DNA from: an uncultured Clostridia bacterium
Lineage (GTDB): Bacteria; Bacillota; Clostridia; UBA1381
NCBI GenBank assembly: GCA_947628155.1
Contig: CANQYQ010000003.1
Span: forward strand, 1-49,537
DNA length: 49,537 bases
Reading direction: 5' to 3'
Below the pieces are notes generated by a model. That model saw only the letters and a program-made list of their open reading frames with translations. It made no database searches and was not told the origin of the DNA. The position numbers and the translations under genes were made by a program. Shown here piece after piece: positions 1 through 49,537 of this stretch (positions are counted from its first letter, which is position 1; every line of letters starts with the position of its first letter).

Positions 1-125
1 GTAATTGCGGAATCCCCTCGCCAACTTCGTTGGCCCTCTCCCCTTTAACAAGGGGCGCAAGCAGAGCGTTCCCGTGAACGAAAATCCCATACGCAACTGC
101 GCGATAAACATAAATTTATAACTAC
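1..125. repeat. Intergenic region with three small perfect hairpins (GCCAAC-TTC-GTTGGC; CCCCTT-TAAC-AAGGGG; CGTTC-CCGT-GAACG) and a dispersed repeat tail
   Basis: Palindromes read directly at ~20-34, 40-55 and 67-80; the 22-nt tail at 99-120 recurs at 36908-36929 with one mismatch. Confidence 0.6.
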
Positions 126-165
126 CGAACAAAATTAAATCATATATAGATTAGGAGGAATAACT

Positions 166-1047
166 ATGAAAAAATTACCGTTTACCGGGTCGGGCGTCGC
201 GATCGTCACGCCGTTTGACGGCGATAAGACGAATTACGACGCGCTTGGCGAGCTGATTGAAATGCACATTGCGAAAAAGACCGACGCGATCATCATCTGC
301 GGCACAACAGGCGAGGCGTCGACGATGAGCAATGAAGATCATATTGCCGCGATAGAATACACCGTAAAAAAGGCGGCGGGCCGGATCCCCGTAATAGCGG
401 GCACAGGCTCGAATGAAACCGCGCACGCGATCGACCTCTCGCAAAAGGCCGAGGCCGTCGGCGCGGACGGACTTTTACAGGTCACGCCGTATTATAACAA
501 GACCACACAGAAGGGACTTGTCGAGCATTTTACGGCAATAGCAAATTCCGTAAAAATCCCGATCATACTTTATAACGTTCCGTCAAGAACGGGAATGAAT
601 ATTTCCATAGATACTCTTAAAAAGCTTGCGAAGGTGGAAAACATCGTCGCGGTAAAGGAGGCGTCGGGGAATATCTCATATACGGCGAAGGTTGCGGCCG
701 AGGTACCGGAGCTTTACATATACTCCGGCAACGACGATATGATCGTACCGGTAATGTCATTGGGCGGCAAGGGCGTAATATCGGTTGTCGCGAATATTAT
801 GCCGGAGGAAACGCATAATATATGCGAATACTATTTAAACGGCGACGTTAAAAAGGCGCTGGAATTACAGCTTAAAATGCTGGACTTGATAAACGATCTG
901 TTTATCGAGGTAAACCCCGTTCCGATCAAGACGGCGATGAATTTACTCGGCTATAACGCCGGGAACCTCCGTTTACCGCTTACGGACATGGAGGAAAAGA
1001 ACCTGGAAACACTTAAAAATTCACTGAAAAACATGAATTTACTGTAA
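166..1047 (+). CDS. dapA: 4-hydroxy-tetrahydrodipicolinate synthase
   Basis: Full-length DapA-like protein ([29 protein letters not shown] motifs); SD taggagg upstream; followed by dapB. Confidence 0.97.
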
Positions 1048-1065
1048 TTTAAGGAGTTGGGACCA

Positions 1066-1824
1066 ATGACAAAAATCATAATGAACGGCTGCAACGGCAG
1101 AATGGGTCAGGCGATAACACGGCTTGTAAGCGAGGACGCGGAATGTGAGATCACAGCCGGATTCGACGTAAACGACGTTATATCGAACGCGTATCCGGTA
1201 TTCAAAAACCCGTCGGACTTTTCCGGCGAGGCGGATGTTGTGATCGACTTCTCTCACCCGTCAAGCCTTACGGGAATACTCGATTACTGCAAAACGCGCA
1301 AGCTGCCCGTGATCCTCGCGACGACCGGATACACGGCGGAGCAGAAGGAGGAAATGCAGGCGGCCGCGGCTGAGATCCCGGTATTCTTCTCGGCTAATAT
1401 GTCGCTCGGCATAAATCTGCTTATTTCACTCGCCAAAACGGCGGCAAAATTACTTGAGGGCTCGTTCGATATCGAAATCGTCGAGCGCCACCATAATCAA
1501 AAGCTTGACGCGCCGTCGGGAACGGCGCTGGCAATCGCGGATGCAATCGACGAAACATTATCATATCCGGCCGAATACACATTTGACCGCCACGGTGTGC
1601 GCCGCAAAAGAAAGCCTACGGAGATAGGCATACACGCGGTTCGCGGCGGTACGATCGTCGGCGACCACAACGTGATTTTCGCGGGTAAGGATGAGGTAAT
1701 CGAATTAAAACACAGCGCGTATTCGCGTGAGGTGTTCGCCGTAGGCGCGGTGCGCGCGGCGAAATTTATGAAGGGTAAAGCTCCGGGAATGTACAGCATG
1801 AACGACTTGATAGCGGAATTATAA
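1066..1824 (+). CDS. dapB: 4-hydroxy-tetrahydrodipicolinate reductase
   Basis: MTKIIMNGCNGRMG Rossmann start, VERHHNQKLDAPSGTA motif; start moved to ATG 1066 after SD aaggag. Confidence 0.96.
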   Translation: MTKIIMNGCNGRMGQAITRLVSEDAECEITAGFDVNDVISNAYPVFKNPSDFSGEADVVIDFSHPSSLTGILDYCKTRKLPVILATTGYTAEQKEEMQAAAAEIPVFFSANMSLGINLLISLAKTAAKLLEGSFDIEIVERHHNQKLDAPSGTALAIADAIDETLSYPAEYTFDRHGVRRKRKPTEIGIHAVRGGTIVGDHNVIFAGKDEVIELKHSAYSREVFAVGAVRAAKFMKGKAPGMYSMNDLIAEL

Positions 1825-1862
1825 TTTATCCTGTCTTATAATAATTTAAGGAGGAGTAAAAC

Positions 1863-2399
1863 ATGGTATATATTTTACTGGCGGACGGATTTGAGGAGAT
1901 CGAGGCCCTGACTCCCGCGGATATAATGCGGCGCGCGGGCATAGACGTCACGACCGTTTCAATAAAAAGAGATAAAACCGTCACCGGTTCGCACGGCATA
2001 CCGGTAATCGCGGACGCGGTCATAACGGACGTTATGCCGGAGGATGTTGATTTGCTTATGCTTCCGGGCGGTGCGGGTCACGAGCTTCTTGACGCGTCAA
2101 ACGAGGCTCATTATCTTATAAACGAGGCCGTTACACGCGGGAATTATATCGCGGCAATATGCGCCGCGCCGAGTATTTTAGGCAAAAAGATGATTTTAAG
2201 CGGAAAAAAGGCGACATGCTTCCCGGGCTATGAAAAATATCTTTACGGCGCGGACGTCGTTTCCGACAAGGTAGTCACGGACAGGAATATTATTACCGGA
2301 AAGGGAGCCGGAGCGGCGGCGGAATTCGGCTTCACGATCGTAGAAATACTGAAGGATAAAGCCACGGCGGATAATTTAAGGAACCAAATGCAGTATTAA
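1863..2399 (+). CDS. DJ-1/PfpI family protein
   Basis: LADGFEEIEALTPADIMRRAG and AAICAAPSIL nucleophile-elbow motif. Confidence 0.92.
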   Translation: MVYILLADGFEEIEALTPADIMRRAGIDVTTVSIKRDKTVTGSHGIPVIADAVITDVMPEDVDLLMLPGGAGHELLDASNEAHYLINEAVTRGNYIAAICAAPSILGKKMILSGKKATCFPGYEKYLYGADVVSDKVVTDRNIITGKGAGAAAEFGFTIVEILKDKATADNLRNQMQY

Positions 2400-2411
2400 G
2401 GAATTACGGCA

Positions 2412-2960
2412 GTGATTAAGGAAGTTATAAGAGAACGTATGCGACGCCGCCGCAAAACGCTTACCTATGATCAGGTACACGAGAAAAGCGAAACTATACG
2501 TTACAAGCTTGAGGGAAAAAAGGCATTCAAGGACGCGGGTACGATAATGATGTATATCTCCGCGTACAAAGAGCCTGAAACGCTGCCCGTTATCGAGCAT
2601 CTTTTAGAGCAGGGCAAAAGGGTAATCGTTCCCGTTTCGTCAACCGAAACAAATACGATCGTCCCGACATACATAGAAACCACATCGGAGCTTGAAAAGG
2701 GCGCGTACGGCATACTTGAACCGACGATAATCCGTCCGGTCAACAAGAAGGATATCGATATTATTGTAATGCCGGGCATCGCGTTCGATATGCATCGGAA
2801 TCGATTAGGCTTCGGCAAGGGATATTACGATAAATTTTTAAAGGATACAAACGCAAAAAAAATCGCGCTTTGCTACGATTTCCAGATAATCGATGATTTA
2901 CCGATCGACGACCATGACATACCTATGGATCTGATACTTACCGAGGAGGGCGAGGTCTGA
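2412..2960 (+). CDS. 5-formyltetrahydrofolate cyclo-ligase
   Basis: C-terminal MPGIAFDMHRNRLGFGKGYYDKFL motif typical of the family. Confidence 0.92.
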   Translation: MIKEVIRERMRRRRKTLTYDQVHEKSETIRYKLEGKKAFKDAGTIMMYISAYKEPETLPVIEHLLEQGKRVIVPVSSTETNTIVPTYIETTSELEKGAYGILEPTIIRPVNKKDIDIIVMPGIAFDMHRNRLGFGKGYYDKFLKDTNAKKIALCYDFQIIDDLPIDDHDIPMDLILTEEGEV

Positions 2961-3724
2961 TGCTTTTCGACTCACACGCACATTACAACGATTCACGCTT
3001 CGACACGGACCGCGATGAAATTTTATCGTCCATGAGGGATAATAACGTCGGACTTATAATGAATTCGTGCTCAAATCTTGGTGAAATACCGGACATAATC
3101 GGATTATGCGAAAAATACGATTTTATTTACGGCTCGGTCGGCGTTCATCCGCACGACGTTGAGGACATGACGGAGGACGATATTGACGCGCTGCATGAAT
3201 ATTTAAAGTATCCTAAAATCATGGCTGTCGGCGAAATCGGGCTTGATTATTATTACGACAACTCACCGCGCAATTTGCAGCGAAAATGGTTTGCGCGTCA
3301 GATCGAGCTGGCGATCGAAACCGGTATGCCGATAGTTATTCACGACCGTGACGCGCACGGAGACTGCATGGATATAATGCGCGCGTACAAGAACGATATA
3401 ACGGGCGAGTTCCATTGCTATGCCGGTTCGGTGGAAATGGCGCGGGAAATTCTCGGCTGGGGAATGTATATAGCCCTGGGCGGCGCGCTGACGTTTAAAA
3501 ATTCTGTTCGTCCGCGCGAGGTCGCGGAATATGTGCCGCTTGATATGCTGCTTATCGAAACGGATTGCCCGTATCTCACGCCCGTACCTCACAGGGGCAA
3601 GCGCAACAGCTCGCTGTACGTGCACTACGTCGCGGAGGAGATCGCGCGGATCAAGGGTATTCCTGTAAAGGAAGTCGAGGATATGACGTATAATAACGCG
3701 AAAAAAATGTTTAAAATAAAATGA
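2960..3724 (+). CDS. tatD: TatD family hydrolase/DNase
   Basis: LFDSHAHYND, GEIGLDYYYD, HCYAGS, IETDCPYLTP motifs. Confidence 0.94.
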   Translation: MLFDSHAHYNDSRFDTDRDEILSSMRDNNVGLIMNSCSNLGEIPDIIGLCEKYDFIYGSVGVHPHDVEDMTEDDIDALHEYLKYPKIMAVGEIGLDYYYDNSPRNLQRKWFARQIELAIETGMPIVIHDRDAHGDCMDIMRAYKNDITGEFHCYAGSVEMAREILGWGMYIALGGALTFKNSVRPREVAEYVPLDMLLIETDCPYLTPVPHRGKRNSSLYVHYVAEEIARIKGIPVKEVEDMTYNNAKKMFKIK

Positions 3725-3749
3725 GGCTATAAAAGCCTCATTTTTATTT
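3721..3749. terminator. Bidirectional rho-independent terminator overlapping the tatD stop codon
   Basis: ATGAGGCT-ATAAA-AGCCTCAT followed by TTTTATTT; convergent genes on both sides. Confidence 0.85.
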
Positions 3750-3753
3750 CAAA

Positions 3754-6144
3754 TCATTCCTGACCCGGGGTAACGTCTCCCGTTTCGCCCTCGGTATTTT
3801 CTCCGCCTGATTCACCGGATTCACCGGAATCCTCGCCGCCGCCTTCACCGACTTCGGAATCGCCGGGACCTTCGCTACCGCCTTCGCCGCTGGGATTTGA
3901 CCGGAACGTAATATTCATCGGATCAAGATACGGTATTAATTTGCTGTCATTCCATGCGTATGCCTTAACTGTCGTTGTACCGTCGTTATAAACAACGTTA
4001 TCCTCCGCCGTAAGATTAAACGTTCCGTCGGCGCTTTCGCGTACAGCCGTAAGCACATCGTTCTCGTATACCGCGAGTATGTACGAGGGCGCTTCTTGAT
4101 ATTTGGGGTCAAAACCGTTTACTCCCATCGTCAGTGTACCGATAAGCAGATCGCCTGTCGGACTCATAGTACCGCTTCTGTGCCAGCCTGCGTTCGCCGT
4201 CTTAACATACAGCGTCATATCCTCCGTAATGGGTGTATTAAAATCCCACGCGGTTTCGCCTGCCTCGTCCGCCGTCCAGCCGGTGATAACATGACCGTAC
4301 TTGTAATATTCCGGAATTATAACCGGGTAATTATACGGAACATATAGCTCATCCGCCTTTTTATCGCCGTCCATAAATGTAACCACGCGCGTTTCAAGCG
4401 CAAGCAACTCCTGTTGCTCCGGTGTGCCAAAATCTATGCCGTATGTATTGCCCTCGTACTTAGTGGAAATAGTGGTGTTCAGTTCATATTTCAGTATCGA
4501 GCCAACAACGGATATTCCGTGAATACCTTTTACGCCATATCTTTCTCTTCCGTCACTGTCGGGTGTCAACTCAATCTCCATTCTGTCCATGTGATAAATA
4601 GACTCGACTATGGGTGTGCCGCCAAGCTCTATTCTGTATATATCCGTCTGCGAATTGAAATACAGATATTTTTCCCCGCTTTCGGAATAGATATATTTGC
4701 CTATACCACCATAATAGCCGTCATGGCGGGGAAAGGAAAATCCGTTTTTCGTCCGCCCAATCCAAATGCCGTCGGGTATTTTACAATATTCTGTTTTGTT
4801 CTCAAGATTTGCTCCAAGCTTAAATATGGCAGTATACGCTTCATCGTTACCCGCCTGAACAGGCACAATATCCACGTAATAGCGGTTATTGCCGTCAAAT
4901 ATAACCGGGGTATTGACGTCGCCGCTGCTCCATATTCTGTAAATCTGCGGTTCCGGAGGCTGTGTCTCGCCCGTATCCGGGCCTTGTTCACCGCCGTCTC
5001 CGCCGGATTCTTCTCCGCCTTGTTCACCGCCGTCTCCGCCGGATTCCTCCCCGCCTTCACCTTCCTGCGGCGGTATTATTATTTCTTCATAATGCCCATG
5101 CCAGCTTTTGTTTGCGTATTCGCTGCCGATATTGACTTCACCAAAGCCTTTGTCGGTTATAAAACCGTCCTTATGCGTTCCGCCTTGTAACAGCTCTTCA
5201 TCATTAACAAGAAAATACTCATGCGATACTTTGCCGAGTATATCGTTATCGTCCTGCGTAGTGTCAACGTAATACCAGCCGCCGCCTATTTTGACCGCCG
5301 ACCATTCATGCTGCTCGGTATTACTGTAAACGTTAATACAATCAACATTTACCTTTGAAAGCAGGTATTTATATGATAACGAATACCCCTGGCAAACAGT
5401 CAATCCGTCGAGCAATCCCGCGTCAAGAGTACGCTTTACCATGGCCTGGTCCTCTTCGCCGCCCTCCGCGCGCCAATCATATTTGATATTATTTATAATA
5501 TAATCATGCAGCCAGAGCGCCTTGTCAAAATCATCCTGCTCAGTGTACCCTTCATCGCCCGATTTTCCGTCGGCATTTATTCCGTCCGACTCCATTGCGG
5601 CTTTAATTTCCGCAACCTTGTTATCTATTTGCTCTTGGATCCTTACAATTTCATCAGCGCTGTAAAAATACGGAAGCAAGAATGAATACAAATTATTTTC
5701 AAATGTTCTGTACGAGTACCTGTTTCCAAAATAAAAATACGTCGGGTCATCCGATATAATATTCTCCACGATTCCCCATGCCGCGTTCATTTCATCGGAA
5801 ATATTGCCCTGCTCATCGGAAACATTTACGGTATATTCCTCAGGTATAACGATTTCAAGATAACGAGTTCCGTCATTTTCTACAATATGCTCATCCTGTT
5901 TGGCAAGAGCTTCCGCCGCGGCATTATTTATCGCCTCAATTGCTTCCGGCGAAAGACCGCTGTCCGTAATGCCCTCGATCGGCATTGACATAAGCTCGAT
6001 ATCGTCATTATCCTGCGGCTGCTCGGCAGTCAGTATCACTTTTGCGCTGTCGGATCCATAAATATCCTCATCCGCATATGATACCTCTGCCGCCGACGCA
6101 AAAATCATAACTGCTGATATGATTGTACATAAAAGCTTTTTCAT
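3754..6144 (-). CDS. Secreted transglutaminase-like domain protein with low-complexity Gly/Glu linker and bacterial-repeat-type C-terminal region
   Basis: Signal peptide; GLTVCQGYSLSYKYLL ... EHEWSAVKIGGGWYYVDTTQDD transglutaminase-core pattern; Gly/Glu linker; ITGWTADEAGETAWDFNTPITEDMTLYVK resembles InlB/Listeria-Bacteroides repeats. Confidence 0.8.
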   Translation of the reverse strand: MKKLLCTIISAVMIFASAAEVSYADEDIYGSDSAKVILTAEQPQDNDDIELMSMPIEGITDSGLSPEAIEAINNAAAEALAKQDEHIVENDGTRYLEIVIPEEYTVNVSDEQGNISDEMNAAWGIVENIISDDPTYFYFGNRYSYRTFENNLYSFLLPYFYSADEIVRIQEQIDNKVAEIKAAMESDGINADGKSGDEGYTEQDDFDKALWLHDYIINNIKYDWRAEGGEEDQAMVKRTLDAGLLDGLTVCQGYSLSYKYLLSKVNVDCINVYSNTEQHEWSAVKIGGGWYYVDTTQDDNDILGKVSHEYFLVNDEELLQGGTHKDGFITDKGFGEVNIGSEYANKSWHGHYEEIIIPPQEGEGGEESGGDGGEQGGEESGGDGGEQGPDTGETQPPEPQIYRIWSSGDVNTPVIFDGNNRYYVDIVPVQAGNDEAYTAIFKLGANLENKTEYCKIPDGIWIGRTKNGFSFPRHDGYYGGIGKYIYSESGEKYLYFNSQTDIYRIELGGTPIVESIYHMDRMEIELTPDSDGRERYGVKGIHGISVVGSILKYELNTTISTKYEGNTYGIDFGTPEQQELLALETRVVTFMDGDKKADELYVPYNYPVIIPEYYKYGHVITGWTADEAGETAWDFNTPITEDMTLYVKTANAGWHRSGTMSPTGDLLIGTLTMGVNGFDPKYQEAPSYILAVYENDVLTAVRESADGTFNLTAEDNVVYNDGTTTVKAYAWNDSKLIPYLDPMNITFRSNPSGEGGSEGPGDSEVGEGGGEDSGESGESGGENTEGETGDVTPGQE
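4981..5052 (-). repeat. Two tandem 36-bp units encoding GGEESGGDGGEQ in the linker of the transglutaminase-like protein
   Basis: gccttgttcaccgccgtctccgccggattcttctcc repeated in tandem with a few mismatches. Confidence 0.85.
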
Positions 6145-6268
6145 GTAAGTTCCTCCTTAATTAACGCACATAAATATTATTTTTTATGCATACGCGATAA
6201 ATATTATACATCAATCTAATATTAAAGTCAATAATAAAACTACAGTATTGCGCAAAATAAATTGAGTA

Positions 6269-6297
6269 TTGACAATACAGGTAAACGGTGCTATAAT
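6269..6297 (+). promoter_or_regulatory. Consensus sigma-A promoter of the nifS operon
   Basis: TTGACA-17 nt-TATAAT. Confidence 0.85.
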
Positions 6298-6325
6298 ACC
6301 AATTAACCTACAAGGTTGATAGGTA
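6297..6325 (+). promoter_or_regulatory. Operator-like palindrome overlapping the nifS transcription start
   Basis: TACCAATTAACCT-ACA-AGGTTGATAGGTA; 11 of 13 arm positions are complementary. Confidence 0.65.
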
Positions 6326-6356
6326 ATAGATAAAATTACGAAAAGAGGCATAAATT

Positions 6357-7550
6357 ATGAAGATATACGCGGATAACGCGGCGACGACAAAGACAAGCCG
6401 CACTGCGATAGAGGCGATGCTGCCGTATTTCGACAAAATCTACGGTAATCCGTCAAGTCTGCACACGCCCGGACAGGAGGCGGCGGAAGCGCTCCTTGAC
6501 GCGAGGGAGAGAGCCGCGAAAAATTTAGGCTGCTTCCCCGATGAGATTTATTTTACCTCCGGCGGCAGCGAGGCGGATAATCAGGCAATTATATCGGCGG
6601 CGCGAATCGGTGAAAAAAAGGGTAAAAAGCATATAATTTCAACGGCGTTTGAGCATCACGCGGTGCTGCACACGCTTGACAAGCTTGAAAAGGAGGGCTT
6701 TGAAATAACGCTGCTCGACGTGTCGAATGACGGCGGCGTTATAACGCCGGAGCAGGTTGAATCGGCTATCCGACCCGACACGTGCCTTGTCACTATAATG
6801 TACGCGAACAATGAGATAGGCACTGTTGAGCCGATCGGCGAGATAGGCAAATTATGCCGTGAAAAGAAAATACTGTTCCATACCGACGCGGTTCAGGCGG
6901 TAGGTCATCTTAACATTAACGTCAAGGATGAAAATATTGATATGCTTTCACTGTCCGGCCACAAATTCCGAGGCCCTAAGGGCGTTGGCGCCCTGTATGC
7001 GCGGCGCGGGATAAAGCTCACGAATATAATCGAGGGCGGCGCGCAGGAGCGCGGCAAGCGCGCGGGTACGCACAATATGCCGGCTATTATGGGCATGGCG
7101 GCGGCAATGGACGAGGCGTGCGCAAATATTGACGCTAACGCGGAAAAGACTGTAAAAATGCGTGACAAGCTTATCGCGGGACTTTCGGAAATACCTCATT
7201 CAATTCTAAACGGCCACCCGACAAAGCGTCTGCCCGGCAATGTAAGCTTCTGCTTCGAAGGCATAGAGGGTGAATCTCTGCTGTTATTGCTCGACAGCAA
7301 AGGAATATACGCGTCCTCCGGCTCAGCCTGCACATCAGGCTCGCTCGACCCGAGCCACGTTCTTCTGGCGATAGGCCGCCCACACGCGATAGCTCACGGC
7401 TCGCTTAGATTATCGATCGACCATGAAACAACGGACGAAGAGGTTGAATATATCATAAACGGCGTAAAAGAAGTAGTAGAATATTTAAGAAATATGTCGC
7501 CTGTTTGGAGCGATTTACAGAAAGGAAAGAGAGAATATGTTATACAGTGA
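6357..7550 (+). CDS. nifS: Cysteine desulfurase
   Basis: MKIYADNAATTKTS, SGHKFRGPKGVGALY, SSGSACTSGSLDPSHV. Confidence 0.96.
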   Translation: MKIYADNAATTKTSRTAIEAMLPYFDKIYGNPSSLHTPGQEAAEALLDARERAAKNLGCFPDEIYFTSGGSEADNQAIISAARIGEKKGKKHIISTAFEHHAVLHTLDKLEKEGFEITLLDVSNDGGVITPEQVESAIRPDTCLVTIMYANNEIGTVEPIGEIGKLCREKKILFHTDAVQAVGHLNINVKDENIDMLSLSGHKFRGPKGVGALYARRGIKLTNIIEGGAQERGKRAGTHNMPAIMGMAAAMDEACANIDANAEKTVKMRDKLIAGLSEIPHSILNGHPTKRLPGNVSFCFEGIEGESLLLLLDSKGIYASSGSACTSGSLDPSHVLLAIGRPHAIAHGSLRLSIDHETTDEEVEYIINGVKEVVEYLRNMSPVWSDLQKGKREYVIQ

Positions 7551-7968
7551 AAAGGTAATGGATCATTTTAGAAATCCGCGCAATGTCGGAACGATCGAGG
7601 ACGCGGACGGAATAGGCGAGGTAGGCAACGTAAAATGCGGCGATATAATGAAAATTTATATCAAGGTCGATAACGATACAATATCGGACGTTAAATTTGA
7701 AACGTTCGGCTGCGGCTCCGCGATCGCGTCAAGCTCCATGGCGACGGAATTAATCAAGGGTAAGCCTATAAGCGAGGCGCTGCAGCTTACAAACAAGGCT
7801 GTCGCGGAGGCGCTCGACGGACTTCCCGCGCATAAGCTCCACTGCTCGGTACTGGCGGAGGAAGCGATACAGGCGGCAATAAAGGATTATTACGATAAAA
7901 ACAACATAGAATACGACGAGGAAATATTCGCAAGCCTTTTGCGTTCGCATGATGAAGAGGACGAATAA
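7537..7968 (+). CDS. nifU: Fe-S cluster assembly scaffold (NifU/IscU N-terminal type)
   Basis: MLYSEKVMDHFRNPRNVG, VKCGD, FGCGSAIASSS, HCSVLAEEAI motifs; overlaps nifS. Confidence 0.95.
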   Translation: MLYSEKVMDHFRNPRNVGTIEDADGIGEVGNVKCGDIMKIYIKVDNDTISDVKFETFGCGSAIASSSMATELIKGKPISEALQLTNKAVAEALDGLPAHKLHCSVLAEEAIQAAIKDYYDKNNIEYDEEIFASLLRSHDEEDE

Positions 7969-7970
7969 TC

Positions 7971-8375
7971 ATGATGATTTCAACCAAAGGCAGGTATGCC
8001 TTGATTGTAATGGTAGATCTGGCGCAGAATATTAATGACGGCTATATACCGTTAAAGGATATAGCCGCGCGCCAGCACATTTCACAAAAATATCTCGAAA
8101 GCATAATGACCGCGCTGTCGAAGGCCGGTTATGTAGACGCGCTTCACGGCAAGGGTGGCGGCTACCGCCTGAACCGTCCGGCGAACGAATACACGGTCGG
8201 CAGCATTATAAAGCTTACGGAAAGCTCACTCGCGCCCGTGCCGTGTTTGGAGGACGGCGCGGAAAAATGCGCGAAGGAGGACGAATGTCCGACCTGCCCG
8301 GTTTGGCAGAAGCTGTATACCATAATCGACGATTACCTTGAAAGTGTAAAGCTGTCGGATTTAATGAAAAATTAA
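7971..8375 (+). CDS. Rrf2/IscR family transcriptional regulator
   Basis: Winged-helix Rrf2 N-terminus (STKGRYALIVMVDLA, LHGKGGGYRL) and Cys-rich C-terminal region CLEDGAEKCAKEDECPTC. Confidence 0.93.
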   Translation: MMISTKGRYALIVMVDLAQNINDGYIPLKDIAARQHISQKYLESIMTALSKAGYVDALHGKGGGYRLNRPANEYTVGSIIKLTESSLAPVPCLEDGAEKCAKEDECPTCPVWQKLYTIIDDYLESVKLSDLMKN

Positions 8376-8395
8376 CGAATTTATAAAACTCAAAA

Positions 8396-8428
8396 AGGGA
8401 ATCGTTAGAAATTAACGATTCCTTTTTT
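8396..8428 (+). terminator. Rho-independent terminator after the Rrf2 gene
   Basis: GGAATCGTTA...TAACGATTCC followed by TTTTTT. Confidence 0.85.
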
Positions 8429-8454
8429 ACATTAAATTATATTCATTATTTATA

Positions 8455-9168
8455 TTAAATCGTGATTCCGCCGTCAACCGATAAAATCTGCCCCGTGATA
8501 AACGACGCGTCGTCGGACAATAAAAACGCCGCCGCTTTAGCTATATCCTCCGGCGTTCCGATACGCATAAGCGGCGTCTGCGCCGCCAAATCAGCGCGCG
8601 TTTCATTATCAAGCGCCGCGTTCATGTCTGTATCAATAACGCCCGGCGCAATACAATTAACATTTATCCCCGACGGACCAAGCTCCTTCGCCATGGCCCT
8701 TGTGAATCCTATAACCGCTGCCTTTGACGCGCTGTATACCGCTTCGCAGCTCGCGCCCGTGATGCCCCACATAGACGAAATATTAACAATTTTACCGCTT
8801 TGTTTTTTTATCATATCCGGTATTACGGCGCGTGTTACAAGATAAACTCCCTTCATATTTATATTAAAAAGCTTATCGTATTCCGCTTCCGACGTATCCT
8901 GCAAAAGCCTTATGATTGAAGCTCCCGCGTTATTTACAAGCGCGTCAGCGCCGCCGTATTCTTCGACCGTTTTTATCATATTATCAACCTCGTCAGCGTT
9001 TGAGACATCGCATTTTACTGCGATACCGCCGATTTTTTCCGCGAGTGAAACGGCTTCTTTTTCGCTTTTATTATAATTCACAAATACGCGGTATCCCTTT
9101 TCGGCGAGCTCCTTAGCGATTGCCGCGCCAATGCCGCGCGACGCGCCTGTTACGAGAACATTTTTCAT
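8455..9168 (-). CDS. SDR family oxidoreductase, 3-oxoacyl-ACP reductase-like
   Basis: VTGASRGIGAAIA, NNAG, YSASKAAVIGFTRAMAKE, ITGQILSVDGG motifs. Confidence 0.92.
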   Translation of the reverse strand: MKNVLVTGASRGIGAAIAKELAEKGYRVFVNYNKSEKEAVSLAEKIGGIAVKCDVSNADEVDNMIKTVEEYGGADALVNNAGASIIRLLQDTSEAEYDKLFNINMKGVYLVTRAVIPDMIKKQSGKIVNISSMWGITGASCEAVYSASKAAVIGFTRAMAKELGPSGINVNCIAPGVIDTDMNAALDNETRADLAAQTPLMRIGTPEDIAKAAAFLLSDDASFITGQILSVDGGITI

Positions 9169-11288
9169 TCGTTTTCACCATCCGGCTTCATTTTCGGTAT
9201 AAATATTTTATTAAAACTGTCCTTTTCCTCGATTTTGCCGCGGTTCATAGCTTCCTTCATAGCAATTTCCTGGCAATCAACAGGCAGCTTTCCACGGCGA
9301 TCGGGTTTTTTATATTCTCCGTTTATCTGAATATGCGCGCGCATATTATCCTCAAGCTGCGTTTTTAATACATTCTTTATTTCTTCCTTTGATCCTTCGT
9401 CCTCGATGGGAAACATTATTTCAACGCGCCTGTTCAAATTGCGCTGCATCCAGTCGGCGCTCGCGCAGTAAATATTTTCACGGCCCTCGCTGTAGAAATA
9501 GTAAATCCGCGTATGCTCAAGATAACGTCCGACAATGGAACGCACGGTTATATTTTCCGAAAGTCCCGGAACTCCCGCGCGCAGCGCGCATATACCGCGC
9601 ACTATCAGATCTATCTTAACACCGGCGGCCGAAGCCTTATATAAAAGTGTAATTATTCCCGGGTCAACAAGCGAATTCATCTTTGCTATGATCCGCGCTT
9701 CCTTGCCGTTTTGAGCATTGTGTATTTCCCGTTCAATTAATTCCTCCGTGCGCTTTCTAAGCCACAGCGGCGCCAAAATAAGCTTGTTCCAGCGCGGCGG
9801 CTCGGAAAATCCCGAAAGCATATTAAAGAACGCGCCGCTGTCCTCGCCTATGGATTTTGAACATGTCAATATTCCCATATCGGTATAAAAATTTGCGGTA
9901 ATATCGTTATAATTTCCCGTTCCCAGGTGAACATAACGGCGTATCCCGTCATCCTCGCGGCGTACGACCTCGGTTATTTTTGAGTGTGTTTTAAGACCCA
10001 AAAGTCCGTAAATTACATGACAACCCGCGTTTTCAAGCTTACGCGCCCATATTATATTATTTTCCTCGTCAAACCTCGCCTTTAACTCGACCAACACCGT
10101 AACCTGCTTGCCGTTTTCCGCGGCCTCGGATAAAGCCGCTATTATCGGTGATGATGAAGATACGCGGTAAAGCGTTTGTTTTATAGCGAGGACCCGCTCA
10201 TCCTTCGCGGATTTTTTTATCCAGTCAACAATTGAGGAAAAGCTGTCATAAGGATGATAAAAAAGTATATCTCCCTTTTTTATTTCCTCGAAAATATCAT
10301 CACAATTTTTTAATCTCGGTACGATCTGCGGCTTGTACGGCTTATATTTTAAATCCTCAAATCCCTTCAAGGAATATATTTTATTTAAAACAGTCAAATC
10401 TATCGGCCCGCTTATTTTATAAATATCCTCCTTTGAAACATCAAGCTCCTTACGGAGGAATTTAAGCAGGTTTTTATCGATATCAGATTTTACCTCAAGC
10501 CTTATTACGCCGCTTCTTTCACGCTCCTTAAGATTTTTTTCTATTTCAAGCAATAGATCATCACTGTCATCCTCATCAATCGGTATATCCGCGTCGCGCA
10601 TTACTCGATACGCGTATGAACAAAGCACGTCATATCCGATAAATAAATCGGATATAAACAATTCTATTACATCCTCAAGCATAATAAAATTACGCTTACC
10701 CTTTTCCGATGGCAATTCCACAATTCTGTCAAAAATAGACGGTACTTGAACCGTGGCGAATGACGGTTCTCCTTTATCCTTTCTTATAAACGCGCATATA
10801 TTAAGCGTTTTATTATGAATAAGCGGAAACGGACGCGACGAGTCCACCGCCATAGGTGTAAGGACCGGGTAAATTTCCTCTTTAAAATAATCATAAAGAT
10901 AAGAGATCTGCTTTTTATCAAGCTCATCCTTTTTTAAAATATAAATCCCATGCTTTTTAAGTCCCGGTACAATTGCGTGCGAATACACATTATATTGCTC
11001 ATCCGTCATTTTATGGGTTTTCTCGGAAATTTTCGCAAGCTGTTCCTCCGGCGTTAATCCCGCGGAATCCTTTATCTTCTTATATTCCGAATCGACCATA
11101 TTTTTTAAGGACGCCACACGCACCATAAAAAATTCATCAAGATTAGAGCACGTTATGGCAAGAAATTTAAGCCGTTCAAAAAACGGATTTTTATTATCAC
11201 GCGCCTCATCGAGACAACGTAAATCAAAATCAAGCCATGACAGCTCACGATTTATAAAATTTTCGCTTTTATTAAAAATTTCCGCCAT
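9165..11288 (-). CDS. ppk1: Polyphosphate kinase 1
   Basis: NRELSWLDFD, VELKARFDEENNI, THSKI, HLGTGNYND motifs. Confidence 0.96.
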   Translation of the reverse strand: MAEIFNKSENFINRELSWLDFDLRCLDEARDNKNPFFERLKFLAITCSNLDEFFMVRVASLKNMVDSEYKKIKDSAGLTPEEQLAKISEKTHKMTDEQYNVYSHAIVPGLKKHGIYILKKDELDKKQISYLYDYFKEEIYPVLTPMAVDSSRPFPLIHNKTLNICAFIRKDKGEPSFATVQVPSIFDRIVELPSEKGKRNFIMLEDVIELFISDLFIGYDVLCSYAYRVMRDADIPIDEDDSDDLLLEIEKNLKERERSGVIRLEVKSDIDKNLLKFLRKELDVSKEDIYKISGPIDLTVLNKIYSLKGFEDLKYKPYKPQIVPRLKNCDDIFEEIKKGDILFYHPYDSFSSIVDWIKKSAKDERVLAIKQTLYRVSSSSPIIAALSEAAENGKQVTVLVELKARFDEENNIIWARKLENAGCHVIYGLLGLKTHSKITEVVRREDDGIRRYVHLGTGNYNDITANFYTDMGILTCSKSIGEDSGAFFNMLSGFSEPPRWNKLILAPLWLRKRTEELIEREIHNAQNGKEARIIAKMNSLVDPGIITLLYKASAAGVKIDLIVRGICALRAGVPGLSENITVRSIVGRYLEHTRIYYFYSEGRENIYCASADWMQRNLNRRVEIMFPIEDEGSKEEIKNVLKTQLEDNMRAHIQINGEYKKPDRRGKLPVDCQEIAMKEAMNRGKIEEKDSFNKIFIPKMKPDGENE

Positions 11289-11292
11289 TTTA

Positions 11293-12801
11293 CTATCTCC
11301 TTCTTATTATTTTAAGCGACGCGGTAATACCGAAAACATCCTCAAATACTTCATTTTCCTCTTCAAACCGCCGTTTTTCAAATGTCAAATCCCTGCTTGC
11401 CTCAGCTGTTACAAAAAGCTTATTATTTTTTAATGAAGCCTTAACCGAATTTACGTTACCTCTGCGTTCGGTATCAAGCGCCTGAGCAAGCGATAAAACG
11501 GACGCGAGCTTTGACGCCAATAATCTGCGCCTTTTTGTAAGGACCGCAGCGCCCTCGCAGCCTGATACTATTTCCGTAATTATATCCATATCATTTTTCG
11601 ATAAACCTATAAGCGGCGCGGATTTTACTATATCAGCCGAATATTTTTTATAACCATTCAAGCTTATATATTTTCCGGTATCTGAAAAAATCGCCGCTAC
11701 TCTTAAAAGCATAAAATCCCATTTTGAAAGATTATACCGCTTTGACAGCGGTTTAAATATACTTTCCGCAAATTCGGTAATTTTTTCCGTATGCTTCATA
11801 TCAACATTATATTTTTCCGCACAATATACAGCGCTTGAAATTATATCGTTCCTAAAAAGATGCTTAGTATGAAAATATCCGTTTTTTTCAACATATTCAA
11901 CACATATTCCGTCGGTAAGAGTAATTTCGGGAACAACTATCTTTAAATTCCTCTTCGTTATAAATGAACGAAAAATCATGATAGTTGTCAAAATTTGCTC
12001 AACCTCCGAATACGGTATCCCGAATTTATAGGAAATATCCTCAAAGCTCATGTTAACAAGAGTTTTATATATTTCCTCAAAGCTGTCATAATTTAACGAA
12101 TCATCACTTTTGATTTTACACAAACGCCTAATATTCGGAATATAATTCCCGAAAAATACCGCGTATTCGTACTTGTTTTCAAATGAAAAGTATCTTTTTA
12201 ATCTATCTATTTCCAAATCTATGTATTTTGATATAATATCGTAAAACTCGGTATTTTCACGCTTTAACTCGGATAATTCCTCAATCATTCTCAACGATCC
12301 CATTGAAATATTCTGTGAAAACTTAAGCTCACTGTCCCTGTAATATGAAATCTGTACCGAACCCGACGAAACATCTACCAAAACCGCGCTCTTGGCTATT
12401 ATATCATCAAAATAACCCGTTTTAAGCGCGATAGCCTTATTATGAAGGAACCTTTCCTCTTCATTTGACAAAATGGATACCTTTAAGCCGGTTCGTATAT
12501 TGATCTGTTCTATTATATATTCACTGTTTACAGCCTCGCGGATAGCCGTTGTAGCGTAACATGTATAATCATCTATAGAATATTCCTTCATAATATACGT
12601 AAATTTTTCTAAACAAGAACATATTTTATCTACATTTTCATAGCTTATTTTACCTATGGTATAAGTTTCTTTACCTATGGGAAGCTCATATTTTATATCA
12701 TCTATAACCGAAATGATCTTGCTTTTTGACACCTCGGCGATCTGCATCGCTATACGTGTCGCCCCAAGCTCTATAGCGGCAAATATTTTATATTTAGGCA
12801 T
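11293..12801 (-). CDS. Ppx/GppA phosphatase family protein (exopolyphosphatase-like)
   Basis: AAIELGATRIAMQIAEV, SNEEERFLHNKA, LVDVSSGSVQ; HD-like C-terminal region; adjacent to ppk1. Start trimmed to the ATG after SD aggaggtg. Confidence 0.88.
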   Translation of the reverse strand: MPKYKIFAAIELGATRIAMQIAEVSKSKIISVIDDIKYELPIGKETYTIGKISYENVDKICSCLEKFTYIMKEYSIDDYTCYATTAIREAVNSEYIIEQINIRTGLKVSILSNEEERFLHNKAIALKTGYFDDIIAKSAVLVDVSSGSVQISYYRDSELKFSQNISMGSLRMIEELSELKRENTEFYDIISKYIDLEIDRLKRYFSFENKYEYAVFFGNYIPNIRRLCKIKSDDSLNYDSFEEIYKTLVNMSFEDISYKFGIPYSEVEQILTTIMIFRSFITKRNLKIVVPEITLTDGICVEYVEKNGYFHTKHLFRNDIISSAVYCAEKYNVDMKHTEKITEFAESIFKPLSKRYNLSKWDFMLLRVAAIFSDTGKYISLNGYKKYSADIVKSAPLIGLSKNDMDIITEIVSGCEGAAVLTKRRRLLASKLASVLSLAQALDTERRGNVNSVKASLKNNKLFVTAEASRDLTFEKRRFEEENEVFEDVFGITASLKIIRRR

Positions 12802-12852
12802 ACCAACACCTCCTATTTTATTAATTATATAAGAATAATCAACAAATTTCAA

Positions 12853-13006
12853 TAGTATTTACCGGTATTTTTTTACTTATACACATAATTTTATTAAAAT
12901 ATAGTTATAAAACATCTTGATTATTCCGCCAAAATTTGATAATATATTATATATGTTTTAAATTAAGAAAATATTGGAAAAAATATATATGAAAGGAGGC
13001 TGTATT
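12853..13006. other. Candidate oriC part 1: AT-rich region upstream of dnaA with a DnaA box
   Basis: TTATACACA at 12877-12885; AT-rich; divergent transcription of ppx (-) and dnaA (+). Confidence 0.6.
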
Positions 13007-14341
13007 ATGGACGCGGGCATCATATGGGAAAAGGTATTGGAAATATTAAAAAATATGCTTGATTCAAGTGTCGGATACAAGGTTTACATAGAATCGGCCG
13101 TACCTGTTAAATACAATAACGTAAGCTTTACCATATCAGTACCTATAACTATAAGCAAAAATATGATCGAACACCGCTATAAAAATAATATTGAGGCAGC
13201 CCTTAAACGTATAACAGGTCAAAGCCTTAATTTGAACGTTATAGTTTCCGATAAGGATATTTTTTCGGAATCGGACGAGGACATTTCAGATATACAGGAA
13301 AACCCGGAAATAAGCGCGAACTCGGTCAATCCCACATATACGTTTGATAATTTTGTAATGGGTTCGCCGAATGAGTATATAACAGCCGCCGCCATGAATA
13401 TAGCCGAAAAACCGGGTTATGGATTTAATCCGTTTGTAATACACGGAAAAAGCGGTTTAGGTAAAACTCATCTTATGCACGCAATCGGAAATAAAATAAA
13501 GGAAAAATATCCGCATTATAATATATTATACGCAACCGCGGAGACATTTACAAATGAATTTATAGACGCGCTGAAAAACGGAAAAACAATAGAATTTAAA
13601 AAGAAATACCGCTCTGAGGACGTTTTGCTTATAGACGACATTCAATTTATACAGAATAAAGACAGCACACAGGAAGAATTTTTCCATACGTTTAACGCGC
13701 TGTATTCCTTAAACAAACAAATCGTCGTTACATCCGATCGGAGGCCGACAGATTTAAAAAAGCTTGAAGAGCGTTTAAGGACAAGACTTATGCAGGGACT
13801 TACGGACGAGCTTCTTGTTCCCAGCTATGAAACACGCGTCGCGATATTAAAGAAAAAAGCGGAATTTCAAAACGCGTATATATCCGAGGAGGTCCTTTCG
13901 TACATAGCGGAGCAGTTCACCTCAAATATACGCGAGCTTGAAGGCGCTCTTATAAAAATAATATCAATGTCACAGATCAAAATGAAAAAAATCACCTTGG
14001 ATTTTGCGAAGGAAACGCTTAAATCCATAATGCCGGAGGACGGAATCATACGAATAACTCCCGATATAATTATAGAAAAAGTATCTTCATTCTATAATAT
14101 ATCAAAGGAAGATTTGATTGGAAAGGTAAGGACAAAAAACTTTGCTCTTCCAAGGCAGGTCGCGATGTATCTGTGCCATAAGCTGACAAAAAACAACTTC
14201 GTTTCAATAGGACAGCTTTTCAGTAATAAAGACAGAACTACGGTAATGCATAATGTAAGAAAAATAGAAAAGGAAATAGAACTAAATGACGATTTAAAGT
14301 CGGACATAAACTATATTATAAACGACTTGGAATCTATTTGA
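13007..14341 (+). CDS. dnaA: Chromosomal replication initiator protein DnaA
   Basis: NPTYTFDNFVMGSPNEY, GKSGLGKTHLMHAIGN, LIDDIQFIQNKDSTQEEFFHTFN, domain IV RQVAMYLCHKLT...DRTTVMHNVRKIE; start at ATG 13007 after aaaggagg. Confidence 0.97.
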   Translation: MDAGIIWEKVLEILKNMLDSSVGYKVYIESAVPVKYNNVSFTISVPITISKNMIEHRYKNNIEAALKRITGQSLNLNVIVSDKDIFSESDEDISDIQENPEISANSVNPTYTFDNFVMGSPNEYITAAAMNIAEKPGYGFNPFVIHGKSGLGKTHLMHAIGNKIKEKYPHYNILYATAETFTNEFIDALKNGKTIEFKKKYRSEDVLLIDDIQFIQNKDSTQEEFFHTFNALYSLNKQIVVTSDRRPTDLKKLEERLRTRLMQGLTDELLVPSYETRVAILKKKAEFQNAYISEEVLSYIAEQFTSNIRELEGALIKIISMSQIKMKKITLDFAKETLKSIMPEDGIIRITPDIIIEKVSSFYNISKEDLIGKVRTKNFALPRQVAMYLCHKLTKNNFVSIGQLFSNKDRTTVMHNVRKIEKEIELNDDLKSDINYIINDLESI

Positions 14342-14618
14342 TTACGTTTATAACAAGGGGCATAAACCATGGATAAACTGTGGATAAATTTTATATAAAA
14401 ATTTACCATAATATGACAGTGGAAAACTATCAAATTTTTAACAGCTTATCCATATACAGCATGGATAAAAAAATCAGGATTTTACAGGCCTTGACCCAAT
14501 TATCCATCAAATCTGCTCTACTACGGCTTCTATTACCTTTATTATTTATAAATATATATACAAACATAAAAAAAAAAGAATGTTGATAAAATAAAAAATT
14601 AAAAAGGGGATATTTAAA
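14342..14618. other. Candidate oriC part 2: dnaA-dnaN intergenic region with DnaA-box cluster
   Basis: TGTGGATAA (perfect inverted box) 14379-14387; near-matches TTATCCATA 14446-14454 and TGTTGATAA 14581-14589; several partial boxes; AT-rich. Confidence 0.7.
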
Positions 14619-15755
14619 ATGAAATTAACATGTGAAAAAACACAGCTTCTTGATATCATAAATACAGTTCAGCGATCGATAGCGCCTAAAAGCACTATGC
14701 CTATACTGGAATGTATAAAGCTTGACACATCAGCTGACGGATTCGTTACGGTAACAGGAACAAATCTTGATTTGTATATAGAATATAACGCCGAATTTGA
14801 TATTTCAGAAGGCGGTTCTATTGCGCTTGAATCAAAAATGTTCGGCGAAATTATCCGAAGACTTCCCGATGGAAATCTCACTATATCCGTTAATCCGAGC
14901 AATAATATAACAAAGATACAAAGCGGAGCTTCGGAATTTAACATACAAGGTCTCAGCGCGAATGAATATCCGTCCGTGCCGGTTCTTGATGAGAAATTCA
15001 GATTTACCTTAAGTCAGACGGTTTTAAGAAATCTGATAAAGAAAACTACTCCTTTTATATCCTTGAACGAAGGAAAACGTCCTGTTCTCACAGGCGCTTT
15101 GTTTGAAATAAAAAATAATGTTTTAAATGTTGTGGCGTCGGACGGTCACAGGCTCGCGGCGGTCAAAGAGGAGCTTAATGAAAATGTCGAAGATAATAAA
15201 TTCGTTATTCCTGGAAATACTCTGCGTGAGCTTTTGAAAATTTTAAAGGATGATGACGAGGCGCAGGTTGACATAATTATTTCCGACAGAAATGTCCTTT
15301 TCGACTTTAAAAAATTCCAGGTCTATACAAGACTTCTCGACGGAGATTTCTTAAAATATGACGCGATTTTATCCGCTGTAAACACAATAGAGGCGGAGGT
15401 CGACAAAAATGCCATAACAAGCAGCCTTGAACGCGCTCTTTTGCTTATTAACGATGATATTTCCGCTAAATCCGAAAATAAAGTGCCGGTTCGTTTTTCA
15501 ATAGGCTTCGATAAAATCGATATAAGCTGCGTAACCGGAAAGGGTCAGGTTTCCGACAGTGTCGGCGCGAAAATAGAGGGTGAAAATCTTGTTATAGGTT
15601 TTAACTGTCGTTTTCTGCTTGACGCCTTTGCTGTTTGTGACAGCGATGTTATCAAAATGGAATTTTCCTCGCCGAAAAGCGGATGCTTTATACGTGATAT
15701 AAGCGGTAAAAATTCATACATTTATATGATTTTGCCGGTTCGTTTGTATAATTAA
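14619..15755 (+). CDS. dnaN: DNA polymerase III beta subunit (sliding clamp)
   Basis: MKLTCEKTQLLDIINTVQRSIAPKSTMPILECI; SDGHRLA; C-terminal YMILPVRL. Confidence 0.97.
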   Translation: MKLTCEKTQLLDIINTVQRSIAPKSTMPILECIKLDTSADGFVTVTGTNLDLYIEYNAEFDISEGGSIALESKMFGEIIRRLPDGNLTISVNPSNNITKIQSGASEFNIQGLSANEYPSVPVLDEKFRFTLSQTVLRNLIKKTTPFISLNEGKRPVLTGALFEIKNNVLNVVASDGHRLAAVKEELNENVEDNKFVIPGNTLRELLKILKDDDEAQVDIIISDRNVLFDFKKFQVYTRLLDGDFLKYDAILSAVNTIEAEVDKNAITSSLERALLLINDDISAKSENKVPVRFSIGFDKIDISCVTGKGQVSDSVGAKIEGENLVIGFNCRFLLDAFAVCDSDVIKMEFSSPKSGCFIRDISGKNSYIYMILPVRLYN

Positions 15756-15765
15756 GGAGAAAAAA

Positions 15766-16380
15766 ATGGAAATAAAAATTCTTAATAATTATTATACGGA
15801 CGAAAATACATATATTGTGTATAATAACAAAGAGGCGATCGTTATTGATCCCGGAATAAGCGATGAAAAAATAATAGAAGCGGCAAATGGGTCAGAGATT
15901 AAATATATTTTTATAACTCATTGTCATTATGACCATATAGAATTTTTGGAGGAGCTGCGCGAAAAGACGGGCGCGGCTCTTGTAAGCGGTGATAAGGGCG
16001 CGGTAAATACCGCGGATCCTAATATTAATTTGTCGCTTCAAGGTCTCGGTCATGAAATTTTCGCGAAAAAAAGTGAAATAATTATGGCGGATAATGAAGT
16101 CGGAAATTTCTGCGGTATTGACTTTAAATGTATTTATACTCCCGGGCATACAAACTGCAGCGTATGTTATCTCGCGGAAAATAATTTATTTGCCGGTGAT
16201 ACGCTTTTTTTACGCAGCGTGGGAAGGACGGATTTACCGACAGGAAACGCAAATGAGATAGTAGATTCAATAAAAAATCGGCTGTATATTCTTGACGATG
16301 ATACTAAGGTTTACAGCGGTCACGGAAATCCGACGACAATAGGCTATGAGAAAAAATACAATTTTTTTGTGAAGGGTTAA
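15766..16380 (+). CDS. MBL fold metallo-hydrolase (glyoxalase II-like)
   Basis: THCHYDHIE, TPGHTNCSVCYL, FAGDTLF, YSGHGNPTTIGYEKKYN. Confidence 0.93.
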   Translation: MEIKILNNYYTDENTYIVYNNKEAIVIDPGISDEKIIEAANGSEIKYIFITHCHYDHIEFLEELREKTGAALVSGDKGAVNTADPNINLSLQGLGHEIFAKKSEIIMADNEVGNFCGIDFKCIYTPGHTNCSVCYLAENNLFAGDTLFLRSVGRTDLPTGNANEIVDSIKNRLYILDDDTKVYSGHGNPTTIGYEKKYNFFVKG

Positions 16381-16383
16381 AAA

Positions 16384-17826
16384 ATGGTTATTGTTCAGAA
16401 CGGTCTTGACAGTGAGCGCGGACTGAAAACATTTATTAATATGTTTTTTAAAACGGATGATGATTTATCCGTTTTTTCGGATTTTAATTATTCGAATAAA
16501 ATAATAAATGTTTATACGGTTCTTTATTATGAAAATAAAAAATATACCGATGATTATTATCTCAATTTTGATTCGGAGGGAAGATCCGAAAATTTAATTA
16601 ATAAGGTTTTCAGAGCCGCGTGCGCAAATTCATTTGTTCATGCGGCAATGAAAATACACAAAATTAATCTACCGTGGGGTTCGATGTGCGGAATACGTCC
16701 GGCGAAAAATGCTCGGGAGATGGCGGAGGATGGGTCAAACGATGATGAAATCGAATATATTTTTGAAAAAATTTATGAGGTAAGTCCGGAAAAAACGCGT
16801 CTCGCGATGACTGTCGCGAAAAATGAACAAAAAATTTTAAACGAAATAGGGAAAAATTCCGTTTCGATTTATATAGGAATACCGTTTTGCCCGACCCGTT
16901 GTCTTTATTGTTCATTCGTTTCAACCGATATGAGAGTCAGCGGAAAATACATGAACGCTTTTTGTGATAAGCTTGTTTTGGAGATAAAAAAGACAGCGGA
17001 GGTTATAAAAAGGCTCGGTGCGTTTGCGGAAAGCGTTTATATCGGAGGGGGAACTCCCACGTCTCTCGATAATGAAAATCTTGAAAAAATTTTATCCGCC
17101 GTAAATGAATATTTCGATTTAAAAAAAATAAAGGAATTTACGCTTGAGGCCGGCCGCGCTGACACAATTACGGATGAAAAGCTTGCAGCGGCAAAAAAAT
17201 ACGGAGTTACGCGTATAAGTGTAAATCCTCAGACTATGAATGATAAAACGCTTAAAAGGGTAGGGAGAAAACATACGGCACAGGATGTAAAGGATATTTT
17301 TTTAAAAGCGCGTGAAATAGGCTTTGACAATATAAATATGGATTTAATAGCCGGACTTCCCGATGAGAGCTTTGAGGATTTTAAATATAGTGTTGACGAG
17401 GTTTTAAAGCTTGATCCTGATGATATAACCATTCATACTATGTGTGTAAAGCATGGCGCGCGTTTAAAAAACGCCGAACTGGAGTTTACTGAGAGCAAAA
17501 CGATGAATAGAATGCTCGAATACGCTCAGGAAAAAATGAAAAATACGGGCCGGATCCCGTATTATATGTACAGACAAAAAAATATGGTCGGAAATTTGGA
17601 AAATGTGGGTTATGCATATCCTGATAAAATGTGCTCATATAATATAAGCATTATGGAAGAAACACAAACTATAATCGCGCTTGGCGGCGGAGGAAGTACA
17701 AAAATTGTAACGGATGATGATATAATAAGAATTTATAACTATAAAGACCCGAAGGAATATATTGAAAAATTTGAAAATATTTTAGAAAAAAAGGATGAAA
17801 TACTTAAGCTGAAGGGGGTTATATGA
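16384..17826 (+). CDS. hemZ: Coproporphyrinogen dehydrogenase HemZ-type radical SAM protein
   Basis: IPFCPTRCLYCSFVS radical SAM CxxxCxxC motif, YIGGGTPTSL, GLPDESFEDF. Confidence 0.92.
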   Translation: MVIVQNGLDSERGLKTFINMFFKTDDDLSVFSDFNYSNKIINVYTVLYYENKKYTDDYYLNFDSEGRSENLINKVFRAACANSFVHAAMKIHKINLPWGSMCGIRPAKNAREMAEDGSNDDEIEYIFEKIYEVSPEKTRLAMTVAKNEQKILNEIGKNSVSIYIGIPFCPTRCLYCSFVSTDMRVSGKYMNAFCDKLVLEIKKTAEVIKRLGAFAESVYIGGGTPTSLDNENLEKILSAVNEYFDLKKIKEFTLEAGRADTITDEKLAAAKKYGVTRISVNPQTMNDKTLKRVGRKHTAQDVKDIFLKAREIGFDNINMDLIAGLPDESFEDFKYSVDEVLKLDPDDITIHTMCVKHGARLKNAELEFTESKTMNRMLEYAQEKMKNTGRIPYYMYRQKNMVGNLENVGYAYPDKMCSYNISIMEETQTIIALGGGGSTKIVTDDDIIRIYNYKDPKEYIEKFENILEKKDEILKLKGVI

Positions 17827-18803
17827 TGTCTGATGCGGTAGAAAAAATAATGGAAGAATATGAAAAAAAGCGGTTAAAAAAAGAGTATGAAAGAGACAAA
17901 AGAATAACAAAAATTTATAGTGAATTTCCGGAAATTGAAAAGATAGATAAGGAGATTAATTCATCAGGCGCGCGTAATGTTGAAAACATAATTTCAAATC
18001 TCGGAATGGCCGATGAATTGAATAAAGAATACAGTGATAAAATAAAAAAATTATATGCGCTGCGTAACGGAATAATAGAAAAAAATAAAATCGACCCAAA
18101 ATTTGATTCGATAAAATACGATTGCGAAAAATGCTCCGATACCGGCTTTACTCCGGACGGAAAACGATGTGAATGCTTTAACAGAAGGCTTATAAATTAC
18201 AGCTATAACCGCTCTAATTTATCTGAAATTTTAAAACGTGAAAATTTCGGTACATTTTCGTTTGATTTTTATTCAAAGGAAAAAAACGGGAAAAGGCTTT
18301 CGCCGTATGAAAATATGGTGGAAATTTACAACAGCGCAAAAAGATTTTGTAAAAATTTTGATAAAGAGGAAAAGGGTTTCGTTTTTTACGGCAGTACAGG
18401 CTTGGGAAAAACGTTTTTATCAAGTTGTATAGCCAAAGAGCTTATGGATTCGGGAAAAAGCGTAATATATATGAGTGCGCCGAGATTATTTATACTTTTT
18501 GAGGATTATCGTTTTAATCGTCTTGATGATGAGAGTATGGTGGAGGATCTATACTCGGCGGATTTATTGATAATAGACGATCTCGGAACTGAAAATCAGA
18601 ATAAAAACAGTGTCGCGGCGTTGTTTGATTTAATGAACGAAAGATTGTCAAACGACAAAAAAATGATTATAAGCACCAATTACAGTATGAACGAGCTGTC
18701 AAGGATGTATTCGTCGCGGTTCACATCTCGCATTTATGAATATTTTATCATTTACGGTTTTTATGGCGATGATATACGTATAGAAAAATTAAAAAATCGG
18801 TAA
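17823..18803 (+). CDS. DnaC/DnaI-like ATP-binding protein (helicase loader family)
   Basis: CEKCSDTGFTPDGKRCECFNRR zinc-like region; GSTGLGKTFLSSCIAKEL Walker A; LLIIDDLGTE Walker B. Confidence 0.9.
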   Translation: MMSDAVEKIMEEYEKKRLKKEYERDKRITKIYSEFPEIEKIDKEINSSGARNVENIISNLGMADELNKEYSDKIKKLYALRNGIIEKNKIDPKFDSIKYDCEKCSDTGFTPDGKRCECFNRRLINYSYNRSNLSEILKRENFGTFSFDFYSKEKNGKRLSPYENMVEIYNSAKRFCKNFDKEEKGFVFYGSTGLGKTFLSSCIAKELMDSGKSVIYMSAPRLFILFEDYRFNRLDDESMVEDLYSADLLIIDDLGTENQNKNSVAALFDLMNERLSNDKKMIISTNYSMNELSRMYSSRFTSRIYEYFIIYGFYGDDIRIEKLKNR

Positions 18804-18829
18804 AACTTGTATTTTACCGATTTTTTTAA
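18794..18829. terminator. Bidirectional terminator between the DnaC-like and lipoprotein genes
   Basis: AAATCGGTAAAA-cttgta-TTTTACCGATTTTTTT. Confidence 0.85.
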
Positions 18830-18891
18830 TTGATAATGTGTTCACATAAAATAGATTAAAAAATATGATTTTAGTTTTATGTGAATATGCT

Positions 18892-19275
18892 TTAGTTTGT
18901 TATATCCTTTGTCGCATCTCCGACGCCTTTTGCGGCGTCACCTACTGCGTCACCGGCGTCCTCAACAATATTTCCGGCGTCGTCGATTATGCTGCCGGCC
19001 GCGTCTCCGGCGTCGCCTACCGCGTTTTTCGTATCGTCAGCCATGTCTGAACCCATATTTTCATGGTTGTTCGCCGAGTCTGATGAATTGCCGTTCATAT
19101 TGTCGGTGTTTTTCGGTCTGTCGGTGGTTGAATTTGAGCCTGTATTAACGTCCTCCTCGGTTCTTGTAAGTCCGTCGCTGCCTCCGGCGGTGTTCTCATG
19201 CGTTTCCTTGGAGCTGCAGCCTGTCATGAGCGCGCCCATAATAAGCAGCGCCGCTATAAATTTTATATTTTTCAT
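18892..19275 (-). CDS. Small lipoprotein with Asp/Ala/Gly-rich repeat tail
   Basis: Signal peptide with lipobox LMTGC; C-terminal DDTKNAVGDAGDAAGSIIDDAGNIVEDAGDAVGDAAKGVGDATKD. Confidence 0.75.
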   Translation of the reverse strand: MKNIKFIAALLIMGALMTGCSSKETHENTAGGSDGLTRTEEDVNTGSNSTTDRPKNTDNMNGNSSDSANNHENMGSDMADDTKNAVGDAGDAAGSIIDDAGNIVEDAGDAVGDAAKGVGDATKDITN

Positions 19276-19476
19276 TTTACAAAATCCTTTCTTTGATCAT
19301 AGTTGATAAGTGATTTCTATCGTATTATTTCCGGATAAAATAAATATTATTAAAATTTTTTTTGAAAATTGGAACAAAAATCTAATTTATGCGTCTAACA
19401 TAATGAAAGACATATTTTTGTCTTGGGTACAAAGCTTTGTAAACGCGAAAATGCAGGATCAAAAGGAGAAAAAATT

Positions 19477-20943
19477 ATGAAAAAGTTTATTTGTATTTCG
19501 CTTGCGGCAATGACCGCGGCGGTAATGAGTGCTTCGGCTTTTGCGGACGAGCCGGAGATAAAAGTACCGGATACGGATCCGGTCGTGCAGGGAGATATCA
19601 TGCTTATAAACGGCGAAAATAAGCCTGCGTTTGAAATAGAACGCTGGACGGTTGATGCTGAAACAACAGCCGTAAAGGACGGTGTTATCACCTATAAGAC
19701 AGCCGACGGCGGAGGCGAGGTAAGCATAGAGGACGCGGTGATTCTCGACAGCAAGGGAAATGTAAAAGCCGCTGATGATATAAAGAAGGGCGCGAACCTT
19801 CTGCTTTATATGAGCGGGCCCGCTGAGGCCTCAAATATTACGCCCGGCGTAGTCGTAATAAAGGATGACGAAGGATTTGTAAATGTAGGTCAATTCGCGG
19901 TCAACGAGGAGGGAGTCCTTGTAGATAAGGATAACACGCTCGCGCTTAATCTTGATGAAAATGTGACGATTGAAAGGCTTTCAGATCTTCGCGAGGGAAT
20001 AGCGGTGGACAGATCCGCGCCGACGGCGGAGGAGCTTGACGGAAGATGGCTCATGGTATTTTATGAGGATTCGACAAAAAGTATTCCGGCTCAGACAACC
20101 CCGTCAAAGGTTATCGCGCTTAACGAGGACGCGGTCGTTACCGCTCCCGGACCGGTCATGCAGGAGCAGTTTACTATTGACCACGTAACGGTTGAGGAAA
20201 ATGCGAAACCCGAATTTGACAGCGCGGTTATATTCGACATTAACGGTGACAGAAAGACAAATGCGGATATTAAGCCGGGCGATGTGCTCACGTTATTTAA
20301 CAACAAGGCAAAGACGGCTGTTGAACCCGAATATGTTGTTATCATGGGCGAAGATGAAAATGTAAGCGTTGACGCGGATCTATTTGTAAAATCCACAACA
20401 TTGGGCGATTATGTCGATACGCAGAACAGCTTGGCGCTTACGATAGCGGAGGATACGCCTATCGTTGATGTTGACGGCAAGGCTGTTGAGGACAGAGATC
20501 TTGACAATAAGTACCTTATGGTATTCTATGATAAAATCACAATGAGCATACCGGGAATAACGAATCCTATCAAGGTGATCGTTTTGGGCGATGCTCCCGC
20601 TGACGAACCCGAAGCTACAGAAACTCCGGCGGAAAAGCCGACAATGCAGGTTAATTCGGCGGACATTATGAGCATAGATAATGTTAATTATGTTCCGGTA
20701 AGAAAGTACGCGGAGGGTCTTGGATATAAGGTTGAGTGGTTCGGTGAGACGTACACCGTTCAGATAAGCAATGACGCTGTAAGCGCGAACTTTAAAATAG
20801 ACGAGGATATGTATTACGCAACCGGTGCGGATGCGAAGGCTTTAGGCGCGGCTTCGAAGCTTATAAACGACACTACATATGTTCCGGTTTCATTCTTTGA
20901 GGATATTCTCGGTGTAACGACTGTAATGCCGATCGCGGAATAA
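19477..20943 (+). CDS. Secreted protein with duplicated N-terminal modules and C-terminal copper-amine-oxidase-N-type (stalk) domain
   Basis: Signal peptide; repeated LMVFY(E/D)...SIP..T.P.KVI modules; VNYVPVRKYAEGLGYKVEWFGETYTVQI stalk-domain pattern; start at ATG 19477 after aaaaggag. Confidence 0.82.
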   Translation: MKKFICISLAAMTAAVMSASAFADEPEIKVPDTDPVVQGDIMLINGENKPAFEIERWTVDAETTAVKDGVITYKTADGGGEVSIEDAVILDSKGNVKAADDIKKGANLLLYMSGPAEASNITPGVVVIKDDEGFVNVGQFAVNEEGVLVDKDNTLALNLDENVTIERLSDLREGIAVDRSAPTAEELDGRWLMVFYEDSTKSIPAQTTPSKVIALNEDAVVTAPGPVMQEQFTIDHVTVEENAKPEFDSAVIFDINGDRKTNADIKPGDVLTLFNNKAKTAVEPEYVVIMGEDENVSVDADLFVKSTTLGDYVDTQNSLALTIAEDTPIVDVDGKAVEDRDLDNKYLMVFYDKITMSIPGITNPIKVIVLGDAPADEPEATETPAEKPTMQVNSADIMSIDNVNYVPVRKYAEGLGYKVEWFGETYTVQISNDAVSANFKIDEDMYYATGADAKALGAASKLINDTTYVPVSFFEDILGVTTVMPIAE

Positions 20944-21026
20944 TTAATGAAGCTTGAGGGGGAAAGTTAAAAGGATAACGGTTTTCCTCTTGCATATATA
21001 GTATAGGCAGCAGGTAAAGGCAAGGA

Positions 21027-21056
21027 AAAAGACGGTTTACACCGTCTTTTTCTCTT
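21027..21056. terminator. Rho-independent terminator
   Basis: AAAAAGACGG-TTTACA-CCGTCTTTTT. Confidence 0.85.
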
Positions 21057-21132
21057 TTTGTTATAAAAATCGTTGTGTTTATTTTTGATATATTATAAGA
21101 GTTAAAAAACGTCCCACGTTTTTTAAGTGATT

Positions 21133-22275
21133 TTAATCGTAAAGGTGCTCGAAAATATAAGCGACTTCCATTTTCGACGGTACGCGCGGATTGGTTTTTG
21201 TACAGCTGTCGGATATAGCCTTTTCCGCCATAGAATCGATCGCGTTAAAATATTCGGTTTTATCGATATCGCATTGTGAGATCGTGAGCGGAATATTCAT
21301 TTCCTTACACATAAACTGCATCCAGCCGATAAGAGCTCGTATTGTGGTGATTTCGTTAAAGTTGCTGCAGCCTAAAAGCTTGGCGACATTAACATATTTT
21401 CGTACGCAGGGCGGATATTCCTTCTGCGATTTTGAGTGTATGGAGATACCGGAGTTGTAATCAATTATATGCGGCAGAAGCATAGCGTTCGCGCGTCCGT
21501 GAGGTATATGAAATTTAGCTCCCAAAGCGTGAGCCATGCCGTGGTTCAGACCCAATGACGCGCTGTTGAACGCGAGTCCGGCGAGGCATGACGCGACATG
21601 CATTTTCTGACGCGCGTGTGTATCGTTATTGTCGAGATACGAGCGCAGTAAAAATGTTCCGCATATTTCAATCGCTTTTTCCGCAAGCGCCGCGCTGAAC
21701 TCGTTATTGTTAATGCTCACATACGCCTCGATCGCGTGAGTAAGCACGTCCATACCGGTATCTGCCGTAACCGCCGCCGGAACGCTTTTAACGAGCGCGG
21801 CGTCCAATATTGCCTCTGTGGGGAGCATTGAATCAGATACGAGCGGATATTTTATATCCTTATCCGGGTCGGTCACGACCGCGAATGAGGTTACCTCCGA
21901 GCCTGTACCCGAGGTGGTGGGGATCGCGATCATGGCGGTTGGTTTGTTGGTAGACCGCGCCGTAAATTCACGGATTGCCTTCGCGCTGTCTATCGCGCTT
22001 CCGCCGCCGACCGCGATAACGCAGTCCGGGTCACTTTCAAGCATTGCCTTTACACCGTTCTGTATCTTTTCAAGCGGCGGATCGGGAACGACGTCTGAAA
22101 AAATGTCGTATTCGGTATAGCCTTGCTGAAGCGGCATTGTAATCATTTGAAGCATACCGCTCTTTACAACGAACGGATCTGTTATGATAAGCGCCTTTTT
22201 GTAAGGGATATCCGAAAGCCGCTCAAGGGAATTTTCACCAAAATATATTTTTGTTTTAATATCAAAGCTCTTCAT
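21133..22275 (-). CDS. Iron-containing alcohol dehydrogenase
   Basis: VIAVGGGSAIDSAKAI, IPTTSGTGSEVTSFAVVTD, LNHGMAHALG, HGRANAMLLPHII. Confidence 0.95.
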   Translation of the reverse strand: MKSFDIKTKIYFGENSLERLSDIPYKKALIITDPFVVKSGMLQMITMPLQQGYTEYDIFSDVVPDPPLEKIQNGVKAMLESDPDCVIAVGGGSAIDSAKAIREFTARSTNKPTAMIAIPTTSGTGSEVTSFAVVTDPDKDIKYPLVSDSMLPTEAILDAALVKSVPAAVTADTGMDVLTHAIEAYVSINNNEFSAALAEKAIEICGTFLLRSYLDNNDTHARQKMHVASCLAGLAFNSASLGLNHGMAHALGAKFHIPHGRANAMLLPHIIDYNSGISIHSKSQKEYPPCVRKYVNVAKLLGCSNFNEITTIRALIGWMQFMCKEMNIPLTISQCDIDKTEYFNAIDSMAEKAISDSCTKTNPRVPSKMEVAYIFEHLYD

Positions 22276-22458
22276 GGCATTGCCCCCAAAAAATTTTCTT
22301 TATACCATTATACAATATTTCCGTGGGTATTACAAGAAAAAAATGTATTTCCGCAAAGATTTTTAATAATACGGGATTTACCAAAACGTTGTTTTGTGGT
22401 AGAATAATAAGCAATATAAGGTTTATATTTTTTATGTTAAAAAACGATAAGGAGATCA

Positions 22459-22914
22459 ATGCTTATGGAAAAATATACGATATTGTCGCAGCTTGTGCTT
22501 CCGAATCAGGCGAATCCGAACGGGAATATTCACGGCGGTGAAATTATGAAAATGATGGATTCCGCAGCGGCCGTCGCGGCTGCGCGGTACAGTCGTTCAA
22601 ATGTCGTGACCGCAAGGGTGGATGAAATGAATTTCAGACATCCTATATTTGTCGGGGATTACGTCATGTGCGGCGCTCATGTAATATATACCGGCCATAC
22701 GTCAATGGAGGTTTTTGTCACCGTCGAATCGGAAAATCTTAAAACGGGAAAGCACGCTATAGCTCAAACCGCATTTTTTTCTATGGTCGCTGTGGATGAT
22801 AACGGCGTACCGAATCCCGTTCCTATGATGGAAGAACCCGATGACGCGTATGATAAGAAATTTTATATCGAAGCGAAAAAAAGATATGAACAGCGTAAAG
22901 AGCGCGGGCATTGA
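22459..22914 (+). CDS. Acyl-CoA thioesterase (hotdog fold)
   Basis: LVLPNQANPNGNIHGGEIMKMMDSAAAVAAARY family signature. Confidence 0.92.
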   Translation: MLMEKYTILSQLVLPNQANPNGNIHGGEIMKMMDSAAAVAAARYSRSNVVTARVDEMNFRHPIFVGDYVMCGAHVIYTGHTSMEVFVTVESENLKTGKHAIAQTAFFSMVAVDDNGVPNPVPMMEEPDDAYDKKFYIEAKKRYEQRKERGH

Positions 22915-22959
22915 ATGCCCGCGTCTCCATGCGGATAAATATCCGAATATCTATGTACC

Positions 22960-24018
22960 CTAACCTGCGATACTGTCATATATATCCTCTACATACCTGT
23001 CATATATTGTTTCATACGTTTTATCATAATGAAATTCGAATCCGCGTATAATGGAACTATCGACATGGAAATATGCGTAATGGCAGTATCCGCTTGAATC
23101 ATTCGTACTCAAAGCGCACCAGTTATTGCCGCTGTTTTCGTAATCCACATATCCGGGATAATCGGATTTAAAATTACTTAAAATATTCGCGATAGATAAA
23201 TTTGAAGAATTTGCTTTCGCGCATATTTTAAGCCGCGCCGTTCCGTCCGGAGCTTTTACGGAATATCTTACGAACGAATCACTGTCGTTATACTCTTCAA
23301 AATGAGAGGGATAATAACATGAAAATCCGAAGTAAGAATCATGATAGATACTGTAAGACGGATCATATACAGCGCCTTTTGAAGATGTATTTGTATTATT
23401 TGACGAGGTTCCTCCGGTATAATTACCGCTGTATGATTGCTGTGTATTTACGGGCGGTGTTTTTGACAAATATGATTGTAGTGTATATCCGGTCTCTCCA
23501 TCGTAAACAATTTTCGCAAACCCGTCCTGAGCAGTCTCCGCAAAGCTTACCGGCGCGCCTAAGGGTATGGTTTTTAAAACAGTCGCGGTGTTTGACGGCG
23601 CGCTGCGCAGCGGTATTGTCTGCTTACAGTTTGCGACATAATATGTTTCCATTATCGCATTATTCTGATTTGCGGCGGCCGCGGTCTGAGCCGCGCCGGT
23701 GTCCGGAGTCGGGGAGGCTGCCGCGGATGACGTTAATATATTATTACCACTGTAGTTGGAAATGGTGTATATAAATATTCCTACCGCCGCCGCCGCGAAC
23801 ACGATAGATAATATTACCGCCAGTATCATGCCTTTATGACCCGGTTCTTTTTTATTGTTCCTGTATATATCGGCAACACTCTTGTTCCACTCCTCATTTT
23901 CCGGAACAATGCTTTGCTGTACGTATTCCTTTTGAGTATTGTTGGTTACCGGCATACAGCAATTTTCACAAAATTGCGCATCGTCCGGTATATAAACCCC
24001 ACAATGTTTGCATATCAT
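22960..24018 (-). CDS. Zinc-ribbon, single-TM protein with SH3b-like domain
   Basis: MICKHCGVYIPDDAQFCENC zinc ribbon; hydrophobic TM MILAVILSIVFAAAAVGIFIYTI; IPLRSAPSNTATVLKTIPLGAPVSFAE SH3b pattern. Confidence 0.82.
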   Translation of the reverse strand: MICKHCGVYIPDDAQFCENCCMPVTNNTQKEYVQQSIVPENEEWNKSVADIYRNNKKEPGHKGMILAVILSIVFAAAAVGIFIYTISNYSGNNILTSSAAASPTPDTGAAQTAAAANQNNAIMETYYVANCKQTIPLRSAPSNTATVLKTIPLGAPVSFAETAQDGFAKIVYDGETGYTLQSYLSKTPPVNTQQSYSGNYTGGTSSNNTNTSSKGAVYDPSYSIYHDSYFGFSCYYPSHFEEYNDSDSFVRYSVKAPDGTARLKICAKANSSNLSIANILSNFKSDYPGYVDYENSGNNWCALSTNDSSGYCHYAYFHVDSSIIRGFEFHYDKTYETIYDRYVEDIYDSIAG

Positions 24019-24338
24019 AGCTTTTCTCCTTATATTTTTAGGTTGCTTAATATCCGCTGGCTTGTCCGATTTTATATATTATTTACATTTTCATAAATAT
24101 ATCTCATAATAAATATAACATATATCGACCGTTAAGTCAATGATATACGGTTTTATTTTACAATAAAAGGAATATAATTACAGATTTATGTAAAATGCAC
24201 AAAATCAATTGATTATTTTATATGATAAAAAGAATAAAAAAATCTTCGTCATTATTGTAAAAGGGCGATATTTATGATAAAATGATTTTGACGGTGATAA
24301 ATTCGCAAAATGATATATGGAACAAGGAGATGATAATA

Positions 24339-26024
24339 ATGAATTTTTGTACAAAATGCGGAAACGCGCTTGCCGCCGGAGAATCCTTTTGCACGAAATG
24401 CGGCGCGCCGTTTTCAAGTGCCGGTAACGGTATAATGGGCCCGTCTGCCGGACTGCCGTATACACCCGGCCCGGTGAAAAAAAGGGGACATAAAAAAATA
24501 ATCATACCGCTGGTGGTTTTAATTGTTTTGGCGCTGGGTGCGGGTACTGTATTTGGATTCCCGTATGTTAAAACCGCTGTGACAAAGATGATAATGCCGC
24601 CGGAAAAGTATTTCAATAATGTTGTTGATAATAGTATTAATAATTTTTCAAAAAGAATTTCGGCGTTTACCGAGAACGTAAAGGAAAGAAATGCGCCAAA
24701 TCAGAGCTTTACAAATTCGATTGACATTTCTCTCGGTGATCAGTTTGTGAGCTATATCGATGATCTTATGGACTTGGATCTGGCCTCCGAAAGAGAATAT
24801 ATTGACTGGATAAAAAGCATACGGATCGATGCGACTCAGAATATCGACGATTCAAACTTAGATTTAAAAACTATGCTGTCTATCAATAACAGTAATATTA
24901 TGTCCTGCAACAGTCTGATGAATTTTGACAGCGGGAATGTATATTTTACCATTCCCGATATAAATCCTACAGCGTTAATGGTAAATTTAAATGATGAGGG
25001 AATTTATGATGATGATTTTAGTATAGATAAATATTATAAAATGTTTAATTCAATTCCCGATAAGGATGTTGTCGAAGATTTAATTCATGATTATGTTATG
25101 ACGGCCGTGGATGAAATACAGGTTGTTGATAAGCAGCGCGAGGATATCAGCGTGGGAACAAAAACGCAGAGCTGTACCGCGCTTACCGCGCAAATAGATA
25201 CGCAAACGTATCAGAATATGATAAGAGCGGTCCTGAGCAAAGCAAAGGACGACGCCGTATTGATGAATGTAATACAATCGTTCGCCTATCAGCTGGGTAT
25301 TGATCAACATGAGGTATACAACGAATTTGTTTCCGGAATAGATGATATCCTTCAAAATGAAATAGATTACTATACTGTGGACGGAACTGCTGCCGTAAAG
25401 CTGTTGGTTAACGGCAAGGGCGGCTTGGTAGGTGTGATCATAAACGAAGGAACCGATCAATTTAAATTTGTTAATATAGTTGACAAAACCGCTAACGAGG
25501 CTGAATTGTCAATGCAGATCGACGGCGAGTCCTTGGCGGTCAACGGCGGCGGAGGACTTAAAGGTACAAAATATGACGGCAAATACACCTTAAGCTATAA
25601 TAACGGGGATGTAATATCGTTTAGCGTATCGGATGTAAACGCGCTTAAATTAAAGGATGGCTATTTTGAAGGTACGATAATGATAGATGCCGGTGCATAT
25701 GCGAAGAATGAGCTGAGCTCTGACGATTTGGGAATGCTCGCGGATTCTCAGTTGAGATATACGATTTCCGAATCAAGCAAGGATAAAACCGATGGGTCCA
25801 TAGCTTTGGTTTATAACGGCAGTGATATAATTACCTTTAACACGAGTCTTGAAAAAACCGCGGGATGTACTGTTGACCCGATCCCGGCAAGTTACATACC
25901 CTGTGACGATGATAGTGCTGTTGAATCCTGGTACATGAGCGGCAATTATAATGTTCTGCTTGATAATCTTGAGGCGGCCGGCGCAAACGGCAACTGGTTT
26001 GCACCGCTGCGCAGCGGGTTATGA
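24339..26024 (+). CDS. Zinc-ribbon, single-TM protein of unknown function
   Basis: MNFCTKCGNALAAGESFCTKCGAPF zinc ribbon followed by TM IIIPLVVLIVLALGAGTVFGF and a large extracytoplasmic region. Confidence 0.8.
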   Translation: MNFCTKCGNALAAGESFCTKCGAPFSSAGNGIMGPSAGLPYTPGPVKKRGHKKIIIPLVVLIVLALGAGTVFGFPYVKTAVTKMIMPPEKYFNNVVDNSINNFSKRISAFTENVKERNAPNQSFTNSIDISLGDQFVSYIDDLMDLDLASEREYIDWIKSIRIDATQNIDDSNLDLKTMLSINNSNIMSCNSLMNFDSGNVYFTIPDINPTALMVNLNDEGIYDDDFSIDKYYKMFNSIPDKDVVEDLIHDYVMTAVDEIQVVDKQREDISVGTKTQSCTALTAQIDTQTYQNMIRAVLSKAKDDAVLMNVIQSFAYQLGIDQHEVYNEFVSGIDDILQNEIDYYTVDGTAAVKLLVNGKGGLVGVIINEGTDQFKFVNIVDKTANEAELSMQIDGESLAVNGGGGLKGTKYDGKYTLSYNNGDVISFSVSDVNALKLKDGYFEGTIMIDAGAYAKNELSSDDLGMLADSQLRYTISESSKDKTDGSIALVYNGSDIITFNTSLEKTAGCTVDPIPASYIPCDDDSAVESWYMSGNYNVLLDNLEAAGANGNWFAPLRSGL

Positions 26025-26041
26025 TAATTATTCTTAAATAT

Positions 26042-26067
26042 AAAAAGACCGTTAACGGTCTTTTTAT
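26042..26067 (+). terminator. Rho-independent terminator
   Basis: AAAAAGACCGTTAACGGTCTTTTT. Confidence 0.85.
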
Positions 26068-26183
26068 ATTTAGAGACAATAACTTGACTTTAAGAAAAAA
26101 CTTTTGTATACTAAAGTAACACTTTACGGATATAAGCATAGACTAATATAAAATGTATCGGAGTGATTTATTTGGACAGTAAG
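26059..26183 (+). repeat. 125-bp direct repeat, copy 1 (CDF promoter, leader and first four codons)
   Basis: Identical to 26913-27037 except one mismatch (26072 a / 26926 g); offset 854 bp. Confidence 0.95.
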
Positions 26184-26334
26184 TTCCTCTAAATCACATA
26201 CTTTACCACAGTTGCTGCTGCAATAAATACAACGCTTGTTACATTACAGTGTTAATTCTAAAAATAGATTTCCCAGCGGTAATTTATCTATGATTGACGC
26301 CCTGTATTCTGATAACTGCCGTAAATGCTCTTTT

Positions 26335-26715
26335 TTACTGATTGCTTATATATTTTTTATATTGTTTGTGAGCCTTATAAAATTCCCTGACTGCACATAT
26401 TCCAAATATCAACCCCAAATATCCGACAGGTTTCTCATATTGCACGGTCATTATTATGAAGTTAAATGCCCCGTATATCAAAAACAGTATTGCACAAATT
26501 CTGCTTTTTCCTATATGTATCCCCAAAGAAAATCCTGCAATCATGATCACATCAATAATTCCGGCCGGGTTCATGAATATAGAGATAATCAAGTTGATAG
26601 CTGCTAATACATATCCTATTATTCCAACGCTATTTATTTCCTTTTTTATTTTTGGATCTACAATTTCATTAACAAATTTTCTGAATGAAACTTGAGTATT
26701 GTCCACTTTAATCAT
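26335..26715 (-). CDS. Small membrane protein of unknown function
   Basis: 126 aa, several hydrophobic segments; SD-like taggagg immediately upstream (a GTG start at codon 4 is better spaced). Confidence 0.65.
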   Translation of the reverse strand: MIKVDNTQVSFRKFVNEIVDPKIKKEINSVGIIGYVLAAINLIISIFMNPAGIIDVIMIAGFSLGIHIGKSRICAILFLIYGAFNFIIMTVQYEKPVGYLGLIFGICAVREFYKAHKQYKKYISNQ

Positions 26716-26912
26716 TCCTCCTACCTGATTTCAAAAGTATTCTTTGGCCATTACCGGATAAAACCTATCACCGCTCTTTAAAGCCACAGACTACAAATAG
26801 AAAATTCTACCATTATTTATAAGATTTTACAATACAATGTTTAACATTTTATATAATCTAAATATATAATAACATATATTTTTGAAAATGCAATACTTAT
26901 TATAAAATATTT

Positions 26913-27037
26913 TCTTTTTATATTTGGAGACAATAACTTGACTTTAAGAAAAAACTTTTGTATACTAAAGTAACACTTTACGGATATAAGCATAGACTAA
27001 TATAAAATGTATCGGAGTGATTTATTTGGACAGTAAG
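26913..27037 (+). repeat. 125-bp direct repeat, copy 2 (native 5' region of the CDF gene)
   Basis: Matches 26059-26183; contains TTGACT-17 nt-TATACT (26938-26966) and TAAAGT-AAC-ACTTTA dyad. Confidence 0.95.
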
Positions 27038-27925
27038 AAGGATATTACAAACCGAATCTCGGTTATAAGTATAGTAATAAACGTAATATTGTCGGTATTA
27101 AAATTCGCGGCGGGAATCTTTGCGCATTCGAGCGCGATGATTTCGGACTCCGTGCATTCGCTGTCGGATGTATTAAGTACGTTTGCCGTCATAGCGGGTG
27201 TGAATTTATCGGAAAAGCGCAGTGACAGTGACCACCCGTACGGGCATGAGCGGCTTGAAAGTATATTTTCGATAATTTTAGCCGGTATGCTGTTCGCGAC
27301 GGGTATAGGAATAGGCTATGCGGGAGTAAAGGGTATAATTTTCGGTACATACAGCGAACCCGGAATGTTTGCGCTTATCGCCGCGGCGGCATCGATCGTG
27401 ATCAAGGAATTGATGTACAGGTATACTATGGCCGCGGCAAAAAAGGTTAATTCCACCGCGCTTAAAGCCGACGCGTGGCACCATCGTTCCGACGCGCTTT
27501 CGTCGGTAGGCGCGTTTATAGGCATCATTGGCGCGATGCTCGGGTTCCCCGTATGCGACCCGATTGCGAGTGTCATAATATGCTTCTTTATTTTAAAAGC
27601 GGCGTGGGATATTTTCGCGGAGGCGGCGAATCAGCTTGTTGACCGCGCGTGCGATGAAGAAACGCAGGAGCGTCTTCGCCGGGTGGTAGAATGTCAGGAC
27701 GGCGTTTTGTGCGTGGATTTACTGCGAACGAGGCTGTTCGGTTCGCGTATGTATGTCGATGTTGAAATAGGCGCGGACGGTATGCTCCCGCTTTATAAGT
27801 CGCATGAGATAGCCGAACGGGTGCATAATGAGATCGAACGCGAATTTCCTGATGTAAAGCATTGCATGGTTCATGTGAATCCAAAAAGCATTGATGATTT
27901 TACGGAAAATAATGAGAATTATTGA
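27026..27925 (+). CDS. Cation diffusion facilitator family transporter
   Basis: AHSSAMISDSVHSLSDVLSTF, HPYGHERLESI, ADAWHHRSDALSSVGAFIG; probable TTG start at 27026 (GTG 27017 also possible). Confidence 0.95.
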   Translation: MDSKKDITNRISVISIVINVILSVLKFAAGIFAHSSAMISDSVHSLSDVLSTFAVIAGVNLSEKRSDSDHPYGHERLESIFSIILAGMLFATGIGIGYAGVKGIIFGTYSEPGMFALIAAAASIVIKELMYRYTMAAAKKVNSTALKADAWHHRSDALSSVGAFIGIIGAMLGFPVCDPIASVIICFFILKAAWDIFAEAANQLVDRACDEETQERLRRVVECQDGVLCVDLLRTRLFGSRMYVDVEIGADGMLPLYKSHEIAERVHNEIEREFPDVKHCMVHVNPKSIDDFTENNENY

Positions 27926-27926
27926 A

Positions 27927-27956
27927 AAAAAGACGGGCAGAGCCCGTCTTTTTAAT
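27927..27956. terminator. Bidirectional terminator
   Basis: AAAGACGGGC-AGA-GCCCGTCTTTTT. Confidence 0.85.
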
Positions 27957-28981
27957 CATTCACCAAAGCCGTCAGGATGCGTTGACTGCCAGCGCCATGA
28001 ATCGGCGCACATTTCCGCGATCCCGCGCTTCGCCTCCCATTCAAGCTCATGCTTAGCCTTTGTCGGGTCGGCATAGCATTCGGCGATATCGCCGGGACGG
28101 CGGTCCTCAATAACATAGGGCAAATCCTTACCGCATGCGTCGGAAAATGCCTTGATGATCTGCAATACACTGTATCCGTTGCCCGTGCCGAGATTATAAA
28201 TATGCACGCCCGCCTTATCCGAACAGTGCTCTATCGCCTTAACATGGCCCACAGCGAGATCCACCACATGTATATAGTCGCGTACGCCTGTGCCGTCCGG
28301 AGTCGGATAGTCATTGCCGAATACGTGGACTTTTTCCAGCTTCCCAACCGCGACCTGTGCGACATACGGAAGCAGATTGTTCGGGATCCCCTTGGGGTCT
28401 TCACCCATTTTTCCGCTTTCATGCGCGCCTATGGGATTAAAATACCGCAGCAGCGTAACGCTGAGCTTCGGATTTGCCTTTTGCGCGTCCGTCATTATGC
28501 GCTCAATAAACAGTTTTGTCGTACCGTATGGATTTGTCGTTAAAATCTTGTCGCCCTTATTGTCGCTTTCAAGAATAGGAACGCGCTCGGGGTCGCCGTA
28601 TACAGTCGCGGAGGATGAGAAAACTATGTTATTACAGTCATATTTTTCCATTGCCTCCATCAAATGCAGCGTACCCGTGATATTATTGTCATAATACCTG
28701 AGCGGTATCTTTGTCGATTCCCCGACTGCCTTTAAGCCGGCGAAATGAATTACCGCGTCTATTTTATTTTCCTCGAATACCTTTTCCGTCGCTTCAAGAT
28801 CGAGCAGGTCAACCTTGTAAAACGGGAAATCCTTGCCTGTCAGCTCCTTTACCGCGTCAAGACATTTTTCCGACGCATTGTAGAGATTGTCAAGCACCAC
28901 AATATCATAGCCGGCGTTTAAAAGCTCCACGCAGGTGTGGCTGCCTATGTAGCCCGCGCCGCCGGTAACAAGTATTTTCAT
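27956..28981 (-). CDS. galE: UDP-glucose 4-epimerase
   Basis: [50 protein letters not shown]. Confidence 0.97.
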
Positions 28982-29045
28982 ATATTTTTCCTCCCCGGTT
29001 TTCTTTTAATTATATACCATATTATGTTTTTTTGCAATACGAAAA

Positions 29046-29807
29046 TCAGATTTTATCCTTTAATACCGGAAATTCGGCGCGGTATTTTTTCGTTTCGGAT
29101 AAATCGATATCGATTTCGGAATATTCGCGGTTTGTTTCAAGCAGGATTTGTCCGTTTGCGGCTATAGCATACGATATCCCCGCGTATTCCGTGCCGTTAT
29201 CCGTACCGCGCGAGCAGCATGATAAGCACACCGCCTGATTTTCGATTGCTCTCGCGCGGTTCAGTATCCTCCAATGCTCGATACGGCTTTTGGGCCAAGC
29301 GGAGCAGTTTAGAAATATCTCCGCTCCCATATCGGCCATCGCGCGGTATTGTTCCGGAAAACGCAGGTCATAGCATATGGAAAACCCGATTTTCCCGAAC
29401 TCCGTATCGCACACGGAATAATTTTTACTTGGCGTTACGGCGTTCTTTTCACCGCCGAACAAATGCGTTTTGGAATATTTCCCCGCCGTTTCACCGCGCC
29501 GGTCAAGCAAAAACGCGGTATTATACAGTCTGCCGTTTCGTTTTTCCGCTATACTGCCGGTAAATATATACGCGTTTTGTTCGCGGGCAATCGTGCGCAG
29601 CGCGGATATTGTTTCGCCGTCCTCCGTTTCCGCCGCCGCGTCATAGTCACCGAACGCGAAAAACCCGACATTCCATAGCTCGGGCAGCATATAAAGATCC
29701 GCGCCGGGATGATTCGCGATTATAGCGCGTACGCGCTCAAGGCGCTCCGATTTTTTTTCGCCGTCCCGATTTTCGAGGCTTATTATACCTGTTTTCATTT
29801 TAGTCAC
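29046..29807 (-). CDS. Carbon-nitrogen hydrolase (nitrilase superfamily)
   Basis: LPELW, YSKTHLFGGE, GFSICYDLRFPEQYRAMADMGAEI catalytic motifs. Confidence 0.93.
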   Translation of the reverse strand: MTKMKTGIISLENRDGEKKSERLERVRAIIANHPGADLYMLPELWNVGFFAFGDYDAAAETEDGETISALRTIAREQNAYIFTGSIAEKRNGRLYNTAFLLDRRGETAGKYSKTHLFGGEKNAVTPSKNYSVCDTEFGKIGFSICYDLRFPEQYRAMADMGAEIFLNCSAWPKSRIEHWRILNRARAIENQAVCLSCCSRGTDNGTEYAGISYAIAANGQILLETNREYSEIDIDLSETKKYRAEFPVLKDKI

Positions 29808-29876
29808 CTCTTTTAATTATTATATCACATATTATGGGAATAATAAAGGAAAATTTATATATCCGCTTGCAAACCC

Positions 29877-29910
29877 GACTGCGCAGGTATATAATATACC
29901 GCGTTGGGGG
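29877..29910 (+). promoter_or_regulatory. Promoter of EamA gene with a perfect 15-bp palindrome spanning the -10
   Basis: TTGCAA-17 nt-TATAAT; GGTATAT-A-ATATACC at 29896-29910. Confidence 0.65.
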
Positions 29911-29919
29911 AATAGGAAT

Positions 29920-30798
29920 ATGTGGATATTTTTAGTTACGATATATGGTTTATTTAAAGGTGTGCGTGACATAACGAAAAAGAAAGCGATGCAGATAAGC
30001 TCAACCATTGAGGTTTTGTTTGCCTATACGCTTTTAAGCTTTATCATGGGCGCGGCTATAAGCATGCTTTCCGGCGAACCGAAACCAATGGAAACGGATA
30101 TGTCGGCGCTGTGGCTTATCGGTATAAAATCATCGGTGATTTTTATTGCGTGGATATGCTCATTCAAGGCGATAAAGCATCTGCCGATCGGATTTTACGG
30201 GATAATGGATATGTCGCGCGTGATAATGGCGGCTGTATTGAGCGTCGTGATCCTGCGTGAATCGCCGACGGCGGCAAAGCTTATCGGAACAGCGGCGGTG
30301 CTGCTGGGACTTCTGCTTGTCAATTTTAGAAACGACGGTGAAAACACCGGGCGGGCCGGGTCGGTATATATAGTCATGGTGCTTGTGTCGTGCTTTATGA
30401 ACGCGGTGTCGGAAATTCTGGATAAATACCTTATGAGCAGCCGGGGATTATCAAGCGGACAATTACAGTTTTGGTATATGCTGTTTCTGGTAATACTATA
30501 TCTTGGGTACATATTGATTTCAAGAACAAAAATCGATTGGAAGAGGCTTTTTAAAAACTATTGGCTTATAATAATGAGCGTGCTGTTCGTATTCGGGGAC
30601 AGGGCGCTGTTCGAGGCATGCGGCTATGAGGACAGCTCGGTCATTACGATGACGCTCATAAAGCAATGCAGTGTGCTTATTACCATAATCGGCGGACGGC
30701 TTGTATTTAAAGAAAAGCATACTGTTTATAAGCTTGTATGCGCGGCTGTGATTATCGCGGGAATTGTGATTTCTACACTGCCTTCCGCCGCGCTCTGA
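29920..30798 (+). CDS. EamA/DMT family transporter
   Basis: Hydrophobic ~10-TM protein with two similar halves; SVVILRESPTAAKLIGTAAVLLGLLLV and GGRLVFKEKHTVYKLVCAAVIIAGIVI. Confidence 0.88.
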   Translation: MWIFLVTIYGLFKGVRDITKKKAMQISSTIEVLFAYTLLSFIMGAAISMLSGEPKPMETDMSALWLIGIKSSVIFIAWICSFKAIKHLPIGFYGIMDMSRVIMAAVLSVVILRESPTAAKLIGTAAVLLGLLLVNFRNDGENTGRAGSVYIVMVLVSCFMNAVSEILDKYLMSSRGLSSGQLQFWYMLFLVILYLGYILISRTKIDWKRLFKNYWLIIMSVLFVFGDRALFEACGYEDSSVITMTLIKQCSVLITIIGGRLVFKEKHTVYKLVCAAVIIAGIVISTLPSAAL

Positions 30799-30799
30799 C

Positions 30800-30828
30800 T
30801 TGACATTTTTGAAAACATATAGTAAAAT
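30800..30828 (+). promoter_or_regulatory. Promoter of CapA family gene
   Basis: TTGACA-17 nt-TAAAAT. Confidence 0.7.
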
Positions 30829-30859
30829 TTACTCATAAATTCACGAAAGGGATAATAAT

Positions 30860-31936
30860 ATGAGGAACATAAGGAGTTCACTGCTGCTTGCGGCAATAAT
30901 TTTGTTTGCGGCGGGCCTGGCAGTGTCGGGGATAAATATGCGTCACGACAAATTGCTTTCCGAGCGCGGCGTTACCGAAGCGGCGCCGGAGACGACGCCG
31001 GATTCGATGGGCTTTGTTCTTACAGCGGTGGGCGACTGCACGCTCGCAACCGATATAACTACCCCTCAGGAGGGCAGCTTTGAAAGTACTGTTGAAGCGC
31101 TCGGCGGGGATTACGGGTATTTTTTCAGAAATGTCGTGGATATTTTCGCGTCGGACGACCTGACTGTTGTGAATTTTGAGGGAACGCTGTCAAACCGAGG
31201 CGAAAGACAGGAAAAAACATTCGCCTTTAGGGGAAGTCCGGAGTATGTAAATATTTTAACTTCATCGAGCGTTGAGGCGGCGAGCCTGGCGAATAACCAC
31301 TCAAGCGATTACGGCAAGGATTCCCTTACGGATACCGCGGCCGCTCTTACAAACGCGGGCATTCTCGCGTTCAACGGAGCGAGTGTTGCCACGCCCGTTA
31401 TTAACGGGGTAAAGGTCGCGCTTGTGGGTATTAACGCGCTTGATCCCGATAACGCGGAGATGACGGAGGAATATATCCGCCGTGCGAAAATAAACGGGGC
31501 GCAGATCGTTATCTTGTATATTCACTGGGGTATCGAAAAGGAAACAGAACCGGGTGAGGATCAGATCGACCTGGCGCACGCGGCTGTTGACGCGGGCGCG
31601 GATTTGGTAATAGGGTCGCATCCGCACGTCTTGCAGGGTGTGGAAAAATATAACGGCAGATATATTATATACAGCATGGGTAATTTCTGCTTCGGAGGCA
31701 ATACAAATCCGGAGGATAAGGATACCGTAATTCTGCGCGCGGGGATTTCGGTTGATGAAAACGGCGCGTATATTGATAACGACGATATCTCGTTTATACC
31801 GTGTATGATTTCATCAACAAGTGAATATAACAATTATCAGCCTACCCCGGCGCAGGGCGAGGACCGCGACAGGATCATCGAAAAGCTCACCGAGCGCACA
31901 GAGAAAATCGCGCCGCTTCCGCTGAGGTTTGAATGA
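30860..31936 (+). CDS. CapA family protein
   Basis: AVGDCTLATD, VNFEGTLSNRG, LANNHSSDYG, HWGIEKETEP, GSHPHVLQGVE, YSMGNFCFGG. Confidence 0.94.
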   Translation: MRNIRSSLLLAAIILFAAGLAVSGINMRHDKLLSERGVTEAAPETTPDSMGFVLTAVGDCTLATDITTPQEGSFESTVEALGGDYGYFFRNVVDIFASDDLTVVNFEGTLSNRGERQEKTFAFRGSPEYVNILTSSSVEAASLANNHSSDYGKDSLTDTAAALTNAGILAFNGASVATPVINGVKVALVGINALDPDNAEMTEEYIRRAKINGAQIVILYIHWGIEKETEPGEDQIDLAHAAVDAGADLVIGSHPHVLQGVEKYNGRYIIYSMGNFCFGGNTNPEDKDTVILRAGISVDENGAYIDNDDISFIPCMISSTSEYNNYQPTPAQGEDRDRIIEKLTERTEKIAPLPLRFE

Positions 31937-32038
31937 TTTTTATCACCCGCCGAACCGCGTTTGGGCGCGCGGACTGATTTAATATTCCGCTGCCGGAAAA
32001 ATACCGCGTTTTGTGTGACATATTTGATCATCGATTAC

Positions 32039-32066
32039 TTGACATTATCAAAAAACGGACTATAAT
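32039..32066 (+). promoter_or_regulatory. Consensus promoter of the His-rich CobW gene
   Basis: TTGACA-16 nt-TATAAT. Confidence 0.75.
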
Positions 32067-32085
32067 ATATTTTAAGCGAACATCT

Positions 32086-32141
32086 GAGACAATACCGCGC
32101 AAATATCGGCGCTTTGCGCGGTCCCCGCGCGGTATCGTCTT
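32086..32141 (+). promoter_or_regulatory. Structured 5' leader hairpin upstream of the CobW gene
   Basis: gagacaataccgcgc (32086-32100) pairs with gcgcggtatcgtctt (32127-32141) at 13 of 15 Watson-Crick positions; inner GCGC-TTT-GCGC. Confidence 0.6.
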
Positions 32142-32169
32142 AAAAATTTTTATAAGGACAGTGATTCAC

Positions 32170-33273
32170 ATGACAAAAATTGACATTTTTTCGGGTTTTT
32201 TGGGCGCGGGTAAAACTACGCTTATAAAGAAGCTTATAAGCGAGGCCTTCGCGGGCGAAAAGCTGGTGCTTATTGAAAATGAATTTGGCGAAATAGGAAT
32301 TGACGGCGGCTTTTTGCAGGACGCGGGCATTGAGATCACCGAAATGAATTCCGGCTGCATTTGCTGTTCGCTCGTTGGCGATTTCAGCAAAGCTCTCGTG
32401 CAGGTTGTCGAGCGGTTTTCGCCGGACAGGATTTTAATCGAGCCGTCGGGCGTCGGTAAATTGAGCGACGTGATCCGCGCGGTTCAAGGCGTCGGCGGCA
32501 ATTTGGAGCTTAACAGCTTTACGACCGTCGCGGACGTTAACAAATGCAAAATGTATATCGAGAATTTTGGCGAGTTTTATAAGGATCAGATCGAACACGC
32601 CAACTGCGTGATTTTAAGCCATACGACAAACGCGCCGGAAAAGAAGGTAAAGGATTGCGTTGCTCTTTTGCGCGGGATGAACTCCGACGCGGCGATCATT
32701 ACCACGCCGTGGGAGAAGCTTGACGGCAGGCAGATGCTTGAGGCTATGGAAAAAACAGACACGCTCGAAGCGGAGTTAAAGCGTCTTGAGGAGGAGGATG
32801 TCTGCCCCGTATGCGGTCATCATCATGAGCACGGCGAGCATGAGCACGAACACGAGCATGAACATGACCATGAGCATGAACATCATCACGAGCATGAGCA
32901 CGAACACGAGCATGAGCATGAGCACGAGCATCATCACGAGCACGAGCATGAGCATGAACATCATCACGGCCACCATCATCATCACCATCACGCGGACGAC
33001 GTGTTCACAAGCTGGGGCAGGGAGACAACAAACAAATACACCGCCGATGAGATCAAGACAATTCTCGACGGTCTTAACGACAAGGAAAAATACGGCACGG
33101 TGCTCCGCGCGAAGGGCATTGTCGAGGGTGAGAACGGCGAATGGATCCACTTTGATTATGTTCCGGGCGAGAGCGACGTCCGCACAGGACGCGCGGGTGT
33201 TATCGGCAGACTTTGCGTAATCGGCGCCGAGCTTAACGAATCGGCCGTTTCCGCGGCGTTTAAAACGGAATAA
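32170..33273 (+). CDS. CobW/CobP47K-family GTPase with His/Glu-rich metal-binding tract
   Basis: FLGAGKTTLIKK Walker A, SGCICCSLVGDF CxCC motif, EPSGVGKL; HEHEHEHE tract; start at ATG 32170. Confidence 0.94.
   Translation: MTKIDIFSGFLGAGKTTLIKKLISEAFAGEKLVLIENEFGEIGIDGGFLQDAGIEITEMNSGCICCSLVGDFSKALVQVVERFSPDRILIEPSGVGKLSDVIRAVQGVGGNLELNSFTTVADVNKCKMYIENFGEFYKDQIEHANCVILSHTTNAPEKKVKDCVALLRGMNSDAAIITTPWEKLDGRQMLEAMEKTDTLEAELKRLEEEDVCPVCGHHHEHGEHEHEHEHEHDHEHEHHHEHEHEHEHEHEHEHHHEHEHEHEHHHGHHHHHHHADDVFTSWGRETTNKYTADEIKTILDGLNDKEKYGTVLRAKGIVEGENGEWIHFDYVPGESDVRTGRAGVIGRLCVIGAELNESAVSAAFKTE
32817..32995 (+). repeat. (CAY GAR)n low-complexity tract encoding His/Glu repeats
   Basis: Tandem catgagcac-type hexamers. 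Confidence 0.9.
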
Positions 33274-33274
33274 T

Positions 33275-33345
33275 CCCGGCCGGGATCATCCCGCCGCGAA
33301 CCTTATAATCGTATGACGGGATATCATCCCGCCGCAAACACGCAC
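33275..33345. repeat. Two imperfect copies of an intergenic palindromic motif (CGGGATxxATCCCGCCGC(A/G)AAC)
   Basis: cgggatcatcccgccgcgaac and cgggatatcatcccgccgcaaac; the ccgccgcaaac tail recurs near 36811. Confidence 0.6.
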
Positions 33346-33383
33346 CCCGCATGGTGGAATACTTTATCCGGGAGGAAAAACAC

Positions 33384-34325
33384 ATGGACATACCTGTTTA
33401 TTTATTTACGGGATTTTTGGAAAGCGGCAAAACGAAATTCATTCAGGAAACAATGGAGGACGAACGCTTTAATTCCGGCGAAAAGACGCTTATGATTATA
33501 TGCGAGCGCGGCGAGGAGGAATATGATACGGATAAATTCGCGTATAACAACGTGGAATTTATAAACGTAAAAAGCCCTGACGAGCTTACGACGCGCGCGT
33601 TCAAGAAATGGGAGAGACAATACCGTCCGGAAAAGACGGTTATAGAATACAACGGCATGTGGCTTGTCGACGATTTGTACCGCGCGCTGCCCGCTAACTG
33701 GCCGGTGTATCAGGAAATGTTTTTCGCGGACGCGGCGACATTCCTGCCGTACAACGCCAATATGCGCCAGCTGATGTTTGATAAATTAAAGGGCGCGGAG
33801 CTGGTCGTATTAAACCGCGCAAACGATGATCTCGACACGCAGGAGATACACAAAATCGTGCGCGGCGCGTCAAAGCGCGCGCAGATCGCGTATGAATTTG
33901 CGGACGGCCGCGTCGCCTACGACGATATAGAAGACCCGCTTCCGTATGATATCGACGCGGATATAATCGAGATTAAGGATGAGGATTACGCGGTATTCTA
34001 CCGTGACGTCAATGAGGAAATAAAGAAATATATCGGCAAGACCGTCAAATTCAAGGGTATATGCGCCAAGGAAAAGGATATGCCGCAAAACACGTTTCTC
34101 GCCGGCCGCCACGTTATGACGTGCTGTGTCGAGGATATACAGTATATGCCGTTCGTGTGCGTGACGGAGGAAAAAATAAAGCTTAAAAGCCGCGACTGGC
34201 GCATGATTACCGCGCGGATCGATTTTGAGTACCATCCGCTTTACGGGGGCGACGGCCCGGTGCTGAAAATTCAAGGCATATCCGTCACGACGCGCCCGAA
34301 TGAAGAGGTAGCGGTATTTTATTAA
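33384..34325 (+). CDS. CobW N-terminal domain-like GTPase fused to a DUF1980/TIGR03943-like C-terminus
   Basis: IPVYLFTGFLESGKTKFIQETM P-loop; C-terminal GKTVKFKGICAKEKD...AGRHVMTCCVEDIQYMPFVC; start at ATG 33384 after ggagg. Confidence 0.78.
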   Translation: MDIPVYLFTGFLESGKTKFIQETMEDERFNSGEKTLMIICERGEEEYDTDKFAYNNVEFINVKSPDELTTRAFKKWERQYRPEKTVIEYNGMWLVDDLYRALPANWPVYQEMFFADAATFLPYNANMRQLMFDKLKGAELVVLNRANDDLDTQEIHKIVRGASKRAQIAYEFADGRVAYDDIEDPLPYDIDADIIEIKDEDYAVFYRDVNEEIKKYIGKTVKFKGICAKEKDMPQNTFLAGRHVMTCCVEDIQYMPFVCVTEEKIKLKSRDWRMITARIDFEYHPLYGGDGPVLKIQGISVTTRPNEEVAVFY

Positions 34326-34342
34326 TATAAGGAGAAGGAAAA

Positions 34343-36655
34343 ATGCGTGAAAAGGTTTCACTTAACAAAAGCTGGAGATTTCATCCGGGCGATATTTTAA
34401 GCGTCCGCAACCGCTGGGCGTGGGGAAAATCCGGATCATGGAATCAGGGGCCTGAGAGCCGTAATTTTGACGATTCCGACTGGCGGACGGTTGACGTGCC
34501 GCACGATTTTGTAATTGAAACCGAGCCGTACGAGTATTCGGCTCGTGAGCTTGACACATCCGATAACGTTATTCCGCTTATGGAGGACGTGGGAAATATT
34601 CATACCACCGCCGGCTCGTTTAAAAAGGACGTCGGCTGGTACAGAAAGCGGTTTGACATCCCCGCCTCTGACGAGGGCGGGAAAATTTATCTTGTTTTTG
34701 ACGGCATTTACCGCGACAGCTATGTGTTCCTTAACGAGTTTTTTATCGGCAGCCACCGCAGCGGCTATACCGGAGTAAAATACGATATTACCGATTTTGT
34801 AAATTACGGCGGCGAAAATCTGCTTTGCGTAAAATGTGACGCGCGCGAGGCCGAAGGCTGGTTCTACGAGGGAGGCGGCATATATCGGAACGCATATTTG
34901 CTTAAAACCGCCAAAACCCATATCGAGGACGTGTTCATAAGCTATGACGCGGATATGAAAAATAAAACCGCGAGGCTTAAAATAAGCGCTGAAACCGATA
35001 ATCCCGATAACGAAAGCGTTACGCTGTCCGCGGCCGTTTACGACGCGGACGGAAATGAGATACTTACCGTGCCGGAAACAGTTTCGGACACGCTTACGGC
35101 GGATATGGACAGCGTGGTTTTCTGGGATATCGACGATCCGTATTTGTACACGGTTAAGCTTGTGCTTTCGGCTGACGGGGAAGTAGTTGACGAATATACG
35201 GAAACGCTTGGCATACGCGTGATTGGATTTGACGCTGACAGGGGATTTTTCCTGAACGGACGCAATATTAAGCTTATGGGCGTATGCTGCCATCATAATC
35301 ACGGCGGCTTAGGCACGGCTTTAAATGATGAAATATACCGTTATCGTGTTTCTAAAATAAAGGAAATGGGCGCGAACGCGTACCGCTGCTCACATTACCC
35401 GGCGGCGAAGGCGCTGCTTGACGAGTGCGACAGACAGGGTATCCTAGTTATGGACGAGAACCGCCTGTTATCGAGCGCGAACGAGGATCTGGAGCAGCTT
35501 GAATATATGGTAAGGACTGCGCGCAATCATCCGTCGGTAATCATGTATTCCATAGGCAACGAGGAGGCGCAGTCGCAGACCACGCCGCAGGGCGGACGTA
35601 TCGCGGAAACGATGGTCAAGGCGGTAAAAAAGCTCGATCCGACGCGGTTTGTGACTGAGGCGATGCTGATGTGGAATCTGCGCGACAAGACTATGATGGA
35701 ATCGCCGGAATGCTTGTCGGGTATATCGGAAAAGGTTGACGTAGCGGGATTTAATTATCACCCGGAGCGTTGGGCGGAGTTCCATGAAATGTATCCCAAT
35801 CAGCCTATGGTATCGACTGAAATGGGCACATTTAAATCGACGCGCGGCTGTTATGATACGGATAAGGAAAAATGCCATCTTAATATGCTCGACCAATTTG
35901 ACGACGTCGGACACCTTGTCGGAGCGCAGCGCTGGCAAATGACTAATCAAACGGATTATGTGAGCGGCTTATTCCTCTGGACGGGCTTTGATTATTACGG
36001 CGAACCGACCCCGTACGCGTGGCCCGCGATAAGCTCACAGTTCGGGATCATGGACATCTGCGGCTATCCGAAGGATTTTTATTATTACTACAAGTCATGG
36101 TGGACTGACGAGCCGGTCGTGCATATTTGTTCGCACTGGAATTTTGAAAAAGGCGAGAAGCGAAGAATATGCGTATTTTCCAACGCCGATGAGGTCGAGC
36201 TGTTTGTAAACGGAAAAAGCATCGGAAAACAGCCGATGAAGAAGGACTGGTACCAAATTTGGAACGATATTACATATGAGCCGGGCGAAATCAAGGCTGT
36301 CGGCTATAAGGCCGAGGAAAAGGTATCCGAGCATATCGTAAAAACGGCGGGCGAACCGTATGCCGTTAGGATTGCGGCGGATTTCGCCGAAAACGGTACG
36401 GCGGTGATCCGCGCGGAAATAGTCGATAAGGACGGAATTATTGTACCGACGGCGGATAATGAAATAGAATTTTTAATTGACGACGGCAGACTGCTCGGCG
36501 CGTCGAACGGCGACCCGTCAGACCATACGCTTGTACATAGCAGCCGCCGACGCGCGTTTTGCGGACTGGCGCAGGCGATATTTGAATATGAAAAGGGCGC
36601 GTCCGTGCGCGCCGTGGCAGATGGATTGCAGCCTGCGGAGATTCGCGGATTTTAA
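34343..36655 (+). CDS. Glycoside hydrolase family 2 (beta-galactosidase-like)
   Basis: VPHDFVIETEP, GWYRKRF, NGRNIKLMGVCCHHNHGGLG, RCSHYP, SIGNEEAQ, STEMGT, GLFLWTGFDYYGEPTPY. Confidence 0.95.
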   Translation: MREKVSLNKSWRFHPGDILSVRNRWAWGKSGSWNQGPESRNFDDSDWRTVDVPHDFVIETEPYEYSARELDTSDNVIPLMEDVGNIHTTAGSFKKDVGWYRKRFDIPASDEGGKIYLVFDGIYRDSYVFLNEFFIGSHRSGYTGVKYDITDFVNYGGENLLCVKCDAREAEGWFYEGGGIYRNAYLLKTAKTHIEDVFISYDADMKNKTARLKISAETDNPDNESVTLSAAVYDADGNEILTVPETVSDTLTADMDSVVFWDIDDPYLYTVKLVLSADGEVVDEYTETLGIRVIGFDADRGFFLNGRNIKLMGVCCHHNHGGLGTALNDEIYRYRVSKIKEMGANAYRCSHYPAAKALLDECDRQGILVMDENRLLSSANEDLEQLEYMVRTARNHPSVIMYSIGNEEAQSQTTPQGGRIAETMVKAVKKLDPTRFVTEAMLMWNLRDKTMMESPECLSGISEKVDVAGFNYHPERWAEFHEMYPNQPMVSTEMGTFKSTRGCYDTDKEKCHLNMLDQFDDVGHLVGAQRWQMTNQTDYVSGLFLWTGFDYYGEPTPYAWPAISSQFGIMDICGYPKDFYYYYKSWWTDEPVVHICSHWNFEKGEKRRICVFSNADEVELFVNGKSIGKQPMKKDWYQIWNDITYEPGEIKAVGYKAEEKVSEHIVKTAGEPYAVRIAADFAENGTAVIRAEIVDKDGIIVPTADNEIEFLIDDGRLLGASNGDPSDHTLVHSSRRRAFCGLAQAIFEYEKGASVRAVADGLQPAEIRGF

Positions 36656-36670
36656 TGCGATTGGGTGAAT

Positions 36671-36930
36671 TTTGTAGGGGCGAACTGTGTTCGCCCGTGT
36701 TCCGTAGCATAATATGATGTGCAATCGGGTAAATATTTCGCATCACGATACAATTTATAACTAATGTGTATGGGAATACGAATATCGTACGGGACGGCGC
36801 CCCCGACGTTCCGCCGCAAACCATATTATGATATGGAATACGGGTTGTCGAGGGCGCCGGCCCCTACGAATGTGTATCCATACGCAAAATCGCATTAATA
36901 AACAACCGCGCGATAAACATATATTTATAA
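36671..36930. repeat. Intergenic palindromic repeat cluster (REP/BIME-like)
   Basis: GGGCGAAC-TGT-GTTCGCCC (36678-36696); GGCGCCCCCGAC (36796-36807) pairs with GTCGAGGGCGCC (36847-36858) 11/12, enclosing CCATAT-TATG-ATATGG; TGTAGGGGC occurs in both orientations. Confidence 0.7.
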
Positions 36931-36938
36931 ATCAATTT

Positions 36939-38144
36939 TTATTTAGTCGTTTTACTGCCGAATATCTGTTTTGCCCTGTCAAGGATCCCGTTTGCGTACG
37001 CGAGGACCACACCATAATTTGTAATAGGCACACCCGCTTCCTCCGCGAACATGACGCGGTTTACCATTGCGCGCGAGTTGATCATGCAGCCGCCGCAATG
37101 AATAATTAAATCGTAATCGGTCAGATTTTCCGGGAAATCGTGGTGCGCGTAATAATCAAATTCAAGCGCCTTTCCCGTTTTTTGACGAAGCAGACGCGGA
37201 ATTTTTACGCGTCCGATATCCTCGTGCGAGGCGTTGTGCGTACATGCCTCAGCCATAAGGATTTTGCTGCCGTCCTTAAGGCTCTCGATTGCCGCCGCGC
37301 CCTTGATAAATGTGTTAATATCACCCTTCATGCGCGCCATAAGCATAGAATATGACGTAAGAGGTATGGTATCGGGCACGACCGACGCAACGAATTTAAA
37401 CGCTTGGGAGTCTGTCACAACAAGATCGGCTCTGCCGCCGTATTCGGCGATCGCTTCCTCAAGCTCCGTGTCGCGTACGACTATGGATTTCATGCCGTGG
37501 TCAAGGCAATCGCGGATAAGCTGCACCTGAGGTAATATTATGCGGCCTTTGGGCGCTTCGGAGTCTATAGGGATAACATGGATCACCGTCGCGCCGTCCG
37601 GAAGCAGTCCGCCAAGCATTGAGCTTTCGCCCGGAGAAATTTTCGACAGCCGCTTTCGCAGCTCGTCCTTGAGCCTTTCGATCGAGCTTTTATCCTTTAC
37701 CGATACGCTTAACGCGCCGTCGTATTTCTTTATCTTTGATATATCCGATATATCCGATTTCGTGAATACGAGCATATGCTCTATTTTTCGCTTTGTAAAC
37801 GCGTCGGCCGCAGACCGATACTCCGTTTCGTCAAAGTCCGCCGGATCGGCGGCATAGATTGCGAAATCGGTTCTGTCAAGAATTTTTTTCGTCTTTTCGG
37901 CGCGTTTATCGCCTAAAAATGTGCTGTCGCCCAGACCGGCCGTATCGGTGAGCGCGATCGGCCCATAGGGAATAAGCTCCATCGCTTTGGTTACCGGATC
38001 TGTAGTCGTGCCGCGTTTTTCCGATACGATCGCCATGTCCTGATCAAGCATGGCGTTAAAAAGCGATGATTTTCCCGCGTTCGCCGCACCGAATATTGAT
38101 ACATGCGTGCGGAAGGCTATAGGCGTTTTTTCCATGTGTGTCAC
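36939..38144 (-). CDS. hydF: [FeFe]-hydrogenase H-cluster maturation GTPase HydF
   Basis: IFGAANAGKSSLFNAM, GTTTDPVTKAMEL, DTAGLGD; C-terminal EACTHNASHEDIGRVKIP and HCGGCMINSR cluster motifs. Confidence 0.95.
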   Translation of the reverse strand: MTHMEKTPIAFRTHVSIFGAANAGKSSLFNAMLDQDMAIVSEKRGTTTDPVTKAMELIPYGPIALTDTAGLGDSTFLGDKRAEKTKKILDRTDFAIYAADPADFDETEYRSAADAFTKRKIEHMLVFTKSDISDISKIKKYDGALSVSVKDKSSIERLKDELRKRLSKISPGESSMLGGLLPDGATVIHVIPIDSEAPKGRIILPQVQLIRDCLDHGMKSIVVRDTELEEAIAEYGGRADLVVTDSQAFKFVASVVPDTIPLTSYSMLMARMKGDINTFIKGAAAIESLKDGSKILMAEACTHNASHEDIGRVKIPRLLRQKTGKALEFDYYAHHDFPENLTDYDLIIHCGGCMINSRAMVNRVMFAEEAGVPITNYGVVLAYANGILDRAKQIFGSKTTK

Positions 38145-38227
38145 TCCTTTTTGTATAAAATCAGATATGCTTTTTTAAATTGATTTATGTATCCCTCATA
38201 AAATTATCTTAAAAAGAATAAAGTCTG

Positions 38228-38256
38228 TTGACATTTGTATCTTTTTATGATATAAT
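38228..38256 (+). promoter_or_regulatory. Consensus sigma-A promoter on the + strand between two minus-strand genes
   Basis: TTGACA-17 nt-TATAAT. Confidence 0.7.
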
Positions 38257-38281
38257 ATGTTCAGTAAATCATCCGCAAAAA

Positions 38282-38311
38282 CAAAGGGAGCCGCGAATAC
38301 AGCCCCCTTTG
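38282..38311 (-). terminator. Probable terminator hairpin of the stalk/cohesin gene
   Basis: Minus strand: AAAGGGgGC...GCtCCCTTT followed by gtttttg. Confidence 0.6.
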
Positions 38312-38329
38312 ACATATACCATGCTCTGA

Positions 38330-39337
38330 TTATTTACCGCTTATTTTGATCGGCGTTGTATCAAGATACAAATCATCACCGGATACTTGGAACAACTTGC
38401 CGCTGTCTGATTGGGTAAACGTAAATGTGTTATCATATCCGCGCAGAGTCTCATATGAATTTACAAGCGCGAAATCGCCGCCGTTGTTTGTCTTTGCTTT
38501 AAACGTGAGTCTCGCCGCGGCGCCGGGCTCGGCAATGGTATCCTCAAGCGTTGCTATGACCGCCTTTGCCGCGCTGTCGAGATATTCCGGATTATCGGCC
38601 TGGACCGCCGCCGGAACATCTATAATAACACCTTCCGTAGTCGGGCTTTTTCTGCATAATGAGCTGCCCACATATTCAAAGTCGTCCTTGTTGTAGGAGA
38701 CAAGCGCGGTAACGCCGCTTAAATATGCGTTTGCCGGCATATTTGATACGTTTACATAAATATCTACCGTATCGCCCGCGCTGACGCTGTCAACGGATGA
38801 AGTAACGGACATGCCCGTTTTCACGGTTTTGTCGGACGGAATATTCACATCCTCGGGCGGAGTATATTCTTCATAATCAGCCGTTGTTATAATTACCGAA
38901 TACGCGTCGGGATCCCACTGAACATCCGCGCCCATTGCTTCGGAAATCGCGCGGAGCGGGATCATTGTGCGGTCGTTTATGATCTGCGGAGCTATATCAA
39001 GCTTTACCGTTGCCTCATCGGCATGGAAAATGCTTGTAAATGTCCATGTGGTCATATCGGGATCGTCAATGGTAAGGAATATTCTTTTTATATTATCCTC
39101 GCTCTCTATTGTTACCCGGCGGTTTGCCTCGTCCCACTGAACATCCGCGCCCATTGCCTCGAAAACACCGCGCGCGGGAACGAGAGTCGTGCCCTCGCCG
39201 AGTATTACGGGCGCTTGGTCGGCAAAGGCAATTTTTGTGCCGTCTACATATACCGACGGATTGTTTTCTGCGTTTACCGCAGCCGCCATTGAGAATGACA
39301 TAGCCGCCGCAGCCGCTATACTGATTATTTTTTTCAT
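38330..39337 (-). CDS. Secreted protein with copper-amine-oxidase-N-type (stalk) domains and cohesin-like C-terminus
   Basis: Signal peptide; LVPARGVFEAMGADVQWDEANRRVTI and MIPLRAISEAMGADVQWDPDAYSVII; SVTSSVDSVSAGDTVDIYVNVSNMPANAYLSGVTALVSYNKDDFEYV cohesin-like. Confidence 0.85.
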   Translation of the reverse strand: MKKIISIAAAAAMSFSMAAAVNAENNPSVYVDGTKIAFADQAPVILGEGTTLVPARGVFEAMGADVQWDEANRRVTIESEDNIKRIFLTIDDPDMTTWTFTSIFHADEATVKLDIAPQIINDRTMIPLRAISEAMGADVQWDPDAYSVIITTADYEEYTPPEDVNIPSDKTVKTGMSVTSSVDSVSAGDTVDIYVNVSNMPANAYLSGVTALVSYNKDDFEYVGSSLCRKSPTTEGVIIDVPAAVQADNPEYLDSAAKAVIATLEDTIAEPGAAARLTFKAKTNNGGDFALVNSYETLRGYDNTFTFTQSDSGKLFQVSGDDLYLDTTPIKISGK

Positions 39338-39574
39338 TATGTATACCTCCTTGTTTTTCGTTAATATAACGATAAAATATGATTAATATAACGTACGTCC
39401 GCGCGGGAGCTTGCCGTTTTCTAAGCCGAGGCGGACAGAATACGAATTGTTTTCACAAATGCCGTGTACCAGGCACAGTGAGGTTATTATAACATAACCG
39501 CGGTACGATATCGCGCCGGGCGTTATGTTCCGATATTATTACAAGCGCCGAATGCTTCGCTATCGGTACTTGTA
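39338..39574 (-). ncRNA. Candidate structured 5' leader RNA of the stalk/cohesin gene
   Basis: Multiple complementary segments on the minus strand (TTACAAG/CTTGTAA; ATATCG/CGATAT; AACATAAC/GTTATGTT; GGTTAT/ATAACC; GTCCGC/GCGGAC) downstream of a good promoter. Confidence 0.5.
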
Positions 39575-39579
39575 AAATA

Positions 39580-39608
39580 ATTATAACATACAATTCAGAA
39601 AGTTACAA
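39580..39608 (-). promoter_or_regulatory. Promoter of the stalk/cohesin gene
   Basis: Minus strand TTGTAA-17 nt-TATAAT with TGn extended -10. Confidence 0.7.
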
Positions 39609-39697
39609 TAAAATTTTGCAAAAAAATTTTTGTTACATATGGAAAAAAACAAAAATATATTGTATAATAAATTTAAAGTGTTCATATAACGCCCAAT

Positions 39698-39762
39698 ATA
39701 CGGCGGCATATCCCGCGGCGGTAAGCCGGGGATCTGCACGGTTTTTGCTTAAAAATCCGTAT
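39698..39762 (+). ncRNA. Candidate structured leader upstream of cdaA
   Basis: Closing stem ATACGG/CCGTAT; inner ATCCC/GGGAT enclosing GGC-GGTAA-GCC. Confidence 0.4.
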
Positions 39763-39812
39763 GACTTATGAAGTTGCGTTCCGGTACACAAGAAATAAGG
39801 AGGATTCGGATC

Positions 39813-40655
39813 ATGCAGGGTTTTTTAGACTACATTTTCAAATACCTTCAATTGGTGAGGATAACAGATATAATAGATATTCTCGTGGTCGCGGTAATCG
39901 TTTATTACATAATAAGAATCGCCAACGAGACGCGGGCGAGCAATCTCCTTCGCGGTATCGCGATAATATTCGTGGTGTTTTTTGTAAGCCGGTGGCTTAA
40001 CCTTACGGCTTTGAATTACATAATCGGCGCTACGGTGCAGGTCGGGGTATTCGCTATCGTCGTTATTTTTCAGCCGGAGCTGAGGAATTTGCTTGAGCGA
40101 ATGGGCCGGATAAAGCTTGGGAGGATAATAGATTTTTCCGGCGGCGATGAAACGGAGGACGCCGAGCTTACCGCGGCGTCGGTTGCGGCCGCGGCGGCGA
40201 ACATGTCGTCAACGCGCACAGGCGCGCTTATGGTGCTGGAGCGTGAAACTAAGCTCGGCGAATACCTTGGCACGGGCACAAGACTTGACGCGAATGTTTC
40301 AAGCGGACTGCTTGAAAATATTTTCGTTCCGAATACCCCTCTTCATGACGGCGCAGTGATCATACGCGGCAGTAAAATCATCAGCGCGGGCTGCGTGCTG
40401 CCGCTTACGTCGAATCCCAACCTATCGCGTGAGCTGGGCACGCGTCACCGGGCGGCTATAGGTCTGTCGGAGACAACGGACGCGGTAATTGTCGTCGTTT
40501 CGGAGGAAACGGGAAAAATCTCGGTGGCGCATGAAGGGTCACTGACAAGAAATCTGTCGGAGGAATCTCTTAAACGGCTGCTGATACGGCTTATGACGGC
40601 GAAGGCCGATACGAGCGAGGCTATAGAAAAAATGAAATTCTGGAGGTCGAAATGA
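39813..40655 (+). CDS. cdaA: Diadenylate cyclase CdaA (DAC domain)
   Basis: N-terminal TM helices; PLHDGAVIIRGSKIISAGCVLPLT and LGTRHRAAIGLSE DGA/RHR motifs; start at ATG 39813 after aaggagg. Confidence 0.96.
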   Translation: MQGFLDYIFKYLQLVRITDIIDILVVAVIVYYIIRIANETRASNLLRGIAIIFVVFFVSRWLNLTALNYIIGATVQVGVFAIVVIFQPELRNLLERMGRIKLGRIIDFSGGDETEDAELTAASVAAAAANMSSTRTGALMVLERETKLGEYLGTGTRLDANVSSGLLENIFVPNTPLHDGAVIIRGSKIISAGCVLPLTSNPNLSRELGTRHRAAIGLSETTDAVIVVVSEETGKISVAHEGSLTRNLSEESLKRLLIRLMTAKADTSEAIEKMKFWRSK

Positions 40656-41815
40656 GAACGGATAAAAAAACTTCCAAGATAAAATCGGGCATTCTCTCAA
40701 TTATAGCGGCGATATTAATATGGGCGGCGATCACTTATATCAATCCGCCCGAGCTGACCACGACAATTTCAAATGTTCCCGTGAGATTTACGGGAGAGGA
40801 AGAGCTAAGGGAGCGCGGACTTACGGTGGTAGGCAAAACGGATATAACAGGCTTGTCCGTTACGGTCGAGGGACGGCGGGATACGCTTTTATCGCTGTCG
40901 GGCGGCATATTTGCGGAGGTGGATGTATCCTCGGTTACCGATGTGGGCGAATATGAGCTTGCCGGAAACGTCACCCTGCCGTCGCAGGCCTTGTCGATAG
41001 AGGATGTAAAGTTTGATACCGTGCCGGTCACCGTGGATAAGATCGCGGTCAAGGAGGTACCGATACGCTGCGTTCAGACAGGCAGCGTGAACGGCAGGCT
41101 TGTAAAGACGGTTCCGGAAAAGGACACGGTCGAAATTACCGGAGCGGAGTCGGAGATCGAGGCTGTATCATACGGCGAAGCAGCGGCGGACGTGACCGGG
41201 ATCACGGAGGATACGATACTTGAGGCGGGATATGCGCTTATGGATAAAAACGGCTCTCCGATTACGAGCAATGAAACAATATCGGCGCAGACAACGCGTA
41301 TTAATATATTATGCGAGGTCTATGACGCTGTTACTCTGCCGGTGCGGGCAATATTGTCCGAGGAGCTCGCGAAGGATTACGAAATCGACATGTCGGGTAT
41401 TTCAATAACCCCATCGACAGTCGAGATAGGACTTAAGGATATGAGCGCAAACGAGGTGCACGTACTTATTACCGACGTGTCCGGCAGCGGGGAATTTGAT
41501 CTTGTTGAAGAGAAAAATATGTATATTCCCGAAAATGTGAAAACCGCGCGTGTTCGCGCGAGCCTCGGGAAACGGGTATCGAAAAGCGTAGCGGTTGACG
41601 TTAAGGCGGAAAATCTCGCACAGGGACTAACCGCGAAGATCGACAAAATCAATGTCAGCGCGTCGGGACTGGAAAAAAATCTGACCCCGGATAAAATCAG
41701 CGCGGTCGCTGATTTATCGGGACTGGGAAAGGGAACATATTTCGTTCCGGTGGACGTATCGAGTGAGGACGCGCGGATAACGGGGAGTTATTCGGCGAAT
41801 GTTACAATAAGCTAA
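40652..41815 (+). CDS. cdaR: YbbR-domain protein, CdaA regulator-like
   Basis: Single N-terminal TM followed by YbbR-type repeats (VTLPSQALSIEDVKFDTVPVTVD...VPIR); overlaps cdaA. Confidence 0.9.
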   Translation: MRTDKKTSKIKSGILSIIAAILIWAAITYINPPELTTTISNVPVRFTGEEELRERGLTVVGKTDITGLSVTVEGRRDTLLSLSGGIFAEVDVSSVTDVGEYELAGNVTLPSQALSIEDVKFDTVPVTVDKIAVKEVPIRCVQTGSVNGRLVKTVPEKDTVEITGAESEIEAVSYGEAAADVTGITEDTILEAGYALMDKNGSPITSNETISAQTTRINILCEVYDAVTLPVRAILSEELAKDYEIDMSGISITPSTVEIGLKDMSANEVHVLITDVSGSGEFDLVEEKNMYIPENVKTARVRASLGKRVSKSVAVDVKAENLAQGLTAKIDKINVSASGLEKNLTPDKISAVADLSGLGKGTYFVPVDVSSEDARITGSYSANVTIS

Positions 41816-41825
41816 GGAGAGGATC

Positions 41826-42710
41826 ATGGGAGACATTATAGTAAGAGGTACGAATATCGAGGGAACAATGCGTGTGTACAGCGCGGTAACGACGGAGCTT
41901 ACGGAAACGGCGCGGAAGATACACGGCGCTTATCCCGTTGCCGCCGCGGCGCTGGGCCGTACGCTTACGGGCGCGGCGCTCATGGGCGTGTCGTCATTAA
42001 AAAACGAGAGCGATTCAATCACAGTTCAAATCAAGGGCGACGGTGAAATAGGCAGTATTATCGCGGTATCCGACTGCGCGGGCCGTGTTCGGGGATACGT
42101 TGAAAACCCGTATGTGATCAGGGCGCTGAACGCGCGGAACAAGCTCGACGTAGGCGGAGCTGTGGGACGGGGATATCTTAGCGTTATAAAGGATATGGGG
42201 TTAAAGGAGCCGTATATCGGACAAGTCCCGCTGGTCAGCGGGGAGATAGCGGAGGATCTGACAAGCTATTACGCCGTTTCGGAACAGATACCGTCATGTA
42301 TCGCGCTCGGTGTGCTTGTGGATACGGACGGCTCGGTCATTGCCTCGGGCGGGTTTATGATCCAGCTCATGCCCGGCGCATCAGATGAGGACGCGGATAG
42401 GCTGACTGATATCATAAACTCACTTGACAGCGTAACGACGATGATTAAAAACGGTATGAGCGCGGAGGATATGTTTTTCAGGATTACCGAGGGTTTTAAT
42501 ATGCTTATGGAGAATAACGGAATAAAGCCGGAATACAAATGTACGTGCTCGAAGGAGAGAATGGAGCGCGCGCTCATTTCAATCGGAAAAACGGAGCTTG
42601 AAAAGCTTATAGAGGAGGATGGCCGCGCGGAGCTGTCATGCAGATTCTGTAATAACAAGTATTTGTTTGACAAGACGGAGCTGACAAAATTGCTTGACAG
42701 GGCAAAATAA
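41826..42710 (+). CDS. hslO: Hsp33 family redox chaperone
   Basis: GALMGVSSLKNESDSITVQIKGDGEIG; C-terminal CTCSKERMERAL...SCRFCNNKY zinc cysteines. Confidence 0.96.
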   Translation: MGDIIVRGTNIEGTMRVYSAVTTELTETARKIHGAYPVAAAALGRTLTGAALMGVSSLKNESDSITVQIKGDGEIGSIIAVSDCAGRVRGYVENPYVIRALNARNKLDVGGAVGRGYLSVIKDMGLKEPYIGQVPLVSGEIAEDLTSYYAVSEQIPSCIALGVLVDTDGSVIASGGFMIQLMPGASDEDADRLTDIINSLDSVTTMIKNGMSAEDMFFRITEGFNMLMENNGIKPEYKCTCSKERMERALISIGKTELEKLIEEDGRAELSCRFCNNKYLFDKTELTKLLDRAK

Positions 42711-42724
42711 ACAAGGAGCGTTTT

Positions 42725-43453
42725 ATGAGGAATTTAATTACCGCCGGCGCGGCGCGGCTGGGTGTTGAGCTTACGGACGCGCAGGCGGAGCGGTTTATCA
42801 CATATGCCCGGCTGCTTAAGGAATGGAACGATAAGATGAATCTCACGGCGATAACGGACGACGAGGGAATTGTTACGAAGCATTTTCTTGACAGCCTTAC
42901 GGCCTTTGGAACGGGACGCGTCGGCGAGCGTGTGCTCGACGTGGGTACGGGCGCGGGGTTCCCGGGGCTGGTGCTTAAAATCGCGAATCCCGATATAAGG
43001 CTTACGCTGCTCGATTCGCTTAATAAGCGTATAACGTTTTTGAAGGCGGTATCGGAGGAGCTTAAGCTTGATGGGGTGGAATTTATCCATGGCCGCGCGG
43101 AGGATCTCGCGCATAAAACCGAATACCGCGCTGCGTTTGACACGGTTGTGTCGCGCGCGGTCGCGCGGATGCGCACGCTTTCGGAATGGTGCTTGCCGTA
43201 CGTGAAAAGGGATGGATATTTTCTCGCGATGAAAGGGCCTCTCGCGGATGACGAGCTTGACGACGCAAAGCGCGTTATCGCGATCATGGGCGGCGAGGTA
43301 GAAGGCGCCGCGGAGGCGGAAATACCGTTCACGGATTTGAGGCACAGGATAATAATTGTAAAAAAAGTGCGACAAACCCCGACGCGTTTCCCCAGAAAAC
43401 CGGCAATTGCGGCAAAAATGACTGTCGAACAATGCTACAAAATGCGAAAATAA
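42725..43453 (+). CDS. rsmG: 16S rRNA (guanine(527)-N7)-methyltransferase
   Basis: WNDKMNLTAITDDEGIVTKHFLDSL, VLDVGTGAGFPGLVLKI, FDTVVSRAVARM. Confidence 0.96.
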   Translation: MRNLITAGAARLGVELTDAQAERFITYARLLKEWNDKMNLTAITDDEGIVTKHFLDSLTAFGTGRVGERVLDVGTGAGFPGLVLKIANPDIRLTLLDSLNKRITFLKAVSEELKLDGVEFIHGRAEDLAHKTEYRAAFDTVVSRAVARMRTLSEWCLPYVKRDGYFLAMKGPLADDELDDAKRVIAIMGGEVEGAAEAEIPFTDLRHRIIIVKKVRQTPTRFPRKPAIAAKMTVEQCYKMRK

Positions 43454-43549
43454 AAAAATAACCAAAAAATAAGGCGAATCAAGTAATACGAATTTGCTTT
43501 ATTTTTTTATAGTTGTCTGCTATAATGTACTTGTAAGACAAACAGTATC

Positions 43550-43705
43550 AAAAGGTACATTTCAAGCGAAGCTTCCCCAAGGCTTCGCCTACCCCCAAAT
43601 GTCTTACACCTTCCACCACCGAGGGTAATCAGCGGGCGGCGCCGGAATATACGCATCAATTGGGCGGTCAGTCCGTCCGGACACACATCAGCGCGCCGCC
43701 TGTTG
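43550..43705 (+). ncRNA. Structured rsmG-noc intergenic region (possible leader RNA or repeat element)
   Basis: ACATTT...AAATGT closing pair enclosing GCGAAGC/GCTTCGC hairpin; second arm pair GGCGGCGC/GCGCCGCC. Confidence 0.35.
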
Positions 43706-43753
43706 ACTTACTCTTTAATTTTTTTAGGCAATACCGCAAAGGAGCTGACGACC

Positions 43754-44563
43754 GTGTTTAATTTTCTCAAAAAAAGACCCGAGCCGGAGGGGCCGGAGAT
43801 ACTTATGATACCGCTGTCGCAGATCGCCCCGAACAGGAACCAGCCGCGCCGTTATTTTGACGAAAAGGCTATGGATGAGCTGACGGAGTCAGTCAGAGAA
43901 TACGGGCTTATTCAGCCGGTCACGGTAAGGCATATACGCGGCGGATACGAGCTTATCGCCGGGGAACGGCGTTACCGCGCCGCGTTAGCCGCGGGACTTA
44001 CGGAAATCCCGGCGGTAATTATGGAGGCGGATACGGATAAAAGCGCGATCCTGGCACTTTTAGAAAATTTGCAGCGCGAGGATCTATCATTTTTTGAAAT
44101 AGCCGAAAGCTATCGCAGCCTTATCCGTAATCAGGGGATTACACAGTCGGAGCTTGCGGAAAATATCGGTAAAAGCCAATCGTCGGTGGCGAATAAGCTG
44201 CGGCTTTTGAAGCTGTCGCCGCTTGTGAAAAAGCTTATCCGCGATTATAATCTGTCGGAGCGTCATGCCAGAGCGCTGCTTTCGCTTAAAACCGAGGATG
44301 AGCAGGTTGAGGTGATACGCAGCATATGCCGTGAAAAGCTTAATGTCGCGCAGACGGAGGAGCTTATACGCATTATGAATGACGAGGGGTTTAGGCGTGA
44401 TAAAAATCTGCGCGTCGCGACGGTAAAGGATATTAAGGTGTTTAAAAATACCGTCAATCATGCGCTTGACGTAATGAAGCAGGGCGGGATCGAAGCGCAT
44501 ATGGAGGAATCGTCGTTCGATTGGGGAACGGAATACGTGATTAAAATTAAAAATTTATATTAG
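43754..44563 (+). CDS. noc: ParB/RepB/Spo0J family protein, Noc-like
   Basis: IAPNRNQPRRYFDEKAMDELTESVREYGLIQPVTVR, ELIAGERRYRAALAAGL, LLENLQREDLSF; location directly after rsmG; GTG start at 43754 after ggag. Confidence 0.85.
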   Translation: MFNFLKKRPEPEGPEILMIPLSQIAPNRNQPRRYFDEKAMDELTESVREYGLIQPVTVRHIRGGYELIAGERRYRAALAAGLTEIPAVIMEADTDKSAILALLENLQREDLSFFEIAESYRSLIRNQGITQSELAENIGKSQSSVANKLRLLKLSPLVKKLIRDYNLSERHARALLSLKTEDEQVEVIRSICREKLNVAQTEELIRIMNDEGFRRDKNLRVATVKDIKVFKNTVNHALDVMKQGGIEAHMEESSFDWGTEYVIKIKNLY

Positions 44564-44570
44564 TACATAT

Positions 44571-44610
44571 AACGGCGCGGCCGAGGATCCAATTCCCGCC
44601 GCGCCGTTTT
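44571..44610. terminator. Terminator between convergent genes
   Basis: AACGGCGCGG...CCGCGCCGTTTTTGCGTTTTTT. Confidence 0.8.
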
Positions 44611-44619
44611 TGCGTTTTT

Positions 44620-45537
44620 TCAGCGTTTGAAATCGCCGCCGAGAGTCTTGTTCATATCGCCGAGTCTGACCGAGGCGGCGCACATTTTAAGCTTCATATA
44701 CATTGCCGGCGCGGCGGCCTTCCTTAAAACCGTCACGTTTTTGCGGTCATACGCCTTTACGCTCGCGTATTGGATCCTGTCTTCGACCCCGAGTACAAAT
44801 ACCGGGATGCTCGTATCAAGCGATTTTTCGCATACCGTACCGGAGTGGTACGTTTCAAGCAGCGCCGCGTCGGCGTTTTCTATCTTAAGTCCGGGGTATG
44901 CCGAAACACGTTTCACTCGGGCCTTTGTCAAATCCGGTATTCCGAGCGGCTTTATCTCGTCCGCGCGTTCCGAATAATCCGGGTTTTTTACAAATATGCC
45001 GCCCTCGTACCGGCCGTATTCGCCGCCGATACTATTTACAGCGTCGCTGTACGGCGCGTAATCCAATACCCGCGCGGCGCGGTGGATTTTCGGCGGTTCG
45101 CCCGCGTTTTTATACGATATGAACGTGCCTCGCCCGCGGCCGTTTTTCACGAAATCAACCGCGGCCGCGAAATTCGAGCGTCCGTTCGCGCGCGGATCGG
45201 ACAGGATATAATTTGACGAAACGAATACGACCGGCGAAGTATCCGACCCGAACGCGTATGAAACAGCGGCGGCGGAGTACTGCAAGGTATCCGTGCCGTG
45301 GAGAACTATAACGCCGTCATGATTTTCAAACGCTGATCTAACGCACCGCAAAAGAGCGGTGATATGCTCATCGCCGAGATTTTCGCTCAATATTGTGTAC
45401 GGCGAAAAAATATTAAAGCCGTCCGGTTCGTATCCTTCGAGGATCGCGTATCGCCCGTCCGCCGCCGGCGCGATATATCCGTCGTCCGCGACGGAGCTGC
45501 ATATTGTACCGCCTGTGAAAATCAACGCTGTTTTCAA
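44620..45537 (-). CDS. Asparaginase
   Basis: ALIFTGGTICS and IVLHGTDTLQYSAAAVSYAF catalytic motifs. Confidence 0.92.
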   Translation of the reverse strand: MKTALIFTGGTICSSVADDGYIAPAADGRYAILEGYEPDGFNIFSPYTILSENLGDEHITALLRCVRSAFENHDGVIVLHGTDTLQYSAAAVSYAFGSDTSPVVFVSSNYILSDPRANGRSNFAAAVDFVKNGRGRGTFISYKNAGEPPKIHRAARVLDYAPYSDAVNSIGGEYGRYEGGIFVKNPDYSERADEIKPLGIPDLTKARVKRVSAYPGLKIENADAALLETYHSGTVCEKSLDTSIPVFVLGVEDRIQYASVKAYDRKNVTVLRKAAAPAMYMKLKMCAASVRLGDMNKTLGGDFKR

Positions 45538-46757
45538 TCCTTTAACCCCCGCATATATTCATCCATCGCGTCGGCGACCTGCTTGGAATAGTTGACCGCC
45601 TCAACGACAGTGCGCGCGCCGCGCACAACGTCGCCGGAGGCGAAAATGCCGTCGCGCGTCGTTTCGCCGTAGGTATTCGTCACGAGCAGGCCGCGGTCGT
45701 TAACGTCAAGTCCCGATGTGGTGCTTACGATTTGATCCCTCGGGCCTTGAGATATCGCGATGATCGTCGAGGTGGCCGGATACAGCCGCTCCGTGCCCTT
45801 AATGGGCGACAAAAATCCATGGCCGTCGCATTCGAGATCCACAAATATCGTGCCCTCGTCGGTGATCTCGACCGGCTCAACATGCACGACAAACTTTACG
45901 CCGTCGATCTTCGCGTAATCCACCTCGACCGGGCTTGCCGCCAGATGGTCGGAACGCGAGAATACCGTTACGCTTTTGCAGCCGTGCCGCAGCGCCGTAC
46001 GCGCGACGTCCATGGCGCTGTTGCCCGCGCCGATAATATTAAGGCTGTCGCCGAGTGTGTATACGTCGGGATTTGTCAGATAATTTATCGCAAAATGCAC
46101 GTTCCCGAGTGTTTCACCTTTTATATGCAGCGTGTTCGGCTTCCATACGCCCGTGCCTATGAATATTGATTTGTAGCCGTCGCGGAACATATCGTCTATT
46201 GTAATGGTTGTGCCGATCGACGTGTTCGGACGGATTTTTATTCCCATTGACAGCAGCAGCCGCTTATACCGCTCGATTATCTCCTTCGGCAATCGAAATT
46301 CCGGGATGCCGTATCGGAGCACGCCGCCTATTTTTTCGCGCGATTCAAAAATCGTTATATCGTATCCGCGCCGCGCGAGGATTATAGCTATGGTGATCCC
46401 GGCCGGGCCGCCGCCGATTATAGCCGCGCGCATGCCGTTTTTCTTTATCTCACCGAAATCGAGCTTGTCGAAATAGTTATCGCTTATGTAGTTTTCTATG
46501 CTGCTAAAATGAACCGGCATATTTTTCTTGTTCAGAACGCAGTGCCCCTCGCATTGATTTTCGTGATTGCATATAAGCGAGCACACGATGCTGAGCGGGT
46601 TATTTTCAAACAGCATATGTCCCGCCTCGTTTATATCGCCGCTTAAAAATGTCCGGATTACGTCCGGCACGGGCGTGCTTATAGGGCAGCCTTGTCTGCA
46701 CATCGGCTTCTTGCAGTTTAAACAGCGCCGAGCCTCGTTGATTACGTTAAAAGCCAT
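45534..46757 (-). CDS. GltD-like NAD(P)-dependent oxidoreductase (glutamate synthase small-subunit family)
   Basis: EARRCLNCKKPMCRQGCPISTPVPD, CEGHCVLNKKNMPVHFSSIENYISD, AAIIGGGPAGITIA, GAGNSAMDVARTAL, FASGDVVRGARTVVEAV; start trimmed to 46757. Confidence 0.93.
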   Translation of the reverse strand: MAFNVINEARRCLNCKKPMCRQGCPISTPVPDVIRTFLSGDINEAGHMLFENNPLSIVCSLICNHENQCEGHCVLNKKNMPVHFSSIENYISDNYFDKLDFGEIKKNGMRAAIIGGGPAGITIAIILARRGYDITIFESREKIGGVLRYGIPEFRLPKEIIERYKRLLLSMGIKIRPNTSIGTTITIDDMFRDGYKSIFIGTGVWKPNTLHIKGETLGNVHFAINYLTNPDVYTLGDSLNIIGAGNSAMDVARTALRHGCKSVTVFSRSDHLAASPVEVDYAKIDGVKFVVHVEPVEITDEGTIFVDLECDGHGFLSPIKGTERLYPATSTIIAISQGPRDQIVSTTSGLDVNDRGLLVTNTYGETTRDGIFASGDVVRGARTVVEAVNYSKQVADAMDEYMRGLKD

Positions 46758-47015
46758 GGTTATTCCTCCCGTGATATTGTGAATAATACCGCGCACGCCG
46801 ATACGCGCCGGTGTACGGTTTAATTCTATCATACACGGCGTGTAAATTCAATAATCGTTATTATTTTAACAAGAATTTTAAAATATAATTTTATTTGCAA
46901 TTCATGTGTATATGTGGTACAATATGTCTGCGGACGCGGACAGCCTTACGCGGACGCGAAAAAATTAGCGTCGTATCCGGAAGAAGTGGCCGGAACGGCA
47001 GCGGGAGGTAAAAAA

Positions 47016-47621
47016 ATGAACAGAAAAGAAAGAACAAAGAGGCTTGTAATGCTCGCGCTTTTAGCCGCGATACTGCTGCTTATGGCGTTTACGCCGCTGG
47101 GGTATTTGCGGGTGGGACCGCTTAGTATTACATTTAACACGATCCCCGTCGCAATAGGAGCCATAGCGCTTGGACCTGTATGCGGCGCGATACTGGGAGC
47201 TGTGTTTGGATTAACATCCGTAATGGGCGGCAGCGCGATGGTCATGACGCTTATGTCGGTAAATCCGATATTCGCGGGAATAATGTGCTTTGTGCCGCGT
47301 ATTTTAGAGGGGCTTTTGGCGGGATTTATCGCCAAAGCGCTTCGGCAGACAAGGCTTGAAAAACCCGTATCCTACGGTATAACGGGATTTTTGACCGCGT
47401 TTATGAACACGCTGTTTTTCATGTCGGCGCTTGTGATATTATTCGGCGGCAGTGAATTTGTACAGGAGAAATGGACGGCGCTTGCGCCGGGGCAAAATGT
47501 GCTCGTGTTCGTATGCGCGTTCGTCGGAATAAACGCCGTGATCGAAATGATATCGACAGCGATCGTCTCGTCGGCGGTAAGCTTTGCGCTGTATAAATCG
47601 AAGCTGTTGAATGATATGTAA
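47016..47621 (+). CDS. ECF transporter S component (substrate possibly pantothenate)
   Basis: Small hydrophobic protein GPLSITFNTIPVAIGAIALGPVCGAILGAVFGLTSVMGG; adjacent to coaX; start at ATG 47016 after gggagg. Confidence 0.85.
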   Translation: MNRKERTKRLVMLALLAAILLLMAFTPLGYLRVGPLSITFNTIPVAIGAIALGPVCGAILGAVFGLTSVMGGSAMVMTLMSVNPIFAGIMCFVPRILEGLLAGFIAKALRQTRLEKPVSYGITGFLTAFMNTLFFMSALVILFGGSEFVQEKWTALAPGQNVLVFVCAFVGINAVIEMISTAIVSSAVSFALYKSKLLNDM

Positions 47622-47631
47622 GGAGAAAAAA

Positions 47632-48402
47632 ATGATACTTGCTCTTGATATAGGAAACTCAAACATTGTGATCGGCTGCTGCGAGGAGGACAGGGTCTTG
47701 TTCACTGAGCGTATTTCTACGCGCCATGAGGCGACAGAGCTTGAATACGCGATGGCGATAATGAGTATACTCAATATTTACGGACTTGATATGCGCGATA
47801 TTAAGGGTGCGATCATATCATCTGTTGTGCCGAATCTGACAAACATAATGAAGGACGCGGTCGGGAAGATTTCCGGCTGCCGCGTAATGGTTGTCGGGCC
47901 GGGACTTAAAACCGGACTCAAAATCGTCATGGACGACCCGGCGCGGCTCGGCGCGGATCTGGTCGTTGACGCGGTCGCGGGAATAAAGGAATACGGCGCG
48001 CCGCTTATAATTATCGATATGGGCACGGCGACGACAATAAGCGCGATAGGTGAAGGCGGAGAATATCTGGGCGGCGTAATTATGCCGGGACTTGAGGTAT
48101 CTCTTAATTCTCTCGTCGGAGGCACGTCACAGCTTCCGAGAATTTCGCTTGAAAAGCCGAAAAAGGTTATCGGCACAAATACCGTCGATTGCATGAAATC
48201 GGGTATAATGTTCGGCACCGCGTCGAACATAGACGGCATGGTAAGGAAGATCCGCCGCGAGCTGGGCTGTCCCGGCGCAAAGGCTGTCGCGACAGGCGGA
48301 TTGTCAAAGGCTGTCATCCCGCTGTGCGATGAGAAAATTATAATCGATGATGAGCTTCTCTTAAAAGGGCTTGTTATAATTTATATGAAAAATAATGGCT
48401 GA
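47632..48402 (+). CDS. coaX: Type III pantothenate kinase
   Basis: MILALDIGNSNIVIG, SSVVPNLT, DPARLGADLVVDAVA, IDMGTATTISAI, ATGGLSK. Confidence 0.96.
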   Translation: MILALDIGNSNIVIGCCEEDRVLFTERISTRHEATELEYAMAIMSILNIYGLDMRDIKGAIISSVVPNLTNIMKDAVGKISGCRVMVVGPGLKTGLKIVMDDPARLGADLVVDAVAGIKEYGAPLIIIDMGTATTISAIGEGGEYLGGVIMPGLEVSLNSLVGGTSQLPRISLEKPKKVIGTNTVDCMKSGIMFGTASNIDGMVRKIRRELGCPGAKAVATGGLSKAVIPLCDEKIIIDDELLLKGLVIIYMKNNG

Positions 48403-48407
48403 TACGA

Positions 48408-48451
48408 TTGACTTTTTTTGAAAATGTGGTACAATATCAGTAATGATTACT
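48408..48451 (+). promoter_or_regulatory. Rubrerythrin promoter with PerR/Fur-like dyad
   Basis: TTGACT-16 nt-TACAAT followed by AGTAAT-G-ATTACT at 48439-48451. Confidence 0.65.
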
Positions 48452-48515
48452 AATAAGGCATCGATTGTTTTTGGCGCCTTAAGAATCAAATTTAATTTTT
48501 AGGAGGAACAAAATT

Positions 48516-49070
48516 ATGGCAAAGTATGTATGTCCGGTATGCGGTTATATTCACGAGGGGGATAATCCGCCCGAAAAATGTCCTCAGTGCGGCGTTCCCG
48601 GTTCTAAGTTCACAAAAATGGATGAGAGCGTGGAGCTTAATTTCGTTTGTGAGCATGTAATCGGTGTCGGCGCGAAGGATCAGGTTGAGCCGGATGTTTA
48701 CGAGGGCTTGAAGGCTAATTTCGAGGGCGAGTGCACAGAGGTAGGCATGTACATAGCCATGGGCCGTCAGGCGATAAGAGAGGGATATCCCGAAATCGGG
48801 GATTTCTATATGAAGGCGGCTATGGAGGAAGCGGAGCACGCTGCGAAGTTCGCCGAGCTTTTGGGCGAGGTAGTAACGACTTCGACAAAGAAGAATCTGC
48901 AGATGAGAGCAGAGGCTGAGTGCGGCGCTACCGCCGGTAAGCTCGACCTCGCAAAGAGAGCTAAGGAGCTTAACTATGACGCGATCCATGATACCGTTCA
49001 TGAAATGGCCAAGGATGAAGCTAGACATGGAAAAGGCTTTGAAGGCTTACTCAAGAGGTATTTTGGTTAA
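48516..49070 (+). CDS. Reverse rubrerythrin (N-terminal rubredoxin-like domain plus ferritin-like domain)
   Basis: [27 protein letters not shown] at the N-terminus; EAEHAAKF and [17 protein letters not shown] ferritin-like motifs. Confidence 0.95.
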
Positions 49071-49145
49071 TCGTAGATACACAAAGATACGATTAGATAC
49101 ACTTCAAAAACCGCGTAAATAAGCCAAATGTTTAACACGGTCACG

Positions 49146-49184
49146 AAACACGATTATCTGAAAACAGTTAATCGTGTTTTTTTG
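49146..49184 (+). terminator. Rho-independent terminator after rubrerythrin
   Basis: AAACACGATTA...TAATCGTGTTTTTTT. Confidence 0.85.
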
Positions 49185-49214
49185 TACCCAATCGTATTTT
49201 TCTCAATGTGTGGG

Positions 49215-49332
49215 AAATTCGTGGGAAAATATAATAGGCTGAGCAGTAAATTTTACTGTTCCCACAAAAATCCCCGCAACCCGCGTCACACAAGGGTTTT
49301 TGCGGCATTGAAAAATAAAATTCGTGGGAAAA
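49215..49332 (+). repeat. Two direct copies of AAATTCGTGGGAAAA upstream of the integrase gene
   Basis: Identical 15-mers at 49215-49229 and 49318-49332, plus a partial GTGGGAAA at 49210-49217. Confidence 0.7.
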
Positions 49333-49414
49333 ATAAAAATCTTCTTGACTTTGGTAAGGTTCGTCTACTTCAAATGATAAAATAATCTATATCAAAAGTT
49401 AAGGAGGAACTTGT

Positions 49415-49537
49415 ATGAAAGGCAGCGTAAGAAAAAAAGGTGCAACATGGTCGTATCGACTAGACCTCGGAACGATTGCGGGCAAAAGAAATCAAATTGA
49501 AAGAAGCGGTTACAAAACAAAGAGAGAAGCTGAAAAG
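49415..49537 (+). CDS. Tyrosine recombinase/integrase, N-terminal arm-binding domain (truncated by window end)
   Basis: ATG 49415 after aaggagg: MKGSVRKKGATWSYRLDLGTIAGKRNQIERSGYKTKREAEK, typical of phage/ICE integrase N-termini. Confidence 0.88.
   Translation, partial: MKGSVRKKGATWSYRLDLGTIAGKRNQIERSGYKTKREAEK

Follow-up and report, generated by a model that had tools for sequence, protein, structure and literature searches.

A 125-bp direct duplication of a CDF transporter promoter around a small membrane-protein gene in an uncultured Clostridia bacterium looks like a DNA-integration scar

The window analysed here, a whole contig of 49,537 nucleotides, belongs to the draft assembly of an uncultured Clostridia bacterium (2.46 Mb in 238 contigs, 86% complete). 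On its plus strand, a gene at positions 24282-26024 encodes a 580-aa protein with an N-terminal zinc ribbon (Pfam PF13240, E 1.2e-6) and forms the left native neighbour of a duplicated segment. It is followed by a 38-bp perfect palindrome (26035-26072), predicted to fold into a terminator-like hairpin (-20.6 kcal/mol, z -7.3), which is probably the terminator of this gene. On the right, also on the plus strand, lies an intact gene with a TTG start (27026-27925) for a cation diffusion facilitator (CDF) transporter. Its product includes the cation efflux membrane domain PF01545 (E 3.2e-49) and the C-terminal dimerisation domain PF16916, scores above the cut-off of TIGR01297 (E 8.5e-71), and has its nearest named relatives in Clostridia, mostly metagenome-derived. 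Near the CDF gene, an ORF at 32011-33273, named by eye as a CobW-like GTPase, contains a long His/Glu-rich repeat (HEHEH), and the CDF gene with these CobW-like surroundings possibly constitutes a metal-handling neighbourhood. The 580-aa protein gene itself is one of two divergent genes for proteins with a zinc ribbon and, after it, a hydrophobic segment (22960-24018, minus strand, and 24282-26024, plus strand) that directly precede the altered region.

Positions 26059-26183 (copy 1) and 26913-27037 (copy 2) form a direct repeat on the plus strand, offset by 854 bp and matching at 124 of 125 positions. The sole mismatch is A26072 in copy 1 versus G26926 in copy 2, and the final 111 bp are fully identical. 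Each copy starts with half of the terminator hairpin and continues with features read from the sequence: a putative strong promoter, TTGACT-17-TATACT (26084-26112 and 26938-26966), a TAAAGT-AAC-ACTTTA dyad right after the -10 box and over the expected transcription start (26112-26126 in copy 1), a putative GGAG Shine-Dalgarno sequence, and TTG GAC AGT AAG, the first four CDF codons. In copy 1 this frame runs into TTC CTC TAA and would give the six-codon peptide MDSKFL; after copy 2 it runs on into the full CDF ORF, so that copy 2 carries the promoter of the intact gene. The 729 bp between the copies (26184-26912) hold, on the minus strand, an ORF for a 126-aa membrane protein (26335-26715). 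An earlier note on this DNA had described the near-identical duplication, the promoter, dyad and Shine-Dalgarno readings, the abortive peptide ahead of copy 2 with its intact transporter, and the antisense gene in some 730 bp of intervening DNA, and our analysis recovered all of them at the same positions. No known RNA, riboswitches included, was found in the promoter region, and the promoter sequence had no match in viral contigs.

To judge how rare such a repeat is, we used a sample of 445 kb, made up of the window plus 395 kb from 20 further stretches of this assembly. No second non-tandem pair with spacing within 20 kb approached this length and identity; the remaining pairs were short, tandem, coding or dispersed small repeats. 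The 125-bp pair is therefore far beyond chance. Among the other repeats of this assembly, three short ones with a CCCCTTGT-AAAGGGG-like core (L023, 19649-19709; L024, 17564-17662; L026, 5046-5158) resemble small non-autonomous elements. L039 includes an array of 69-bp coding-like tandem repeats (6136-6578).

Both ends of the repeat are cut pieces of native features, a terminator half on the left and CDF codon 4 on the right. The left end lies inside the palindrome, the longest perfect one in the 445 kb sample, with copy 1 starting 5 bases beyond its centre. The palindrome is whole beside copy 1 only; copy 2 keeps the right half, which is predicted to fold weakly (-3.4 kcal/mol). Correspondingly, the CDF frame continues after copy 2 only. 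Since the native left neighbour adjoins copy 1 and the native right neighbour adjoins copy 2, the ancestral order was gene, terminator, promoter and CDF, and removal of one repeat together with the insert leaves this native locus, as reconstructed from one genome. The cut terminator half thus makes the ancestral order legible without a second genome. Replication is known to stall at palindromes, and DNA to break there (PMC7999016). The position of the repeat end within this palindrome hints only weakly that it caused the break: if the duplication had to preserve the CDF promoter and leave the upstream gene intact, its left end could fall only within about 60 bp, 38 of which are palindrome.

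The inserted DNA differs from its surroundings in composition. Its GC content is 0.303, compared to a mean of 0.49 (sd 0.048) for 729-bp windows of the sample, about 0.1% of which are as low, and the ORF within it has 31.5% GC, a value equally low in 0.5% of 216 long ORFs. Low GC is also common in intergenic DNA and in some membrane-protein genes. The search for positions 26184-26912 elsewhere, which had been proposed along with the original description, was run within the assembly (86% complete) and returned this single site only. Neither a transposase nor an integrase nor terminal inverted repeats were found at the insert. Relatives of its gene were absent from 69 other genomes of the family, four other genomes of the genus among them, and from viral contigs, species-level genome contigs and plasmids, and of 390 other genomes sampled from the whole class, 8 had distant ones (27-38% identity). 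We infer that the insert is probably foreign, horizontally acquired DNA.

The hydropathy profile of the 126-aa protein points to three or more membrane segments; its relatives in Clostridia are distant and occupy unrelated genomic contexts. The better ones (L011, L012, L013 and L016) are larger and share its hydrophobic C-terminal region; their zinc ribbon is N-terminal or internal. Two short ones (L014 and L015) are without a zinc ribbon. These two homologues come from two single-contig genomes of one genus and lie near an ORF named by eye as glutamate-synthase-like. A zinc ribbon occurs in five of the seven relatives examined, including the one on MT835682.1 (L135), a record labelled 'Bacteriophage sp.'. 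We rejected this record as a phage relative: its neighbouring ORFs resemble, by eye, 2-isopropylmalate synthase and a sodium:solute symporter, and it is probably mislabelled bacterial DNA. The zinc-ribbon membrane proteins of Clostridia share the hydrophobic C-terminal region with the insert protein (23-34% identical over the alignment) and usually possess an N-terminal zinc ribbon, whereas the insert protein does not; none was detected in its ORF, nor in any reading frame of the insert's upstream part. Zinc ribbons are usual in relatives of the inserted gene and also occur in the products of the two genes upstream. A phylum-wide profile search returned mainly zinc-ribbon matches, uninformative on the membrane part. 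At the furthest reading that the data allow, the product may be a putative membrane accessory protein.

Base composition, absence from the 69 family genomes and cut native features at the repeat ends together argue for an insertion. We favour, with a probability of roughly 0.7, a one-off additive integration in which a 729-bp AT-rich, probably acquired fragment entered the locus and duplicated 125 bp of its target in the same event. The fragment, with one small membrane-protein gene, would have come to lie between the zinc-ribbon gene and its CDF neighbour; the duplicated target would have extended from half of the terminator through CDF codon 4. Two routes could have led there. The foreign fragment and part of the CDF promoter region may have been ligated into a circle that integrated by a single crossover, or a replication template switch, or the fill-in of a staggered break, may have taken place beside the terminator palindrome. 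Both would predict the same sequence, which by itself does not separate them. The locus has the appearance of an ordinary scar of DNA integration, fairly recent in origin, rather than of a new type of mobile element.

This interpretation retains part of what the earlier note had proposed. Its recent insertion stands as an insertion with duplication of the CDF promoter, borne out by composition, restricted distribution and cut ends, and its recency is probable. The capture of a circle by single crossover is possible and has a parallel in E. coli (PMC3240628), and shares its predicted outcome with template switching and fill-in. A duplication followed by insertion is unlikely: had the tandem duplication come first, the later insertion would have had to hit the exact repeat junction. 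Because the edges of the insert coincide to the base with those of the repeat, a single event that inserted and duplicated at once is much simpler.

Other explanations of the locus were weighed against this one. The promoter-insert-promoter order could have been created during assembly, from strain variants or a chimeric join, and be present in no actual cell. A draft in 238 contigs at 86% completeness is open to this, as are the 111 exact repeat bases, which fall into the k-mer range prone to such assembler errors. However, both junctions lead back to the same locus, the region is free of Ns, no other such structure exists in the 445 kb, and a false path would still require reads behind both unusual junctions, making an assembly artefact unlikely. 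An ancient insertion whose promoter copies were kept alike by gene conversion, a process open to direct repeats at this spacing of 854 bp, would agree with the intact ORF of the insert. We consider it rather improbable, given that the gene is missing from the four other genomes of the genus and the rest of the family and that the unneeded half-terminator and the dead start codons are near-identical between the copies as well. No conspecific genome was found among those of the genus and family, and the genus relatives, with CDF genes of about 68-70% nucleotide identity, have other neighbourhoods without synteny, so that no empty site was observed.

Long direct repeats enclose the insert as a clean unit of one gene, and their recombination could restore the empty locus. 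This arrangement also brings to mind a small mobile element in its own right, either a cassette or a transposable unit, whose target duplication would be unusually long, or else a module that excises as a switch. The missing transposase, integrase and terminal inverted repeats and the single copy speak against it, and so does the lack of relatives in viral contigs and plasmids, with the lone 'phage' match in bacterial-looking DNA. Relatives of the gene lie in unrelated contexts, and among 81 related CDF loci we found no promoter duplicated in a comparable way. A mobile unit of this type is thus very improbable. A 42-bp repeat upstream of the CDF gene in L003 was considered as a recurrent duplication and discarded, as it looks like an unrelated dispersed repeat. 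The boldest version, in which the 729 bp form a minimal gene cassette, so far unrecognised, that inserts into promoters while duplicating about 125 bp of its target and can leave via repeat recombination, seems far-fetched; if true, it would amount to a reversible promoter architecture.

Under the preferred one-off integration, neither neighbour appears to have been broken: we call it additive because the upstream gene retains its terminator and the CDF gene its full promoter. Copy 1 would remain as an orphan promoter directed antisense across the inserted gene, and its transcripts would perhaps run on into the CDF gene, since no terminator-like site was detected, although the same scan also failed to pick up the evident hairpin at 26035 and its negative result therefore counts for little. 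If the two copies recombined, the locus would return to its original state and an 854-bp circle would be set free. Read in this way, the locus is a legible example of a single small gene gained next to a functioning one, with no harm to the latter and no mobile-element machinery involved.

Compared to known systems, the locus shares with transposon insertion accompanied by target-site duplication the direct repeats around new DNA. However, a transposase or terminal inverted repeats would be expected there, and neither these nor a second insertion site in the 86% complete assembly were found here; usual target-site duplications are also far shorter than 125 bp. With homology-facilitated illegitimate recombination it has in common the gain of foreign DNA without mobile-element functions, but that process joins DNA through one homologous and one illegitimate junction with an expected chromosomal deletion (PMC3240628), whereas here the target was duplicated and apparently nothing was lost. 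In structure, the locus resembles Campbell-type single-crossover integration of a ligated, non-replicating circle, which likewise leaves a direct chromosomal duplication flanking an insert with arbitrary ends, and the added DNA described here does lie between two near-identical direct chromosomal copies. In contrast to the E. coli events, the present one is natural, and a promoter fragment in its donor would have to be supposed. In those events, observed at lacZ, linear DNA was ligated to circles that integrated by single crossover, and the reported flanking duplications of 109-950 bp include the 125 bp seen here (PMC3240628).
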